Below are positions 1-64,000 of a stretch of DNA of 64,000 nt, one piece after another. The stretch's first letter is position 1. Every line of letters begins with the position of its first letter. The stretch covers positions 1,689,225 to 1,753,224 of the forward strand of contig NZ_CP061368.1 in assembly GCF_014725735.1 (NCBI RefSeq), in the 5' to 3' direction. The notes beneath the pieces are model-generated. The model was not told where the DNA came from. It ran no database searches and saw only the letters and a program-made list of their open reading frames with translations. The translations under genes were made by a program, and so were the position numbers. The DNA comes from Wenzhouxiangella sp. AB-CW3. GTDB lineage: Bacteria > Pseudomonadota > Gammaproteobacteria > Xanthomonadales > Wenzhouxiangellaceae.

Positions 1-73
1 CGGTCATTGAATGAGGCTCTAGGTAAACCTCACGGATGAATTCTCCGGGATGAGGGGGATTATGCATAGACAT
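1..73 (-). CDS. higA: HigA-type antitoxin, N-terminal fragment (runs off window)
   Basis: Only the first 24 codons lie in the window. They read MSMHNPPHPGEFIREVYLEP and then HSMT, which matches the conserved start of HigA, the helix-turn-helix antitoxin and autorepressor of type II HigBA modules. Its ATG overlaps the stop codon of the upstream toxin gene (TAATG), the usual translational coupling in higBA operons, where the toxin gene comes first. The rest of the gene, including the DNA-binding domain, lies beyond position 1, so integrity cannot be judged. Confidence 0.8.
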   Translation of the reverse strand, partial: MSMHNPPHPGEFIREVYLEPHSMT

Positions 74-327
74 TAGTGATAGTCCTCGTAGTCAACAACG
101 TGGGCCTGTCCATCTCTAAACTCATAGGTCAGCCTCCAATTTTCACTCACACGGATTGACCACCGATCAGCGTCCATTCCCTTGAGACGGTGCAACCGGA
201 ACCCTGGCACATCCATATCTTGGATAGACGCGGCGGTATCCAAGGCTGCCAGTAACATTCGCAGACGTTTGGCATGGCTTGGTTGAACTCCTGCTACTGA
301 ACCGGTTTCGTAGAACTTGGCCAGCAC
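73..327 (-). CDS. higB: HigB-type toxin (RelE superfamily mRNA interferase) with altered 5' end
   Basis: The protein contains LAKFYETGS, AKRLRMLLAALDTA, RLHRLKG, RWSIRVSENWRLTYEF and the terminal VDYEDYH, the HigB signature. HigB cleaves ribosome-bound mRNA and is neutralised by HigA, encoded next to it. HigB proteins usually have about eight more residues before the conserved KFYE. Here the sequence upstream of GVTVLAKFY no longer matches the family and runs into a hairpin repeat at 343-440. I chose a GTG start at 327 because GGGAG sits about six bases before it and it gives 84 residues; the frame stays open to 471, so a longer chimeric protein is possible. Whether the shortened toxin is active cannot be told from the sequence. 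Confidence 0.72.
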   Translation of the reverse strand: MLAKFYETGSVAGVQPSHAKRLRMLLAALDTAASIQDMDVPGFRLHRLKGMDADRWSIRVSENWRLTYEFRDGQAHVVDYEDYH

Positions 328-342
328 AGTGACTCCCGAAGG

Positions 343-440
343 GCCGTCGCACAAGCGCCGTGGGCTACGTTCCGCTCGCTTGAATTGGCGACGGCCAGTC
401 CTGCGCTCGCGCGCCTTGCCCACGACGCTTGTGCGACGGC
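343..440. repeat. Hairpin element, copy 1 (variable arms, constant core)
   Basis: The left arm at 343-365 and the right arm at 418-440 are inverted copies of 23 nt with one mismatch. The interior carries TTCCGCTCGCTTGA (about 370-383), a small hairpin (ATTGGC/GCCAGT), and CCTGCGCTCGCGCGCCTTG (about 400-418). The same two core blocks occur in the unrelated-armed hairpin at 56266-56494. The element lies exactly where the N-terminus of higB diverges from its family. Confidence 0.7.
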
Positions 441-800
441 TGAGTGTTACCTTATTAACCGCATGGCCCACTAGGAGCTAAACGGAAAAGTATTTTTCTT
501 GGAATTAGGTGGAATAAGTCTTGGTTGGGACACGGAGCGTCATTTTTCTGTTTAGTCATCAGGCTTCCTCTCCATGCCCCGCACCACGCTTCTCCCCACT
601 TCAAAACCCAGCATCGCTTAGGTTTTTCACCAGCGGGTGATTCACCGTGTCGAAATGCGGGTCCCTTTGCGCTTTCCAAACATGCCACACAGGTTCATAT
701 TGCCGAAATTCGGCAGGCGGTGCAAATCGATGCCTGCGATTGTGCTGGGAAGGGGGTATCCCGCACCGGTGTGGGTGCGGGAGTGTTGTTGAGGTTGTTC
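441..800. other. Gap with no convincing gene
   Basis: Open frames here on both strands overlap one another, have no family resemblance and no credible ribosome-binding site. The only structure I see is a perfect GC-rich hairpin at about 760-781 (CCCGCACC paired with GGTGCGGG) just beyond the stop of the remnant at 801. It has no T-run, so I do not call it a terminator. Confidence 0.5.
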
Positions 801-1172
801 TTAGGGCGCGGCAATCCACTCGAAGCGGCCTTCGGCCGAGACCTCGTCGTGGCCCTGAGTGGTGAAGTTGAAATTGATGGTGTAGTAGCCGTTGCTTTCG
901 CTGACTTCGACTGTGCCGTCGACTGAGTCGAATCGTGCACCGTCGGCGCCCAGGCCGACGATTTGGCGGGCGTCGTCGCGGCGGCGATCGAGGCTGTAGG
1001 TGCCGGGTTCCGGGCGGGGGCCGAAGCTGAATGAGACGAGGTCTGACATGACTTCGAAGCGGTGGTCTTGGGACTGGCGGATAACGCGGCCGGCGAATTC
1101 GGTGGTTTCGCCGTCGCGCCAGGCCAGGTCGGGGCGTTGCAGACCAGCGTAGGCTTCGCCGTGACGGGCCAC
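801..1172 (-). pseudogene. C-terminal remnant of an unidentified protein
   Basis: A 123-codon frame ends with VEVSESNGYYTINFNF and GRFEWIAAP, which looks like the end of a beta-rich exported protein. The frame stays open upstream to about 1205 (reading YPIHSIR before the GTG at 1172) and then meets a stop where the fold-back repeat at 1211 begins. There is no signal peptide, good start codon or ribosome-binding site, so the 5' part was probably removed by the repeat or by the IS4-family element beside it. I do not recognise the family. An intact small gene starting at GTG 1172 is the alternative. Confidence 0.4.
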
Positions 1173-1210
1173 CCGGATACTGTGTATGGGGTAAGTGCTA
1201 GAAAATCAAT

Positions 1211-1246
1211 TCACCACAGAGGCACAGAGTTTACAGAGAAGGATTC
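1211..1246. repeat. Left arm of CACAGAG fold-back repeat (split by insertion)
   Basis: The sequence CCACAGAGGCACAGAG and the units after it are the inverse of the right arm at 5050-5077. Removing the IS4-family element and one target duplication restores a palindrome of about 80 bp with a short A/T-rich centre. The same unit type recurs at 37310-37330 and 37469-37498. Confidence 0.7.
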
Positions 1247-1387
1247 ACTAGTGTCCGGTTAAAAGTGCTCTGAATCCCGAAAATCGCATGTTTTACAGCA
1301 CATTACAAGCGGAAAAAGGTGTCCCCGATTTGAACGCGGAGTTCGCGGTGTATAACCAAGCCGATACCGTGCCCTCCGGAGTGGCAA

Positions 1388-2027
1388 ATGAACATCGGCA
1401 AGACGCTTTTTGCTCAGATTATGGATTTCCTTCCCTGGAAGACTTTCCACCGCACCGTCGACCGATACGACGGCAACCGGCGAGTGCGAACTCTGAGCTG
1501 CGCCGAACAGTTCCGCTGTATGGCCTTTGCCCAGCTGACCTACCGCGAGAGCCTGCGGGACATCGAAGCCTGTCTCCAGGTTCAGTCTGCAAAGCTTTAC
1601 CACATGGGCTTTCGCCAGCCGATTCGTCGAGCAACTCTTGCCGATGCAAACGAGTCGCGAGATTGGAGAATTTACGGCGACTATGCCCAGCATCTGATTG
1701 CACAAGCGAGAAGCCTCTATGTCGACGAATCCATAAGCTCGGGTCTTCCCGATACGGTTTACGCACTCGACTCAACCACCATCGACCTATGTCTGTCGAT
1801 GTTCCCATGGGCACCATTTCGCACGGCAAAAGCGGCAGTCAAACTTCATACCCTGCTGGATCTGCGCGGATCGATTCCCAGCTTCATTCATATCTCCGAC
1901 GGCAAGCTGCACGACGTCAATGTTCTAGACTTGCTGATTCCGGAGGCAGGTTCGTTTTACGTGATGGATCGGGCCTACCTGGACTATGCTCGACTATTCA
2001 ATCTGGCCCAGGCCGGCGCCTTCTTTG
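1388..2027 (+). pseudogene. IS4-family transposase, 5' part (disrupted)
   Basis: This is the first 213 codons of a DDE transposase. The N-terminal region ends in SCAEQFRCMAFAQLTYRESL. The first two catalytic aspartates lie in ALDSTTIDL and FYVMDRAYLD. The frame is broken by the IS21-family element inserted after position 2027; reading on into that element ends after a few codons with a stop near 2044. Joining 2027 to 4480 restores the frame exactly, so the gene was intact when it was hit and the insertion is probably recent. Confidence 0.88.
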
Positions 2028-2159
2028 TGTTAATGGCCAACTAAACTGACCCACTATTGGCCAACAATTTTGACCCACCCCGGGTGGCTTTGGCCACAAA
2101 ACACTGTAGCGTCCCGTGCCAGACAAATAAGCCGGGACAGATCATTGAAGGAGTGGGTT

Positions 2160-3686
2160 GTGATTCACAAAATCAAAGCATTACACGATCAGGGGCGGGG
2201 CCTATCGGTCCGGGCGATCAGCCGGGAACTGGGCATTGCCCGTAACACGGTTCGCAAGTACCTGAGACTGAACGAGATGGCGATCAGCCAAGCCCAGGAG
2301 GATCCCTCGCGTAGCAAGCGTCTGGACGAGTATCGAGATTTCCTCATCCATCAGCTCAAGACGTATCCCCGGCTGAGCGCCATCAAGCTGGCTCGGCGAC
2401 TTCGTGAGAAAGTGGGCGAGTTGCCAGCCTCTGAGCGTAGCCTGCGCCGCTACGTGCGAGCGCTCAAGGAGCAAATCGCCAACGGCCAGACTCGTTATTA
2501 CGAGCCGGTGGTTGACGCCGTACCCGGCGTTCAGTGCCAGGTTGACCCCGGCGAGCTGCGCGGAGTGATGATCGCAGGGGTGGAGCGGGTGGTCTACTTC
2601 GTGGTCTTCGTTCTGGCCTGTTCACGGCTGATGTACGTGGGGGTGCGATTCCAGCCTCTGGACACCGAGGCGTTCATCCAGCTTCACGACGAAGCCTTCC
2701 GCTACTTTGGTGGTGTGCCTGAGGAGTGTGTATACGATCAGACCAAGCTCGTGGTGATCCACGAGCGGTACCGAGAGCTGACGCTCAATCAACGCTTTCA
2801 CCAGTACGCCACGACTGCCGGTTACCGGATCCATGCCTGCGAGGGCTATGATCCCGAGAGCAAGGGCAAGGTGGAGGCCGGGGTCAAGTACGTCAAGCAG
2901 GACGCCCTTTACGGGGAGTGCTTCGAGAGCGAGACGGCGCTGTGCCAGCACCTGCAAGGCTGGTTGGAGGCCGTGGCCAATGTTCGCAAGCACGGCGCCA
3001 CCGGTCGCCAGCCGCGGGCCCACTTCGAGGCCGACGAGCGCGCACACCTGCGTCCCTACATTGTGGCGCAAAGCCTGCTTCAGGCTCGCCCTGACCACGA
3101 GACCCGCCGGGCCGACAAAACCGGGCTGATCTCGTGGAAAGCCAACCAGTACTCAGTGCCCCTGCGCTGGCAGCGGGCCCAGGTGGGTGTCTGTGAACAG
3201 GAGGGTCACCTGCATATCCACGACCTGGAGAGCGGCGAGCGCATTGCTGGGCATGTTCTGTGTCTGGAGAAAGGCCGCACGATCAAGAACAACCACCACT
3301 ACCGGGATCCGGCCCAGCGCATCGCGGATCTGGAAGCGGCCATCTGCCAACAGCTGCCCGACGGTCAGGGCGAGACGCTGTGCCACCTGCTCAAGGTGAC
3401 CTCGCCGAGGATCTACAAGGACCAACTGGCAGGCCTGCGTGATCTGCTCAACCGGCATGGACCCGTCGACGCCGAACTGCTGCAGACACTGACTCAGCAG
3501 CCCCGGTTGACCGCCAGCACCGTGCAACGCTACCTGGAGGCGTGGCAGCAAGCTCGAGACCGCGGGCGAGCCCCCGATACCAACACAACGCCTGATCATG
3601 AGGACCGAATGCCTGTCTCGGCCCTGCAAGCCTATGCTCAGGTTGGCCGCTCCAGTGGCCAGGAGGTGACCCATGAGTCGGCTTGA
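2160..3686 (+). CDS. istA: IS21-family transposase IstA
   Basis: IstA catalyses strand cleavage and transfer during IS21 transposition. The 508-residue protein starts with a helix-turn-helix region (GLSVRAISRELGIARNTVRK). The integrase core follows, with candidate catalytic residues in VQCQVDPGEL, ECVYDQTKL and SKGKVEAGVKYVK. I chose the GTG at 2160 because GAAGGAG lies six bases upstream; an ATG at 2070 in the same frame would add 30 unlikely residues close to the IS end. The 3' end overlaps istB by 14 bases, as is usual for the family. Confidence 0.93.
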   Translation: MIHKIKALHDQGRGLSVRAISRELGIARNTVRKYLRLNEMAISQAQEDPSRSKRLDEYRDFLIHQLKTYPRLSAIKLARRLREKVGELPASERSLRRYVRALKEQIANGQTRYYEPVVDAVPGVQCQVDPGELRGVMIAGVERVVYFVVFVLACSRLMYVGVRFQPLDTEAFIQLHDEAFRYFGGVPEECVYDQTKLVVIHERYRELTLNQRFHQYATTAGYRIHACEGYDPESKGKVEAGVKYVKQDALYGECFESETALCQHLQGWLEAVANVRKHGATGRQPRAHFEADERAHLRPYIVAQSLLQARPDHETRRADKTGLISWKANQYSVPLRWQRAQVGVCEQEGHLHIHDLESGERIAGHVLCLEKGRTIKNNHHYRDPAQRIADLEAAICQQLPDGQGETLCHLLKVTSPRIYKDQLAGLRDLLNRHGPVDAELLQTLTQQPRLTASTVQRYLEAWQQARDRGRAPDTNTTPDHEDRMPVSALQAYAQVGRSSGQEVTHESA

Positions 3687-4413
3687 ACAGACCCAGTCCC
3701 AGTACCGCAGCCTGCGCCTGAGCGCCACCGCCGGGCACCTGGGTGAGCTGCTGGCCCAAGCCGAAGCCAACGAGCTGTCCTATCTGGAGCTTGCCCGGCA
3801 GATCGCCGAGCACGAGCTGGCCGAGCGCACCCGCCGCCGCATCGACCGGCACCTGAAACAGGCACAGCTGCCGGCGCACAAGCCGCTAGAAGCGTTCGAC
3901 TACCGCCACCAGACCACCATCACCAAGCGTCAGGTCAGCGCCCTGCTGGACTTCGGCTTCATCGATGAGCGCCAAAACCTGGTGTTCATCGGTCCGCCCG
4001 GGGTGGGCAAAACGCACTTGGCCATCGGCATTGCTCTGAAGGCCATTGAAGCCGGCTACAAGGTGCTGTTCCGCACGGCACTGGCGCTGGTCGAAGACCT
4101 GGAGCTGGCCGAGATGAAAGGTGAACTGAAAAAACGGCTGAGACAGTTGGGTAAGTACGATGTGCTGGTGATCGATGAGCTGGGCTACCTGCCCATGACC
4201 CGGCAAGCCCGCTACAACCTGTTCCAGCTGATCAATAGCCTGTATGAGTACCGCTCAATCATCCTGACCACCAACAAGGACTTCAGCAACTGGGGAGCCT
4301 TCTTCCACGATGACGCCGTGGCGGTACCGATCATTGACCGCGTCATCCACCACTCACACATCTTCATGCTGGGAGGAGAGAGCTATCGCTTGAAACAGAA
4401 AACCACGAGCTAG
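3673..4413 (+). CDS. istB: IS21-family helper ATPase IstB
   Basis: IstB is the AAA+ ATPase that selects and remodels target DNA for IstA. The 246-residue protein has an N-terminal helical segment, a Walker A motif GPPGVGKTHLA and a Walker B region VLVIDELGYLPM, in the DnaC-like arrangement expected. It starts inside the end of istA, which points to coupled translation and a fixed ratio of the two proteins. The C-terminus ends about 60 bp before the right terminal repeats. No disrupting mutation is visible. Confidence 0.94.
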   Translation: MSRLEQTQSQYRSLRLSATAGHLGELLAQAEANELSYLELARQIAEHELAERTRRRIDRHLKQAQLPAHKPLEAFDYRHQTTITKRQVSALLDFGFIDERQNLVFIGPPGVGKTHLAIGIALKAIEAGYKVLFRTALALVEDLELAEMKGELKKRLRQLGKYDVLVIDELGYLPMTRQARYNLFQLINSLYEYRSIILTTNKDFSNWGAFFHDDAVAVPIIDRVIHHSHIFMLGGESYRLKQKTTS

Positions 4414-4479
4414 ACGACACACGGTGGGTCAAAATAAATGGCCAAAAGTGGGTCAAAATAGATGGCCATTGACACTTTG

Positions 4480-5009
4480 TAATCCGGGCCAAATCAAACC
4501 TGGACTTCCGGCGGGTCTATTCTGCTGCTACAGATCGGCAAGCTGGGCTGATCTGCGACCAAACTATTGCGCTCTGCGGCCAGCGTCCAAGCAAGTACTA
4601 TCCTCAACACTTGAGACGCATTCGCTTCAAGGACCCGGAAACCGGAAAGACCCTGGTATTTCTCACCAATCAGTTCCAACTCCCGGCTCTTACGATCTGC
4701 GCGTTGTACAAAAGCCGGTGGCAGGTCGAGCTGTTCTTCAAGTGGATCAAGCAAAATCTCCGTATCAAGTGCTTCTTCGGCCGATCGGAGAACGCAGTCA
4801 AGACACAAATTTGGATTGCTGTGTCGACCTATGTGCTGATCGCCATCATCAAAAAGCGTTTGGACCTCGATATTTCGCTGCACGCAATGCTACAGATTAT
4901 CTCCATAACTGTATTTGAAAAAACACAGTTGAAACAGGCGGTTACGATCGACCGAAGCGATCTGGATCAGATCAAAGACGGTAACCAATTGAATCTATTC
5001 GGCTTTTAA
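4480..5009 (+). pseudogene. IS4-family transposase, 3' part (disrupted)
   Basis: This is the continuation of the transposase that begins at 1388. Reading from the base after the CTTTG duplication gives VIRAKSNLDFRRVYSA and later YKSRWQVELFFKWIKQ, which carries the third catalytic residue (Glu) in the YREK-like signature of the family. The frame ends at 5009, thirteen bases before the right end of the IS. A stand-alone product from an internal ATG near 4611 would lack two catalytic residues and is not expected to work. Confidence 0.87.
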
Positions 5010-5049
5010 ACCGGACACTAGTGAGAAGGATTCATAAAGATAAATTCTT

Positions 5050-5077
5050 TATCTCTGTGACCTCTGTGCCTCTGTGG
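5050..5077. repeat. Right arm of CACAGAG fold-back repeat
   Basis: ATCTCTGTGACCTCTGTGCC and the bases after it are the inverse of the arm at 1211-1246, now about 3.8 kb away because of the nested insertions. It lies about 70 bp beyond the stop of the mtrB-type gene. Confidence 0.7.
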
Positions 5078-5149
5078 CTAGCTTTTGTTAGCTCTTTGCG
5101 GGGCTGATTTCGACAGCGAAGGATATGGGTTCGCAAGTAGTCCAGACGA

Positions 5150-7393
5150 TTACTGCCAGCGATGGATCAGCGATAGCATCAGGACGTTGACGCGGTCGTT
5201 GTAGCTGGTCTCTCCGGGCAGGATGATGTCGGCGAGCTGGTTGGGGCCGACGTCGTCCAGGGCCCAGTCGGCGCTCTGGTAGCGTTCGAACCACCAGCGA
5301 GCTCGCAGCGACAGTTGTTCGTTGATTTGGTAACGCGCGGCCAGGTTGAGCGTGTGGCGGCGGCTGGTGAGGTCGGGCAGGGGCTCGGTGTCCAGGGCCG
5401 GGCCGGATTGCACGTCGATGCCGGCGCGGGCGTCGGCGTGGACGTAGTCGGCGCGCAGTTCCAGGCGTTCGTTCATCAGCAGGCGGCTCATACCCAGTCC
5501 CAGGGTGTCGACGCGGTCGCGGTGGCGGGCCTGCCACCAGCGGTCGGGGCTGGCCAGGTCGTCGGCACGAAAGCCGCCGCCGCGGAAGCTGAAGCCGTCC
5601 TGGTCGGAGCGGATGCGCTCATGGGTAATGAAGGCATGGGCTGACCAGTGCCGGGACGGCGAGTAACTGACATCGGCGGCGAACAGGTCGTTGCCGGCCT
5701 CGACCAGGCCGATTTCGGAACGGTGGAAATCATCCTTGCTGGTGCCGCCTTGCAGGGTGATGGACCAGTCGTCATTGGGGGTGATGGCGGCGTTGACGTT
5801 CACGCCCTGGCGACGGCGGTCGGCGAGGTGATACAGGCGCAGGGCGGGCAGTTCGCCCCAGCCACCGGGGACGGTGTCGACATAGGCTTCGGAATGCCCC
5901 GCCCTGAATCCCACTGCGCCGTCATAGGTGCTGCCGCTGCGATCGGCCCATTCCAGGTTGATGCCGGCTGTCAGTCTTTGGCCGAAGGCGTGTCTGAAGC
6001 CCAGTTCAAGGCGGTCTTCGTCGGTGCGTTCGCGCGCGGTGAAGCTGCGGTCGATGCGGCGATGTTCGGCGACACCTTGCAGGCGGGTGGATTGGGCCAG
6101 TCGCCAGTTGCCGGCCAGCCTGAGGCGCTGGTCGCGGTAGTCGTAGGGCAGGTTGTAGCGCCGCCGCGATGAGGTCTCGCCGGCGTCCTGGAGCTGGCTG
6201 TCGGAGCCGATGTAGACGAATTCGCCCATGGGGGTGCGGTTGTCGCGGTCGTCGAGACGGTAGCTGGCCGTCCAGTTGAAGCGCTGGTTTGGTCTGCCGG
6301 CCAGGCGCAGGTTGATGGCCGTGGTGTCGATGCGTCCGTCCAGCGAGGCGCGGGGCAGTCCCTGCACGATGCTTTCGATCAGCGCCGGGTTGATGGTGTA
6401 GTTGAGGAAATCGTCATCCTGGCGCATCTGCCCAAAGGCTGCTTCGCCACTGAACGTGAGACGGGGCGAGAAGAGGTGACTGCCGCCGATGCCGATCTGG
6501 TGAAAGGTGTTGTCCGGCGGCAGGGCCATCTGGCCGGCACCGTCGGGATAGCCGGCCGACGGGTGCCAGCCGCCGATGGCGGCAAAGGGGTTGGCAAAGA
6601 TCAGGTTCGGCTGATTGTTGTCGAACAGCGAGGCGTGATAGCGCACGCGAAATTGACGCTGGCGGTCGGCATAGTTCAGGGCCAGATCGACTTCGCGGGT
6701 CCGGTAGTCGGTGGGGACGGGCAGGAAGGCCGCGCGTGGTGTGCCGCCGGTGGGTCCGAACATGGCGGCCATGGCGCGATGGCCGTCGCGGTCTTCCTGG
6801 CGAAAGTCGGTGCTGATCTGCCAGCGTTCGGCGAAACGGGCATCGCCACCGGCGGCCACGCTGCGGCGGTCGCTGCTGACGTCGAACTCACCGAGTGAAG
6901 GCAGCAGAACGTTCATTCCAGCGGTGGATGTGGCGGCTACCCAGTCGGCCGGCAGGTTTCGTTGGCCTTGTGCCGGCTCGCGGTAGACGGTGACGGCATC
7001 ATCAATGAAGCGTGCGCTGCGCTCGTCATACTCGGCATAGACGCCGAAGGCGCCATGCTGGCGATAGTCCAGGCGCACCGTGCGCACATCCAGGCCGAGG
7101 TCTTCGGCGCGCAGGCGGATGGTGACCGGCCGGTCGCTGTCGAATTCGGCGGCCTGTATCCAGTCCAGGCCCAGCACGGCGAAGAATCCATCATCTCCCA
7201 GTCCGCTGAAACGTCCCAGCCGGGTTCCGGAATCGCTGACATGGCCCAGGCCGACTTCGACCGAGCTGTAGCGGGCAATGAAAGGCGAGAGTTCTTCGAC
7301 GGTGACTTGCTCGGCGGCCAGTGACGGGGTCAGCAGTGCGAGCGGAAGGCTGGCCGGGAGAAGAGTGGAGAGCTGCAGGTATCGCCGTTTCAT
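5150..7393 (-). CDS. mtrB: MtrB/PioB-family outer-membrane barrel of a decaheme conduit
   Basis: In this family a large beta-barrel (26 strands in known structures) sheathes a decaheme cytochrome so electrons can cross the outer membrane. The 747-residue protein has a signal peptide ending near SLAAEQ. Long alternating barrel segments follow throughout, for example YSSVEVGLGHVSD, LRLAGRPNQRFNWTASYRLD and the closing LMLSLIHRWQ. Length and layout match MtrB/PioB/DmsF. It starts 11 bases after the decaheme cytochrome gene, with AGGAG before its ATG, so the two are co-transcribed. No outer-surface MtrC/OmcA-type multiheme gene is next to it. Known partners work either in metal reduction or in iron oxidation, and the sequence does not say which way electrons flow here. 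Confidence 0.88.
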   Translation of the reverse strand: MKRRYLQLSTLLPASLPLALLTPSLAAEQVTVEELSPFIARYSSVEVGLGHVSDSGTRLGRFSGLGDDGFFAVLGLDWIQAAEFDSDRPVTIRLRAEDLGLDVRTVRLDYRQHGAFGVYAEYDERSARFIDDAVTVYREPAQGQRNLPADWVAATSTAGMNVLLPSLGEFDVSSDRRSVAAGGDARFAERWQISTDFRQEDRDGHRAMAAMFGPTGGTPRAAFLPVPTDYRTREVDLALNYADRQRQFRVRYHASLFDNNQPNLIFANPFAAIGGWHPSAGYPDGAGQMALPPDNTFHQIGIGGSHLFSPRLTFSGEAAFGQMRQDDDFLNYTINPALIESIVQGLPRASLDGRIDTTAINLRLAGRPNQRFNWTASYRLDDRDNRTPMGEFVYIGSDSQLQDAGETSSRRRYNLPYDYRDQRLRLAGNWRLAQSTRLQGVAEHRRIDRSFTARERTDEDRLELGFRHAFGQRLTAGINLEWADRSGSTYDGAVGFRAGHSEAYVDTVPGGWGELPALRLYHLADRRRQGVNVNAAITPNDDWSITLQGGTSKDDFHRSEIGLVEAGNDLFAADVSYSPSRHWSAHAFITHERIRSDQDGFSFRGGGFRADDLASPDRWWQARHRDRVDTLGLGMSRLLMNERLELRADYVHADARAGIDVQSGPALDTEPLPDLTSRRHTLNLAARYQINEQLSLRARWWFERYQSADWALDDVGPNQLADIILPGETSYNDRVNVLMLSLIHRWQ

Positions 7394-7404
7394 GTTGTGT
7401 GCTC

Positions 7405-8337
7405 CTAGCGGGTCTGTCCTACCCCGGAGGGGTGGTTGGAGCCGTGGACCTGTACGTGGCAGCTCATGCAGTCGCGACCGATCAGTGATCGTGATCCGGA
7501 AGGAATCTCGTCACTGGGCAGGCCGGTGCCGCTCAGCGCCGCGGACGGGTGGAACTGGCCCATGTGGCACTGCTGACACAAAAACGGTGTTCGCTGCACG
7601 AGCAGGTCGCGGTGTACCGAGCCGTGGGGCTGGTGACATTGGGTACAGTCTTCGCGCACCGGCTGATGCTCCCACAGGAAAGGTCCGCGCTTTTCGGCGT
7701 GGCAGCTGTAGCAGTTTTCGTTGACTGTCATGGTCTTGAGGTCGGAGGGTCCGCTGCCGCCATGCGGGTTATGACAGTCGGTGCAGGTGACCTGGCCTTC
7801 GCGCACCGGATGGGCGAAGGCGCGATGCATTTCTGCATGCTGCTCGGTGTGGCAACTGGTGCAGTTCTTGATCTGACCGCGATGATCCATGGCCGGGTCG
7901 GAGCGGGTGTGGATGGTGTGGCAGTCCACGCAGGCCATGTCCTTGAAGTCGTGATCGCTGCCATGCCAGTGCATCATGTCGGCGCCGGCATGGCAGTTCA
8001 TGCAGGTCTTGTTGAGGGTCTCGGTGTCGGAGCGGTGCGGGCCGCGAAAGGCAATCTCGGCCGGCTCACCGCCGGCTGGTGCGGGCAGGCGCGAGTGATC
8101 GATGCTCTCGCCGTGACAGGCCGCGCAGCCATCCTTGGCGAATCGGGTATGCGGGTCGGCCAGTACGGCGTGTGGTGAGGCGAAGATTTCGAGGACTGGA
8201 TGGTCGTCGCCGCCATCGTGGCAGCGCAGGCAGTTGGCGACATGCCCGGGGACGTCGATGTAGATGTCTTCGGCCGGAGTGTTTATGCCGACGGTCAGTG
8301 CGCCGAGTGCCATCAGAACCGTGAGTGTCTTGCGCAT
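7405..8337 (-). CDS. dmsE: Periplasmic decaheme c-type cytochrome, MtrA/DmsE family
   Basis: The protein has a signal peptide (MRKTLTVLMALGALTVG) and ten CxxCH heme-binding motifs: CLRCH, CAACH, CMNCH, CVDCH, CTSCH, CTDCH, CYSCH, CTQCH, CQQCH and CMSCH. Ten hemes in about 310 residues is the MtrA/DmsE/PioA design, a wire that carries electrons from the periplasm into the MtrB barrel encoded just downstream. I start at ATG 8337; a TTG at 8358 would add seven residues before the signal peptide. About 190 bp separate it from the cytochrome b5 gene upstream, so it may also have its own promoter. Confidence 0.92.
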   Translation of the reverse strand: MRKTLTVLMALGALTVGINTPAEDIYIDVPGHVANCLRCHDGGDDHPVLEIFASPHAVLADPHTRFAKDGCAACHGESIDHSRLPAPAGGEPAEIAFRGPHRSDTETLNKTCMNCHAGADMMHWHGSDHDFKDMACVDCHTIHTRSDPAMDHRGQIKNCTSCHTEQHAEMHRAFAHPVREGQVTCTDCHNPHGGSGPSDLKTMTVNENCYSCHAEKRGPFLWEHQPVREDCTQCHQPHGSVHRDLLVQRTPFLCQQCHMGQFHPSAALSGTGLPSDEIPSGSRSLIGRDCMSCHVQVHGSNHPSGVGQTR

Positions 8338-8529
8338 GGTCGTTTTACCTTTGATCAATCATCCCTGGCCCGTGGGCCGGGGTTGCATCCCCGGCGTGAC
8401 GAGGTTTTTGGTGCCGTTTGCCGTGCAGATGGTTTGCGTGGGAGGTCCCGGATATCGGCGTTCGTCGCTTCCGGGACGACGGCTTTGGGGCGTTGGCCGA
8501 TGGATGAGTTGCGGCGCAGGCATGGCCGA

Positions 8530-8892
8530 CTAGTCCTCTGCTACCGTTCCGATCAGGTAGTCGTCGATCATCGCCCAGGCAGCCGCCGAGTGATCGCGGC
8601 CATAACCCTTGGTGCGCATTGCGTCGGTGGATTCCTTGCCGCACCATCGCTCCATGACCGATGGCGGGGTGGGGTGGTCGGGAATGTAGTCGGTAAAGTC
8701 GTAGACCTTGCCTTTGATGACTTTCCAGCAACTGTCGAGAGAATCATGCTGTTCGATCTCTTCCCAGGTGTAGGCGGGTAACTCATCGCCGTTGCTCTTG
8801 TCGGCGTCCTTCTTGTCCATGGCATGCAGGGCAGCAACGGTCAGCACCGATGCCCAGAAGGCGACGAACAGGGTATAGGTCAGCTTTTTCAT
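8530..8892 (-). CDS. Exported cytochrome b5-like heme protein
   Basis: The 120-residue protein has an N-terminal hydrophobic segment (LFVAFWASVLTVAALHA), a signal peptide or membrane anchor, then a cytochrome b5 fold: AYTWEEIEQH, CWKVIKGKVYDFTDYIPDHP and a second histidine in GYGRDHS. The usual HPGG heme-ligand loop reads HPTPP here, but both candidate heme histidines are present. Its ATG overlaps the stop of the ferric-reductase-like gene by four bases, indicating tight coupling. The context suggests a periplasmic one-electron shuttle between that reductase and the decaheme cytochrome; this is inference. Confidence 0.82.
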   Translation of the reverse strand: MKKLTYTLFVAFWASVLTVAALHAMDKKDADKSNGDELPAYTWEEIEQHDSLDSCWKVIKGKVYDFTDYIPDHPTPPSVMERWCGKESTDAMRTKGYGRDHSAAAWAMIDDYLIGTVAED

Positions 8893-10199
8893 AGCAGTTC
8901 AAACTCCTCGGTATGAATTCTTGCCAGCGGCACGCCGGCAGCTCGGGCATGGCGCTGGATAAGGTGATTGAGCGGTGTCGGGCCGCAAATGTAGATCTCG
9001 CGAGTAGCAAGGTCGGGGCAGGCTGATTCAAGGTATTGCTGGCTGATCGGCCCTTGCTGGTAGAAGTAGTGCATGTGCAGGTGAAAGTCGGGCAGGGATT
9101 CGGCCAGCTCGGTCAGTTCTTCCAGGAAGATGGCGCGTGCCTCGTCCTGAACGCAGAACACCAGGTGGGCGTTGGCTGGTTCCTCCAGGGCCTTGAGGTG
9201 GCGCATACGGGCCAGGAACGGGGTGATGCCGATGCCGCCGGCGACCCAAAACTCCGGGATCTTGATTCGATCCGGACTCTTGAAGAATCGGCCGTAGGGG
9301 CCCTCGACAGTCACCTTCGAGCCGACCCGGATGTCCTGGATGGCGCGACTGGCGTCGCCCAGATCCTTGATGGCGATGCGCAGCTGTTTCTCGCGGGGCG
9401 AGGAGGACAGCGTGTAGGGGTGCTCCTCGGCGTAGCCGTCGTCGAGCTCCCGATCGAAAGGCGCGAGGTAGACGAAGTTGCCCGCCTGGTACTCCAGTCT
9501 GCGCTTGCCTGGCTCGAGCGTCAGTTCGACCACATTGTTGGCCGGCTTGTCGAGCGCGCTGACCCGATAGCTCAGGCGACCGATGCGGCGCGAGAACACG
9601 AAGCGCCAGACCACGGCACCGACCGCCAGTGCGGCAAATGCCGACCAGATGGCCACATCGGCCCATCCGGGCATGGTGCGCGAGAAGTAGAAAGTATGAA
9701 CCAGCGCCAGGATCACGGCAGGCCCGGCCAGGCGGTGGACGAGCTTCCAGCGTTCGTAGTCGGGCCGGCCAAAAAAGTGAAAGCTCGGGGCCAGAAAGAC
9801 CATCATCAGGACCAGCGCCAGCCAGCCCGACCAGGTGGCGATGTCCGACAGCGGCGGAAACAGGGTCTGGAACGCGGTGCCGGTGCCATGGGCGGCCGCC
9901 GAAAAGGCCAGCAGAATGGGATGGAGCAGTAGCAGGATCAGCGACCAGGCGCCAAGCAGGTGATGGGTATGCCACAGCCGGGTCAGCCCGCCAAAGGGCT
10001 GATCGAAGCCCGGGACCCTGGCGCTGAGCGCGGCGGCCAGCAGCAAGAGCGCCAGCCCGGCAACACCGGTCAGCCTGCCCAGGGCATTCAGGACGGCGGC
10101 TGGCGAGGCCAGGTCGGACAGCCCGAACCCCATCAGCACGAACAGCACCGGCACAAGCACCAGTAGCCAGACTGTCGTCCTTGCTGTTCGAGCAGTCAT
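8889..10199 (-). CDS. Ferric-reductase-like membrane flavoprotein (FAD/NAD(P)H, heme b)
   Basis: The N-terminal half has about six membrane segments with paired histidines (WHTHHLLG, LLLLHPILL, LVHRLAG, LVHTFYF), as in the heme-b-binding ferric reductase/NADPH oxidase fold. The C-terminal half is a ferredoxin-reductase module with a flavin motif EEHPYTLSSSP, a nucleotide-binding motif VAGGIGITPF and a terminal EEFEL. The expected job is to take electrons from cytoplasmic NAD(P)H through FAD and two hemes b to the periplasmic face. It is the first gene of the minus-strand set ending in the decaheme conduit. GTG at 10202 is an alternative start. An FNR-like box lies about 70 bp upstream. Confidence 0.85.
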   Translation of the reverse strand: MTARTARTTVWLLVLVPVLFVLMGFGLSDLASPAAVLNALGRLTGVAGLALLLLAAALSARVPGFDQPFGGLTRLWHTHHLLGAWSLILLLLHPILLAFSAAAHGTGTAFQTLFPPLSDIATWSGWLALVLMMVFLAPSFHFFGRPDYERWKLVHRLAGPAVILALVHTFYFSRTMPGWADVAIWSAFAALAVGAVVWRFVFSRRIGRLSYRVSALDKPANNVVELTLEPGKRRLEYQAGNFVYLAPFDRELDDGYAEEHPYTLSSSPREKQLRIAIKDLGDASRAIQDIRVGSKVTVEGPYGRFFKSPDRIKIPEFWVAGGIGITPFLARMRHLKALEEPANAHLVFCVQDEARAIFLEELTELAESLPDFHLHMHYFYQQGPISQQYLESACPDLATREIYICGPTPLNHLIQRHARAAGVPLARIHTEEFELL

Positions 10200-10266
10200 C
10201 ACGCGGCCGAGTCCCTCAGGTTGAATTCAAGCGGTCTCTAATCTAGCAAAATCCGCATTCGATTGC

Positions 10267-10280
10267 TTGATCCATGTCAT
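10267..10280. promoter_or_regulatory. Possible FNR/Dnr-type operator
   Basis: TTGATCCATGTCAT resembles the FNR/Anr/Dnr consensus TTGAT-N4-ATCAA, with one clean half-site and one partial. It lies in the divergent region between the ferric-reductase-like gene and the amidohydrolase operon, centred about 74 bp from the reductase start. Oxygen- or nitrogen-oxide-responsive control would suit an electron-export module. No experimental support. Confidence 0.35.
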
Positions 10281-10365
10281 GACCCACTAGCCATGACCTT
10301 CGACCCATGCAACGATGAGCCCGGGCGGTTAGAATCCGGGGTCGTCCTGATTCTGGAGCGGTGTC

Positions 10366-12012
10366 TTGTACAGAACAATAACTCTTATATTGATGGCCGC
10401 TGGTGTCGGCCAGGCGCTGGCGGCCGAGCCGGTGTTGCGTCAGCCGTCCACGGATGTCTTCGCCATCTCCGGCGTTCGCATCGTGACCTCACCCGGGCAA
10501 GTCATCGAGTCAGGCACCGTGGTGGTGCGTGATGGTGTGATCGAAGCGGTGGGTTCGGATGTCGACGTGCCGGCTGATGCCACGGTTCATGAGCACGATC
10601 CCGAGGAAGCGGCGCTGACGCTGTATCCCGGCCTGATTGATGCATATGTCCCCGTTGCCTTCGCCAGCGACGATGATGATGGCAACAACGATGATGACGA
10701 GGAAGCCGAGACGTATCGTCCCGGACAATATCCGCACCCGCTGATTACACCGGGCCGCACGATGACCTCGAAGCGCTGGCCGGCCGACAAGGTCGAGGCG
10801 CTGCGCAATGCCGGATTCACCATGGCCGTGCTCGTACCCGAGCAGGGGCTGGTTCGTGGCCGCAGTGCCCTGGTCAGCCTGGGCGAAGGCAGTTTTGGTG
10901 CCAATGTCATCGAGCCCGAGCTGTTCCAGCATGTGTCGCTCAACGCTCGCATGTCCGGCCGGCATTTCCCCAGTTCGCTGATGGGGGGCATGGCCCTGCT
11001 ACGTCAGGCGTTCATGGATGCCCGCTGGCAGGCCGAGGCACGCTCGGTCTGGCGCGACAATCCGGGTCAGCGCCGGCCCGAGTTTCTGGAAGGCGTGGAG
11101 CCGCTGGAAAGTGTGCTGGCCGGTGATGTGCCGGTGGTATTCGATGCCGATGACATGCTCGACAGCCTGCGCGTTGCCGGTCTGGTCGAAGAGTTTGGCC
11201 TGTCGGCCTGGATAGTCGGCCATGGCAGCGAGTACCAGCGTCTGGACAGCCTGGCCGCAGTTGGCCTGGGGCAGATCCTGCCGCTGGACTTTCCCTCGGC
11301 CCCGGACGTGGACGAGGATGCCGAGCGCGAGGTCAGCCTGCAGGAGCTCAGGCACTGGCACAACGCCCCGGAGAACCCTTCACGGGTGCTGGAGTCGGGC
11401 CTGGACATGCTGTTGACCTCGCATCCGCACAGCAGCCCCGGCAATCTGTTCGAGCATCTGGAGAAAGCCATCGAGCGCGGACTGGACGCTGACCGCGCAT
11501 TGGCCGCCCTGACCACGGGTCCGGCCGAGGTGCTGGGCATTGCCGACCGTGCCGGTCGGCTAGAAGCCGGATACATGGCCAACTTCCTGCTGGTCGAGGA
11601 CGACCTGTTCGTGGCATCGCCGACGATTCGAGAAGTCTGGGTCGATGGCCGTCGCCACCTGTTGCGCGAAATGGAACCGCCCGAAGTCGAGCCGGCCGGA
11701 CAGTGGGACATCGAGCTTATCGTGGCGGGCATGGGGAGCATTGACGCATCCCTGACCCTGCGCGGCGAAGCGCCGACCTTGTCGGGCAGCATGGAGATCA
11801 TGGGCACCAACCTGCCGTTGTCGGAAGCCCGGGTATCGGGCAGCCGACTGGATTTGCGCATTGATGGCTCGCGCCTGGGCATGCCCGGTTCGTTCAACAT
11901 GTACATGGATATCGAGGACGATCGCGGTCGGGGTGCCGGTTCCAGTCCGCAAGGTGATTTCAATGTTCGCGGCCGCCGAACCGGCGATCCGGACCAGGAG
12001 GACTCGGCATGA
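10366..12012 (+). CDS. Exported amidohydrolase-family protein, first of three (metal site lost)
   Basis: The 548-residue protein has a signal peptide (LILMAAGVGQALAAEP) and the amidohydrolase N-terminal layout VFAISGVRIVTSPG...VVVRDGVIEAVGSD...LYPGLIDA. Where active members read PGLIDxHxH, this one has PGLIDAYVP, so both histidines of the first metal site are gone. An acidic insert (DDDDGNNDDDEEAE, residues about 103-116) follows. The start is a TTG with GGAG upstream. The stop overlaps the next gene by four bases, so three related genes form one operon. Hydrolase activity is doubtful; a structural or substrate-binding role beside the second protein is possible. Confidence 0.78.
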   Translation: MYRTITLILMAAGVGQALAAEPVLRQPSTDVFAISGVRIVTSPGQVIESGTVVVRDGVIEAVGSDVDVPADATVHEHDPEEAALTLYPGLIDAYVPVAFASDDDDGNNDDDEEAETYRPGQYPHPLITPGRTMTSKRWPADKVEALRNAGFTMAVLVPEQGLVRGRSALVSLGEGSFGANVIEPELFQHVSLNARMSGRHFPSSLMGGMALLRQAFMDARWQAEARSVWRDNPGQRRPEFLEGVEPLESVLAGDVPVVFDADDMLDSLRVAGLVEEFGLSAWIVGHGSEYQRLDSLAAVGLGQILPLDFPSAPDVDEDAEREVSLQELRHWHNAPENPSRVLESGLDMLLTSHPHSSPGNLFEHLEKAIERGLDADRALAALTTGPAEVLGIADRAGRLEAGYMANFLLVEDDLFVASPTIREVWVDGRRHLLREMEPPEVEPAGQWDIELIVAGMGSIDASLTLRGEAPTLSGSMEIMGTNLPLSEARVSGSRLDLRIDGSRLGMPGSFNMYMDIEDDRGRGAGSSPQGDFNVRGRRTGDPDQEDSA

Positions 12013-13451
12013 AAAAGATGAAGTTGCTTGTATTGACTCTTGCCGTGGCCATGGGGCCGGGACTGGCCGGCGCTCACGACATCGAGGCCTGGAACAGCCC
12101 TGTGCCGGAGCAGCCCGATCATGTGCTGATTCGCAATGCCACGGTCTGGACCGCCGATGAGGCGGGCATACTGGAGAACACTGACATCCTGATCCGTCGT
12201 GGTGAGATTCGACGCATAGGTGAGGACCTGCGCGCTCCCCGCGGCAGTGTCGAGATCGATGCCGAGGGCCGTCATGTCACGCCCGGCTTGATCGACGCCC
12301 ACTCGCATGCCGCCATGCTCGGCGGCGTCAACGAGATGTCGCTGATCAGCACGGCCATGGTCGAGGCCAGGGACATCGTCGATGCCGACTCAATCAATAT
12401 CTACCGACAGATGGCCGGTGGCTTGACCACCATGCACCTGATGCATGGTTCGGCCAATGCCATTGGTGGTCAGAATGTCATTGCCAAGCTGCGCTGGGGC
12501 GCCGACCCGGCCGACATGATCATCGACGACGCGCCGGGTACCATCAAGTTCGCGCTGGGCGAGAACCCGAAGCAGAGCAACTGGCAGCCGGACACGCTGC
12601 GCTATCCGCAGACCCGCCACGGGGTGGCCCAGGTCATTGACGAGAAGTTCCAGATGGCGCGTGATTATGCCGAGCAGCACGAGGCGCACACCGGGCGTGC
12701 CGCCCGCAATCGTGTGCCGCCGCGCCGCGATCTGGAAATGGAAGCCCTGGTCGCCATTCTCGAAGGTGACATCGAGGTGCACTCTCATGGCTATCGCGCC
12801 GACGAGTTTCTGGCGCTGATGCGGACCGCCGAGGCGCATGACTTCCGCATCAAGGCGTTCCATCACGTACTGGAAGGTTACAAGGTGGCCGACGAGATCG
12901 CCGAGCATGGCGCCGGCGCGTCGACCTTTTCCGACTGGTGGGGCTTCAAGTACGAGGCACGCGATGCCATTCCCTATAACGCGGCACTGATGCACGATCG
13001 CGGTGTGCAGGTGAGCATCAATTCCGACAACCCGGAGCTGGCCCGTCGCATGAACCTGGAAGTGGCCAAGGCCGTGCGCTACGGCAATATGGACGAGCAT
13101 GAGGCGCTGAAGATGGTGACCGCCAACGCCGCCGATCAGCTCGGCATCGGGCACCGAACCGGCCGTCTGCGGGAAGGCCTGGATGCCGACCTGGTGATCT
13201 GGAGCGATCACCCGCTGTCGGTCTACAGCCGTCCCGATCAGACCTGGATTGATGGTCGTGCCTATTTCGACCGCGAACGCGACCTGCAGCAGCGCGAGGC
13301 ATGGGAGGCCGAGCGTCAGGAACTGATTGCACTGGTCCGCGAAAGCGAGAACGGCGAGGATGACGATGAAGAGCAAGCCGATGATGATGAAGTGCCGGAC
13401 GAGGATGAGCCCGGCATGCAGGTCTTCCGCCAGATCATGGGGGGTGCCTGA
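12009..13451 (+). CDS. Exported amidohydrolase (imidazolonepropionase-like), second of three
   Basis: The 480-residue protein has a signal peptide (LLVLTLAVAMGPGLAGAHD) and the intact first metal motif TPGLIDAHSH. Further candidate ligands are in EVHSHGYRADE and FHHVLEG, and the conserved NSDNPEL comes near the end of the barrel. It should be a metal-dependent hydrolase of amide or related C-N bonds working in the periplasm, possibly on peptides or cyclic imides; the substrate cannot be told. The C-terminal 30 residues are very acidic (EDDDEEQADDDEVPDEDEPG). It overlaps the first family member by four bases and lies one base before the third. Confidence 0.85.
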   Translation: MKKMKLLVLTLAVAMGPGLAGAHDIEAWNSPVPEQPDHVLIRNATVWTADEAGILENTDILIRRGEIRRIGEDLRAPRGSVEIDAEGRHVTPGLIDAHSHAAMLGGVNEMSLISTAMVEARDIVDADSINIYRQMAGGLTTMHLMHGSANAIGGQNVIAKLRWGADPADMIIDDAPGTIKFALGENPKQSNWQPDTLRYPQTRHGVAQVIDEKFQMARDYAEQHEAHTGRAARNRVPPRRDLEMEALVAILEGDIEVHSHGYRADEFLALMRTAEAHDFRIKAFHHVLEGYKVADEIAEHGAGASTFSDWWGFKYEARDAIPYNAALMHDRGVQVSINSDNPELARRMNLEVAKAVRYGNMDEHEALKMVTANAADQLGIGHRTGRLREGLDADLVIWSDHPLSVYSRPDQTWIDGRAYFDRERDLQQREAWEAERQELIALVRESENGEDDDEEQADDDEVPDEDEPGMQVFRQIMGGA

Positions 13452-13452
13452 C

Positions 13453-14706
13453 ATGTCGAGAATTGCTATTGCCCTGTTGCTGGCATCGGGACTGGCCGGC
13501 CCGCTCAAGGCTGAAACCGTGGCCTACGTGGGCGCCACCGTGCACCCGGTCAGCGGTGATGCCATAGAGGACGGCATCCTGCTGGTTCGCGACGGTCGTA
13601 TTGAAGACATTGGCGCGGACGTTGAGATTCCGGATGACGCACGGACCGAAGACCTGTCCGGCCTGCACCTGTATCCCGGCCTGATTCATGCCGGCACCGT
13701 GCTGGGCCTGACCGAGATCTCGTCCGTGCCCGGTACCCAGGACACCACGGAGATGGGCCAGGTCAATGCCGCCATCCGTGCCGAGGTAGCCGTCAATCAT
13801 GACTCCATGCTGTTTGCGCCCAATGTGGCCGGTGGCTTGCTGACAGCCCACGTGGTGCCGCAGGGTGGCCTGATTCGAGGCACCTCGGCGGCCATCAGCC
13901 TGTCGGGCTGGAACTGGGAGGAAATGACCCTGGCCGCGCCGGTGGGCATGCACGTGGCATTTCCGAGATCGGCGGCGGAGAACGAGGATGACGACGACCT
14001 GTCTTTGATCGATGAGGTGCTCGATCAGGCACGCTCCTGGTCACGGGCCATGACGGCCTGGCGTGACGGCAATGCATCGCGTCCGCGCAACAACGACCAG
14101 TACGCGGCGCTCGAGCCGGTGCTGGAAGGCGAGGTGCCGGTCTTCCTGCACACCCAGGGCGAGCGTGACATGAATGCCGCGCTGGACTGGGCGAATCGTC
14201 AGGGTTTCGAGCGGATCGTGCTGGTCGGCGGGCCCGACCTGCAGCACCTGGCCGACCGCCTGGCGCTGGAAGACATTCCGGCCATTCTCAACAGCGTGTA
14301 TACCATGCCGCCGAGAGCCTGGGAGCCCTATGACGAGGCGTACGTGGCGGCCAGTAACCTGGCCGAGGCCGGCGTTCGTTTTGCCATCACCGACGGAGGT
14401 TCGGCCTTCAATGCAGGAAACGCCCGCCACATCACCTTCCAGGCAGGCATGGCCGCCGCTTTCGGCCTGGATTCTGAAACGGCCTTGAAGACTGTGACGT
14501 TGTGGCCGGCCGAGATCATCGGCATGGGCGAAGAGCTGGGCTCACTGGAAACCGGCAAACGCGCCACCTTCTTTGCCGCCACCGGCGATGCATTGGAGGT
14601 CACCACCCAGATCCAGCGCGCCTGGATCGATGGCGAGGAATATGACCTGAGCCGTGATCGCCAGCGCCAGCTTTACGAACGGTATCGGGAGCGTCCGAGA
14701 CGATAA
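13453..14706 (+). CDS. Exported amidohydrolase-family protein, third of three (metal site lost)
   Basis: I place the start at ATG 13453, which gives a signal peptide (MSRIAIALLLASGLAGPLKA); the frame is open further upstream but overlaps the second gene. The amidohydrolase layout is kept (VAYVGATVHPVSGDAI, LLVRDGRIEDIGADV, LYPGLIHAG), but the HxH position reads GTV, so the first metal site is absent. A late FAITDGGSAFNAGNAR segment matches the end of the barrel. The last codons fall in a 208-bp tandem duplication that continues into the intergenic region. Like the first gene it is probably catalytically degenerate and may pair with the second protein. Confidence 0.78.
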   Translation: MSRIAIALLLASGLAGPLKAETVAYVGATVHPVSGDAIEDGILLVRDGRIEDIGADVEIPDDARTEDLSGLHLYPGLIHAGTVLGLTEISSVPGTQDTTEMGQVNAAIRAEVAVNHDSMLFAPNVAGGLLTAHVVPQGGLIRGTSAAISLSGWNWEEMTLAAPVGMHVAFPRSAAENEDDDDLSLIDEVLDQARSWSRAMTAWRDGNASRPRNNDQYAALEPVLEGEVPVFLHTQGERDMNAALDWANRQGFERIVLVGGPDLQHLADRLALEDIPAILNSVYTMPPRAWEPYDEAYVAASNLAEAGVRFAITDGGSAFNAGNARHITFQAGMAAAFGLDSETALKTVTLWPAEIIGMGEELGSLETGKRATFFAATGDALEVTTQIQRAWIDGEEYDLSRDRQRQLYERYRERPRR

Positions 14707-14710
14707 TAAA

Positions 14711-14814
14711 AGGTTTCAGGGTTCAGGGTTCAGGGTTCAGGGTTCAGGGTTCAGGGTTCAGGGCGGTCTTCGGCCCGGTTCTTCCTGAAACCTGAACCCT
14801 GTAGCCTGAAACCT
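14711..14814. repeat. Fold-back repeat with AGGGTTC heptamers, copy 1
   Basis: AGGTTTC is followed by six perfect AGGGTTC heptamers (14718-14759), a loop with CTTCGGCCCGGTT, and the inverse units CCTGAAACCTGAACCCTG and CCTGAAACCT up to 14814. The arms pair over most of their length. It lies between two convergent genes, so it could also act as a transcription block. Confidence 0.8.
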
Positions 14815-14923
14815 TTCCCCGTCAGGGAAATACCGCAGAACCTCACCGTCTTTCTCATCCGTTGCGCCGTCCGGGCTGACCTGGACAAGGTATCGGAAGC
14901 GTCCGCGGCGGTAGGGAAGGCGT

Positions 14924-15001
14924 TCAGGTTTCAGGGTTCAGGGTTCAGGGCGGGCTTCGGCCCGGTTTGCCTGAAACCTGAACCCCGAAAGCTGAAACCT
15001 A
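14924..15001. repeat. Fold-back repeat with AGGGTTC heptamers, copy 2
   Basis: This copy has the same design as 14711-14814 with fewer heptamers (AGGTTTC then two AGGGTTC), the loop GGGCTTCGGCCCGG, and the inverse arm CCTGAAACCTGAACCCC. It ends just before the stop of the sugar dehydrogenase gene. It arose with the tandem duplication described at 14681-15100. Confidence 0.8.
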
Positions 15002-15007
15002 TTCCCG

Positions 15008-16132
15008 TCAGGGGATTACCCTCAAAACCTCCCCCTTTTTCTCATCCGTCAGTACGTAAAGCGCTCCGTCCGGGCCGACCTGCACGTCGCGCAGGCGGCG
15101 GTCTAGGTGGTCTAGCAGGATCTCGACTTCCTCGGCTGTTTCGCCGTCGATGCGTACGCGGTGGATGGCGCGGCTGACCAGGCCGGCGATCAGCAGGTCG
15201 CCTTCCCATTCGGGAAACATTTCGCCGCGGTACTGGCTCATGCCGGCCGGGGCGATGGCCGGTGTCCAGACGATCATTGGATCGACCATGTCCGGTCGTG
15301 TCTTCCATGGGCTGATGCGAGCGCCGGAGTAGTCGATGCCGTGGGTGGCCAGCGGCCAGCCGTAGTTCTTGCCCGGCTTGATCAGGTTGAGTTCGTCGCC
15401 GCCGCTCGGTCCGTGTTCGTGTGACCAGATCAGGCCGGTTTCGACGTCGAAGACCAGGCCTTGCGGGTTGCGGTGGCCATAGCTGAATATTTCGCCCCAG
15501 GCCTCCTCGTTCTGCTGCCGGCAGTGTTTTCCGACAAAGGGGTTGTCGGACGGGACGCGGCCATCGTCATGCACCCGCACGATCGTGCCGATATGGTTGT
15601 CCAGTTTCTGGGCCTGTTCGCGGTGGTCGAAGCCGTCACCGACGGAAATCAGCAGGCTGTGATCATCCAGGAAGGTCATGCGTCCGCCGTAATGAACAGT
15701 TTGTGTTCGCCAGGGGGCGGCGTCGAAGATGATCTGGTTGTCGACCCAGTGCTTGCCGTCGATGCGCCCTCTCACAACCCGGGTGGTGCCGGCGCTGCCA
15801 TCGCCTTGTGGTTCAGTGAATGCCAGACTCAGATAGATCCAGCCGTTGCGCTCGAAATTCGGATGCAGCTTGACTTCCATCAGGCCGCCCTGGTCGGCCA
15901 CCCGGGCTTCGGGCACGCCCGAGATGGCGTTGTCCAGTTGCTGTCCGTCTGCATCGATCACGCGCAGGCGGCCGGCGCGTTCGGTGACCAGCATGCGCCC
16001 GTCGGGTAGAAAGGCAATGGACCACGGGTGCTCCAGGCCACTGGCTATCGATTCGATCTGAAGGTCGTCGGCGGTGGACGCGGCCGACAGCAGGAAGAAG
16101 AGAAGGGCAAGGGAAAGACGTGGCAATTTCAT
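15008..16132 (-). CDS. PQQ-dependent aldose sugar dehydrogenase-like protein
   Basis: The 374-residue protein has a signal peptide (LSLALLFFLLSAASTADD) and the six-bladed propeller motifs of soluble quinoprotein glucose/aldose sugar dehydrogenases: GLEHPWSIAFLPDGRMLVTE, GGLMEVKLHPNF, GHRNPQGLVFD, SHEHGPSGGDELN and the closing VQVGPDGALYVLTDE. Family members oxidise aldoses in the periplasm with PQQ and pass electrons to the respiratory chain. The start at ATG 16132 puts the signal peptide at the N-terminus. No PQQ synthesis genes are in the window. Its 3' end is partly duplicated just downstream. Confidence 0.85.
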   Translation of the reverse strand: MKLPRLSLALLFFLLSAASTADDLQIESIASGLEHPWSIAFLPDGRMLVTERAGRLRVIDADGQQLDNAISGVPEARVADQGGLMEVKLHPNFERNGWIYLSLAFTEPQGDGSAGTTRVVRGRIDGKHWVDNQIIFDAAPWRTQTVHYGGRMTFLDDHSLLISVGDGFDHREQAQKLDNHIGTIVRVHDDGRVPSDNPFVGKHCRQQNEEAWGEIFSYGHRNPQGLVFDVETGLIWSHEHGPSGGDELNLIKPGKNYGWPLATHGIDYSGARISPWKTRPDMVDPMIVWTPAIAPAGMSQYRGEMFPEWEGDLLIAGLVSRAIHRVRIDGETAEEVEILLDHLDRRLRDVQVGPDGALYVLTDEKKGEVLRVIP

Positions 16133-16211
16133 TGGCTTGTCTGGGTCGGAATCTGCACAGGTGGCCAACATAGCAGATAATGAGGCCCGGTCTCATATCC
16201 GGGAGAAAGGC

Positions 16212-16688
16212 ATGGCATTTGTTCGATGGCTGCTGGCCTCGATGGCCGCAATTGTGGTCACGACCATACTGGGCAGCATCATCCAGACCCAGTTCAATCT
16301 GGCCCGACTGGCACAACTGGGTGCGGAAGTGTCGGTTGCCGAACGTTTGCAGACCACGTTGTTCGACCTGGGCAGCTTTGCACCGTTATGGGGTCTGGTG
16401 ATCACCCTGGCGCTGTTGCCGGCTTTTGGCGTGGCGGTGGCGCTGAAGCGCCTCATCCCCCGTATTCCCGGCCCGCCGTGGTCGTTGCTTTGTGGCTATG
16501 GTGGTGTTCTGGTGGCCCTGATTGCCATGCAGGTTCTTCTGCCGGTCACGCCGGTAGCCGCAGCACGAAGTCATTGGGGCTTTTTGTTGCTGGCCTTTAC
16601 CGGCGCGATAGGCGGTCTGGTGCACGCCAGACTCTTTTGGCGCGAACAAGGCGACCAGGAATCTCAGCGACAGAACGGCCAGAACTGA
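16212..16688 (+). CDS. Small integral membrane protein of unknown function
   Basis: The 158-residue protein begins MAFVRWLLASMAAIVVTTIL, with GGGAGAAAGGC before the ATG. I see four likely membrane segments (about residues 5-25, 55-75, 90-110 and 120-140). A periplasmic stretch between the first two is marked by TQFNLARLAQLGAEVSVAER. I do not recognise a family. It ends 25 bases inside the 3' end of the convergent lipoprotein gene at 16664. Confidence 0.65.
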   Translation: MAFVRWLLASMAAIVVTTILGSIIQTQFNLARLAQLGAEVSVAERLQTTLFDLGSFAPLWGLVITLALLPAFGVAVALKRLIPRIPGPPWSLLCGYGGVLVALIAMQVLLPVTPVAAARSHWGFLLLAFTGAIGGLVHARLFWREQGDQESQRQNGQN

Positions 16689-17302
16689 TACCAGCGCCGA
16701 CAGCGAAAATCATCTTCGCAGCGTTGCAGTTGCCGCCGGTAGGTCTGGGCACGCTGGTCGACACGGCTGGCGATGGCCTGTAGCGTTCCGTTGTTGCGCC
16801 AGCCGCCGCGCTGGTAGCCGGTATGACCGTCATGGTAGGCCAGGTACAGGTGGTAGGCGTCATTCTTGCTCAGGCCCAGGCGGCGATGGCTGACGTCGTT
16901 GTACCAGCCGATAAAGTCCAGCGCGTCGGACATGTTGCTGCGACGGGCGCGTCGATTGCCGGTGGCTTGCTGATAGTCCTGCCAGGCCGGATCCTGGGCC
17001 TGGGCATAGCCGCGGGCGCTGGACGGTCGCCGGCCGGGGATGAAGCCGAGGATCCGATTGCGTTCGGGGCGCGCCCGGGCCCGAAACGACGACTCCTGCT
17101 GGACAAAGGCCATCTGAACCGGAATCGGCGTACCCCAGCGTCGCTCGGAGTCGCGCGCGTGGTCATACCAGCGCGGGTTGTGATCGAGGATGTCGCAGAT
17201 GTTGTCCTGGCGCGGTGGTGGGCTGGTTGCGCAGCCGGCCAGCAACAGCAGGGCAGTCGCCAGGATGCCGAAACTGATCAGGGGTGCCGTCTTGCGCTTC
17301 AT
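16664..17302 (-). CDS. Lipoprotein with lytic-transglycosylase-like (SLT) domain
   Basis: The 212-residue protein starts MKRKTAPLISFGILATALLL and has the lipobox LLAGCATS, so it should be a lipid-anchored envelope protein. QMAFVQQESSFRARARPER has the catalytic-glutamate-plus-ES pattern of soluble lytic transglycosylases, followed by RGYAQAQDPAWQDYQ and LYLAYHDGHTGYQRG, which resemble the later SLT motifs. The likely role is cleaving peptidoglycan glycan strands during wall turnover. An in-frame start at 17335 would add 11 residues before the signal, so I prefer 17302. Confidence 0.78.
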   Translation of the reverse strand: MKRKTAPLISFGILATALLLLAGCATSPPPRQDNICDILDHNPRWYDHARDSERRWGTPIPVQMAFVQQESSFRARARPERNRILGFIPGRRPSSARGYAQAQDPAWQDYQQATGNRRARRSNMSDALDFIGWYNDVSHRRLGLSKNDAYHLYLAYHDGHTGYQRGGWRNNGTLQAIASRVDQRAQTYRRQLQRCEDDFRCRRWYQFWPFCR

Positions 17303-17432
17303 GGGATTCAAGTCTAAACCATTCTCCACCGACAAGAGTGGGGTGGCCGTGTCGTCATTGGCTCATTGCTGACCGCGACCGCTGCGATCGGCTATTCTGG
17401 CACCAGTCACCCGAATACAAGGCTGTGAATTG

Positions 17433-19115
17433 ATGCTCTGGCAGGCACTTAGCGCGGCGCGCGATCTCGGCCGCATGCAGGATATCGCCTCGGTGCTCAT
17501 CCGCTATGGGTTTGGCGATGTGGTCCAACGCATCGGCATGGCCGGCGCGCTGGAACGAGCCGGCAAGGTGTTGCACTGGAAAGAGGCCGAGGAGCTGGCT
17601 CGACTGAAGCCGCCAGCTCGGGCGCGTCGTGTCATGGAGGAACTGGGGCCGACCTTTGTCAAACTGGGCCAGGTGCTGGCCACGCGTGTCGATCTGTTCG
17701 GACCGGAATGGCTGGCCGAGTTTGAGAAGCTCCAGGATCATGCCCCGGCTGTTGACTGGGAAGCGCTTGAGCCACCGTTGCGAGAGGACCTGGGCGGCGA
17801 TCCTTTCGAGGTCTTTGCCGGGATCGATCGTGAGCCGCTGGCAGCCGCTTCGCTGGCCCAGGTGCATCGAGCGCGACTGCATGACGGTTCGGAGGTGATT
17901 CTCAAGATCCGTCGTCCCGGCATCCGGCCGGTGATCGAGGCCGACCTGCGTCTGCTCAAGCGCCTGGCCGAGATCATCGAGTCCGAGGCACCCGATCTGC
18001 AGCACTATCGACCGCGCCTGCTGGTCCGCCAGTTCTCTCAGTCGCTGCGCCGCGAGCTGGACTTCGTGGCCGAGTGCCGCAATGCCGAACGGATTGCCCA
18101 GGCGCTGGAAGAGGATTCGGGCATCGTCGTGCCGGGGGTGTACTGGGACTACAGCGGCGAGCGGCTGAATGTTCAGGACTTTCTCGAAGGCATACCCGGG
18201 CGCGATATCGAGGCCGTGCGCGCGGCCGGTCTGGACTGTCACGAGATTGCGGTGCGCGGCACCCGGGCCGTACTGCGGATGATTCTGGATCAGGGCTTCT
18301 TCCATGCCGACCCGCATCCTGGAAATGTGCTCTACCTGGAGAACAACCGGATCGGACTGCTTGATTTCGGCATGGTCGGACGACTGTCGGATGAACGACG
18401 GCACCAGGTCGCCGAGCTGTTGATGGGGCTGGTCTCACGCGATCCGGATCTGGTCTCGCGCATCCTGATTGACTGGAGCGAAGGCAGCCAGGTGGATGAG
18501 GAACGGCTGCGTGATGATGTCATCGAATTCATCGATCACTATCACGGCGTGCCGCTGCGGCAGCTTGATGTCTCGGCCATGATCGGCGAGATCACGGCCG
18601 TACTGCGTCATCATCACCTGGTGCTGCCGGCCGACCTGGTCCTGATGCTCAAGGCCTTTATTACCCTGGAGGGCATGGGGCGCTCGCTGGACCCGGACTT
18701 CGACATGGCCGGCGAGGCGGCTCCCGTGATCGAGGAGGTGCTGCGTCATCACTATTCACCGGTCAACGTGGCACGTCGCCTGCAGCGGGGCATCAGCGAT
18801 TCGGTCAAGCTGCTGGGTTCGCTGCCGAAGGACCTCAGCCGCCTGCTGAAAATGGCCAGAAAGGGTCGCATCGAAGTCCACGTGGATATCACCGATCTCA
18901 AGGATGTCGGCAACCGCCTTGATCGCGCGGCCAGCCGCCTGACCCTGGGTGTGGTCACAGCCGCGCTGATCATCGGCTCGGCCATCGTTCTCAATGTGCA
19001 GACTGACGATGGGGCTGCGAGTTTGCCATTATTCGGCTTGATGGGCTTTATCGGTGCCGCCCTGGGTGGTGTCTGGCTACTGTTCTCGATCTGGCGCAGC
19101 GGCAAGGACGACTGA
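17433..19115 (+). CDS. ubiB: UbiB/ABC1-family atypical kinase (ubiquinone biosynthesis accessory)
   Basis: The 560-residue protein carries the UbiB hallmarks: the KxGQ motif in TFVKLGQVLATR (about residues 72-83), AAASLAQVHRA, the ADPHPGN loop (about 292-298) and LLDFGMVG. Two C-terminal membrane segments follow (VVTAALIIGSAIVLN and FGLMGFIGAALGGVWLL). UbiB proteins are ATPases that help aerobic coenzyme Q synthesis, probably by handling the hydrophobic intermediates. The gene stands alone here, away from ubiE/ubiJ. ATG 17433 is preferred; TTG 17430 is in frame just before it. Confidence 0.9.
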   Translation: MLWQALSAARDLGRMQDIASVLIRYGFGDVVQRIGMAGALERAGKVLHWKEAEELARLKPPARARRVMEELGPTFVKLGQVLATRVDLFGPEWLAEFEKLQDHAPAVDWEALEPPLREDLGGDPFEVFAGIDREPLAAASLAQVHRARLHDGSEVILKIRRPGIRPVIEADLRLLKRLAEIIESEAPDLQHYRPRLLVRQFSQSLRRELDFVAECRNAERIAQALEEDSGIVVPGVYWDYSGERLNVQDFLEGIPGRDIEAVRAAGLDCHEIAVRGTRAVLRMILDQGFFHADPHPGNVLYLENNRIGLLDFGMVGRLSDERRHQVAELLMGLVSRDPDLVSRILIDWSEGSQVDEERLRDDVIEFIDHYHGVPLRQLDVSAMIGEITAVLRHHHLVLPADLVLMLKAFITLEGMGRSLDPDFDMAGEAAPVIEEVLRHHYSPVNVARRLQRGISDSVKLLGSLPKDLSRLLKMARKGRIEVHVDITDLKDVGNRLDRAASRLTLGVVTAALIIGSAIVLNVQTDDGAASLPLFGLMGFIGAALGGVWLLFSIWRSGKDD

Positions 19116-19142
19116 ATCGCCGGTCATATGACTGGTTCGAAA

Positions 19143-20189
19143 TCAGTTTCTGGAGAGCAGGTTGCCGGTATTGAAAATGGCGCGGATGCCGATGCCGGCA
19201 ATGTTTTCGCTGCCCTCGACGTCGCGATTGAGTCGGCGGAGGCCGCCGTGGATCGTGACGTTTCCGGCCAGGTGAAACCGGGCGGCGAGTGCACTGTAGC
19301 GAGCGTCGTTATTGCCGGTGTTGTCATCGCTGAAGCGACCGTGGCTGGCCATGAACGACCAGTCACGCCAGCGATAAGAGGTGCTCAGGTACAGGAAATC
19401 ACCGTCCTCCAGGCCTTCGTCGCGTATCTCGTAGGTGGCGGCGAGCGTCCATGGGCCCTCGCTGTAGCGGGCGCCCAGCTTGGTGCCGGTCCGCTCGTCG
19501 GGGCCGTCGTCGAACTCACTGGCCTCGATATGGGCCAGGGTGAACTCGACCGGTCCGGCCGGGACGGCTAGCGATGCTGACCACATGGGATGATCCGAAG
19601 TGGTTTCGGAGCGCTCATCCAGGGCGCCCATGACACGCAGGCTGACCGGTCCGAAGCGGTTGGAGTACTCGATGGCGCTGTCGATATAGCTGGCATGACC
19701 GAATGCTCCGCCACTGCGCCCGAAATTGCCGCGTGCCTGCAAGGCGGTAGCATTGAGCGGATCCCAGCCCAGAGCCGACAACTTGTAGGGGGTTTCCAGG
19801 CGCCCCGCGATCACCTGGCCGAAGTCCCCGGCCAGTCCCAGGTAGATCTCCCGGTGCTGGGCGTTGCCATCGGCCAGGCCCTCGGAGTTGATGTTGAACC
19901 CGAAGCGGCCGATGGCCCTGAGTCCGTGACTGACCTGGTGTTCACCGTCGATGAACAGGGCGCCAAAGTTGGCGGCATTCTTGTTGCCCCCGGCCCAGCC
20001 GTCGGTCAGGTGCCAGCCATCGGCGTCGCGTGCTTCGGCCGCGCTGCCATCAACATGAACCAGTTCCGTCTCCAGACGCAGCAGCAGACTGAAGCTGCTC
20101 TCGGGAGAGTCCGAGGCTGCGGCGATTGGCGGCAGGGCGAGCAGGGCCAGCATGAAGCCGGCGGCGATCAGCGAGTATCTGGGGGTCAT
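19143..20189 (-). CDS. Outer-membrane porin
   Basis: The 348-residue protein has a signal peptide (LIAAGFMLALLALPPIAAAS) and then the regular amphipathic strands of a 16-stranded general porin. Typical segments are GLRAIGRFGFNINSEGLAD, REIYLGLAGDFGQVIAGRLE and YSNRFGPVSLRVMGALDE, and it closes with GIGIRAIFNTGNLLSRN. It would let small hydrophilic solutes through the outer membrane. It is the last of three minus-strand genes after the sulfide:quinone-reductase-like and small membrane proteins, 45 bp after the latter, so an operon is likely. Confidence 0.85.
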   Translation of the reverse strand: MTPRYSLIAAGFMLALLALPPIAAASDSPESSFSLLLRLETELVHVDGSAAEARDADGWHLTDGWAGGNKNAANFGALFIDGEHQVSHGLRAIGRFGFNINSEGLADGNAQHREIYLGLAGDFGQVIAGRLETPYKLSALGWDPLNATALQARGNFGRSGGAFGHASYIDSAIEYSNRFGPVSLRVMGALDERSETTSDHPMWSASLAVPAGPVEFTLAHIEASEFDDGPDERTGTKLGARYSEGPWTLAATYEIRDEGLEDGDFLYLSTSYRWRDWSFMASHGRFSDDNTGNNDARYSALAARFHLAGNVTIHGGLRRLNRDVEGSENIAGIGIRAIFNTGNLLSRN

Positions 20190-20234
20190 TCCATTCCTCT
20201 GGGTTGCGGGAGTGACGGAGGGTGCAAAAGGCTA

Positions 20235-20582
20235 TCAGGCTTGAGACCGTGAGAACAGCGCTAGTGGTGGCCATACCAGAAGAAGGGCCACCAGCCCCAG
20301 CAAGAACGAAGCGCCGAACAGCGACAGCCAGTCGATGACACCGGCCAGGTTGCTGCGCTCCGCCCCGGTAATCCAGGGGATGGTCAAGATGCCGACGAAG
20401 AATCCAACGACACCAATGGGTAGTGCGGAACGAAAGGCACGCAGTGAATTCAGAAGCCCGTTCTTGCGCAGGGCGATGACCAGCAGTACCAGCTCGATCA
20501 TGATGACCGCGAGGATCAGCGGCAGAAACGGGCGGATGAACTCGAGGAGTACGGCCAGGATGCCGAAAAACGAAAATGCCAT
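20235..20582 (-). CDS. Small membrane protein (DUF5368-like)
   Basis: The 115-residue protein has AGGAG before its ATG and three to four hydrophobic segments: FFGILAVLLEFIRPFLPLIL, ALPIGVVGFFVGILTIPWIT and FLLGLVALLLVWPPLAL. It resembles the small family annotated as DUF5368, although I cannot verify the match. It lies between the flavoprotein at 20633 and the porin at 19143 on one strand. That position suggests it serves the same process, perhaps as a membrane anchor or quinone-site partner for the exported flavoprotein; this is inference. Confidence 0.6.
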   Translation of the reverse strand: MAFSFFGILAVLLEFIRPFLPLILAVIMIELVLLVIALRKNGLLNSLRAFRSALPIGVVGFFVGILTIPWITGAERSNLAGVIDWLSLFGASFLLGLVALLLVWPPLALFSRSQA

Positions 20583-20632
20583 GAAATCTCTCCTAGTGGC
20601 TCTGAGCGCTACTCAATTCAACGAATGGCGCA

Positions 20633-21994
20633 CTAAACGCGACCGCGCAGCATGGCGTTGTAGGCGGCCTTGAGGAACTTGTCTTTCATGATCCAGGGCA
20701 CCCAGTGCTCACGGTACGGGCTGATGAAGGGAAAAGACGGCACCATGTCGAGGTTGTAGTCGAACTCGACCAGGATGGCCTGGCCGCGGGTGGTGATCAA
20801 TGGGCAGGAGGTGTAGCCGTTGTAGCGGGCTGTCGGTTCGCTGCCGGCAATCAGGCTGAGCAGGTTGTCGACTGCGACCGGTACTTGCGCCTTGACGCTG
20901 GCGGCGGTCTTGCCGATCGGCGTACCCACACAGTCACCGGCCCCGAACACATTCGGGAAACGCGGATGCTGCATGCTGTGCCGGTCAACTTCCATCCAGT
21001 TGCCGTCGGCAGCGAACTCGCCATCCTGCCAGGCCAGCGGGCTGTTGCCGAGGGCATCGGGTGCCCGCATGGGCGGTACGACATGAATGAAATCGTAGTC
21101 CAGACGCACCTCGCCTTCGGGGGTGGCGAATGTGGCGCGATGTTGCTCCGGCTCGATTCCGACGAGGCGATGATGCCAGTTGATGTCGATATCGCGGCGC
21201 GGAAATTCTTCCTTCAGGAACTGGTCGATGTCGGGCTGCGAGAACAGGCCGGGGCCGGGTGAGTTGTAGATCATTGCCGTGGGCTCGCGTTGACCGCGAC
21301 GTGTGGCCAGGTCTTCCGTCAGCATCGTGACTTTCAGCGGTGCACCGGCACACTTGATACCGCCGGGGCCGCGGGTGAACAGCCCCACACCGCCCTGGTC
21401 GATAAAGCGGTCGATCATGTCCCATGTCCGGGTGGCGTGCTCCGGGGTGTCGTAGACACAGCCGATACCTTCGCGGCCTATGAGGTCCGGGCTCATGCCT
21501 TCCACGGCGTCGAAATCGACATGCAGGCCGGTGGTCACGATGAGATAGTCGTAGTCGATCGTGTCGCCGGTGTCGGTGACGACCCGATTGGCCTCGGGAT
21601 TGAATTCGCTGACCGACGCATGGACCCAGTCCACGCCGCGCTGCACGTAGCGCTGGTTCCGGTCGATGACCTGCCCGGGTTTCCACAGCCCCGTGGCCAC
21701 CAGGGTGAGGCCGGGCTGGTAGAGATGACGTTCGCGTCGATCGATGAGGGTGATGCGGGCACCATCCAGTGCGGATGACAGCCGATTGGCCGCGGCCAGC
21801 CCGGCCGCACCCGCGCCCACGATGACGATCCGGGCACTGGTTTCGAGCGCTTGTGCCGGGCGACTGGCCAGAATACCGCTACCGGCCAGGCTCATCGATC
21901 CGATGCCGAGACCGGCTGCCTTGAGCAGGCGTCGACGGGACGGATCCATGGGCGCATTGTCGGTGTGTAGATGGCAGGGGTCCTTGCGCTTCAT
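20633..21994 (-). CDS. Tat-exported sulfide:quinone reductase-like flavoprotein
   Basis: The 453-residue protein begins with a twin-arginine signal (SRRRLLKAAG, residues 19-28) and a hydrophobic stretch ending ASRPAQAL. A dinucleotide fold follows, VIVGAGAAGLAAANRL (from about residue 57). FPNVFGAGDCVGTP is the second FAD-contacting motif. Cysteines at about 179 (GIGCVYD), 215 (GGIKCAGAP) and 397 (YTSCPLI) sit where sulfide:quinone reductases and flavocytochrome c sulfide dehydrogenases have active cysteines. It probably oxidises sulfide or a related sulfur compound on the periplasmic side. AAGGAG precedes the ATG. No cytochrome subunit is adjacent, so quinone is the likelier acceptor. Confidence 0.82.
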   Translation of the reverse strand: MKRKDPCHLHTDNAPMDPSRRRLLKAAGLGIGSMSLAGSGILASRPAQALETSARIVIVGAGAAGLAAANRLSSALDGARITLIDRRERHLYQPGLTLVATGLWKPGQVIDRNQRYVQRGVDWVHASVSEFNPEANRVVTDTGDTIDYDYLIVTTGLHVDFDAVEGMSPDLIGREGIGCVYDTPEHATRTWDMIDRFIDQGGVGLFTRGPGGIKCAGAPLKVTMLTEDLATRRGQREPTAMIYNSPGPGLFSQPDIDQFLKEEFPRRDIDINWHHRLVGIEPEQHRATFATPEGEVRLDYDFIHVVPPMRAPDALGNSPLAWQDGEFAADGNWMEVDRHSMQHPRFPNVFGAGDCVGTPIGKTAASVKAQVPVAVDNLLSLIAGSEPTARYNGYTSCPLITTRGQAILVEFDYNLDMVPSFPFISPYREHWVPWIMKDKFLKAAYNAMLRGRV

Positions 21995-22141
21995 GGTGGT
22001 GCTCCTTATTTCAAGACCGGGATCGCGCAGCTCTTCCCCTCATAGTATTAGAAAATGCGAATGTTAGCAAGTTCAATCCCCGTCGTTCTGCTGCCGGGGC
22101 ATAACCGTGCACCTTGGTAACTGACTTTCGTTGGGGTGGAC

Positions 22142-22741
22142 TCAGTAGCGGTAGCGAATGCCGGCGCCAATGTAGTTCGAGCCGCCGTTGACGCCGTTGT
22201 AGAGGCCGAAAACACCGGAGCGGTGATGAAGGCGCAGGACCAGGCCCCATTCGGGATGTGAAGGCGGTGCGAAATCCAGCTCGACGAGCAGGTAGTTGAG
22301 CAGGCGGGTCGAGCGCTCGTCGCCGTCGGAACGGGGTTCCAGTGGAGGGACTTCGGTGGCGAAAGACTGGCCCCAGCCCACGACGGCACTGGTGTCGATG
22401 ACATGGTCCCAGGGGAAGCGGGTCCAGCGTGCGTTGAGCAGCAGGTTCAGTTCCTGATGATCCTGTCGGCCGAAGTGCTGGACCACTTGACCCTCGAGCT
22501 CCCAATCCAGGTTGCGGGGCTTGTCGTTGAGTCGATACGACCAGGCCAGTGCCCCCAGTTGCGAGTGGCCGGAAATATGCGGGTTCTTCAGTTGCAGGAT
22601 GTCGAGCATTCGCTCGGGTGAAAAGTGTGCATAGTAAGCCGTTACCCGATTACGGGATGAGTCTCCGTCCGGGCTTTCCGCGCCGTGAACGGCGAGGGCT
22701 GGCAACAGGAGCAGGCCGGCGAGAAGGCTTCTGAGTGACAC
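22142..22741 (-). CDS. Outer-membrane barrel, PagL-like (acyloxyacyl hydrolase family)
   Basis: The 199-residue protein has a signal peptide (LLAGLLLLPALAVHGAES). An eight-strand-like pattern follows, ending LVLRLHHRSGVFG, NGGSNYIGAGIRYRY. PagL enzymes remove the 3-O-acyl chain of lipid A with a His-x-Ser pair, and the HRS here fits. The glutamate that completes the triad about twelve residues later is not at the expected place (Gly instead), so activity is uncertain. It starts with GTG and stands alone between the flavoprotein and the SLC13 transporter. Confidence 0.55.
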   Translation of the reverse strand: MSLRSLLAGLLLLPALAVHGAESPDGDSSRNRVTAYYAHFSPERMLDILQLKNPHISGHSQLGALAWSYRLNDKPRNLDWELEGQVVQHFGRQDHQELNLLLNARWTRFPWDHVIDTSAVVGWGQSFATEVPPLEPRSDGDERSTRLLNYLLVELDFAPPSHPEWGLVLRLHHRSGVFGLYNGVNGGSNYIGAGIRYRY

Positions 22742-22822
22742 TGGCTGAAGTCCCGGTTAGAGGCTGAGATGGTTTCGGCAGCGCAATATACTACATGACA
22801 CTCGACGGACCTCGGGCAGGGT

Positions 22823-24295
22823 TCAGCCAATCACCACCCCGAAGGCCAGGCCCATGAGCAGGTAGAGCATGACGGTGATGACGCCGATCATGAGCAGGTT
22901 GAATACCAGTCCCGCCCGCGCCATGCGGGGAATGCTGACATAGCCACTGCCATAGACGATGGCATTGGGTGGCGTGGCCACCGGCAGCATGAAGGCACAA
23001 CTGGCGGCGATGGCGGACGGAACGGCCAGCAGCATGGGGTCGAATCCCATTGCAATGGCCACCGAGGCCAGTATGGGGATGAACGCGGCGGCCGTGGCCG
23101 TGTTGCTGGTCACCTCGGTCAGTAGAATGGTCAGTGCCAGCGCAATCATGATCAGCCAGAGCAGACCGATGCCGTCGAGAACATGAAAGGCTGTGCCGAT
23201 CCAGTCGGCCAGGCCGGAGTCGGTGATGCCGGCAGCCAGACTCAGGCCGCCACCGAACAGAATGAGTACCTCCCAGGGCAGTCTCTTGGCATCGTTCCAG
23301 TCCAGCACGAAAGTCCAGCGGCGCCAGTTCAGCGGTACCAGGAACAGCAGCAGCGCACCAAAAATGGCGATGCCGGTATCCGAGAGTCCCGGGATCCAGG
23401 ATTGCAGCACAGGTCGCGTGACCCAGAGCAGGGCGGTCAGGGAAAAGATGACGGCTACCTGTTTCTCGGCCCGGGTCATGGCCCCGGCCCGACGCAATTC
23501 CTCGCGAATGATATCGCGGCCGCCGGGGAGCTGTTTGAGACGAACAGGAAACAAAACGCGCGTGAGCACCAGAAACAGGATCGGCAAGGAAACGATTACC
23601 AGCGGCACCCCCAGCATCATCCACTGGGCAAACCCGATCTCGATGCCGTGGTTGTCCAGCAGGTAGCCGGCCATGAGGGCGTTGGGTGGTGTGCCGATGA
23701 GGGTGGCGATGCCGCCGATGTTGCAGGCATAAGCCAGGCCCAGCAGGAGGACGAGGGCGAAGTGGGTTTCCAGGTGTCTGGCCTCCATGGCCTCGTCGGT
23801 CTCGACCAGGGCGATGATGGACAGTGCGATGGGCAGCATCATCAAAGTCGTGGCGGTATTGCTCACCCACATGCTGAGAAAAGCCGCGGCCATCATGAAG
23901 CCCAGAATGATCGAGGTTGGCCGGGTGCCGACGACATGGACGATATTGAGGGCGATTCGCCGGTGCAGACCGGATTTCTCCATGCCCAGTGCAATGATGA
24001 ACCCGCCCATGAACAGGTAGATCAGCGGGTTGGCAAACGGCGTGGTCGCGCCGGCGATATCCGTGACCCCCAGAATGGGGAACAGGACAATGGGCAGCAG
24101 GGCCGTGGCCGGTATGGGTATGGCTTCGGTAATCCACCAGCAGACCATCAGCGTGGCAACGGCCGCCACCTGCCAGCCCTCGGCAGACAAGCCTTCAGGC
24201 GCTGGCAACAGCAGCATGACGGCGAACAGCAGCGGCCCGGCCAGCAGGCCGATCCGGGGCCTGAGCGATGTCGTCGTTTCGACCGTTTCGTTCAT
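22823..24295 (-). CDS. SLC13/DASS-family sodium:dicarboxylate-type transporter
   Basis: The 490-residue inner-membrane protein has about 11-13 hydrophobic segments and both family signatures: SMWVSNTATTLMMLPIA and TEVTSNTATAAAFIPIL, the two Ser-Asn-Thr motifs that bind sodium and the carboxylate. TLIGTPPNALMAGYL and LPVATPPNAIVYGSGY are the accompanying conserved loops. Likely substrates are C4-dicarboxylates, citrate or sulfate; the sequence does not decide. ATG 24295 (MNETVE) and ATG 24322 are both possible starts, and neither has a clear ribosome-binding site. Confidence 0.85.
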   Translation of the reverse strand: MNETVETTTSLRPRIGLLAGPLLFAVMLLLPAPEGLSAEGWQVAAVATLMVCWWITEAIPIPATALLPIVLFPILGVTDIAGATTPFANPLIYLFMGGFIIALGMEKSGLHRRIALNIVHVVGTRPTSIILGFMMAAAFLSMWVSNTATTLMMLPIALSIIALVETDEAMEARHLETHFALVLLLGLAYACNIGGIATLIGTPPNALMAGYLLDNHGIEIGFAQWMMLGVPLVIVSLPILFLVLTRVLFPVRLKQLPGGRDIIREELRRAGAMTRAEKQVAVIFSLTALLWVTRPVLQSWIPGLSDTGIAIFGALLLFLVPLNWRRWTFVLDWNDAKRLPWEVLILFGGGLSLAAGITDSGLADWIGTAFHVLDGIGLLWLIMIALALTILLTEVTSNTATAAAFIPILASVAIAMGFDPMLLAVPSAIAASCAFMLPVATPPNAIVYGSGYVSIPRMARAGLVFNLLMIGVITVMLYLLMGLAFGVVIG

Positions 24296-24506
24296 GGAAA
24301 GGTGTTCGCAGCCTTTCGGCATGATTCAATCAGCGCGGGATTATCGCACGCCCGCAATTTGTGGGGCCCGGACCATGGGGAGTGTGAGCGAACTGCCCGT
24401 ATTGCGCGGGTCAGCTGGAGTATCATGTTGTCGTGAGGCTGGAACTGGCATGGCAGAGCCTCCATACACCCAGACAGTTGTCTATCATCTGATTACGGAA
24501 CCAGCG

Positions 24507-25640
24507 ATGACTTCCCGACAAGTGGATACTGAGATGCTCGACGCCACAGGACGAGCCTGGCCCCCGGCTGCCAATCTGGTCATGGATTCAGGGGTCGGGG
24601 AACGCACCCAGGCCCTGTATGATCGCGTCCGCGACGTGATCCCGGAGATCGAATGGCCGCTGCATGCACCCCTGGTGGATGCCATCAACCGGCTCAAGCG
24701 CGAGCGCAACGCCATCATCCTCGCCCACAATTACATGACGCCCGAGATTTTCCATTGCGTGGGTGATGTCACCGGCGATTCGCTCAAGCTCGCCCAGGTC
24801 GCCGCCGAGGCCGAGGAAGCGGTGATTGTCCAGGCCGGGGTGCATTTCATGGCCGAGACCGCCAAGATCCTCTCGCCGTCCAAAACCGTTCTGATTCCGG
24901 ACCTGGAGGCAGGCTGTTCGCTGGCCGAGTCGATCACCGCCGAGGATGTGCGTGCCATTCGCCGTGCCTATCCGGACCATCCGATCGTCACCTACGTGAA
25001 TACCTCGGCAGAGGTCAAGGCCGAATGCGATATCTGCTGTACTTCCTCGAATGCCGTCGGCGTGGTCGAGGCGATCGCCAGGCAACGCGGAACCGATACC
25101 GTGATCATGGTGCCCGATCAGTTTCTGGCCCATAACGTGGCCAGTCAGACCAATGTTCGCATCCTGACCTGGAAGGGCGAGTGTGAGGTCCACGAGAAGT
25201 TCACGGCCGAGGAAATCGAACAACTCCGGGCCGAGCATCCCGACGCCATGATCATTACACACCCCGAGTGTCCGCCCGAAGTGCTGCGTGCCTCGGACTT
25301 TTCCGGGTCAACGGGTGCCATGGCCGCCTACGTCACTCAGCATCGCCCGGCCAAGGCCATTCTGATTACCGAGTGCTCCATGAGCGACAACGTGGCCGCG
25401 CTCAATCCGGCCACTCGGTTCATCCGGCCGTGCAACCTGTGCCCGCACATGAAGCGGATCACGCTGGAGGGTATTTACAACGCCTTGCGGGAATTTAAGC
25501 ACGAGGTACAGGTCGACGAGGAGACCGCCCGTCGTGCACGCAAGAGCCTGCGGGCCATGCTGGACCTGCCCACCGATGGGCCGCCACCGGCGTTTGACAC
25601 CTCGCGCCCGGAAAAGCCGGCCGCACTTGTTACGGTCTGA
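24507..25640 (+). CDS. nadA: Quinolinate synthase
   Basis: NadA condenses iminoaspartate with dihydroxyacetone phosphate to make quinolinate in NAD synthesis. The 377-residue protein has the family blocks NAIILAHNYMTPEI, GDSLKLAQVAAE and GVHFMAETAKILSP. The three cysteines that hold the oxygen-sensitive 4Fe-4S cluster are in DLEAGCSLAES, THPECPPEV and FIRPCNLCPHM. The frame is open far upstream, but ATG 24507 gives the normal family length. nadC follows 32 bp later on the same strand, so these two de novo NAD steps are co-expressed. nadB is not in the window. Confidence 0.95.
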   Translation: MTSRQVDTEMLDATGRAWPPAANLVMDSGVGERTQALYDRVRDVIPEIEWPLHAPLVDAINRLKRERNAIILAHNYMTPEIFHCVGDVTGDSLKLAQVAAEAEEAVIVQAGVHFMAETAKILSPSKTVLIPDLEAGCSLAESITAEDVRAIRRAYPDHPIVTYVNTSAEVKAECDICCTSSNAVGVVEAIARQRGTDTVIMVPDQFLAHNVASQTNVRILTWKGECEVHEKFTAEEIEQLRAEHPDAMIITHPECPPEVLRASDFSGSTGAMAAYVTQHRPAKAILITECSMSDNVAALNPATRFIRPCNLCPHMKRITLEGIYNALREFKHEVQVDEETARRARKSLRAMLDLPTDGPPPAFDTSRPEKPAALVTV

Positions 25641-25672
25641 GCCGCCTTGCCGGGCAACAGGAATAAGCCATC

Positions 25673-26518
25673 GTGAACGAGCAGGCATTGCAGCAGGCCG
25701 TCGAACAGATCGTCAAGCAGGCACTGGCCGAAGATCTCGGCGGCCGCGGCGACATCACCAGCCAGGCAACCATTCCCGACTCGGTAAGGGCAACCTTCCA
25801 GCTGACGGCACGAGAATCGGGGATACTGGCCGGCCAGGCCGCCGCCCATGCCACCTTCGCCCAGGTGGACGAGCGCATGGCGGTTGAGTGGATGATGGCC
25901 GATGGCGATGGTTTCGACGCAGGCAGTGTCATTGCCCGAATCCAGGGTCCGGCCGGATCGATTCTGACCGCGGAGCGCACGGCGCTGAACTTTCTCGGCC
26001 GCCTGAGTGGAGTTGCCACCCTCACGCGCCGGTACGTCGATGCCGTGGCCGGCACGGGTGCGGCCATTGCCCACACCCGCAAGACCACTCCCGGCCTGCG
26101 TGCTCTTGAGTTGGCCGCGGTAATGGCCGGAGGCGGGGCGCGCCACCGCTTCGGCCTCGATGACGCCATACTGATCAAGGACAACCATGTCGCCGTATGT
26201 GGCGGCGTGGGCGAAGCGGTCAGCCGGGCACGCCGATATGCCGGCCACATGATCCGGGTTGCTGTCGAGATCGACCGACTCGATCAGCTCGACGAGGCAG
26301 TGGCTGCCGGGGCCGACAGCATCCTTCTTGATAATTTCACTCTGGATGACCTGAGCGCGGCCGTGCGCAGGACCAGGGACACGGCAGTTGTACTGGAGGC
26401 ATCCGGCGGGGTCAGCCTGGAGACGGTCAGGGAGATCGCCCAGACCGGCGTGGATGTCATCTCGGTCGGCGCGCTGACGCATTCAGCGCGCTGCCTGGAC
26501 CTGGGGCTGGATGCCTGA
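25673..26518 (+). CDS. nadC: Nicotinate-nucleotide diphosphorylase (quinolinate phosphoribosyltransferase)
   Basis: NadC converts quinolinate and PRPP to nicotinate mononucleotide. The 281-residue protein shows GDITSQATIP, ERTALNFLGRLSGVAT, AHTRKTTPGLRALE, GGGARHRFGLDDAILIKDNH and VEIDRLDQ, covering the substrate and PRPP sites. It starts with GTG at 25673, with AGGA upstream. It is the second gene of the nadA-nadC pair. Confidence 0.95.
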   Translation: MNEQALQQAVEQIVKQALAEDLGGRGDITSQATIPDSVRATFQLTARESGILAGQAAAHATFAQVDERMAVEWMMADGDGFDAGSVIARIQGPAGSILTAERTALNFLGRLSGVATLTRRYVDAVAGTGAAIAHTRKTTPGLRALELAAVMAGGGARHRFGLDDAILIKDNHVAVCGGVGEAVSRARRYAGHMIRVAVEIDRLDQLDEAVAAGADSILLDNFTLDDLSAAVRRTRDTAVVLEASGGVSLETVREIAQTGVDVISVGALTHSARCLDLGLDA

Positions 26519-26523
26519 TCGGT

Positions 26524-26937
26524 TCAGGCGCCGCCGCGGCTGCTGAAGCTGCTCACTACCTGCAGGATACGTCGACAGGTCAGTTGCCCGATAAGCTTGT
26601 TGTTGTCCAGCACGGGACGGCGGCGGTGGCCCTTGGCGATCATGTCCATGGCCACGTCGACGATATTGTCGTGAAGCTGACAGGTCTGGACCTCGGCGGT
26701 CATGAAATCTCTGACCTTGCCGACATCGGCGGCGTTGTTGTAAGTGGCCGACACCACGGCTCGCAGACAGTCGATTTCCGAGAGCACGCCGACCAGATTG
26801 TCGCTATCATCAACCACGCAGGCACCAGAGGCGCGAGTTCGGGTGATGACGTCCATGGCTTTGAACAGACTGTCTTCGACGTGCACCCTGAGCGGGTTGG
26901 TATTCATGTAGTCGCTGATGTCCACCGAGCGCAGCAT
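26524..26937 (-). CDS. Two-CBS-domain protein
   Basis: The 137-residue protein is essentially two CBS motifs in tandem: ISDYMNTNPLRVHVEDSLFK with GACVVDDSDNLVGVLSEID, and VRDFMTAEVQTCQLHDNIVD with RRRPVLDNNKLIGQLTCRRI. CBS pairs bind adenosine nucleotides and act as energy or signal sensors; with no attached effector domain it probably regulates a partner protein. I place the start at ATG 26937, which has AAGGAG upstream; the frame is open to 27018. It ends five bases from the convergent nadC stop. Confidence 0.82.
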   Translation of the reverse strand: MLRSVDISDYMNTNPLRVHVEDSLFKAMDVITRTRASGACVVDDSDNLVGVLSEIDCLRAVVSATYNNAADVGKVRDFMTAEVQTCQLHDNIVDVAMDMIAKGHRRRPVLDNNKLIGQLTCRRILQVVSSFSSRGGA

Positions 26938-27035
26938 GGTCCGGGTCTCCTTGGGTGATGTATGGTTGTCGTCAGTATAGGCCGGGCAGGCATCTGATGT
27001 CATGGTGGTGAAAATCAAATGCGGGTTCTCAAGCT

Positions 27036-27584
27036 ATGGCTGTAACGCAACTCCTCCAGCGCTGGCGATCGGGTGATCAGAATGCCCTCGACGAGCTGCT
27101 GCCGTTGATATACGGCGAGCTGCGGCGCATCGCCGATCTGCGACTGAACAGGGAAGCGCCACACGCCACCGGGCTCAAGCCAACTGAGCTGGTCCACGAG
27201 GCTTACCTCCGCCTGGCCGGTGGCGCCGCTGTCAAGGTCAACGACCGGGCGCATTTTCTTGCCATCGCGGCCCGGGTCATGCGCCAGGTGCTGGTGGATC
27301 GGGCCCGGGCCCGACAGGCATCCAAGCGCGATGGCGGCCAGCCGGTGACCCTGGCCAACCTGGCCGAGAACGACCCGCGACAGAATCTGGATGTATTGAA
27401 TCTGGATCAGGCACTCGAGCGCCTGAACACCGTCGATCCGCGCAAGGCAAGACTGGTCGAGCTGCGCCTGTTTGCCGGCCTTGATTTCGCCGAACTCGGC
27501 GAGGTCATGGAGCTATCGCGCGCAACCCTTGACCGGGAATTCCGGGCCGCCAGGGCCTGGTTGTACAGAGAACTGTCGGCATGA
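27036..27584 (+). CDS. ECF-type sigma factor paired with a Ser/Thr kinase
   Basis: The 182-residue protein has the sigma-2 region (LLPLIYGELRRIADLRLN, TELVHEAYLRLAGG, FLAIAARVMRQVLVDRAR) and a sigma-4 helix-turn-helix (GLDFAELGEVMELSRATLDR). It matches the TIGR02999-like group of ECF factors. No anti-sigma gene is adjacent. Instead its stop overlaps the start of a transmembrane kinase by four bases. In the similar ECF43 pairs (PknT/EcfP in Vibrio, PknS/EcfK in Xanthomonas) the kinase phosphorylates and activates the sigma factor. The regulon here is unknown. Confidence 0.85.
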   Translation: MAVTQLLQRWRSGDQNALDELLPLIYGELRRIADLRLNREAPHATGLKPTELVHEAYLRLAGGAAVKVNDRAHFLAIAARVMRQVLVDRARARQASKRDGGQPVTLANLAENDPRQNLDVLNLDQALERLNTVDPRKARLVELRLFAGLDFAELGEVMELSRATLDREFRAARAWLYRELSA

Positions 27585-30500
27585 GTACCCAGACCGAGGC
27601 ACTGCGCCATTTCGAAGAACTGATCGGCTTGCCCGAGGTCGAGCGCGAGAAAGCGCTAGAGCGGATTTGCGCCCAGCGTCCGGGCCTGCGCGACGAGCTG
27701 CTGGCACTGCTGGCCGCCGATACGGAAGCGGAAAGTGTCCACTTTCTCGCATATTGCGCCATCGACCTGGATGCCGATCGCAGCGGGCAACAGGTGGGGC
27801 CCTGGCGGCTTGAACGTCTGATTGGCCATGGTGGCATGGGTAGCGTCTACCAGGCCTGTCGGGCCGATGGCCAGCACCGGCGACCCGTTGCCCTGAAGAT
27901 GCTGCGCTTCGATTTCCCGGACCTGCGTCGAAGGCTGATGCAGGAACAGAAGATCATCGCCGCCCTGAATCACCCGAACATCGCCGGACTGCTCGATGCC
28001 GGTCGTGATGAAAACGGTGCGCCGTATGTGGCAATGGACTACATCGACGGGCAAAGCATTCGGGACTATTGCCTGGGTCGGGAGCTGGATAGCCGACGGA
28101 TCATCACGCTTTTTCTGAAAGTACTGGACGCGGTGCAATATGCCCACTCGCACCTTGTAGTTCACCGCGATCTCAAGCCCGGCAATATCCTGATCGATGA
28201 GCATGGGCACCCGCGGCTGCTGGATTTCGGCATCGCCAAGCTGCTGGACGAGAGCACGGACGAGCAGTTGACCCGCACCGGGCAGTCGCCGCTCACACCT
28301 GACTATGCCAGTCCCGAGCAGTTGCTGGGGGAAGCCGTCAGCACTGCCAGCGACATCTATGCGCTGGGTGTGTTGCTCTACGAGTTGCTGGCCGGGCAGC
28401 ACCCGTTTCCGCAGAATGACCATTCTCACGGGGCTTACCAGCGGGCCAGCATCGACTCGCTGCCCCCGCGCCCCAGCCGCGCGGCCAGACGGACACGGCG
28501 CCGCCTGCCGCGCGAACTCGATCACGTGGTCTTCAAGGCCATGGCCCGGGAGCCGGAACAGCGTTACCGCACCTGTGCGGAGTTCGGAGACGATCTTCGG
28601 CGGTTCATCGAAGGGCACCCGGTACTGGCGGTTCATGCCGGCTGGCGTTACCGAACGGTCAAGTTCGTCAGCCGTCACCGTTATTTCTTCGCGGCCGGCA
28701 GTCTGGTGGCCATGGCCCTGGCCGGAACGACGATCTGGGCGGTGATCCAGGCCGACAAGGCCGGTCGCCAGGCCCGGGCAGCCCAGATTGCCGAGGCCGC
28801 CGCGCAGCGCAGCGCGCAGGAGCTCGAACAGGTGGTCAAGTTCCAGGAACGGCAGTTGGCAGAGCTGGATCCGCACAGTCTTGGCCAGCAGATTCGCCAG
28901 CAGATCGTGGACCGGCGAAGAACGGTGCTGGAGCAATCCGAGCCGGGCCCGGTGGAAACGGATGCGGCGATGGCCCGACTCGAAGAACAGCTCGAAGGAG
29001 TGAATTTCTCCGATCTTGCATTGCAGTCCCTGGACGAGACCATTTTCGGCCGCGCACTCGGGGTGATTGGTCAGGAATTCGGCGATCAGCCGCTGGTGCG
29101 AGCCCGACTGCTCCAGGCCGTGGCCGATACATTGCGTGAGCTGGGACGCTACGACAGCGCCGATGACCCGCAGGCCAGGGCATTGGCGATTCGCAATGAG
29201 CTGCTGGGCGAGACGCATCCCGATACCTTGCTCTCGCAAAGCAACCATGGCCTCCTGCTGCTGCGTCGCGGAGAACTTGAACAGGCGCGCCCTTCACTCG
29301 AGGCGGCGGCAGAACGCAGCCTTGCGGTGCTCGGCATTCAGCACGAGGTGACGGCCAGCACCCACAACAACCTCGGGCTCTGGCAACAGGCGCAGGGGAT
29401 GCTCGACGAAGCCGCGGCCAGCTACGAAACCGCATTGGGCAGTGCTCGGCTGGCATGGCCCGAGGGGCATGCCGAGGCGCTGACCATCGCCAACAACAAG
29501 GGGCTGCTGCTATGGGAGCAGGGGCACTACCGCGAAGCCAGAGGGCGCTTCGAAGCACTGCTGCCGGAGCTGCGCAAGCGAATGGGCGAACGCCATCCCA
29601 AGACCTTGCTGACCCAGGCCAACCTGGGGCTGGTATTGCATGATCTGGGTGAACTGGAAGAAGCCATGTCGCAAACCGAAGCGGCTCTCGATGGGCGTCG
29701 GGACATCCTCGGAGCAGAACACCCCGACACGCTGGTATCGATGAACAATGTTGCCCTGATCTTCATGCGCATGGGCGACCTGGGAGCTGCAGAAGAGTGG
29801 TTTCGACAGGCCATTGAGCGGTCTTCAGGAGCATTTGGCGATCAACACAGCACCAGCATGACCTTTCTCAGCAACCTGACAGCACTGTTGCGAACCCAGG
29901 GGCGACTGGAAGAGGCGGGATACTACGCCAAGCAGTTACTGGAGCAGAGTGAAACCGTGCTGGGTGCCGAGCACCCCGAAACCCTGCATCATCGTCAAAG
30001 CCTGGGCATGCTGCATCTCCAGCGAGGGGACCTGGGCCTGGCCGAGCCCATGCTCAACAGCGTCTACGAGATTCGAAGCCAGCTCTTTGGCGAGGACCAT
30101 CCCGATACCCACTTTGCGATGTTCGGACTGGCCGTGCTGGCCACGCGCCGGGACGACCTGGATACGGCCTACGGGCACTATCACACCATTGTCGAGGCCA
30201 GTCGCCAGAACCGCGGCAGCATGCACCCGGAAACCCTGGTACTGAAGCACAATCTTGGCAACGTACTGATGAGGCTGGGTCGGCTGGAGGAAGCGGAAGC
30301 ACACCTGCGGACCGCCGCGGATGGCTTGCCGGAGGTGCTGGGCAGCGAGCATGCCAATGCGCGCATGGCCCGTATCAGTCTCGCCGCCTTGCTCAACGAG
30401 CAGGGACAGTTCGAGCAGGCGCTTGAAAAAGTGGGTGCGTCCCTGCCGCATGAGTCGGATGTCCCGGAACAGGCTGAAGAAAGAATACTGGGCTGGAAGC

Positions 30501-30700
30501 TGACGGTCGCCGGACGTGCGCTGACGGGACTGGGTCGGGAGCCAGAGCAGTTCCGGGAAGCAGAGCGTGTGTTGATTCGCGGCTGCGAACTGCTGGAGAA
30601 CCACCGGGTCACGGCCCACTGGCAGCTCAGGGCCTGCCACAAGGGACTGGAAACGCTGAACGAAACATGGGGCAAGAGCGAATCGGGCGTCGATACCTGA
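27581..30700 (+). CDS. Transmembrane Ser/Thr protein kinase with C-terminal TPR array
   Basis: The 1,039-residue protein has a Hanks-type kinase domain: glycine loop IGHGGMGSVY (81-90), candidate lysine 106 in VALKML, HRDLKPGN (195-202), DFG (215-217) and TPDYASPEQLL. One membrane segment (YFFAAGSLVAMALAGTTIWA, about residue 367-386) precedes about 600 residues of roughly 42-residue TPR units of kinesin-light-chain type, with repeated EHPDTLVSMNNVAL- and HPETLVLKHNLGNV-like segments. The TPR part should be periplasmic and sense a peptide or envelope signal. The 4-bp overlap with the sigma gene supports a signalling pair. Confidence 0.92.
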   Translation: MSTQTEALRHFEELIGLPEVEREKALERICAQRPGLRDELLALLAADTEAESVHFLAYCAIDLDADRSGQQVGPWRLERLIGHGGMGSVYQACRADGQHRRPVALKMLRFDFPDLRRRLMQEQKIIAALNHPNIAGLLDAGRDENGAPYVAMDYIDGQSIRDYCLGRELDSRRIITLFLKVLDAVQYAHSHLVVHRDLKPGNILIDEHGHPRLLDFGIAKLLDESTDEQLTRTGQSPLTPDYASPEQLLGEAVSTASDIYALGVLLYELLAGQHPFPQNDHSHGAYQRASIDSLPPRPSRAARRTRRRLPRELDHVVFKAMAREPEQRYRTCAEFGDDLRRFIEGHPVLAVHAGWRYRTVKFVSRHRYFFAAGSLVAMALAGTTIWAVIQADKAGRQARAAQIAEAAAQRSAQELEQVVKFQERQLAELDPHSLGQQIRQQIVDRRRTVLEQSEPGPVETDAAMARLEEQLEGVNFSDLALQSLDETIFGRALGVIGQEFGDQPLVRARLLQAVADTLRELGRYDSADDPQARALAIRNELLGETHPDTLLSQSNHGLLLLRRGELEQARPSLEAAAERSLAVLGIQHEVTASTHNNLGLWQQAQGMLDEAAASYETALGSARLAWPEGHAEALTIANNKGLLLWEQGHYREARGRFEALLPELRKRMGERHPKTLLTQANLGLVLHDLGELEEAMSQTEAALDGRRDILGAEHPDTLVSMNNVALIFMRMGDLGAAEEWFRQAIERSSGAFGDQHSTSMTFLSNLTALLRTQGRLEEAGYYAKQLLEQSETVLGAEHPETLHHRQSLGMLHLQRGDLGLAEPMLNSVYEIRSQLFGEDHPDTHFAMFGLAVLATRRDDLDTAYGHYHTIVEASRQNRGSMHPETLVLKHNLGNVLMRLGRLEEAEAHLRTAADGLPEVLGSEHANARMARISLAALLNEQGQFEQALEKVGASLPHESDVPEQAEERILGWKLTVAGRALTGLGREPEQFREAERVLIRGCELLENHRVTAHWQLRACHKGLETLNETWGKSESGVDT

Positions 30701-30781
30701 CTGGCCTGGCAGCGGGCCCTGTCGGCTTTCGTGATCGCTGGCCTGAAATCCAGTGAGGCATTTCCGATGCTTTCCGCGCAT

Positions 30782-30829
30782 ATGAGTGACTGAGGTGGGC
30801 CTGAAAGGCTCACCGTCTCTGTCACTCAT
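30782..30829 (+). promoter_or_regulatory. Nested hairpin between kinase and M48 genes
   Basis: ATGAGTGAC (30782-30790) pairs with GTCACTCAT (30821-30829), and inside it GGTGGGCCT pairs with AGGCTCACC around a GAA loop. It lies 80 bp after the kinase stop and 20 bp before the M48 start. There is no T-run, so it may shape the M48 leader or stabilise an mRNA end rather than terminate. Confidence 0.5.
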
Positions 30830-30848
30830 CAATTAGCGGAAGGGAACC

Positions 30849-31649
30849 ATGCAAAAGAAACTCACTGTGCTGGTCGCACTGGTCGGGCTGCTCGCCTGTT
30901 CTCTGGCCAATGCAGAGCTCTATCGCCTGGCTGATATTGTCGAGGCCAGCGGGCATGCCGAATGGCGCGCTCAGGCCATCAACCTGATCGAGATCTATGA
31001 AGACCTTTCGGCCGTCAGCGGTGTCGAGGTCAAGGTGCTTTACGCCCTGGATGACGACATCAATGCCTTTGCGACAATGACCAACGACGGCGAGCCGGTT
31101 CTGGTGGTCATGGATGGCCTGATCGAGTACCTCAAGGAAGATCGCGACGCGGTTGCTGCCGTGATCGGCCACGAGCTGGCTCACCACAAGGCCAACCACG
31201 TCACCGAGGGCTTTGAACGTGCCCAGCGTTCCCGGCGCACGGCTTCCTTCCTCGGCGGGCTGGCCAGTATTGCCGTCGGCTACGAGCATGGTGACCTGGC
31301 CGGAAGTGCCGCTGAGGCTGCATTCAGTATCGGGGGCGATCTCGTTGCCCTGAGCTTCAGCCGAACCCAGGAGTACGAAGCCGATGAGCTGAGTGTGCAC
31401 TGGCTTATCGCCGCCGGTTACAACCCGGAGGGCATGCTGCGCCTGCAGGAGCACCTTGCCGAGCTGAGTTCGGGTGGTGCCAGCATTCTCAGCACCCATC
31501 CGGCCGGTGAGCGACGTCATGCCCGCTGCGAGCAACTGATCAACGAGATGGATGTCCCCCAACATCAGCGCAGCATGGCGCTGGACCCCTTGGTCGATCC
31601 CGTCGACCTGAGCCTTTCCGAAGCGCACATTGGCGCCAGTGTTTACTAA
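30849..31649 (+). CDS. Exported M48-family zinc metalloprotease
   Basis: The 266-residue protein has a signal peptide (LTVLVALVGLLACSLANAE) and the zinc motif GHELAH (H108, E109, H112), with the third ligand in the QEYEADELS segment (about residue 177). This is the M48 peptidase layout of periplasmic proteins such as BepA and LoiP, which degrade or assist folding of outer-membrane proteins. It lacks the TPR domain of BepA. A degenerate relative follows 12 bp downstream with a ribosome-binding site (AAAGGAG), so the two are probably co-expressed. Confidence 0.87.
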   Translation: MQKKLTVLVALVGLLACSLANAELYRLADIVEASGHAEWRAQAINLIEIYEDLSAVSGVEVKVLYALDDDINAFATMTNDGEPVLVVMDGLIEYLKEDRDAVAAVIGHELAHHKANHVTEGFERAQRSRRTASFLGGLASIAVGYEHGDLAGSAAEAAFSIGGDLVALSFSRTQEYEADELSVHWLIAAGYNPEGMLRLQEHLAELSSGGASILSTHPAGERRHARCEQLINEMDVPQHQRSMALDPLVDPVDLSLSEAHIGASVY

Positions 31650-31661
31650 AGGAGAATCGTC

Positions 31662-32408
31662 ATGTTGAATATCCACTCCACCATCCGCTTGACACTGACG
31701 CTGTTTGTTGCCGCTTCCCTGATTGGTTGCGCCAGCATGAACGGGGGACGTGGTTCAGACTGGCAGCCGCCGATTGCGGTCAGCGATGTTCAGGTAAGCC
31801 AGGACTCACAGCAGCTGTGTGAATATCATGATCGAGTCTTTCCGAGCATGAGTTCAACGACAGCGCTCGCGCAGAAGCTCGATGCCGCGAGCGAATCGGT
31901 CCAGTGGCCACTCTCGCAAGAAGATGGCCCGGCCACGTTCCGCGAGTTTGATGTAGCAGCTTATGAAGATGAAGAGGCAGCCGTGTTTGCAACGGCCACC
32001 GGTTGCCTGCGTCTGTCCTCGGCGTTGCTGGAGTCGCTTTCGGAGACAGAGTTGGCGGCGTTGCTCGAACAGCAGTTCGCGCACCTGGCCAAGGGTCATG
32101 CCGAGGTGCGCTTGCGGCACCTGTTGCAGATGCAAGGGCTTGAGCGGCTTGTGACGGATGAAAACGGCGAGACCTATCTTGCCGAGGAGTCGGCAGAGGA
32201 GCTGGTCGACATCCTCAAGACCACCAACTACACCCACAGGCAGATTCGTGCAGCCGATCGCTATGCCTACGAACGGGCCGTGCAACGAAACGCTGATCCG
32301 ATGGATCTGGCTACTGCCCTGAAGCAATGGCCCGTGGATCCCGGCAACGGACGCCGAATCGAACGCATCCGCCAGCATCATCACCTGACAACCACCACGA
32401 GGGGGTAG
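31662..32408 (+). CDS. Lipoprotein related to M48 proteases, catalytic site lost
   Basis: The 248-residue protein has a lipobox (LIGCAS, Cys23). Its middle aligns by eye with the protease upstream: SETELAALLEQQFAHLAKGH matches AVAAVIGHELAHHKANH, but the HExxH reads QQFAH, so the first zinc histidine and the catalytic glutamate are both gone. The EADELS segment is replaced by AADRYAYE. The overall fold seems kept (GCLRLSSALLESLSETELAA). It may act as a pseudoenzyme partner, inhibitor or lipid anchor for the active enzyme. Homology is inferred from motif order and adjacency. Confidence 0.65.
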   Translation: MLNIHSTIRLTLTLFVAASLIGCASMNGGRGSDWQPPIAVSDVQVSQDSQQLCEYHDRVFPSMSSTTALAQKLDAASESVQWPLSQEDGPATFREFDVAAYEDEEAAVFATATGCLRLSSALLESLSETELAALLEQQFAHLAKGHAEVRLRHLLQMQGLERLVTDENGETYLAEESAEELVDILKTTNYTHRQIRAADRYAYERAVQRNADPMDLATALKQWPVDPGNGRRIERIRQHHHLTTTTRG

Positions 32409-32425
32409 GGGAAGGGGGTATCTGT

Positions 32426-32456
32426 GCCCGGGCCATCATCATTCGATGGCCCGGGC
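32426..32456. terminator. Hairpin terminator between convergent genes
   Basis: GCCCGGGCCATC (32426-32437) and GATGGCCCGGGC (32445-32456) form a perfect 12-bp stem with a 7-nt loop. It lies between the stop of the M48-like lipoprotein (32408) and the stop of the convergent methyltransferase (32477). GGATTTTC follows on the plus strand, so plus-strand termination is most likely, with possible action on both sides. Confidence 0.65.
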
Positions 32457-32476
32457 GTGGATTTTCGGTTCTCTTG

Positions 32477-33106
32477 CTATGCGGGTCGGCGCGCCGTAGC
32501 TGTGAACAGCCCCCAGAACCAGTCGATGCGCCCGGTGGACAGCCGGATTGAATCAAACCCATGCCGGGTGAGCAGGGCAGCAAATTCTTCGCTGGTGCAG
32601 GTGTGATGATGCGGACGCCGAAAGGCTTTCAGGTAGGCGTCCAGCAGTCGCATGCTCATAAAGTCTCGACACCAGTCGGTAACAACCAGTTGCCCTCCTG
32701 GCCTCAGTACACGCGACATTTCCTCGAGTGCACTTTCGGGGTTGCGGATGAAGTGAAAGACGCTGGTCGAGACCAGCACATCCGCGCTTCGGCTGGCAAG
32801 GGGCAGTCGCTCGATCGAGGCCTGGATCAGGCCGGTTGAGGGAGCGAGCCGGTCGCGGGCGACGGCCAGCATGTCGGCAGAGAGGTCAACACCCGTCAGC
32901 CGGGCATCGGACCGACTATCTTCAATCCGAGCCAGCATCAGACCCGTGCCACAACCCAGGTCAACCAGGCATTGGCCCGAGGCCAGTCCAAGCTGATCGA
33001 GCGTACGTTCAGTCGAGACCTGCAAGTAGTGGTGCCAGCGTTGCTCGTAGCGACTGGCAAGCAAGCGATACTCCCGCTTTAGGGAATGGTATTTTCGGCT
33101 TTCCAC
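32477..33106 (-). CDS. SAM-dependent class I methyltransferase
   Basis: The 209-residue protein has motif I CLVDLGCGTGLMLARIE, the acidic end of strand 2 (LTGVDLSADML), SADVLVSTSVFHFIRNP and the post-motif LRPGGQLVVTDW, so it is a Methyltransf_11-type enzyme. Proteins of this size include UbiE-like and arsenite or small-molecule methyltransferases. No cysteines are placed as in ArsM, so the substrate stays open. It is monocistronic, between the M48 pair and copA. Confidence 0.8.
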   Translation of the reverse strand: MESRKYHSLKREYRLLASRYEQRWHHYLQVSTERTLDQLGLASGQCLVDLGCGTGLMLARIEDSRSDARLTGVDLSADMLAVARDRLAPSTGLIQASIERLPLASRSADVLVSTSVFHFIRNPESALEEMSRVLRPGGQLVVTDWCRDFMSMRLLDAYLKAFRRPHHHTCTSEEFAALLTRHGFDSIRLSTGRIDWFWGLFTATARRPA

Positions 33107-33215
33107 GGTTAGCAGTGAGGCTTGATCTCACACCATTCTCGCATGGGCAGGCGGGTCGCCTGACCCGCTCTGGCCACGCTTCCGATCCATCCTGGAAGTC
33201 CTGAATGCTGCATGC

Positions 33216-35504
33216 TCAGCGCGACGATGCCGACACATCCAGCCTTGCCCGCTTGAGCAGCACCGAATTGCCGATCACCGACAGCGAGCTGGCGGTCATG
33301 GCGATGACCCCGATCATCGGGTGCAGCAAGCCGAGGGCGGCGATCGGGATGGCGGCGACGTTGTAGCCGAAGGCCCAGAACAGGTTCTGGACGATCTTGC
33401 GGAACGTGGCCTGCGACAGGCGGATGGCTTCGACGACCTTGGGCAGTTCGCCGGACACCAGGGTAATGTCGGCGGCTTCGATGGCGACATCGGCACCGGC
33501 ACCGATGGCAATGCCGACATCGGCCTGCTTGAGTGCCGGGGCATCGTTAATGCCGTCGCCGACCATGGCCACATGTGAGCCGAAGCGTTCCTGCAGGGCC
33601 TTGATCTCGTCGACCTTGCCGTCGGGCAGCACGCCGGCATGGACCTCGTCGATGCCGACTTCCTCGGCCACGGCTTTTGCCGCCCGTTCGTTGTCGCCGG
33701 TAATCATGACCACGCGCAGATCCAGTGCATGCATGGCTTCGACAGCGGCTTTCGAATCCTTCTTGATGGCGTCGGCCACCGCCACGATGCCGATGGCTGC
33801 TCCGTCCCGCGACACGATGACGGCGGTTCTTCCCTGGGCTTCCTGGTCGGCCAGGGCGTCGTCAAGTGCTTCGAGCCCGCTGATACCTTCCTCGTCGAGC
33901 AGGCGCCGGTTGCCGATGAGAATGCTGTGGTCATCGACACGGCCGCGTACGCCACGTGCGGTGACCGATTCGAAGTCATCGACGTCAGCGAACTCGACTC
34001 CTCGGGCGCGGGCACCTTCGACCACGGCTCGGGCCAGCGGATGTTCCGAGGCATTCTCCACCGCCGCGGCCAGGGCCAGCACGGTGTTCTCGTCTTCGCC
34101 TTCCGCGGCGACGACATCGACCAGTTCGGGCTCGCCGCGGGTAATGGTGCCGGTCTTGTCCAGCACCACGACCTTCAGATCCTTCATGGTCTGAATCGCC
34201 TCGCCGGAGCGGATCAGCACGCCGCGCTCGGCGCCCATGCCGGATCCGACCATCAGGGCGGTGGGCGTGGCCAGACCCAGCGCGCACGGGCAGGCGATGA
34301 CCAGCACGGCGATGGCGGCCAGGATGGCCAGTACCGGCACCGAGGCTTCAGGGTTGACCCACGGCAGGAAGCCAGCACCCCAGTCGAGAATCGGGCGCAG
34401 TTCGTCGGCAAACAGGAGCCAGCCGCCCAGCGATATCAGCGCGATCACGATGACTGCGGGCACGAAGCGCGCCGTGACCTTGTCGGCGAACTCCTGGATG
34501 GGCACATGCGAGCTCTGGGCTTCCTCGACCATGCGGATGACCTGCGACAGGAAGGTGTCGCCGCCGATGCGGGTGGCCTCGACCTTGAGCCGGCCTTCCT
34601 TGTTGATGGTCGCACCCAGCACCTCGTCGTCGGTACTCTTCTCCACCGGCATGGATTCGCCGGTGGCGATGGATTCGTCGACATGGCTTGAACCCGAGAC
34701 GATCTTGCCGTCGGTGGGTATCTTGTCGCCCGGGCGCACGATCATCACATCACCGATTTCCAGCTCTTCAACTGGCACCTCGACCTCCTCACCGTCGCGT
34801 TCGACCCGGGCGGTCTTGGCGCTGAGCGTGAGCAGTTTCTTGATCGCCTGCGAAGCCCGACCTTTGGCGCGGGTTTCCAGGTAGCGACCAAGCAGATGGA
34901 AGGTCATGATGGTGGCGGCCATTTCCATGAATGACGTCATCGGCCAGATGAAGCCGGCCAGCCCGATGAGGTAGGGCGGCAGCGACCCCATGGATATGAG
35001 CACGTCCATGTTGGCCGTGCGGTTCTTGATCGCCTTCCAAGACGAGACATGGGTGGCCCAGCCACCGAAGAGAAACACCACGGGGAAGGCCAGGATCGCG
35101 ATGATGGCCAGGTAGCCGGGAATCGGCTGCCAGAACATGTGCGGCATCATCAGGATCATGATCAGGGTGGTTGGTATGGCGGCAATGACAAAGCGCCGCA
35201 AGGCACGCTTGAGGTAGGCCTCTTCCATTTCCGCGCTGTCGCGGCCCTGGTCGCGTGACTCGTCGATGGCCTCGTCGACCTCGTAGCCGGCGTTCTCGAC
35301 TGCCTTGCGGATGCTTTCGAGCTCGGGTCCGTTATCGCCCACCTTCACCTGCACGCGGTGATTGGAGATATTGGTGCGAATGGATTCGATGCCGTCAAGC
35401 CGCTCGATGGACGAACGCACGATGCCCGCGCAGTGATCCGATCCCATGCCCGGAACAACCAGGCGGTATGGGCCGGTGTGATTCGTGTCCTGATTCTGAC
35501 TCAT
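33216..35504 (-). CDS. copA: Copper-exporting P1B-type ATPase
   Basis: The 762-residue protein has an N-terminal HMA-like domain, eight membrane segments, the ion-binding CPC motif in [14 protein letters not shown], the phosphorylated aspartate in [33 protein letters not shown] and the hinge [10 protein letters not shown]. This is the Cu(I)/Ag(I) export subgroup, moving metal from cytoplasm to periplasm. The single HMA domain reads GMGSDHC (residues 19-25) instead of GMxCxxC, so one of the two metal cysteines is missing. ATG 35504 overlaps the merR-type stop by four bases, so regulator and pump share a transcript. Confidence 0.93.
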
Positions 35505-35923
35505 GATGTCTGCTCCCGTGAGGGTGGGTGAATGACGGCTTCGATGATCGGGCAACCGGAAAGTGGACCGCTACCGGAACAGGCTTCGAACAGGCGGGTC
35601 AAGGTATCGCGATGGGTCTGCAGGTCAGCCAACTGCTGATCGATCTCTTCGAGTCGCCGGTCAGCCAGCTCGCGAACCCTGGACCGATCGCTGTTCTCGG
35701 CCATCCAGGTCAGCAACCGCTTGATCTCCGCCAGCGTGAAACCCAGCTTCTGGGCATTGCGAATGAACCGAAGATGATCAAGATCCTTCTTGCCATACAG
35801 ACGGTAACCGCCCGTGCTTCTGGCCGGGGACGGCATCAGTCCGATCCGCTCGTAGTAGCGAACGGTATCGACGCCGACACCGGCCGCCCTGGCCAGCTTT
35901 CCAATGGTCAATTTGGCTGTCAT
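35501..35923 (-). CDS. MerR-family copper-responsive regulator (CueR-like)
   Basis: The 140-residue protein has the MerR helix-turn-helix ([20 protein letters not shown] and [11 protein letters not shown]), the coiled-coil dimer helix and a C-terminal metal loop [10 protein letters not shown] (C115 and C124), near the Cys pair that binds Cu(I) in CueR. A serine in AENSDRSR sits about where CueR has Ser77, rather than the cysteine of ZntR or MerR, which fits a monovalent ion. It is co-transcribed with copA and probably acts on its own promoter at 35930-35961. Confidence 0.88.
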
Positions 35924-35929
35924 GGCTTC

Positions 35930-35961
35930 ATTCTGAACCCTGGACCATGGTCCGGAGTCAA
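35930..35961 (-). promoter_or_regulatory. MerR-type promoter/operator for the merR-copA operon
   Basis: Read on the minus strand this is TTGACT, a 20-bp spacer holding the perfect dyad GGACCATGGTCC, then CAGAAT. A -35/-10 spacing stretched to 19-20 bp with a dyad between is the signature of promoters that MerR-family proteins untwist when metal binds. The -10 ends six bases before the regulator's ATG, so the transcript would be leaderless or nearly so. Confidence 0.7.
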
Positions 35962-35968
35962 GTGCCCA

Positions 35969-36496
35969 TTAACGGATTTCCGGATAGTGGTTATAGACCT
36001 CGGTCTCGCCATCGTGGCCAACCAGATAGACGTTGTAGGCCTGACGGTAGTCACCCTGTTCCATACCCGGTGAGCCGATCGGCATGCCCGGAACGGTCAG
36101 GCCGCGGGCGTCCGGGCGTTCGTCCAGCAGGCGCTTGATGTCATCGAACGGCACGTGGCCTTCGACGAAGTAGTCGGCGATCTTCGCGGTGTGGCACGAG
36201 CCCATGGCGGTTGGCACGCCCAGTTCTTCCTTGACCGGGTGCAGCGCCTCGACCTCGCGGATCTCCACCTCGAAGCCTGCCTCCTCGGACTGGTCGGCCC
36301 AGACCTTGCAGCAGCCACACCAGGGGGTCATGTAGACCACCATGGTTTCCTCGATGGTTTCCACGCCCCCGTTTCCTGCGTTTTCATTGACTTCTTGCGC
36401 GGATGTCTGGGCTTCATTGTTGGAAGGTGAACAGGCTGTAACCAGTGCTATCAAGAGCACAATTGCCGTGGTCCTGATGTTGCTGTAATTGGTCAT
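35969..36496 (-). CDS. DUF411-family periplasmic lipoprotein (metal-linked)
   Basis: The 175-residue protein starts MTNYSNIRTTAIVLLIALVT, with a lipobox-like VTACSPS and GAGGAG upstream of ATG 36496. The DUF411 domain has a thioredoxin-like front part with MTPWCGCCKVWADQ, then VPTAMGSCHTAKI, YFVEGHVPFDDIKRLL and GLTVPGMPIGSPGME. DUF411 genes are regularly found with copper and silver resistance genes, and the Cys/Met/His pattern suggests copper binding; the biochemical role is not established. The gene starts 11 bp after the cytochrome c gene, forming a pair. Confidence 0.85.
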   Translation of the reverse strand: MTNYSNIRTTAIVLLIALVTACSPSNNEAQTSAQEVNENAGNGGVETIEETMVVYMTPWCGCCKVWADQSEEAGFEVEIREVEALHPVKEELGVPTAMGSCHTAKIADYFVEGHVPFDDIKRLLDERPDARGLTVPGMPIGSPGMEQGDYRQAYNVYLVGHDGETEVYNHYPEIR

Positions 36497-36507
36497 GGGA
36501 AAACTCC

Positions 36508-37287
36508 TCAACTCTTGTCGTCGTGGTGGTGATGGTCATGGCGGTGGTGGTGTCTGTCGTGCCGTCCGTGTCCGTGATGTTCCTGATGTCCAGCGTGACC
36601 ATTGTGCTCGTCATGCTGGTTGTGTTCGTCGTGTTCGTCGTGCTCGTTTTGCCCGTTATGTCCATCGTGTTCGTCATCATGATCATGATGGTGCTCGTGC
36701 TCATGATCTTCGTCGTGGTCATGGTCATCGTCATGATGGTCGTGATGGTGCTCGATGCCGGCTTCGCGGGCCGCGGCCAGCAGGTTTTCGTAGTCGTCAT
36801 CGGCAAAATCGGGGAAACGGGTGATCAGGGCGACGACAGGTGTCAGCTCTGCATCGGCATGGGTCGGACCCCAGGCCGGCATGCCGGTCATGCGGATCCC
36901 GTGCTTGGTCACCCAGAACAGTTCGGCTGGCGAGCGCTCACGGGCGGCTTCGGCCAGATCGGTGGCCGGCGGGTTGAGTCCCTGGGCCATGGCCGTGGGT
37001 GAACCACCCGGCGGGGTGTGGCAGGCCGCGCACATGTCCTCGAACCCGACCACGGCCTCGTGGAGCAGGTCGGTGTCGGCCAGATCCGGCAGATCCGGAC
37101 TGACGTCACCGGCATGGCGAGCCACAGAGTTGACCCGAACCGTTTCCAGAACCCGATCGGTGATGGGCCAGTGCGTGCCATCGGCCGATACATTCATGCG
37201 TCCTGAAAGTGCGATGGTCCAGTACGCCAGGCAGGCGACGACAAAAAGGATCAGCAGGGTGATCGTGGCGTGTTTGATAAAACTCAT
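36508..37287 (-). CDS. Membrane-anchored cytochrome c with a long His-rich tail
   Basis: The 259-residue protein has an N-terminal membrane segment (ATITLLILFVVACLAYWTIA). A mono-heme cytochrome c domain follows, with CAACH (86-90), TPPGGSPTAM and the axial methionine in GMPAWG (135-140). From residue 180 to the end about 34 of 80 residues are His, mixed with Asp, Glu and Asn (runs such as HHHDHH and RHHHRHDHHHH). Such a tail should bind Cu, Zn or Ni ions in the periplasm. AGGAG precedes the ATG, and the DUF411 gene follows closely. A link between electron transfer and metal detoxification, such as Cu(I)/Cu(II) cycling, is an inference. Confidence 0.85.
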   Translation of the reverse strand: MSFIKHATITLLILFVVACLAYWTIALSGRMNVSADGTHWPITDRVLETVRVNSVARHAGDVSPDLPDLADTDLLHEAVVGFEDMCAACHTPPGGSPTAMAQGLNPPATDLAEAARERSPAELFWVTKHGIRMTGMPAWGPTHADAELTPVVALITRFPDFADDDYENLLAAAREAGIEHHHDHHDDDHDHDEDHEHEHHHDHDDEHDGHNGQNEHDEHDEHNQHDEHNGHAGHQEHHGHGRHDRHHHRHDHHHHDDKS

Positions 37288-37309
37288 GATGTTTCTCCTG
37301 TTTAATTAA

Positions 37310-37498
37310 TCACCACAGAGACACAGAGGGCAAAGACATGACACAGACGATTATTTGGCCGAAGTTTTATTGGAACCGCAGATGAACGCTGATGAACGCA
37401 GATGTTTTACATCTTTGAATCTGTGTTCATCTGCGTTCATCTGCGGTTCAATATTCCATCTCGCCTTTCTCTGTGACCTCCGTGTCTCCGTGGTGAAT
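37310..37498. repeat. Double fold-back repeat (CACAGAG outside, CGCAGATGAA inside)
   Basis: The outer arms are TCACCACAGAGACACAGAGG (37310-37329) and the inverse at about 37469-37498 (ending TCTCCGTGGTGA). The inner arms are GAACCGCAGATGAACGCTGA and onward (37373-37404) with the inverse at 37417-37449 (ending CATCTGCGGTTC). Two fold-back families are thus nested between the cytochrome c promoter and the cusA stop. The outer family matches the one split by the IS4 element; the inner one matches 48549-48690. Confidence 0.8.
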
Positions 37499-37502
37499 GC
37501 TT

Positions 37503-40500
37503 TTATTCCGAATCGCTATCCGTGGTGCGCGGCAGTCCGCGCCGGTGCCACAGGTAGTAGAGCGCCGGCATGACCAGCAGGGCGACCAGCCAGACGGTGA
37601 ATACGCCGCCGACCATGGGGGCGGCGATGCGTTGCATCACCTCCGCACCGGTGCCGGTGGAAAACATCACCGGTAGCAGGCCGAGAAAGACCGTGGTTTC
37701 GGTCATGGTGATGGGACGCACGCGCTGGCAGGCGCCTTCGACAATGGCATCGCGCAGGTCGGCGCGGGTGAAGTCACGCTCGCCGATGTCTTCTCGAAAA
37801 CGCTGCATTGCGTTGTTGAGATACACCAGCATGATCACGCCGGTTTCCGCGGCCAGTCCACCCAGGGCGATGAAGCCGACGGCCACGCCGACCGACATCT
37901 GGAAGTCGAGCAGCCACATCAGCCAGAAGCCGCCGGCCAGCGACAAGGGAATGGTGATGAGGACCAGCGCGACTTCGAAAAAGGTGCGAAACACCATCAT
38001 CAGCAACACGACAATAATCGCTACCACCAGCGGGATCAGCACCGAAAGGCGCTCGCGTGCACGCTCCAGGTACTCGTACTGGCCGGCGAAGCCGATCGAG
38101 TAGCCGGCCGGCAGCTCCACCTGTTCGGCGATGGCCTGTCGGGCTTCGCCAACCCATCCCCCCAGGTCGCGCCCGTCGATATCGACGAACACGAAACTGG
38201 CCGGGCGGGTGTTCTCCGAGCGGATCATGGCCGGACCGTCGTCAATCTCCACCGTGGCGATCTCTCCCAGGGCAATATGCGTGCCCGACGGTGTGACGAT
38301 AGGCAGTTCGCGCAGCTTGTCGGGTGAGTCGCGCCAGTCGGCATGAAAGCGCAGGTTGACCGGGTAGCGTTCCAGTCCGTCGACGGTTTCGATGACGTTC
38401 ATCCCGCCGATGCCGAAACGCACGATGTCCTGCACGTCGGCAATGTTCATGGCGTGGCGGGCGGCGGCCGCTCGTTCAGGCGCGATGTTGATGTAGCGTC
38501 CGGAAGCGGGCCGGTCGGCGAACGAACTGGTGGTGCCCGGCAGGTCGGCGACCAGCGCCTCGACTTCCTCGGCAATCTCCTGAATGGTGCCCAGGTCCGG
38601 CCCGGTGATCTCGATGCCGATATCGGTGCGAATCCCGGTCTGCAGCATGTCGATGCGGGTCTGGATGGGAAACACCCAGGCATTGGTCAGTCCCGGAAAC
38701 TGGACCATGGCGTCGAGTTCGGCCTTCAGGTCGTCGGTGGTCTTGCCCGGCCGCCACTGATCGCGCGGCTTCAAGGTGATGAAGGTCTCGATCATCGTCA
38801 GCGGCGCCGGATCGGTGGCCGTCTCGGCCCGTCCCACCTTGCCGGTGACGCGTTCGACCTCGGGCAGTTGCGCGATGATGGCGTTGGTCTGCTGCAGCAG
38901 CTCACGCGCCTTGTCCGGCGAAAGGCCGGGCAGCGTGGTGGGCATGTACATCAGATCACCCTCGTCGAGCTCGGGCATGAACTCCGTGCCCAGCCGGGAA
39001 AACGGAAACAACATGGACACCACCAGCACCAACGCCAGCGCCGTGACGATCCACGGATGATTCCCGGAAAACCGCGCCAGCGGCCGATATCCCGCCTCCA
39101 GCCACCGCGCCACCGGACTCGAGCGGCCTTTCCGAGTCCCGAGTCCCGAGTCCCGAGTCCCGACAAAATAGCCCATCAACACCGGCACCAGCGTCACCGC
39201 CAGCCCGGCCGCCGCAGCCATCGCATACGTCTTCGTAAACGCCAGCGGCGAGAACAGTCGGCCCTCCTGGGCCTCGAGTGCAAAAACCGGCAGGAAGGAC
39301 AGGGCCACGATCAGCAGCGAGAAGAAGATCGGTCGACCCACTTCCAGCGTCGCTTCCGTGACCTTGTGCCAGCGCTCCTCCATGGTGCGCGGCGGGTCGC
39401 GCTCGAAGTGTCGGTGCACGTTTTCGATCAGTACGATGGCGGCATCGACCATCACGCCGATGGAGATGATGATGCCGCCCAGCGACATGATGTTGGCGTT
39501 GATGCCCTGCAGATACATCACGGTATAGGCGATCAGCACGCCCATGGGCAGGCTGATCAGCAGGACCAGCGACGACTTCAGGTGCCAGAGAAACAAGCCG
39601 ATGACCAGCACCACGATGGCGAACTCCAGCGCCAGCTTTTCCCACAGCGTGCGGATGGAGCGGTCGATCAGGGCCGAGCGGTCGTAGGCCTCGACGATCT
39701 CCACGCCTTCGGGCAGGCCGGGCTTGAGTTCCTCGAGACGCTGCTTGACCGCGTTGATGACCTCGCGCGCGTTCTCGCCGTGACGCATCACGACGATGCC
39801 GCCGACGACTTCGCCTTCCCCATCCATGTCGGCGATGCCGCGCCTGGGCGCCGGGCCGCGGCGGATATCGGCGACATGTCTGAGCAGTACAGGGGTGCCG
39901 TTGTCCTCGCGACCGACCGGAAGGGATTTCAGGTCATCCAGTGTCTGGATATAGCCGGTGGCACGCACCATGTACTCGGCCTCGGCCAGTTCCAGCAGCG
40001 AACCGCCGGCCTCGCCGCTGCCGCGTTCGACGGCCGTCTTGAGCTCGTTTAAGGTGAGGTCGTAGGCGCGCAGGGCGTTGGGGTCCAGTGCCACCTGGAA
40101 CTGGCGCACCATGCCACCCATGGTGGCGACTTCCGACACGCCCGGCACCGATTGCAGTTCGTACTTGAGGAACCAGTCCTGCAGGGCGCGGAGTTCGCCG
40201 AGATCGTGATTGCCGCTGCGGTCGACGAGGTTGTACTTGTAGACCCAGCCCACGCCGGTGGCATCCGGACCAAGCTCGGCGCTCACTTCGTCGGGCAGGC
40301 GGCCCTCGACCTGGCTTAAGTATTCCAGTACCCGCGAGCGCGCCCAGTACGGGTCGGTGTCGTCGTCGAACAGCACGTAGACGAACGAATCCCCGAACAT
40401 GGAAAAGCCGCGCACGGTATGGGCACCGGGCACGGCCATCAGGGCCGTGGTCAGCGGATAGGTGACCTGGTCCTCGACCACCTGCGGCGCCTGGCCGGGG

Positions 40501-40658
40501 AAAGAGGCCCGCACGATGACCTGGGTGTCGGTGAGATCGGGAATGGCGTCGACCGGCGTGTTGCTGACCGCATACAAGCCCGCCGCCCCGGCGGAGATGG
40601 CCAGTACCAGCACCAGCAGCCGATTGACGATGGACCAGCGGATGATGGCGTCAATCAT
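37503..40658 (-). CDS. cusA: CusA/SilA-type heavy-metal RND efflux pump
   Basis: The 1,051-residue inner-membrane protein is a heavy-metal-efflux RND transporter. It begins MIDAIIRWSIVNRLLVLVLA, has PVDAIPDLTDTQVIV and TMGGMVRQFQVALDP in the porter domain, and GVMVDAAIVLIENVHRHFE and LGGLAAETGVIMLVYLNN in the membrane domain. Sequence style and partners place it in the Cu(I)/Ag(I) group, driven by the proton gradient and exporting across both membranes with CusB and CusC. Five GACTCGG-type heptamers at 39133-39163 are translated in frame as VGTRDSGLGTRKG, a linker absent from relatives as I know them. It is the last gene of cusCBA. Confidence 0.93.
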   Translation of the reverse strand: MIDAIIRWSIVNRLLVLVLAISAGAAGLYAVSNTPVDAIPDLTDTQVIVRASFPGQAPQVVEDQVTYPLTTALMAVPGAHTVRGFSMFGDSFVYVLFDDDTDPYWARSRVLEYLSQVEGRLPDEVSAELGPDATGVGWVYKYNLVDRSGNHDLGELRALQDWFLKYELQSVPGVSEVATMGGMVRQFQVALDPNALRAYDLTLNELKTAVERGSGEAGGSLLELAEAEYMVRATGYIQTLDDLKSLPVGREDNGTPVLLRHVADIRRGPAPRRGIADMDGEGEVVGGIVVMRHGENAREVINAVKQRLEELKPGLPEGVEIVEAYDRSALIDRSIRTLWEKLALEFAIVVLVIGLFLWHLKSSLVLLISLPMGVLIAYTVMYLQGINANIMSLGGIIISIGVMVDAAIVLIENVHRHFERDPPRTMEERWHKVTEATLEVGRPIFFSLLIVALSFLPVFALEAQEGRLFSPLAFTKTYAMAAAAGLAVTLVPVLMGYFVGTRDSGLGTRKGRSSPVARWLEAGYRPLARFSGNHPWIVTALALVLVVSMLFPFSRLGTEFMPELDEGDLMYMPTTLPGLSPDKARELLQQTNAIIAQLPEVERVTGKVGRAETATDPAPLTMIETFITLKPRDQWRPGKTTDDLKAELDAMVQFPGLTNAWVFPIQTRIDMLQTGIRTDIGIEITGPDLGTIQEIAEEVEALVADLPGTTSSFADRPASGRYINIAPERAAAARHAMNIADVQDIVRFGIGGMNVIETVDGLERYPVNLRFHADWRDSPDKLRELPIVTPSGTHIALGEIATVEIDDGPAMIRSENTRPASFVFVDIDGRDLGGWVGEARQAIAEQVELPAGYSIGFAGQYEYLERARERLSVLIPLVVAIIVVLLMMVFRTFFEVALVLITIPLSLAGGFWLMWLLDFQMSVGVAVGFIALGGLAAETGVIMLVYLNNAMQRFREDIGERDFTRADLRDAIVEGACQRVRPITMTETTVFLGLLPVMFSTGTGAEVMQRIAAPMVGGVFTVWLVALLVMPALYYLWHRRGLPRTTDSDSE
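39133..39163. repeat. CGAGTCC heptamer run inside cusA
   Basis: Four perfect CGAGTCC units and a partial fifth lie within the cusA coding sequence. They encode GTRDSGLGTR on the minus strand, at the cytoplasmic loop after LVPVLMGYFV. The run keeps the reading frame. A change of one heptamer copy would shift the frame. Confidence 0.85.
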
Positions 40659-40687
40659 GGGGTGCTCCGCGCTTTGCGCTGCGCACG

Positions 40688-40787
40688 GTTAAAGGTGAAA
40701 GGTGAAAGGTAAAAGGGTTCATGAGACCCCTCTCTTTCCGTCCTTTCATCTTTATCCTTTCACCTTTTACCTCTCTACCTTTTACCG
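40688..40787. repeat. Fold-back repeat with AAAGGTG heptamers
   Basis: GTTAAAGGTGAAAGGTGAAA and the following bases (40688-40717) face the inverse units at 40755-40787 (CCTTTCACCTTTTACC and ACCTTTTACC). A small hairpin, GGGTTCATGAGACCC, lies in the loop. It fills the 130 bp between the cusB stop and the cusA start, so it is transcribed in the cus mRNA and could set the relative level of the pump. Confidence 0.75.
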
Positions 40788-40789
40788 CC

Positions 40790-42130
40790 TCAATGATCAT
40801 GTTGGCCTCCCATGCGGTTGTGGCCGGCGCGGATGTTGGCTTCGGAATCGATCAGGAACTGCCCCGAGACCACCACTTCCTCGCCGGCTTCCAGGCCGTG
40901 GCGGATTTCGGTGAACTCGCCGCTTTCCATGCCGGCGTGGACTTCGCGCACGGAGAAGTGCTGTTCGTCGTCGCGCAGTACCACGCGTTGGGATTGCCCG
41001 GTGCGGATGATGGCTTCGGTGGGCACGTAGTTGATGTGGTCGCGCGGGCCGGCAAAGATGTCGACGGTGGCCCAGTCGCCTGGGCGCAGCTTGCCATCTG
41101 CATTGTCCAGCGCCACGCGCACCCTGGCCGTCCGGGTCACGGCGTCGAGTTCGGGATAGATGTAGTCGACCTGTCCGCTCAGCGTCTCGCCGGGATCGGT
41201 CTTGAGGCTGAGGTCGACGCGCTGGCCCTCGTTCAGCCATTCAACCTGGCCGGTAAACACCTCGGCGATCAGCCAGACCGAGGCGGGGTCGGCAACCTCG
41301 ATGATCTCCATGCCGGGCGTGACGTACATGCCGTGGCGCACGTTGAGCTCGGTGATGTAGCCGTCATGGCGGGCATGCCAGGGCACGTAGAGCAGGGGTT
41401 CGCCGCGCTCGCGGATGCGGTCGATGATCTCGTCGGACACATCCAGCACCTCCAGGCGCTGGCGGGCGGCGCGGATGTTGTCTTCGCGACCGGTGCGAAG
41501 CGCGCGCAGGTACTCGTCCTGAACATTGACCAGGTCGGGCGAATACAGCGTAAACAGTAACTGCCCGGCTTCCACCCGGTCGCCCACCGAGGTCACCGTC
41601 AGCTCGTCGATCCAGCCCTCGACCCGGGGATGCAGGTGGTGGATGGTGGATTCATCGGCCTGCAGGCGGCCCACCGTATTGATGCGCCGCCACAGCCGGC
41701 CATGCTGGACTTCGGCCGTGCGCACGTTCATGGCCTGTTGAATACCCGGCCCGATGCGGATCTGGAGATCGTCGTCGTCATGACGTTCGCGTTCGACCAG
41801 TGCCATGCCGCAGATCGGGCAGCGGCCAGGCTCGTCGCGCACGATCTGGGGGTGCATCGGACAGGTGTACTGGGTTGCCCGGTCCGAGGGCGCCATGCGC
41901 TCGGTGACCGAATCGGCGACATGTTCATGAGCGTCGTGATCATGATCCTGTTCATGGTCATGATCCTGCTCCAGTTCATGATCGTGGTCGTGTTCATGAT
42001 CGTGACCACTGTCGTTCTCTTCCGGATGATGATGCGCGTGATCATCATGATCGTGCTCGTCTGGTGAATGGGCACCAGCCGGCATGGCCAGGAACAGGCA
42101 CAGAATGACGGCAAGTTTCGGGTGGTTCAT
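40790..42130 (-). CDS. cusB: CusB-type periplasmic adaptor with His-rich N-terminus
   Basis: The 446-residue protein has a signal peptide ([17 protein letters not shown]). A His/Asp/Glu-rich stretch (about residues 21-70, HDHEHDHDH-type runs) is followed by a heavy-metal-binding domain with [10 protein letters not shown] (88-97) and CPICGMAL (104-111). The membrane-fusion core comes next ([48 protein letters not shown]). It bridges CusA and the outer-membrane channel and hands periplasmic Cu(I)/Ag(I) to the pump. Its ATG overlaps the cusC stop by four bases. Confidence 0.92.
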
Positions 42131-43389
42131 TGCAGTTCCTCCGCGGTCAGCCAGGCTAGCTGAATCTCGGCACGGGCGAGTGCCTGGCGAATATCGATGA
42201 TTTCCAGTTGCTGGTCGAGCAGGGCGATGCGTGCACGCACCAGTTCGTCAAAGCTGGCGCGGTCGGCGCGGTAGGCCGAATGCGTGGATTCCACGGTTGC
42301 CTCGGCATTGGCCAGCACACGCGACTCCATCCAGTCGAGCTGGTCGAGGTTGCTGTCTCTCAGGCTGAGCTGGCGCTCGAGGCTGCCGCGCAGCTCCTGC
42401 AACTGGAGTCCACGGTCATGGCCCAGCGCCTCCAGTTCGGCACGGGCCGACGCCATCCGGCGGTCCTGGCGGTTGCCGGTGAACAGCGGCAGGCTGAAAC
42501 TGACCATGGCAAACAGCTTGTCGGACTGGCGTTGCATGGTCATCGGATCGTTGCCCCGGGTGTGGGCGTAGCCGGCCTCGAGCATCCAGGAGGGGCGGTA
42601 GGCCTGGCGGGCCAGCCGGGTGTCGGTGATGCCGACCTCGATGCGCTGGTCGCTGGCGGCAAGCATTGGATGCTGCAGAAGCTTCGAGCGCAGCCGGTCG
42701 GTCGATTCCTTGGCGCGGCTGGATGCGAACCAGCCCCGTGGTGTGCCGGGCGGTTTCGTTCCGGTCCAGCGAGCCAGGTCGCTGGCGGCTTCGTCCAGGC
42801 GGGTCTGCTCGACAAGGATGCGACGCTCAAGTACGGACAGTTCAAGTCGTGCCTGGTCGACATCGCGCTGTCGCCCGGTGCCGGCACGATAACGCGCTTC
42901 GGTCAGCGATTTGAGTTCCTCGAAAGCCCCGGCGGTTTCGCGAGCCACTTCCAGCGCTTCATTGGCACTGGTCCAGTCCAGCCAGGCCAGGCGTGTCTCG
43001 CGGGCGATTTCCAGGCGGCGAGCCGCGATCTCCGCGGCCAGGCCATCGGCTTGCTGCAGGGTTCGATCCCGGTTGAGCTCGAGGGTATTGCCGGCGGGGA
43101 TGCGCTGGCGCACACCGATCTTGTACATGGTCATCATGTCGGCATCGAATGGATCGGTGACCGGTACGCCCTCGACGCCGATCATGATTTCCGGGTCGGG
43201 CAGGGCACCATCGGCCACGGCACGTTCCGACAGGCCGGACTGGCGTTGTTCGAGTGCCTTCAGTCCCTCGTCCTGCTCCAGTGCCAGGTTGACGGCCGTG
43301 TTTGCATCCCAGGCCAGTGCAGCCTGGGCCAGCACCAGCAGGCCGGCAACGCCCATGGCCCGGTAAAGTACGGGTGCATGATTCCGCAT
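42127..43389 (-). CDS. cusC: TolC-family outer-membrane channel of the Cus system
   Basis: The 420-residue protein has a signal peptide ([16 protein letters not shown]) and the paired coiled-coil halves of outer-membrane efflux proteins. Typical segments are [40 protein letters not shown] and [20 protein letters not shown]. It is the exit duct for the CusBA pump. It is the first gene of cusCBA; the order and the 4-bp overlap with cusB indicate one operon. Confidence 0.9.
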
Positions 43390-43496
43390 GGCAGAACCTC
43401 TCTAAACTCTTTCATATAAGGTGTTGATAAACACGCTTTATTGGCGCGTTCCGAAGTGTGACGGCGGCTCAGAGCCCGCCGTCGATCAGGAGAGTT

Positions 43497-43907
43497 TCAG
43501 GCCTGCGGGGGGCGCAGCAAGGGGGCGGTGGGTGCTGATTCCAGGAGCGGAAGCAGTCCAGCCGGGTGAGCCGGTAGAGGGGCTTTCGGGGGGTTGGTGG
43601 ATCGTGTTGGAATGACCAGCGACAATCCGGCGCAATTGCAGCCGCAGTCGCTTGCGCAACGCTCTGATGCATCAGAGCAGCCGCTGGAAGAGCAGGTCAG
43701 GTCAGGGTCTTCGCTGGCCTGCTGTTCCTGGTGGGGGCAGTTGCCGTCCGTGTTCGTGTCGTGGCTGCTGTCATGATCTACCGCCGCAGGACTCGAGTCG
43801 GAAGAAATCCCGGCGATGGAAGTGGCCATGGAACCGTGCACGGGTACCCCGGCCACCAGGATGGCGGCTGCCAGTACCATTCGAAATGTTGCACCGATTC
43901 CAAACAC
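43497..43907 (-). CDS. CopL-like small Cys-rich exported peptide
   Basis: The 136-residue protein has a signal peptide (VLAAAILVAGVPVHGSMA), a His/Asp-rich part (DHDSSHDTNTDGNCPH) and a Cys cluster (CSSSGCSDASERC, CGCNCAG) before a Pro-rich end LLRPPQA. This resembles the CopL-family metal-binding peptides found upstream of copper operons in Xanthomonas, needed there for copper-responsive expression. Its place directly upstream of cusCBA fits. The DNA has a perfect 18-bp palindrome (GCTCTGATGCATCAGAGC, 43661-43678) inside the coding region. Similarity is by layout, so I give no symbol. Confidence 0.65.
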   Translation of the reverse strand: MFGIGATFRMVLAAAILVAGVPVHGSMATSIAGISSDSSPAAVDHDSSHDTNTDGNCPHQEQQASEDPDLTCSSSGCSDASERCASDCGCNCAGLSLVIPTRSTNPPKAPLPAHPAGLLPLLESAPTAPLLRPPQA

Positions 43908-44000
43908 GCTTTCAGTTTATCACTTTCCAAGGAGGTCTGAAGATAGTGACCGGACCGACCGGTCAAGGTTCAACCGGCCGGCTGATTGAGTGGCTGCCGG

Positions 44001-44537
44001 TCAGTCGCTGGCCTCGATCACGCCACAGGCGATGCGGTCGCCGGCACCACCGATGGGCTGGCTCATGTGGTCGTCGGGGTTTTCATGAATGACGATGGCA
44101 GCTCCATCCTCGTCCAGGATGTGGGCGCCCACGCTGCCGTCCAGGCTGGCCAGGCTGGTGAAGAACTCCGCCCAGGCATAGCCGAACTCGTCGACGCGGA
44201 AATTGGGCAGATCGCCGGCTCCCGGGCCATCCGGATTGAGCAGGCCGTGCTCGTTGCCGTCGGGATTGATGTGTCCGCCCGAGTCCGTGAAACCGTGATC
44301 GTGGTCATCGCAGGTGCCCACGGCATGCAGATGAATGGCTTTCGGGCCCGGTGCCAGGTCGCGCACATCCAGGCGCAGCAGGGTGCCTGCCGGTCCGGAA
44401 AACAGTTCGACCGTACCGATCTGCTCGCCGGCATTGTTGATCATGTTGGCGACGGCGTCGGGCGTGGGATCGGCCCATGCCGAAGAGCTCATGGCGGTGG
44501 CAAGAAACAGGGTCGAAAGCAGGATACGACGTAACAT
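44001..44537 (-). CDS. sodC: Periplasmic Cu,Zn superoxide dismutase
   Basis: The 178-residue protein has a signal peptide (ILLSTLFLATAMSSSAWADP). The copper and zinc ligands are in KAIHLHAVGTC, SGGHINPDGNEHG and AIVIHENPDDHMSQP. The disulfide cysteines are in GTCDDHDHG and DRIACGVIEAS. SodC converts periplasmic superoxide to peroxide and oxygen. It heads the minus-strand copper group, and the enzyme both needs copper and counters copper-driven radical damage. A separate promoter is likely, as about 90 bp separate it from the CopL-like gene. Confidence 0.94.
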   Translation of the reverse strand: MLRRILLSTLFLATAMSSSAWADPTPDAVANMINNAGEQIGTVELFSGPAGTLLRLDVRDLAPGPKAIHLHAVGTCDDHDHGFTDSGGHINPDGNEHGLLNPDGPGAGDLPNFRVDEFGYAWAEFFTSLASLDGSVGAHILDEDGAAIVIHENPDDHMSQPIGGAGDRIACGVIEASD

Positions 44538-44720
44538 ATCGGGTTCTCCCGTGGTTGATTGGCGTAGCAGTATTGCACAGGACTTGTTTGCGCAATGTCT
44601 GATATTCTAAATGCAAGGATCAGCCTTTGCGTCGACAAGACGCCAACACCAGCAGCAATTTTTCGGTGAAAAGGGGGAATTGTCATCAGAACCGCGAGTA
44701 GTTTCCGCTTTGACGAGGCC

Positions 44721-46943
44721 TTGCAGGGGCTTTCGAGATCTCTGTTCATTGCATCGCCAGACCTGCACGATGTCATCTCTGGTCGCAGCATTCCAACCCG
44801 TTCGGCCATACGCCAGATTCTCCAGCGCTTGCCCAGGATTGATGCCGGGATGCGGGTGTTGCAGATTGGCGTGGGTGCCGGTTACCTGGCGGCAGTGTTT
44901 TCGCGACTTGCCGGGTCAGTGGTGGTCGTGGAGCGCAGCAGTATCCTGGCCGACATAGCACGGCAGAACCTCAAGCGCGCGGACATCCATGACGTGGAGA
45001 TCATTCTCGGGGATGGTGAGCTTGGTGCGCAGGATCACTCGCCGTTCGACCTGATCTTCTGCAGCTGCTTTCTGGAAAACAGGGAGCATCTTGTCAAACA
45101 GCTCGCTTCAGGCGGCAGCCTGATCTGCATGGAAGGCAGCGATTCGCTCATGCCTGAGCTGGTCTGTGTGCAGGTCGACGGGTCCGATCTCAAGCGGATC
45201 CCACTGGGCACGGTGAACTTCACAAGGGATAGCGGTGAGGTCCTGATCGATCTGGGCTACATCGACGAGGCCAGTCTCTCCGAGGCGCGGGCGCAGGCGA
45301 TTCATGAAGGCAAGCCGGTGCTCACGGTGGCCCGGAAGAACATGAGGGTAGCCGACTCCGACCTGTATCAATCGTTGGCAGAACAGCACGGTCTTCAACT
45401 GGGAGAAGCTGAAGATCTGCTCAAGCAGCTGGATCATGACTTGTTCAGGCAGTTTCCCAAGACTTTTCTCGACAACCAGCGACTGCTGCCCATTCGCCAG
45501 GATGGTCGGACCCTGGTGGCTGCCACCGACAACCCGGATGTGCAGACCGATGACTTGCTGCGCATGCATGATTATGAGGCGGTCAAGAAGATCCTGGTCA
45601 CGCCCACCGACTTCAGGCGTATCTGGTCGGCTATTGACCTGAGCAGTCGCAGCAATACATTGCTGAGCTGGGATGAAACACACGTTGATCCGGCTGCCAG
45701 TGAGGATCTGCTGGACGCATCCAGTCGGGAGCTCAGCCACTATCTGGTCTCCATATATGAAGCCATTCTGCTTGATGCGGTCAGTGTCAACGCTTCCGAT
45801 GTTCATGTCGAGCGATACCACGAGCGGATTCGCATTCGCGTTCGGGCCGACGGCGAGATGCGGGATCTCAGCCACTACAAGCTGACTCCGCGCGATCATG
45901 CCGGTCTGATCAACGTCATCAAGGTGCGTGCCGAGATCAATATCGCAGAGCGGCGACTGCCGCAGGGCGGTCGGTCACACATGAAGGTTGGCTCGACCAC
46001 CTATGACCTTCGTGTGCAGATCCAGCCATCACTCCATGGTGAACATGCTGTCATTCGATTGTTGTCCCAGACCGGTCGCGTACTGGGTCTTGAAGAGCTT
46101 GGCATGTCCGACCGTGTTGCACGGTTCTATCAGCGCCTTCTGGACAATCCGGCCGGCCTGGTCCTGGTGGTCGGTCCGACGGGTTCGGGCAAGTCAACCA
46201 CGCTGTACGCAGCGCTGCAGGAACTTGCTGATGATGGTCGTCGCAAGGTCATCACGGTGGAGGATCCTATCGAGTACTCCATCGACAACATCCAGCAGAC
46301 CCGGGCTCGTCCCGAGATCGGTTTCAACTTTGCCGACGCGATGCGCTCGTTTGTACGCCAGGATCCCGACGTCATTCTGGTCGGTGAAATTCGTGATGCC
46401 GAGACTGCGCTGGAGGCCATGCGCGCGTCGCAGACCGGTCACCTGGTACTGTCCACGCTGCACAGCAACGATGCTGTCGACGCCCTGCAGCGTCTGTATG
46501 ACCTGGACGTCATGCCCAACTCGATCGCTGGCGAACTGCTGGCGGTCGTCGCGCAGCGACTGGCCAAGCGCATCTGCAATCACTGCCGCCAGGCGGCCGA
46601 GGCCGATCCGGCCATCCTGCGCGAACTGTTTCCCGACCAGGTGCCAGACGGATTTCAGTGCTTTGAAGGAGCAGGCTGCAAGCAGTGTGGAGGTCGTGGC
46701 ACACGCGGAAGGGTGGCAGTTGTTGAATACATGCAGATCAACGATGACATTCGTCAGGCCATTTCCCTGCAGCCGCCGGTGGGTGAGCTGCGCTGGCGGG
46801 CACTGGATTCCGGGCTGATCACCATGCGAGACAGTGCGCTGGATCATGTCATCAACGGCGTCATTCCACTCAGTGAACTGCCACGTATTCTGCCGCAGGA
46901 ACGCATGGCGCCGGAAGTTCGCGGCGGACGGAGGAGCCCGTGA
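44721..46943 (+). CDS. GspE/PilB-type secretion ATPase fused to a PCMT-like methyltransferase domain
   Basis: The first 150 or so residues resemble protein-L-isoaspartate methyltransferase: MRVLQIGVGAGYLAAVFSRL (SAM motif I), VVVVERSSILADIARQNL and VEIILGDGELGAQ. A T2SSE-type N-domain (about 165-300) follows, then the secretion ATPase: VGPTGSGKSTTLYA (Walker A, from about 483), VITVEDPIEYSI, DVILVGEIRDAETA, TGHLVLSTLHSNDA and a four-Cys zinc site (CNHC and CKQC). The ATPase should power type II secretion, pilus or related assembly. I do not know of this fusion as a standard architecture. The TTG start at 44721 has a weak ribosome-binding site; the frame is open upstream to an AAGGGGG at 44671. 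It overlaps the AAA gene by four bases. Confidence 0.85.
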   Translation: MQGLSRSLFIASPDLHDVISGRSIPTRSAIRQILQRLPRIDAGMRVLQIGVGAGYLAAVFSRLAGSVVVVERSSILADIARQNLKRADIHDVEIILGDGELGAQDHSPFDLIFCSCFLENREHLVKQLASGGSLICMEGSDSLMPELVCVQVDGSDLKRIPLGTVNFTRDSGEVLIDLGYIDEASLSEARAQAIHEGKPVLTVARKNMRVADSDLYQSLAEQHGLQLGEAEDLLKQLDHDLFRQFPKTFLDNQRLLPIRQDGRTLVAATDNPDVQTDDLLRMHDYEAVKKILVTPTDFRRIWSAIDLSSRSNTLLSWDETHVDPAASEDLLDASSRELSHYLVSIYEAILLDAVSVNASDVHVERYHERIRIRVRADGEMRDLSHYKLTPRDHAGLINVIKVRAEINIAERRLPQGGRSHMKVGSTTYDLRVQIQPSLHGEHAVIRLLSQTGRVLGLEELGMSDRVARFYQRLLDNPAGLVLVVGPTGSGKSTTLYAALQELADDGRRKVITVEDPIEYSIDNIQQTRARPEIGFNFADAMRSFVRQDPDVILVGEIRDAETALEAMRASQTGHLVLSTLHSNDAVDALQRLYDLDVMPNSIAGELLAVVAQRLAKRICNHCRQAAEADPAILRELFPDQVPDGFQCFEGAGCKQCGGRGTRGRVAVVEYMQINDDIRQAISLQPPVGELRWRALDSGLITMRDSALDHVINGVIPLSELPRILPQERMAPEVRGGRRSP

Positions 46944-48067
46944 GTCCCAAGAAGAAAGCATCGAAGAAGCCGGCGGTTGATGACAGCAAGGTGAAGCTGC
47001 AGCGGCTGCCCGCCGAGCAGGCCCATGCCGATGAAATTGCCCGACTGAGGAAATGGGATAGCCATCCGGTCCCGCCGGGCTGGGCGATGTCGCCCATTGC
47101 AGTCGAGAAGTTCGTGCTCGGGGACGAAGAAGTCGGCATTGTGCCGAAAATCGTGGTTGACCCCGGTGTGGTCACGCGTATTGTCATTGCGTTGTGCACG
47201 GACCGTGGCTGTTTGCTCGTGGGGGAGCCAGGGACGGCAAAGTCATGGTTGTCGGAGTTGCTGGCTGCTGCAATCTCCGGCGACTCATCCCTGACCATTC
47301 AGGGTGGTGCGGTCAGCCAGGTGGACCAGTTGCTCTACACCTGGAACGAGGCTTTGCTGCAGCATGGCGGGCCCACTCCGGAGGCGCTGGTGCCCAGTCC
47401 GATCTACCGTGGCATGCGCGATGGTAAGATCGTACGCTTCGAGGAAGTGGCACGATGCCCCCAGCCGCTGCAGGATGCGCTGTTGTCCATTCTGTCGGAT
47501 CGCATGATTACCATCCCGGAGTTCAGCGACGAAGAAAGTGTGCTGTATTCACGTGCCGGATTCAACGTGATTGCCACATCCAACAGCATCGACGAGGGCG
47601 TGAACCGCATGAGCGCGGCGCTCAAACGGCGTATGAACTTCGAGAACATACCGCCTATTCGAAGAGTCGATGACGAGCTGGAGGTCGTTATGCGCGAGGT
47701 CGTGCGGCTGAACCATGGTTCAGGTATTGATATTGACCTTGACGAGCAGGTCATCGAAGTGCTGGTCACCATCTTCCATGAGCTCAGAAACGGTCAGTCC
47801 CTGAGCGGTCGGTCCACCGACCGATTGGCCGGCGCCACCATGTCGACGGCCGAGGCGGTCAGTGTGGCCCATGCCCTGTGTATCCATGCCTGGTATTACA
47901 GTGCGGGTGAGCTGCGTGTCGATCACCTGATTCATTTCATCATCGGTTCAGCCCTGAAAGACCAGCCCGATGATCGCCGCCGTTTTCGACATTACTTCGA
48001 TACCGAAGTGGCGCAGAAGAAAGGCGCCTACTGGCGCGAGGCTTATGCGCAGAGGCATCTCATTTGA
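46940..48067 (+). CDS. MoxR-like AAA+ ATPase
   Basis: The 375-residue protein has Walker A LLVGEPGTAKSWLSELL (about residues 92-108), a Walker B-like segment KIVRFEEVARCPQPLQDALL, sensor 1 FNVIATSNSIDEGVNRMS and the arginine-finger region ALKRRMNFENIP. MoxR-type ATPases remodel protein complexes, usually with a von Willebrand A domain partner encoded next door, but none is here. It starts with GTG, overlapping the stop of the secretion ATPase fusion, so both are made from one mRNA. The partner could be encoded elsewhere or be the fusion protein itself. Confidence 0.82.
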   Translation: MSPKKKASKKPAVDDSKVKLQRLPAEQAHADEIARLRKWDSHPVPPGWAMSPIAVEKFVLGDEEVGIVPKIVVDPGVVTRIVIALCTDRGCLLVGEPGTAKSWLSELLAAAISGDSSLTIQGGAVSQVDQLLYTWNEALLQHGGPTPEALVPSPIYRGMRDGKIVRFEEVARCPQPLQDALLSILSDRMITIPEFSDEESVLYSRAGFNVIATSNSIDEGVNRMSAALKRRMNFENIPPIRRVDDELEVVMREVVRLNHGSGIDIDLDEQVIEVLVTIFHELRNGQSLSGRSTDRLAGATMSTAEAVSVAHALCIHAWYYSAGELRVDHLIHFIIGSALKDQPDDRRRFRHYFDTEVAQKKGAYWREAYAQRHLI

Positions 48068-48107
48068 TCGAGATTAACCCGGCAAACTATTTGATTGTCG
48101 CGTTAAT

Positions 48108-48206
48108 AACACGAAGAACACGAAGCAGGGCACGAAGGTCACGAAGGATGGAAGATATGGATTTTTCTTCGTGAACTTCGTGCCCTGCTTCGTGGACTTC
48201 GTGTTC
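48108..48206. repeat. Fold-back repeat with CACGAAG units
   Basis: The left arm (48108-48147) is four CACGAAG units with 2-5 nt spacers; the right arm (48168-48206) is its near-perfect inverse over about 39 nt, with a 20-nt A/T-rich loop. It begins 40 bp after the AAA gene stop and ends close to the stop of the convergent GNAT gene, so it may also end transcripts. Confidence 0.85.
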
Positions 48207-48232
48207 AGTCTTTTACCACTCCAACACAAGTA

Positions 48233-48511
48233 TCACGCCACAAGTTCCGCATATTCTCGGTGGCGATCGATCCAGGTCTTCACGTAGGGGCAGTTGGGCA
48301 CGACTTTCCAGCCTTGGGCGCGGGCATGGTCCAGGGCGTGGCGGGTGAGTTCGCCGGCAATGCCGCGGCCGCCGACGGCTTTTGGCACCCGGACATGGTT
48401 GATGTGGATCACGCCATCGGTCAGTTCGAAACCCAGTTCGCATGGATGGCCGTCAACGATGGTCTGGAAACGGTTCTTGTCGATGTTGAGTTCAATGTCG
48501 GGTTGATTCAT
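48233..48511 (-). CDS. GNAT-family acetyltransferase-like protein (YjdJ type)
   Basis: The 92-residue protein matches the short single-domain GNAT group. It has FELTDGVIHINHVRVPKAVG, the acetyl-CoA loop GGRGIAGELTRHALDHARAQ, and VVPNCPYVKTWIDRHREYAEL at the end. The target is unknown in this group. ATG 48511 gives the family length; the open frame extends to 48592 but crosses the repeat at 48549. Confidence 0.82.
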   Translation of the reverse strand: MNQPDIELNIDKNRFQTIVDGHPCELGFELTDGVIHINHVRVPKAVGGRGIAGELTRHALDHARAQGWKVVPNCPYVKTWIDRHREYAELVA

Positions 48512-48548
48512 GGGGTATCTGTATTGAGCGTGTCTGTTGATATTGGCT

Positions 48549-48690
48549 AACCGCAGATGAACGCGGATTAACGCAGATGAGTACACCTTCAATTTACTAG
48601 CGAAACAAGTCTGGCACTACGCAGGCATAAGCCTGGTAGGCCTGGATCAGGCCTTTCATAATCTGCGTTTATCTGCGTTCATCTGCGGTT
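48549..48690. repeat. Fold-back repeat with CGCAGATGAA units
   Basis: AACCGCAGATGAACGCGGAT and the bases after it (48549-48580) face the inverse arm at 48657-48690 (ATCTGCGTTTATCTGCGTTC then ATCTGCGGTT). The interior holds a smaller hairpin (GGCCTGGATCAGGCC). The arms match the inner arms of 37373-37449. It lies between the GNAT start and the serA stop. Confidence 0.85.
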
Positions 48691-48726
48691 CCCAAATGAT
48701 TTCCAGGCCACCTTCCAGGCATTCCA

Positions 48727-49962
48727 TCAGAGCAGGAAGCGGGTGCGGATGGTAGCGGGGATTTTTTCCAGGCCGCGCACCAGTGATGTGGCGTCATCCG
48801 TTTCCACGTCCATGACCACGTAGCCGACATCGGGTGTGGTCTGCAGGTACTGGGCGGCGATGTTGATCTCGGCCTCGGAGAACACCGTGTTGATGGCCTG
48901 CAGCACACCCGGCTCGTTGTGGTGGATATGCAGGATGCGACGGGCGGTGGCATGGTCGGGCAGGCTGACTTCCGGAAAGTTGACTGCACCCATGGTCGAG
49001 CCGTTGTCGGAGTAGCGCACCATCTTGGTGGCGACGTCAAGGGCGATGTTCTCCTGGGCTTCGCGCGTTGAACCGCCGATATGCGGGGTCAGCAGCACGT
49101 TGTCCAGCCCGCGCAACTCGCTGACGAACTCTTCATCGCCCCCGGAAGGCTCGACCGGGAACACGTCGATGGCCGCACCGCCGAGGTGGCCGGATTGCAT
49201 GGCCTCGACCAGGGCGGGGATATCCACGACCTTGCCGCGCGAAGCGTTAATCAGGTGGCTGCCCGGTTTCATGGCTGCCAGTTGAGTACGCCCGATCATG
49301 CCCCGGGTCAGCTCGGTGTCGGGGACGTGCAGGCTGACAATGTCTGCCTGGTGCAGCAACTCGACCAGGCTGCCTACCGGTGTGGCATTGCCCAGGGTGA
49401 GCTTGTCGGCAATGTCGTGAAAAATCACGTTCATGCCCAGCCCTTCGGCCAGGATGCCGAGTTGCGAACCGATATGACCGAAACCGACAATGCCCAACGT
49501 CTTGCCGCGCACTTCGTGCGAGCCCTTTGCTGTCTTCAGCCATTGCCCGCGGTGGGCGGCGGCGTTCTTGGCCGGAATGCCGCGCATCAGCATGATGATC
49601 TCGGCCAGCACCAACTCGGCCACTGAGCGGGTGTTGGCATAGGGGGCGTTGAAGACGGGAATGCCTTTCCGACAGGCAGCAGACAGGTCGACCTGGTCGG
49701 TGCCGATGCAGAAGCAGCCGATGGCTGTGAGCCGATCGGCCTGCTCAAGCGCGGCAGCATCGATCTGGCTGCGTGAACGAATGCCGAGAAAGTGAACGCC
49801 GGCCAGGGCCTCCTTCAGCTCGTCGGGGGGCAGGGCGGTGGATTCCACCCGCAGATTGCTGTATCCGGCCCGCCGCAGGCTGTCCACGGCACGCTCGTGT
49901 ATGCCTTCGAGCAGCAGAAAGTTGATCTTGTCCTTGGGTAGGGAGTAGGGCTTTTCGCTCAT
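48727..49962 (-). CDS. serA: D-3-phosphoglycerate dehydrogenase
   Basis: SerA oxidises 3-phosphoglycerate, the first step of serine synthesis. The 411-residue protein has the NAD-binding fold (KTLGIVGFGHIGSQLGILAE), the catalytic Arg/Glu/His segments (LINASRGKVVDIPAL, VLLTPHIGGSTREAQENIA) and a C-terminal ACT domain (RILHIHHNEPGVLQAIN), as in the E. coli type inhibited by serine. It is divergent from an FAD-linked D-2-hydroxy acid dehydrogenase that probably removes the by-product of its side reaction. Confidence 0.95.
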   Translation of the reverse strand: MSEKPYSLPKDKINFLLLEGIHERAVDSLRRAGYSNLRVESTALPPDELKEALAGVHFLGIRSRSQIDAAALEQADRLTAIGCFCIGTDQVDLSAACRKGIPVFNAPYANTRSVAELVLAEIIMLMRGIPAKNAAAHRGQWLKTAKGSHEVRGKTLGIVGFGHIGSQLGILAEGLGMNVIFHDIADKLTLGNATPVGSLVELLHQADIVSLHVPDTELTRGMIGRTQLAAMKPGSHLINASRGKVVDIPALVEAMQSGHLGGAAIDVFPVEPSGGDEEFVSELRGLDNVLLTPHIGGSTREAQENIALDVATKMVRYSDNGSTMGAVNFPEVSLPDHATARRILHIHHNEPGVLQAINTVFSEAEINIAAQYLQTTPDVGYVVMDVETDDATSLVRGLEKIPATIRTRFLL

Positions 49963-50044
49963 TGTCCGAGCGCGGTCCTCTGGTCATTGGTAAAGTCTGC
50001 AAGTTTGGTCACAATCTGCGAATCAATCAAGCGATAATCCAGTC

Positions 50045-51409
50045 ATGAACGCGATTGATGGCATCGAAATACTGACCGACCCGGACAACCTGGACCATTT
50101 CGGGCGAGACTGGACCCGTTTCTGGCCTCCACGGCCCGAGGCGATTGCGTTTCCGAAATCGACCGCGGACGTGGTCGAGCTGGTCAAGTGGGCGCGCCGG
50201 ACCGGGCGTCGACTGGTCCCCAGTGGCGGTCGTACAGGGCTGTCTGGAGGGGCGGTCGCGCCCTATGGCGAGGTGGTGGTCTCGCTTGAAAAAATGCGGG
50301 CGTTGATCGAAATCGATACGGTCGATGCCAGTCTTAGCGCCCAGGCCGGGATGCCGGTGGGCGAGGTGCAGCGGCTGGCCGCGGAGCAGGGGCTATGCTA
50401 CCCGGTTGACTGGGCCGCGGCCGGTTCCAGTCATCTCGGTGGATCGATCGCCACCAATGCCGGCGGCATTCGTGTGCTGCGCTATGGCATGACCCGGGAC
50501 TGGGTGCGCGGCGTCACGGTGGTGACCGGGTCGGGCGAAGTGCTGGAGCTCAATCGTGGCCTGGTCAAGAACAATACGGGGCTGGATCTGCGTCACTTGA
50601 TGATCGGCTCGGAAGGGGTGCTGGGCATCATTACCGAAGCGACCGTCGGCCTGACCAGTCCGCCCCCGGAACAGTCCGTACTGCTGTTGGGCTTTACCGG
50701 ACTGAAGGCGATCATGAGCGCTTTCGCTGATCTGCGCGCGGGTCTGAATCTGTCGGCTTTCGAGTTCTTCGATCAGCGTTCGGTCGACCATGTGGCCGAT
50801 CGCACGGGGCAGCGTTTTCCACTCGACGAGAGCTGCCCTTTCTATGCTGTGGTGGAGTTCGACGACCCGGGGCAGGGCAGCCAGGAGCAGGCCCTGGCGT
50901 TGTTTGAACAGCTGCTCGATGCCGGCCATGTGGCCGATGGCACGATCAGCCAGTCAGGCGCACAGGCCAGCGAACTGTGGCACTGGCGTGAGGCCATCAG
51001 TGAATCGATCAGCGAATGCACACCCTACAAGAACGATCTGTCCGTTCGCGTCTCGCGGGTACCTGCATTCCTGGAGGCCCTGGACGGGCTGCTTGGCCGG
51101 CACTATCCGGACTTCGAGGTGGTCTGGTTCGGGCACATCGGCGATGGCAACCTGCACATGAATGTACTCAAGCCCCACGATTGGTCAGTGGAAGACTTTC
51201 ATGATGCGCTTCGCCGGCTGAGCCCGAAGGTGTTCGACCTGGTGCGTCAGTTCGAAGGCAGCGTGTCGGCCGAGCACGGCGTGGGCCTGCTCAAGCGTGA
51301 TGACCTGCACTACAGCCGCACGGATGCCGAGATCGGACTGATGCGTTGGATCAAGCAGCACTTCGACCCGGACGGCATTCTCAATCCGGGCAAGATGTTC
51401 AGGACTTGA
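50045..51409 (+). CDS. FAD-linked D-2-hydroxyglutarate dehydrogenase-like enzyme
   Basis: The 454-residue protein has the PCMH/VAO FAD-binding domain (LVPSGGRTGLSGGAVAPYG, GSSHLGGSIATNAGGIRVLR, GLDLRHLMIGSEGVLGIITE). The C-terminal FAD-oxidase domain has a metal site (GHIGDGNLHMN), AEHGVGLLKRDDL and FDPDGILNPGKM. In bacteria such as Pseudomonas stutzeri the D-2-hydroxyglutarate dehydrogenase works with SerA, which reduces 2-oxoglutarate to D-2-hydroxyglutarate to pull serine synthesis forward. The divergent pairing with serA, starts 82 bp apart, supports that role over glycolate or D-lactate oxidation. Confidence 0.85.
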   Translation: MNAIDGIEILTDPDNLDHFGRDWTRFWPPRPEAIAFPKSTADVVELVKWARRTGRRLVPSGGRTGLSGGAVAPYGEVVVSLEKMRALIEIDTVDASLSAQAGMPVGEVQRLAAEQGLCYPVDWAAAGSSHLGGSIATNAGGIRVLRYGMTRDWVRGVTVVTGSGEVLELNRGLVKNNTGLDLRHLMIGSEGVLGIITEATVGLTSPPPEQSVLLLGFTGLKAIMSAFADLRAGLNLSAFEFFDQRSVDHVADRTGQRFPLDESCPFYAVVEFDDPGQGSQEQALALFEQLLDAGHVADGTISQSGAQASELWHWREAISESISECTPYKNDLSVRVSRVPAFLEALDGLLGRHYPDFEVVWFGHIGDGNLHMNVLKPHDWSVEDFHDALRRLSPKVFDLVRQFEGSVSAEHGVGLLKRDDLHYSRTDAEIGLMRWIKQHFDPDGILNPGKMFRT

Positions 51410-51827
51410 GTCTTGCCTTCAGGCTGATACTGGCACCGGCGAGCACCCTGGAGACCGGACATCCCTTGCTTGCTGCTTCGGCATGCTGGTTGAATTCGTC
51501 TTCTCCGATTCCCGGCACGACGGCCTCGCAGTCCAGCTCGATGCGCGTGATGGAAGGCCCTTCGTCACCCTTTTCCAGGTGTACCGTCGCCTCGGTTTGC
51601 ACGGAATCCGGGGTATGGCCGGCGCCTGCCAGAATGTTCGACAATGCCATGGAAAAGCAGCCGGCATGCGCTGCGGCAATCAGTTCTTCGGGGTTGGTGC
51701 CCTGGCCTTCCTCGAATCGGGAGCTGAAGGAGTACTGGCCTTTCCAGGCGCCATCCCCCAAGGTCATGGTGCCCTTGCCCGATTTGAGGTCTCCCTGCCA
51801 CTGTGCGCTTGATTTTCTGGCACTCAT
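51399..51827 (-). CDS. osmC: OsmC-family peroxiredoxin
   Basis: The 142-residue protein has the OsmC/Ohr layout with the two redox cysteines in AAHAGCFSMALSN and ASKGCPVSRVLAG, plus SFSSRFEEGQGTNPEELIAA. These enzymes reduce organic hydroperoxides with dihydrolipoamide-linked electrons. Length and motif spacing fit OsmC better than Ohr. Its stop overlaps the end of the convergent dehydrogenase gene by 11 bases. katG lies on the same strand upstream, forming an oxidative-stress pair. Confidence 0.93.
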   Translation of the reverse strand: MSARKSSAQWQGDLKSGKGTMTLGDGAWKGQYSFSSRFEEGQGTNPEELIAAAHAGCFSMALSNILAGAGHTPDSVQTEATVHLEKGDEGPSITRIELDCEAVVPGIGEDEFNQHAEAASKGCPVSRVLAGASISLKARLKS

Positions 51828-51914
51828 TGCATCAATCCTTTTTAGTTGTTGGCCAAGTCCGATAGCCTACGCAATCGATCGCAAAAGAAACGTAAAACCA
51901 TGGGTCAGACGAAA

Positions 51915-51937
51915 ACCGGCGCCCAGGGGGCGCCGGT
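51915..51937 (-). terminator. Rho-independent terminator of katG
   Basis: ACCGGCGCCC and GGGCGCCGGT form a perfect 10-bp stem with a 3-nt loop. On the minus strand the stem is followed at once by TTTTCGTCT. It lies 31 bp after the katG stop. Confidence 0.8.
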
Positions 51938-51967
51938 TCGTGCTTCTTCTCGGTTTCAGGTCTGCGA

Positions 51968-54178
<2,211 letters not shown>

Positions 54179-54375
54179 TCAAGCGAAAAACCGGCAGGGC
54201 CAAGCCCGCCAGTGTGCGGTTCGATGCATCACACTAACACTGTGCATCTGATTATAAGAACTGCAGCGCAATCCGCAAAATGAATTGTTTGCATGGCGGC
54301 AATAGGGCGGAGCTATGGTGGTTTGGGTGGCCGACGGTCTCAGAGATGCAAACGGATCCTGTAGTATTTGCACCC

Positions 54376-55104
54376 ATGAACAGATTGATCATCATTTTGG
54401 GGCTGCTGCTGAGCGGTGCCGGACAAGCCGCCGACCTGCAACCGGACAGCTCCGTGGTGGCCACGGGGCAGTTCGACTATCGAACCATCCTGAAAGTTGG
54501 GGACACCCGCATGGATATCGACTCGGTTCGTCATATCCGGGTTGCCAGGGCCGCCTCACCACAGATACTCAAGATCAGGACGGTGACGCGGACCGAAATG
54601 GGGTCCACCGAAGACCGATTGGAACTCGATTTCGAAACCATGATGCCCATCGAACGCAAGGTGCGCCAGGAGGGTGGGCGGATGCAGGTCAACTACCGCC
54701 CGGATCAGGTCACCGGCACCATTCAGGCCGCCGGTCAGATAGTCGCTGTTGACCTGGCGCTGGACGAACCGGCCTATGCCGGCGAATCCGGGCTGGAAGC
54801 CCTGCTGACGGCCATGCCGCTGTCGGGTGGAGAGGAATACAAGCTTCGCATTATTGAAATCGATGTCGAGACGGTTGTGCGTACGTTCCGGATTCGTGTT
54901 GGAGATCTGGAGTCCGTCGAGGTGCCCGCCGGCCGGTTCGATGCCTGGCCGGTACACTTGAAGTCCACGGATAAATACCGAGACGAGCAGACCATCTGGA
55001 TCAGCGATGACAGCCCCCGTATCTTTGTTCAGGCCATGGCCCCGGTGCCCGCCGATCTGGGTGATGGATCACTGACCACGGAATTGATCAGCATCGGCAA
55101 TTGA
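54376..55104 (+). CDS. Exported protein of unknown function (DUF3108-like)
   Basis: I start at ATG 54376, which gives a 242-residue protein with a signal peptide (MNRLIIILGLLLSGAGQAAD). The rest is a beta-rich domain ending VEVPAGRFDAWPVHLKSTDK and DEQTIWISDDSPRIFVQAMA, which recalls DUF3108 periplasmic proteins. No catalytic motif is visible. It lies upstream of a DUF3080 lipoprotein on the same strand with a 124-bp gap, so shared transcription is possible. Confidence 0.65.
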   Translation: MNRLIIILGLLLSGAGQAADLQPDSSVVATGQFDYRTILKVGDTRMDIDSVRHIRVARAASPQILKIRTVTRTEMGSTEDRLELDFETMMPIERKVRQEGGRMQVNYRPDQVTGTIQAAGQIVAVDLALDEPAYAGESGLEALLTAMPLSGGEEYKLRIIEIDVETVVRTFRIRVGDLESVEVPAGRFDAWPVHLKSTDKYRDEQTIWISDDSPRIFVQAMAPVPADLGDGSLTTELISIGN

Positions 55105-55228
55105 TTCATCGGCAGGGGGTGATGCGGGACCACCCTTGGCACAACCCCGTCCGGACGTTTACGCCGCGGGGCTTGCGGTCGTGGCAGTATGGTGGCCTGG
55201 AGTATCGGTCACGTTCTGCGAGGCAGCC

Positions 55229-56272
55229 ATGCGTGCGTTAGCCCTTGTTTTCGTTGCGATCCTGCTTGCGAGCTGCAACCCCTTTTCGCAGCCCGAGTCG
55301 ATGCTTGACGAGTATAACGAGCGCCTCTCCCGGGTGCTCGATGTCGACTCGGAACTCTCCCCGGTGCCAAGTGCACCGAGGTTGCCTTCGGCTCGTGAGC
55401 GCGTGCTCGATATCGATTCGATCAGCATCAGCATGCTTGATTTCCTCGGGCTGTATGGCTGCGAGGTGCAGTACGTGGTGGGCGAGCGCAATTCCACGCT
55501 TGGCCGGGTGGCCCACCCGCTTACTGTGCTGGATTACGATCGTCGCTTCATCGTCGCCGCCGAGGAGTGTGCAGAGACCATCGAGCGCAAAGCATTGGGT
55601 GAGCAACTAGTCGAAGCCGCCACGCTGAAACGACAGTCACTTGCCGATAGCGCCTGGAACGCCGTCTGGGGCAGTCGCGAGATCGAGAACCACTTCGCCC
55701 GTTCGCGTGGTCCGCTGCCTGTCCGGCCCGATCTTCAGCAACTCGGAAGGAGTGCCGAGAATGCAGGCCGGGTAGAGCGAAGTATCCATTCCCTGCTTGA
55801 TGGCAATCTCGAGGAGGATATCCCAGCGCTTGATCGAGTCTATCAACGCTGGCGCAATGATCCGTCAGCCGGCCAGGCACTGCGCAGCGCCATTCTGGTT
55901 ACGACCCGACTGAATGACGCCAGCGATCTCATTGAACAACGCCTGGGAGACCGACCCCTTTGCCCGTCCGGTCGCCCCAACCGTGAGGCCGAGATCATGC
56001 AGAACATGTTTTCCACGGTCTATGCCGCCGAAGTCCAGCCTTACCTCGCCGATGTGCAGCGGGTACGCCGCGAACTGCTGCCACCGCTTCTGGCGCTGGC
56101 CACTCTGGAAAACAGGAGTCCCGGTGACAGCTTCGAACAATACGTAGCGACGGTATTGGACGATAGCAGCGAGCATGGCTACTGGCAGGCTTTTGATCAG
56201 GCCATCGCAAGACATACCAGCGCGTGGCAGGACCTGCTCGATCAATGCGGCATGCGACTTGGGGGTTACTAA
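55229..56272 (+). CDS. DUF3080-family lipoprotein
   Basis: The 347-residue protein starts MRALALVFVAILLASCNPFS, a lipoprotein signal with Cys16. It continues with the helical DUF3080 sequence: LDEYNERLSRVLDVDSELSP, ISISMLDFLGLYGCEVQYVV, LTVLDYDRRFIVAAEECAE and HTSAWQDLLDQCGMRLGGY. Its function is unknown. ATG 55229 has GCGAGG upstream and puts the lipobox where expected; the frame is open to 55136. The last seven bases, including the stop, are part of the left arm of a long hairpin (56266-56494). Confidence 0.85.
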   Translation: MRALALVFVAILLASCNPFSQPESMLDEYNERLSRVLDVDSELSPVPSAPRLPSARERVLDIDSISISMLDFLGLYGCEVQYVVGERNSTLGRVAHPLTVLDYDRRFIVAAEECAETIERKALGEQLVEAATLKRQSLADSAWNAVWGSREIENHFARSRGPLPVRPDLQQLGRSAENAGRVERSIHSLLDGNLEEDIPALDRVYQRWRNDPSAGQALRSAILVTTRLNDASDLIEQRLGDRPLCPSGRPNREAEIMQNMFSTVYAAEVQPYLADVQRVRRELLPPLLALATLENRSPGDSFEQYVATVLDDSSEHGYWQAFDQAIARHTSAWQDLLDQCGMRLGGY

Positions 56273-56494
56273 TGCGGTCACTGATCAGCAGACACACAGA
56301 GCTTCGGAGCCGGTCACCCGCAGCGCAGGCCCCGTGCCGATTGCGGTTTGCCGAAGGCAAAAAGCACTCGGCACGGGGCCGGCTGCGCGTGTTCCGCTCG
56401 CTTGACATAGGTCCACTATGCCTGCGCTCGCGCGCCTTGCCGGTGACCGGCTCCGAAGCTCTGTGTGTCTGCTGATCAGTGACCGCATTAGTAA
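56266..56494. repeat. Hairpin element, copy 2 (long perfect arms, constant core)
   Basis: The left arm (56266-56318) and right arm (56442-56494) are perfect inverted copies over about 53 nt and include the TTACTAA that ends the DUF3080 gene. Inside are a 13-bp stem (GGCCCCGTGCCGA with TCGGCACGGGGCC) holding a TTTGCC/GGCAAA hairpin, then the core TTCCGCTCGCTTGA (56394-56407), a CATAG/CTATG hairpin and CCTGCGCTCGCGCGCCTTG (56421-56439). The core matches copy 1 at 343-440; the arms do not. Confidence 0.85.
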
Positions 56495-56567
56495 GCGGGG
56501 CAACGCAGGGAATTCGGGCGCCTGACCTCAATAGTCGTAGGCGAAGCTGATCGGGATGGACCACCAT

Positions 56568-59500
56568 TCAGGCCACTGCCCGCTCCCCCGGCGTCAGTCG
56601 CTCCAGCAGCTCCTCGGCCATGTGGAAGCGGTCCTCGGGCGATTCGAACTCGCCCTTGACGCGCAGCTTGTCGTTGTCGGGCAGTTCGAAGGTGTGGGAT
56701 TCCTTCTGGATCATTTTCAACAGCTCGCCCATGTCGATGTCGGGCTTGGACTGGAACTCGACGCGGCCGCCGGCCGGTCCGACTTCCAGGCGCTTCATGC
56801 CCAGTTTCCTGGCCCGGAGCCTGAGCTCGGCGGTGGCGAAGAGGTTCTTGACCTCGGGCGGCAGCAGGCCGAAGCGGTCGATCATTTCGACTTGCAGGTC
56901 ATGCAGCTTCTTGTCGCTGTCGGCCTGGGTGATGCGCTTGTAGAGCACCAGGCGCTGGTGCACGTCGGGCAGGTAGCTGTCCGGAATCATGGCGGTCAGG
57001 TGCAAATCGACCTCGCTGGTGATCGACATCGGTTCGTCCAGGTCGGGCTCCTCGCCGTTCTTCAGTGCTTCGACGGCGCGGTTGAGCAGGTCGGAGTAGA
57101 GCGAGAAGCCGATCGCCTCGATCTGCCCGGACTGTTCCTCGCCCAGCAGTTCGCCGGCACCGCGGATTTCCAGGTCGTGGTTGGCCAGGGTGAAACCCGC
57201 GCCCAGTTCTTCCAGTGACTGGATGGCTTCCAGGCGCTTCTGGGCATCGCGCGTGATGACTTTCCACGGCGGGGTGACCAGGTAGGCATAGGCCAGGTGA
57301 TGCGAGCGACCGACCCGGCCGCGGAGCTGGTGGAGCTGCGCCAGGCCGAACTTGTCGGCGCGGTTGATGATGATGGTGTTGGCGGTGGGCACGTCGATGC
57401 CGTTTTCGATGATGGTCGAGCACACCAGCAGGTTGATGCGGCGCGAGTAGAAATCGCGCATGGTCTTTTCCATTTCGCCCGGTGGCAGCTGGCCGTGGGC
57501 CATGCCGATGCGCGCCTCGGGGAACATCTCCTGCAGGTCGGCGACCTGGCGAGCCATGCTGCGCACTTCGTTGTGGAGGTAGTAGACCTGGCCGCCGCGC
57601 TGGAACTCGCGGCTGACGGCATCGCGGATGGTGCCGCTGTCCCATTCCGACACAAAGGTACGTACGGCCAGGCGCCGGGCCGGCGGCGTGGCGATGATGG
57701 ACAGCTCGCGCAGCCCGGCCATGGACATGTTGAGTGTGCGCGGAATGGGCGTGGCGGTAAGCGTGAGCAAATCGACCTCGGCCCGAAGCGCCTTGAGTCG
57801 TTCCTTCTGGCGCACGCCGAAGCGCTGTTCCTCGTCGACGATGACCAGGCCCAGATCCCTGAACTTGATGTCCTTCTGCAACAGCTTGTGGGTGCCAATG
57901 ACAATGTCGACCGTGCCGTCGGTCAGTCCGGTAACGATGTTGGCGGTCTGCTTGCCGGTGCGCGAGAGCAGTCTGACATTCACCGGCCAGTCGGCGAAGC
58001 GGTCGGCGAAGTTGCGGTAGTGCTGTTCGGCCAGCAGGGTGGTGGGGGCGAGCATGGCCACCTGCCGGCCCGATTCGGCGACAACGAAGGCCGCGCGCAG
58101 GGCGACCTCGGTCTTGCCGAAGCCGACATCGCCGCAGATGACCCGGTCCATGGGTTCCTCGGAAGCCAGGTCGGCGATGACTGCCTCGATGGCGTCGAGC
58201 TGGTCCTCGGTTTCCTCGTATTCGAAGCCGGCGGCGAAGCGGGCATACAGGCCGCGATCGACGGGAAAGGCATGACCCCGGCGGGCGGCGCGCCGGGCCT
58301 GCAGGTTGAGCAGTTCGGCGGCGGCGTCGCGGACTTTCTCGGCCGCCTTGCGGCGGGTGCGCTGCCACTTTTCCGAGCCCAGGCGGTGCAGGTCGACCAT
58401 CTCCGGATCGGCGCCGGTGTAGCGGCTGACCAGGTGCAGATCGGTGACCGGCACGTAGAGCTTGTCCTCGTCGGCATATTCCAGGCACAGATACTCGGCG
58501 GTGGTGTCGCCCGAATCGAGCACTTCCAGGCCGAGGTAGCAGCCGATGCCATGTTCCAGGTGCACCACCAGGGCGCCGGGCTGGAGATCGGCCAGGCTCT
58601 TGACCATGCTTTCCGGGTCCTGGCCGCTGCGTCGTTCGCGCCGGATGGTGCGGGTGTGGCCGGGAAACAGTTCGGCCTCGGTCAGCACGGTGATGCCGCG
58701 GTCGGGCAGGCTGACACCCCCGGATACCGGCATGACCGTCAGTGCCAACCTGTCTTCGCCACTCAGAAAGGCCGACCAGGAGTCGAGCAGCTTCGGTTTG
58801 AGTCCGGCTGATTTCAGGTTGTCGTGGATCAGCTCGCGGCGGCCGGCGGTATCGGCGGCCACCAGGACGCGTCCGGGCAGTTCAGCGAGTTTCTTCGCGG
58901 CCTGGTCGGCCTCGTGGTCGAGGTCCACGGTCGGTGGAGTCTCGATCGCGGCCTTCGCCGCCTGGCGGCGGATGATGCGCACGTCGGCATCGGCCTTCAT
59001 CACCCCCATCAGTTCTGCGGCGGGCAGAAACAGCTCGTCGGGATTCAGGCAGGGGCGCTCGAGGTCGCCGCGGCGCTGTTCATGACGCTGGTGGATGCGG
59101 GTGGCGTAATCGTTGGCCGATTCCTCGACGCCGGCCAGCATGACCAGACGGTGCTCGGCCGGCAGGTAATCGGGCAGGGAGGCAGTGTGTTCGAAAAACA
59201 GCGGCAGGTACTGTTCCAGCCCCTGGCTGTGGTGTCCTTCGCCCACCTCGATATAGGGCAGGGCCCGCCGGAGGTCGACATCGAAACGCATGCGGAAGGC
59301 GCGCCGGAAGGCCTGGCGGCTGTCCTCGTCGAACGGGTACTCGCGTGCCGGCAGCATGTCGATGCGTTCCAGCTTCTCGGTCGAGCGCTGGCTCTCGGCA
59401 TCGAAGATGCGGATGGATTCGATCTCGTCGTCGAACAATTCCAGCCGGTAGGGATCGGGCCGGCCCATGGGCCACAGGTCGAGCACCGCCCCGCGCACGG

Positions 59501-59990
59501 CGAATTGCCCGGGTTGCCAGACCTGCTCGGAAGGTGCATAGCCGGCCGCGTGCAGGGTATCGCGGAAAGAGGCCATGTCGATGCGTTCGCCTACTGCGAG
59601 ATTCAGGCTCTGGCCCTGCACCCAGGCCACCGGCGGCAGGCGCTGCATGAGCGCGGTCATCGGTGCGATGACGATGCCGTCTGTCATGCCGGGCAGGCGC
59701 GCGAGCAGGTCCAGCCGGCGCGAGACCAGATCGGGGTGCGGCGAATACAGGTCGTAGGGCAGGATTTCCCAGTCCGGGAACAGCTCGGCTTTCGGGCCGC
59801 CGAACTGGTTGAGATCGTCGCGCAGCCGGCGCGCGGCATAGCCGTCGGGGGCCGCCACCAGCAATGGACCACCCTTGCGCGCGGCATGGGTGGACAGGGC
59901 CAGGGCAAGCGCCAGTCCGTCGAGCAGGGGCCAGTCGACCGTTTCACTGGCGGAGCGTGGCGGATTGAGGACGGAGAATGGCGTGGACAT
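56568..59990 (-). CDS. mfd: Transcription-repair coupling factor
   Basis: Mfd moves stalled RNA polymerase off damaged template and recruits UvrA. The 1,140-residue protein has the UvrB-like N-terminal part (LVVHLEHGIGCYLGLEVLD begins the RNA-polymerase-binding module), then the RecG-type translocase with MDRVICGDVGFGKTEVALRA, APTTLLAEQHY, VIVDEEQRFGVRQKE and LTATPIPRTLNMSM. The relay/TRCF domain is at the C-terminus (TVDYYPEL region here MIPDSYLPDVHQRLVLYKRI). ATG 59990 is preferred over GTG 59996. It stands alone, divergent from the tRNA gene. Confidence 0.96.
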   Translation of the reverse strand: MSTPFSVLNPPRSASETVDWPLLDGLALALALSTHAARKGGPLLVAAPDGYAARRLRDDLNQFGGPKAELFPDWEILPYDLYSPHPDLVSRRLDLLARLPGMTDGIVIAPMTALMQRLPPVAWVQGQSLNLAVGERIDMASFRDTLHAAGYAPSEQVWQPGQFAVRGAVLDLWPMGRPDPYRLELFDDEIESIRIFDAESQRSTEKLERIDMLPAREYPFDEDSRQAFRRAFRMRFDVDLRRALPYIEVGEGHHSQGLEQYLPLFFEHTASLPDYLPAEHRLVMLAGVEESANDYATRIHQRHEQRRGDLERPCLNPDELFLPAAELMGVMKADADVRIIRRQAAKAAIETPPTVDLDHEADQAAKKLAELPGRVLVAADTAGRRELIHDNLKSAGLKPKLLDSWSAFLSGEDRLALTVMPVSGGVSLPDRGITVLTEAELFPGHTRTIRRERRSGQDPESMVKSLADLQPGALVVHLEHGIGCYLGLEVLDSGDTTAEYLCLEYADEDKLYVPVTDLHLVSRYTGADPEMVDLHRLGSEKWQRTRRKAAEKVRDAAAELLNLQARRAARRGHAFPVDRGLYARFAAGFEYEETEDQLDAIEAVIADLASEEPMDRVICGDVGFGKTEVALRAAFVVAESGRQVAMLAPTTLLAEQHYRNFADRFADWPVNVRLLSRTGKQTANIVTGLTDGTVDIVIGTHKLLQKDIKFRDLGLVIVDEEQRFGVRQKERLKALRAEVDLLTLTATPIPRTLNMSMAGLRELSIIATPPARRLAVRTFVSEWDSGTIRDAVSREFQRGGQVYYLHNEVRSMARQVADLQEMFPEARIGMAHGQLPPGEMEKTMRDFYSRRINLLVCSTIIENGIDVPTANTIIINRADKFGLAQLHQLRGRVGRSHHLAYAYLVTPPWKVITRDAQKRLEAIQSLEELGAGFTLANHDLEIRGAGELLGEEQSGQIEAIGFSLYSDLLNRAVEALKNGEEPDLDEPMSITSEVDLHLTAMIPDSYLPDVHQRLVLYKRITQADSDKKLHDLQVEMIDRFGLLPPEVKNLFATAELRLRARKLGMKRLEVGPAGGRVEFQSKPDIDMGELLKMIQKESHTFELPDNDKLRVKGEFESPEDRFHMAEELLERLTPGERAVA

Positions 59991-60065
59991 GGGCACGGCT
60001 GCTATGAGTGGGGCGGCATTCTACCAACCCGCCGCAGAGAGCGGCGTTTGCGCGAATATTTTCAG

Positions 60066-60094
60066 TTGCCTGATGGTGGATGTTCTGGTAATCT
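60066..60094 (+). promoter_or_regulatory. Sigma-70 promoter of tRNA-Val
   Basis: TTGCCT (60066-60071), a 17-bp spacer and TAATCT (60089-60094) form a good sigma-70 promoter 19 bp upstream of the mature tRNA. The TTCGCGCC after the -10 is the GC-rich discriminator typical of stable-RNA genes under stringent control. Confidence 0.7.
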
Positions 60095-60113
60095 TTCGCG
60101 CCTTGATTCGGAA

Positions 60114-60190
60114 GGGCGATTAGCTCAGTTGGTTAGAGCGCTGTCTTGACATGGCAGAGGTCGCTGGTTCAAATCCAGCATCGCCCACCA
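60114..60190 (+). tRNA. tRNA-Val (anticodon GAC)
   Basis: The 77-nt sequence folds as a tRNA. The acceptor stem GGGCGAT pairs with ATCGCCC, the D-arm is TAGCTCAGTTGGTTAGAGC, the anticodon loop CTTGACA carries GAC, the T-arm contains GGTTCAAATCC, and CCA is encoded at 60188-60190. It closely resembles E. coli tRNA-Val(GAC). It is a single gene, followed at once by a hairpin repeat. Confidence 0.97.
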
Positions 60191-60336
60191 CCTGAATTCC
60201 CCCAGCACTACTGAGAGCCTCCGGATCGGCGCCGGGCGGTGCTCGGAATCCTCATGTACATCTGAGTACACTCCGGTTCCTGCGCTCCGTCCGTCACCGA
60301 TCCGGAGACTCTCAGCAGCACTGGGAGAAATTCAGG
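60191..60336. repeat. Hairpin element, copy 3 (long imperfect arms)
   Basis: The arms at 60191-60231 (CCTGAATT through CCGGATCGG) and 60297-60336 (CCGATCCGG through AATTCAGG) pair with a few mismatches. The interior has GTGCTCGGAATCCTCATGTA, a GTAC/GTAC hairpin, and TCCGGTTCCTGCGCTCCGTC. The layout equals copies 1 and 2 and shares the CCTGCGCTC block. It abuts the CCA of the tRNA, so it may serve as its terminator. Confidence 0.8.
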
Positions 60337-60361
60337 CCCAATGTCTGAATGGGGCGTCCCC

Positions 60362-60765
60362 GAAATCGACGCACTCGGAAAGCGCTGGGAAAAATTCGAC
60401 TCCGCATCTCTTATCCTCACAAAAGCGGCACGCCAGTAGCGAAGGCTAGCGCCGGGTAGCGCAGGCGGAAGGCGAGTGCGGTTTTCGCGGAGCGAAAAAA
60501 GCGCTTGCATGGAGCCGTTGCGCGTGTAGGCGTGGAGGCTTGGCGGTTTTCCGTAGGAAAGAAGCCGGGCCGGAGTGCCGTTAAACGCGTGCTCGAAATC
60601 CTCATGTACCATTAAGGTACACGCGCGACGGCTTCGCTCAGGGGCTTCTTGCCCTGCGGGCGGGCAAGCCGCCCCATCGCTCTCGCCTGCGCTCTGGTTC
60701 CTGCGCAGCGTCCGCCACCGAAATCGACGCACTCGGAAAGCGCTGGGAAAAATTCGAGTCCGCAT
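60362..60765. repeat. Direct 46-bp repeat pair flanking a non-coding stretch
   Basis: GAAATCGACGCACTCGGAAA and the bases following occur at 60362-60407 and again at 60720-60765 with one mismatch. A shorter relative (CCGTCACCGAAATCAGCG) follows near 60778. The sequence between shows no credible gene on either strand; its GC skew and many short repeats suggest decayed or rearranged hairpin elements. Confidence 0.75.
60589..60714. repeat. Hairpin element core, copy 4 (arms degenerate)
   Basis: GTGCTCGAAATCCTCATGTA at 60589 repeats the block at 60239 with one mismatch. A perfect GTACC-ATTAA-GGTAC hairpin follows (60606-60620), then after a longer GC-rich stretch CTCTGGTTCCTGCGCAGCGT (about 60691-60710). 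The small hairpin differs from copy 3, yet both strands of its stem changed together. Confidence 0.65.
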
Positions 60766-60911
60766 TCCCTGCTGCGTCCGTCACCGAAATCAGCGCCCTC
60801 AGCGGCACTGACTAACGCCTTGTCCATCCTGAAACCTGAACGCTGAAACCTTTTCCCGGAACCCACATTTAATCGCCCCCTCAACGTCTGGTGACGCTAA
60901 AATAGGCCGTT

Positions 60912-62834
60912 ATGGTTCAGATTACCCTTCCAGACGGTAGCCGCAAGGAGTTTGAGGCTCCGGTGACGGTTCATGAGGTGGCCGAGTCGATCGGGCCGGG
61001 GTTGGCGAAAGCCGCGCTGGCCGGTGAGGTCGATGGTCGGTTGGTGGACACCAGTTTTCGCATTGATGGCGACGCCGATTTGCGCATTATTACCGGGCGT
61101 GACGAGGAGGGGGTGGAGATTATCCGCCACTCGACCGCGCACCTGATGGCGCAGGCGGTCAAGCGGCTGTTTCCCGAAACCCAGGTCACTATCGGGCCGA
61201 CGGTCGAGTACGGCTTCTACTATGACTTTGCCCGCGACGAGGCATTTCGCCCTGAGGACCTCGAGAAGATCGAGCAGGAAATGGCGAAGATCGTGGCCGA
61301 GGACATTGCTGTCGAGCGCGAGGTCATGGATCGTGACGAAGCCGTCGAGTTCTTCCGCAAGCAGGGTGAGGAGTACAAGGCGAAGATCATTGCCGATATT
61401 CCTGCCGGCGAAACCATTTCGCTGTACCGGCAGGGCGATTTCATCGACCTGTGTCGCGGCCCGCACATTCCCTCGACCGGCAAGCTGGGCGCTTTCAAGC
61501 TGACCAAGTTGGCCGGTGCCTACTGGCGTGGCGATTCCGACAACGAAATGCTGCAGCGCATCTATGGCACGGCCTGGCCGGACAAGAAGCAGCTCAAGCA
61601 GCATCTCAAGCGCCTGGAAGAGGCCGAGAAGCGTGATCACCGCAAGCTCGGCGCGCGCCTGAACCTGTTCCATACCCAGGCCGAGGCACCGGGCATGGTG
61701 TTCTGGCATGACAAGGGCTGGCGCATCTACCTGGCAGTGCAGGAGTATGTTCGCGAACGACTGCGCAAGGCCGGTTACGAGGAGATTCACACCCCCTCGA
61801 TCGTCGACCGCAGCTTGTGGGAGAAGTCCGGCCACTGGGAAAACTTCGGTGATGACATGTTCGTTACCTCGTCGGAAGACCGCGTCTACGCGATCAAGCC
61901 GATGAACTGCCCCTGCCATGTGCAGGTGTTCAACCAGGGTCTGAAGAGTTACCGCGATCTGCCGCTGCGCATGGCCGAGTTCGGTTCCTGCCACCGCAAC
62001 GAGCCTTCAGGAGCCCTGCACGGACTGATGCGAGTGCGGAACTTCGTTCAGGATGATGCCCATATCTTCTGTACCGAGGACCAGATCCGCGACGAGGTGC
62101 TCGCGTTCAACGAACTGGTGTTCGACGTCTACAACGACTTCGGCTTCACCGACATCCTGGTCAAGCTTTCGACCCGGCCGGAGAAGCGGGTCGGTTCAGA
62201 CGAAGTCTGGGACAAGGCCGAGGCCGCCCTGGCCGAGGCGCTCGAAACGGCCGGTATCGAATATGAGCTGCAGCCGGGCGAGGGCGCGTTTTACGGTCCC
62301 AAGATCGAATTCTCGCTGACCGACTGCATTGGTCGGGTCTGGCAGTGCGGCACCATGCAGGTGGATTTCTCCATGCCCGGGCGTCTCGGTGCGGCCTATA
62401 TTGATGAAGATGGCGAGAAGCGCGTGCCCGTTATGCTGCACCGTGCCATTCTCGGCTCGATCGAACGCTTCATCGGCGTGCTGCTCGAGCACTATGAGGG
62501 CAACCTGCCGCTGTGGCTCACGCCGGTTCAGGCGGTGGTGATGAATATCACCGACGCCCAGGCCGATTACGTGCGCGAGGTGGCCGGTGAGCTTGAGAAT
62601 CATGGGTTTAGGGTCGAGAAGGACTTGCGTAACGAGAAGATCGGCTATAAAATCCGCGCCCGCACGCTCGAGAAGATCCCTTATCTTCTGGTGGTTGGTG
62701 ATCGTGAGGTCGAGAACCGCGAAATCGCCGTGCGCCTCAGAGACGGCACCGATCTTGGCGCGATGAGCATTGACGCGCTGGTCGAGCGAATGTCGAAAGA
62801 GGTGGCGCAGCGAGGCCCAATCGCGGATAATTGA
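60912..62834 (+). CDS. thrS: Threonyl-tRNA synthetase
   Basis: ThrS charges tRNA-Thr. The 640-residue protein has the TGS domain ([20 protein letters not shown]), the editing domain ([16 protein letters not shown] with [11 protein letters not shown]), and the class II catalytic core with the zinc ligands in [11 protein letters not shown] and later histidines. It also has [20 protein letters not shown] and the C-terminal anticodon-binding domain ([20 protein letters not shown]). It leads the conserved thrS-infC-rpmI-rplT cluster. I see no clear autoregulatory operator, but the leader is repeat-derived. Confidence 0.97.
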
Positions 62835-62870
62835 CGATTCGGCTTGAATATCAGATAAGGAGCAGCACAC

Positions 62871-63389
62871 ATCGCAACGGATAAACAGACCCGTCGCAAC
62901 GAAGACATCAATGCACCCAAAGTGCGCGTGGTGGGTTCGGATGGCGAACAAGTCGGGATTATGGGGATCAGGGATGCATTGACGCAGGCCGAGGCAGAGG
63001 GCCTCGATCTGGTCGAGATCGCGCCGCAGGCCGATCCGCCGGTCTGTCGCATCATGGATTGGGGCAAGTTTCGCTTCGAAGAGTCCAAGAAATCGCAGGC
63101 GGCGCGCAAGAAGCAGAAGCAGATTCAGGTCAAGGAAGTCAAATTCCGACCGAATACCGACGCACATGACTACGATGTCAAGATGCGCAATCTGCGAAGA
63201 TTTATCGAGGAAGGCAACAAGGTCAAGGTGACCCTGCGCTTCCGGGGCCGGGAAATGGCCCACCAGGATCTGGGTCGCGACCTGCTCAAGCGGGTAGAAG
63301 ACGATATGGTCGAAGATGTGGTCGTTGAACAGCGACCGCGTATGGAAGGCCGCCAGATGGTGATGATGTTGTCACCGAAGAAGACGTGA
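62871..63389 (+). CDS. infC: Translation initiation factor IF-3
   Basis: IF-3 binds the 30S subunit and rejects wrong start codons. The 172-residue protein begins with an ATC codon at 62871, eight bases after AAGGAG, reading [20 protein letters not shown] after the initiator; this is the full normal N-terminus, which no ATG or GTG start can give (the GTG at 62922 would cut 17 residues). Later motifs are [20 protein letters not shown] and [21 protein letters not shown] rare start codon (ATT in E. coli) is how infC controls its own translation, and the ATC here fits that scheme. Confidence 0.93.
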
Positions 63390-63446
63390 ACCAACCCGGG
63401 CCGTGTGCTCGGATGACAATTCGCTGGAATGCAGCCGACTGAAAGT

Positions 63447-63467
63447 TTCTCCGGATGTGCCGGAGAA
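63447..63467 (+). promoter_or_regulatory. Hairpin in the infC-rpmI intergenic region
   Basis: TTCTCCGG (63447-63454) and CCGGAGAA (63460-63467) form a perfect 8-bp stem with a 5-nt loop, 33 bp before the rpmI start. Such structures in this leader act in L20-mediated control of rpmI-rplT in other bacteria. No T-run follows, so it is not a plain terminator. The role here is inferred from position. Confidence 0.5.
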
Positions 63468-63500
63468 CGCTGCACGAAGGTAAAACAAAGGAGCATTACA

Positions 63501-63698
63501 ATGCCGAAGATGAAGAGCAACCGGGGCGCTGCCAAGCGTTTCCGGGCCACCGGTAGCGGGCGCATCAAGCGCAAGCGCGCCTTTCACAGCCATATCCTCA
63601 CCAAGAAGGACACCAAGCGCAAGCGTCGCCTGCGTTCGACTGTCCTGGTGTCGAAGTCGGACGAAAAAGCCGTCCGCCAGATGCTGCCGAAGCTGTAA
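63501..63698 (+). CDS. rpmI: Ribosomal protein bL35
   Basis: The 65-residue basic protein [20 protein letters not shown], continuing to [12 protein letters not shown], is bL35 of the large subunit. ATG 63501 has AAAGGAG seven bases upstream and gives the standard length; the frame is open to 63429 but that part is the leader. It lies between infC and rplT. Confidence 0.97.
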
Positions 63699-63710
63699 GG
63701 GAGAGCGATC

Positions 63711-64000
<290 letters not shown>

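Follow-up and report, generated by a model that had tools for sequence, protein, structure and literature searches.

A four-gene cluster that may encode quinone-independent electron export across two membranes

The window analysed here, a stretch of 64,000 nucleotides in total, stems from a complete Wenzhouxiangella-type genome and carries a cluster of genes for a NOX-type flavocytochrome, a cytochrome b5, a decaheme MtrA and an MtrB barrel (Table 1). The genes, domains and ligands that we observe, the recurring linkage in other genomes and the frequent lack of CymA-family matches point to an electron export route that spans both membranes and is independent of quinones, a function that we regard as fairly probable for these four genes. 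No earlier description of this four-gene route was found in the literature searched.

The gene cluster and its products

Table 1. Features of the cluster, with positions given for the window
Feature	Position	Strand	Evidence or remark
Weak Anr/FNR-like box ATGACATGGATCAA	10267-10280	-	some 78 bp ahead of the first gene (reductase)
NOX/ferric-reductase-like membrane flavocytochrome	10202 (GTG) or 10199 (ATG) to 8889	-	PF01794, PF08022, PF00175
Cytochrome b5, probably anchored, predicted periplasm-facing	8892-8530	-	PF00173, E 1.5e-19
b5-mtrA gap, 192 bp	8338-8529	-	coding strand scanned; no promoter-like or terminator-like site found
MtrA-type decaheme c-type cytochrome	8337-7405	-	TIGR03508, 272 bits (cut-off 192); ten CxxCH
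MtrB/PioB-type outer-membrane beta barrel	7393-5150	-	PF11854, 456 bits (cut-off 23); TIGR03509, 409 bits

An earlier note on this DNA had described four genes on one strand, and domains and coordinates agree with this for the minus strand. The 4-bp overlap that it reported between the reductase and b5 genes is real (ATGA), a ten-CxxCH cytochrome and an MtrB/PioB barrel do follow on the same strand, and an MtrC/OmcA partner is indeed not adjacent; a search with TIGR03507 (OmcA/MtrC) gave no match across the whole genome of the window. The mtrB gene starts 11 bp downstream of mtrA and is directly followed by an IS21-type istB gene and a DDE transposase fragment. In some relatives, e.g. at loci L152 and L148, the gap between b5 and mtrA is much shorter. 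A repeat element in this gap was considered and rejected: the stretch in question is single-copy in the window, and an inverted repeat was not found. Neither a CymA-type (PF03264) gene nor another multiheme gene was found beside the cluster, and no soluble carrier gene was recognised at the locus. Two PF03264 proteins, NapC and NirT, are encoded at a distance in the same genome, in nap and nirS-like settings.

The reductase unites FAD and NAD(P)H domains and a two-heme membrane domain in one chain, with His80/His94 and His156/His169 as heme-binding pairs. Among 33 aligned sequences, the four heme histidines and the GGxG and CGP motifs are invariant, and conservation extends over H80/H94, H156/H169, H261-P262, G322-G325 and C406-P408. 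SpNOX (8qt6) is the nearest solved sequence (E 4.9e-25) and also the best fold match of the AF2 model (pLDDT 92; TM 0.75 over the query). The protein falls into the NOX/FRE family by the hallmark of a single chain that combines FAD/NAD(P)H domains with membrane helices bearing two His pairs. Domain order, the four heme histidines and the fold are shared with SpNOX and eukaryotic NOX/FRE proteins, whereas the 4-bp gene overlap with a periplasmic-type b5, and often also the association with mtrAB, set the reductase apart. A NOX-like membrane protein that gives electrons to a periplasmic protein is also found in MsrPQ, where MsrQ plays this part (passage in PMC5676040); its acceptor is a molybdopterin protein, whereas here it would be a cytochrome leading to the surface. 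Ferric-reductase-like HX13H inner-membrane proteins are encoded together with porin-cytochrome genes in PCC3 and PCC4 of neutrophilic iron oxidisers, but these have five helices and quinone as their proposed partner (passages in PMC5566968), whereas a single chain of the reductase described here also contains FAD and NAD(P)H domains.

In the cytochrome b5, both the axial pair His73/His101 and the pair Cys55/Cys84 are invariant in an alignment of 31 sequences. Its nearest solved relative is cytochrome b558 from Ectothiorhodospira vacuolata (1cxy, E 2.5e-26), a bacterial cytochrome known from a structure of 1999, which is also the best fold match (rmsd 1.2 A). With a b5 fold and two axial histidines, the protein resembles the bacterial periplasmic b5 type represented by b558, with which it has the fold and, in the alignment, the Cys pair in common; it differs from 1cxy in a conserved N-terminal helix, probably a membrane anchor, and in that its partner genes are known. 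A positively charged start, a single N-terminal helix and the invariant Cys pair are compatible with the predicted periplasmic location. The earlier note had termed the b5 exported. The assignment as a cytochrome b5 gene stands, but simple export does not: the N-terminal helix, which covers residues 2-25 in the AF2 model, is conserved in the alignment and the protein is therefore probably anchored in the membrane by its N-terminus.

All ten CxxCH motifs of MtrA are invariant in 16 aligned sequences. The nearest solved relatives of MtrA and MtrB are the chains 6r2q_A (E 9.8e-72) and 6r2q_B (E 5.7e-51), respectively, of the S. baltica MtrAB structure (as given in a passage of PMC10654088). An MtrA/DmsE-family protein with about ten c-type heme motifs and, next to it, a barrel of the MtrB/PioB family are the features of MtrAB/PioAB conduits, so that by gene content the two proteins are a predicted porin-cytochrome conduit. 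A decaheme MtrA and an MtrB barrel, both matching 6r2q chains, are common to this locus and Shewanella MtrCAB, but the latter is fed by CymA, whereas the locus here lacks an adjacent CymA gene, its genome is without an OmcA/MtrC match, and the input side consists of a NOX-type flavocytochrome and b5. The conduits for iron oxidation, MtoAB and PioAB, likewise consist of an MtrAB-type pair without MtrC (passage in PMC10654088). In contrast to these, no MtoD, PioC or CymA is recognised beside the locus, MtoD and PioC lying outside the profile search, and outward flow is suggested by the NAD(P)H and FAD domains of the input side.

Recurrence of the gene set and company of quinol-side genes

Among 43 genomes of the family, 27 contain both the reductase-b5 pair and MtrB, four only MtrB, two only the reductase and ten neither (Fisher p 2.7e-5, kinship ignored; the 27 include G024, with b5 only at a contig end, and G039, with an MtrB fragment). 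A scan of other species, evaluated for the best 80 of 103 loci, showed that in 77 of the 80 a reductase match precedes b5 on the same strand; the exceptions are L137 and L196, both at contig edges, and Ectothiorhodospira marina (L188), where no reductase adjoins the b5 homologue and MtrB is present in the genome. Within the same best 80 of 103, mtrAB resides in the locus of the pair in 26 cases, arranged as reductase-b5-A-B (10), A-B-reductase-b5 (11) or convergently (5), and cultured carriers are Marinimicrobium alkaliphilum, M. agarilyticum, Wenzhouxiangella sediminis and Lacimicrobium sp. SS2-24. The earlier note had suggested looking for co-occurrence of the four families in the order seen here; the families do recur together, in three gene orders. 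When linkage was mapped on an MtrB tree with 80 rows, built by a quick method, seven changes were required, at least six of which are forced by supported branches; this tree leaves out L043, L262 and L275 (no single open frame across the barrel match) and L289 (too short), and treats L048 as unlinked, although its own contig and the one bearing its pair terminate close to the genes. Family loci and the other-species scan overlap in genomes, and the tree and the set of 31 genomes described below use each genome once, except for G035, G119, G134 and G183 with two mtrB matches each in separate places.

Where the pair is not beside mtrAB, a strong MtrB (E below 1e-100) was found in only 12 of 40 genomes (41 loci, L207 left out), and MtrB above cut-off was absent from eight Halomonas-group genomes and one Thioalkalivibrio genome with an unlinked pair. 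Likewise, of the five genomes in which a class sample of 369 showed a close reductase, three lack MtrB. Relatives with mtrAB and the pair elsewhere, which the earlier note took as evidence against a common route, do occur, as in G014 with both inside long contigs, but genome-wide co-occurrence persists. Among the 15 family mtrAB loci without adjoining pair, seven have CymA-like and MtrC-like genes, one has an MtrC-like gene only and seven have neither (four of these with short or one-sided flanks). As the two gene groups co-occur genome-wide and seven of the 15 loci carry CymA-like and MtrC-like genes of their own, such relatives weaken an obligatory linkage more than a functional tie.

For the quinol side, we consulted the 31 genomes in which the pair is found beside mtrAB, a set that includes G001 (5.5 kb apart) and L181 (distant barrel) and leaves out G022, G025 and G027, where a contig end interrupts the cluster. 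PF03264, which represents the CymA/NapC/NirT family, has no match in 20 of the 31 (CbcL/MtoC, NetBCD and ImcH are outside this search). Several of these 20 are drafts, 80-93% complete or of unstated completeness; they also comprise the one-contig genome G015 and six of the ten that are at least 90% complete. TIGR03507 exceeds its cut-off in only four genomes, and the 27 without a match above it include several drafts. When loci with sufficient flank were compared (54 of 81), a CymA-like or MtrC-like gene was adjacent in two of 21 linked and 19 of 33 unlinked loci (p 5e-4, kinship ignored; the underlying CxxCH rule, applied also to the 15 family loci above, overlooks a CymA-like gene beside MtrC in G017). 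Both genes are absent nearby in 14 of the 33 unlinked loci, and a tree-aware test of CymA replacement, with only three independent pairs, was not significant. CymA-MtrCAB clusters are present alongside the pair in G014 and G036. A search for paired CXXCH motifs returned MtrA as the sole match in five of ten genomes (G000, G016, G370, G457, G465), which does not prove that these genomes lack further multiheme proteins, because NapC and NirT in G000 escape this search.

Proposed electron path and competing explanations

The earlier idea of a feeding route distinct from that via CymA gains support from the three gene orders, the recurrence in the MtrB tree and the 20 genomes without PF03264; membrane orientation, every electron-transfer step, direction and acceptor are what we infer. 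The NOX-type flavocytochrome would oxidise cytoplasmic NAD(P)H and conduct electrons via FAD and its two hemes b to the periplasmic face, where the anchored b5 would accept them singly. From there they may reach MtrA, either directly or via a soluble carrier, and would run along its ten hemes, crossing the MtrB barrel on the way to an external acceptor. The reductase-b5 pair would stand in for the CymA quinol dehydrogenase. As MtrC is missing, a soluble acceptor, e.g. chelated Fe(III), would be more probable than a solid mineral. The inside-negative membrane potential would aid the reaction because electrons move outward. Such a route would conserve no energy itself, and it would therefore be likely to serve for getting rid of excess reductant or for reducing iron or other acceptors outside the cell, rather than for respiration in the classical sense. 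With less confidence than in the route as such, though at nearly even odds, we suggest that flavocytochrome, b5, MtrA and MtrB may be joined into a single physical wire. This would be a dedicated NAD(P)H oxidase across the whole envelope, circumventing the quinone pool and owing its outward drive to the membrane potential, and would represent a Gram-negative counterpart of FRE/FRO, the plasma-membrane ferric reductases of yeasts and plants.

According to passages in PMC5676040, SpNOX can reduce cytochrome c directly. Passages in PMC7096707 describe that Shewanella MtrAB without MtrC is still able to reduce soluble acceptors, and that MtrA cannot span the periplasm, so that soluble carriers are needed in Shewanella. 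Among the points against the route, the anchored b5 may not reach MtrA, and the NapC/NirT-family proteins of the window's genome could feed MtrA from quinol; the relatives whose pair lies apart from a full CymA-MtrCAB cluster, the pairs without MtrB in Halomonas-type genomes and the non-significant tree-aware test also count against it.

Relaxed Anr/FNR-type boxes, for which the consensus was picked after a strict scan and related loci are not independent, occur upstream of mtrA in 13 of 42 cases (0.7 expected) and upstream of the reductase in 13 of 78 (0.9 expected); the strict consensus with one mismatch yields 8/42 (0.1 expected) and 7/78 (0.2 expected), respectively. The box in the window is not conserved in three close relatives and is therefore doubtful, and the enrichment may count as support for other lineages only. 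Control by Fur is unsupported, though iron control may still be at work: Fur-like sites with at most seven mismatches precede the reductase in 7/78 cases (3.8 expected), which is no enrichment beyond a factor of two, and those upstream of mtrA (4/42, 0.4 expected) are weak, with at most six of 19 mismatches allowed.

Absence of MtrB above cut-off from pair-containing members of the Halomonas group, Thioalkalivibrio and Dechloromonas would fit a pair that exports electrons to the periplasm for general purposes, serving periplasmic reductases, iron or superoxide, and that is often located near mtrAB. MtrAB itself would then be fed mainly from quinol via NapC, NirT or a further cytochrome, with no more than a side input from the pair. 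Other genes next to the pair, such as those for an EB_dh homologue and a DUF2231 protein in Halomonas or a GSDH gene in some Wenzhouxiangella, agree with this, as does the presence of NapC and NirT in the window's genome. We nevertheless consider such an exporter unlikely, if the most serious of the alternatives: most linked genomes are without a CymA/NapC/NirT-family match, the association of the pair with MtrB spans several lineages of the latter and three gene orders, and the four nearest unlinked pairs outside the family among the matches listed (L156, L159, L166, L169; b5 48-53% identical) all have a strong MtrB elsewhere in the genome. MtrAB might instead serve both quinol and NAD(P)H, with the pair taking over in anoxia when the quinol pool is over-reduced. 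Genomes G036 and G017, in which the pair is close to an MtrCAB cluster and a CymA-like gene, Anr-type boxes upstream of a subset of both gene groups and the denitrification-type NapC and NirT encoded along with the window are in line with such dual use. It appears improbable in view of the scarcity of OmcA/MtrC and of the 20 genomes in which a quinol branch by the CymA family is unavailable.

The earlier note also considered reverse flow in an iron oxidiser, in which MtrAB takes electrons from external Fe(II) and b5 and the flavoprotein reduce NAD(P)+. MtrC is absent just as in the MtoAB and PioAB systems (PMC10654088, in the passage cited above), but on bioenergetic grounds electron transfer from Fe(II) to NAD(P)+ would be uphill and entry would proceed against the inside-negative potential. 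SpNOX with the same architecture carries electrons outward from NADPH (passage in PMC5676040), and the locus is not flanked by another multiheme gene, MtoD- and PioC-like proteins being outside the profile search; we thus disfavour this direction as very unlikely. Even less credible is an accidental neighbourhood of two independent units set side by side by mobile DNA, for which the transposition genes downstream of mtrB and the distance between b5 and mtrA might be adduced. It is largely refuted by the recurrence of the same gene set in many genomes, with the same neighbours in different lineages and three orders, and by co-occurrence in the family even where the genes are unlinked.

Implications of NAD(P)H-driven electron export

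In the literature passages at hand, the inner-membrane input of Mtr-type pathways is a quinol enzyme (CymA, NetBCD or MtoC). If electron export started from NAD(P)H, it would be uncoupled from the quinone pool, would attain more negative potentials outside the cell and would function as a redox valve; such a route might also be of use in electrode-based fermentation. The cultured carriers make the route testable. Roles of the bacterial NOX family besides oxygen reduction have been raised as a possibility (passage in PMC5676040), and the route would bear on these as well as on the partner of b558. If the four proteins indeed form one wire, part of the bacterial NOX family would gain a physiological job and cytochrome b558 a partner.

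The four genes and their setting

The window carries the four minus-strand genes that the earlier note had placed there, as gene positions and domain matches confirm. The first encodes a 437-residue membrane flavoprotein that combines a ferric-reductase membrane domain with FAD and NAD(P)H domains. Its closest solved sequence is the NADPH oxidase SpNOX from Streptococcus pneumoniae (8qt6, E 4.9e-25), which is also the top fold match of its AlphaFold model (mean pLDDT 92), followed by flavohemoglobin, DUOX, NOX5 and NOX2 entries; an alignment of 33 relatives shows no variation at its two histidine pairs, H80/H94 and H156/H169. The second gene, which shares 4 bp with the reductase gene, specifies a cytochrome b5 of 120 residues with a single helix at its N terminus. 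By a wide margin, its closest solved relative is bacterial cytochrome b558 from Ectothiorhodospira vacuolata (1cxy, E 2.5e-26; rmsd 1.2 Å to the b5 model), the cysteines of which align with Cys55/Cys84, a pair that is invariant in 31 aligned sequences together with His73 and His101. These two genes (the pair) are accompanied by mtrAB, encoding an MtrA/DmsE-family decaheme cytochrome and an MtrB/PioB barrel.

The host genome is complete (3.84 Mb) and contains one MtrB. A profile search found no match to the OmcA/MtrC family anywhere in it. Two NapC/NirT-family proteins are present, the first belonging to a nap cluster and the second adjoining a nirS-like gene, these two labels stemming from reading the sequences and not from profile search. 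A divergently oriented pair of amidohydrolases is situated upstream of the four genes and insertion-sequence genes lie directly downstream of mtrB (2070-5009). A glucose/sorbosone-dehydrogenase-like gene (GSDH) also resides in the window, and such a gene precedes the pair in some Wenzhouxiangella (L117, assigned by Pfam; L140, L142, L147, L149, L154 and L163, assigned by gene clustering).

Coordinates of genes in the window and in loci of relatives (L numbers)
Feature	Position	Strand	Remark
Reductase	10202-8889	minus	NOX/ferric-reductase-like
Cytochrome b5	8892-8530	minus	
mtrA	8337-7405	minus	decaheme
mtrB	7393-5150	minus	barrel
istB	3673-4413		IS21-type, downstream of mtrB
Transposase-like ORF	2070-3686		upstream of istB
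DDE transposase fragment	4611-5009		
GSDH gene	15008-16171		
GSDH-like gene	L117:8159-9286		precedes the pair
Broken mtrA	L043:6670-7722		genome G034
MtrB-type barrel	L181:10305-12173		PF11854, 33 bits
b558-type b5	L188:8803-9285		E. marina
EB_dh/DUF2231 region	L178:5598-8209		Halomonas group
Small protein	L202:7339-7710		~120 aa
b5 with extension	L182:8995-9840		
b5 with extension	L184:2329-3132		
b5 with extension	L187:8995-9816		

Linkage of the pair to mtrAB

MtrB is present in 31 of 43 genomes of the family, the reductase in 28 and b5 in 27. MtrB occurs together with the reductase or b5 in 27, including G024 (b5 only, contig end) and G039 (short MtrB fragment), while MtrB is found alone in four (G008-G011), the reductase alone in two drafts (G020, G023) and neither of the two in ten (Fisher p 2.7e-5, with related genomes treated as independent). 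The pair is colinear with mtrAB and seen in full in eight genomes (G000, G012, G015, G026, G028, G031, G032, G034); in three more (G022, G024, G025) the contig ends inside the colinear cluster, in four (G016, G017, G035, G036) the pair is convergent to mtrAB and in G001 it is 5.5 kb away. The mtrA frame of G034 (L043; also L152) is broken into pieces with three and seven CxxCH motifs, and no single frame spans its mtrB match, pointing at either decay or assembly error. This recurrence across genomes bears out a conserved gene set as opposed to a chance placing. Linkage in all relatives, in contrast, does not hold: other family genomes have the pair apart or on other contigs, and in G014 pair and mtrAB are apart, each inside long contigs.

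A scan with the b5 alignment, using one genome per species and including the family's own loci, yielded 103 loci. Of the best 80 of these, 77 have a reductase match upstream of b5 in the same orientation; the exceptions are two contig edges and Ectothiorhodospira marina. The same locus contains mtrAB in 26 of the best 80, with ten reductase-b5-mtrA-mtrB arrangements, eleven mtrA-mtrB-reductase-b5 arrangements (among them Marinimicrobium, Lacimicrobium and Pseudomonadales or unclassified MAGs) and five convergent ones. L181 features reductase-b5-mtrA followed by a distant, much diverged MtrB-type barrel, and its genome also holds a cluster of CymA-like, MtrC-like, MtrA and MtrB genes. It belongs to the 40 genomes searched whose pair is not beside mtrAB, twelve of which have a strong MtrB (including Haliea, Kineobactrum, E. 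marina and two of four Rhodopseudomonas); among these 40, the Halomonas-group and Thioalkalivibrio genomes gave no MtrB over the family cut-off. Of 369 genomes sampled across the class, 28 have MtrB (E up to 1e-30) and five a close reductase (E below 1e-100), the two occurring together only in G000 and G370. As it occurs in genomes with and without MtrB, the pair is a module not tied to a single partner, MtrAB being its frequent neighbor among the nearest relatives.

Some loci contain further genes. An EB_dh homologue lies near the pair in six Halomonas-group loci (L177, L178, L179, L183, L185, L187; Pfam run on L178) and a DUF2231 membrane protein in five; in L178 both are divergent from the pair. 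Anr-like boxes occur upstream of the reductase in these loci. EB_dh/DUF2231 may possibly constitute a second partner system in Halomonas-type genomes. A small protein near the reductase in 16 of the 80 loci, mostly alpha- and betaproteobacterial, gave no Pfam match for its representative in L202. Three b5 proteins carry a C-terminal extension of ~150 residues, without Pfam match in L182 and L184, the two analyzed. The b558-type b5 of E. marina has a signal-like N terminus and lacks an adjacent reductase; in the same genome, MtrB adjoins a ten-CxxCH MtrC-like gene.

Proposed electron input into MtrAB

On an MtrB tree with 80 rows, presence of the pair beside mtrAB requires seven changes, at least six of them forced by supported branches; the association has thus been gained or lost repeatedly. 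An adjacent CymA-like or MtrC-like gene was found in 2 of 21 linked versus 19 of 33 unlinked loci with enough flank (p 5e-4), a difference that is not significant in a tree-aware test, which offers three independent pairs only. A CymA-like gene of G017 has three strict CxxCH and so fell outside the CymA rule applied here, which required four to five; its locus was already counted for its MtrC. Fifteen family mtrAB loci lack an adjoining pair: seven contain both CymA-like and MtrC-like genes (L031, L035, L036, L039, L040, L049, L058), L047 MtrC-like only, and seven neither (L045, L048, L050, L051, L052, L054, L059), with short flanks in L048 and L059 and one side only in L045 and L054. A genome-wide profile search retrieved no CymA/NapC/NirT-family match in 20 of the 31 linkage-bearing genomes, including one-contig G015 and six of the ten genomes listed at 90% completeness or more. 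This is the strongest point for substitution of CymA by the pair. Several of these 20 genomes are draft assemblies, so that an individual absence may reflect missing sequence. An OmcA/MtrC protein scores above cut-off in four of the 31. G015 encodes two further octaheme proteins.

A survey of MtrCAB lists Wenzhouxiangella and Marinimicrobium as carriers and CymA homologues with almost all groups; 'cytochrome b5' and 'ferric reductase' do not occur in its main text (PMC8805035). Neither term appears in the available text of PMC10654088, which lists Marinimicrobium among carriers of pio/mto homologues, and that of a survey of quinol-side enzymes names no cytochrome b5, ferric reductase, NADH or NADPH (PMC6295460). 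Inner-membrane proteins with ferric-reductase-like histidine motifs in other porin-cytochrome clusters have been proposed to act on quinone (PMC5566968). A full-text search, in which most matches were seen as listings and which lay outside most subscription journals, returned no description of the four-gene set.

Judging from the domains, the simplest path would lead from NAD(P)H via FAD, two hemes b and b5 to MtrA and the cell surface. For SpNOX, direct reduction of cytochrome c has been reported, along with the suggestion that bacterial NOX proteins may serve non-oxygen acceptors (PMC5676040). MtrA does not reach across the periplasm by itself, a gap that Shewanella bridges with soluble cytochromes. 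When MtrC is absent, MtrAB reduces Fe(III) citrate and other soluble acceptors but not solid minerals (PMC7096707). An electron carrier may thus connect b5 with MtrA, and the external acceptor is more likely soluble. Outward electron flow would be aided by the inside-negative potential, which should make the route dissipative and confine it to one direction. The earlier note had considered, besides a feeding route that bypasses a CymA-type quinol step, the reverse direction in an iron oxidizer. This alternative is unlikely, as electrons would have to move uphill twice. The interpretation with the best support is that the pair provides MtrAB with a separate input free of quinones, and we consider it somewhat more probable than not.

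Upstream regions give hints at when such an input may operate. Anr/FNR-type boxes precede mtrA in 13 of 42 loci (0.7 expected; strict consensus in 8) and the reductase in 13 of 78 (0.9 expected; strict consensus in 7), related loci not being independent; the window's own Anr/FNR-like box is not conserved in relatives. Weak Fur-like sites upstream of mtrA (4 of 42 loci, 0.4 expected) make a tie to iron possible, and the enrichment of Anr/FNR-type boxes suggests that the route may be used under low oxygen in some lineages.
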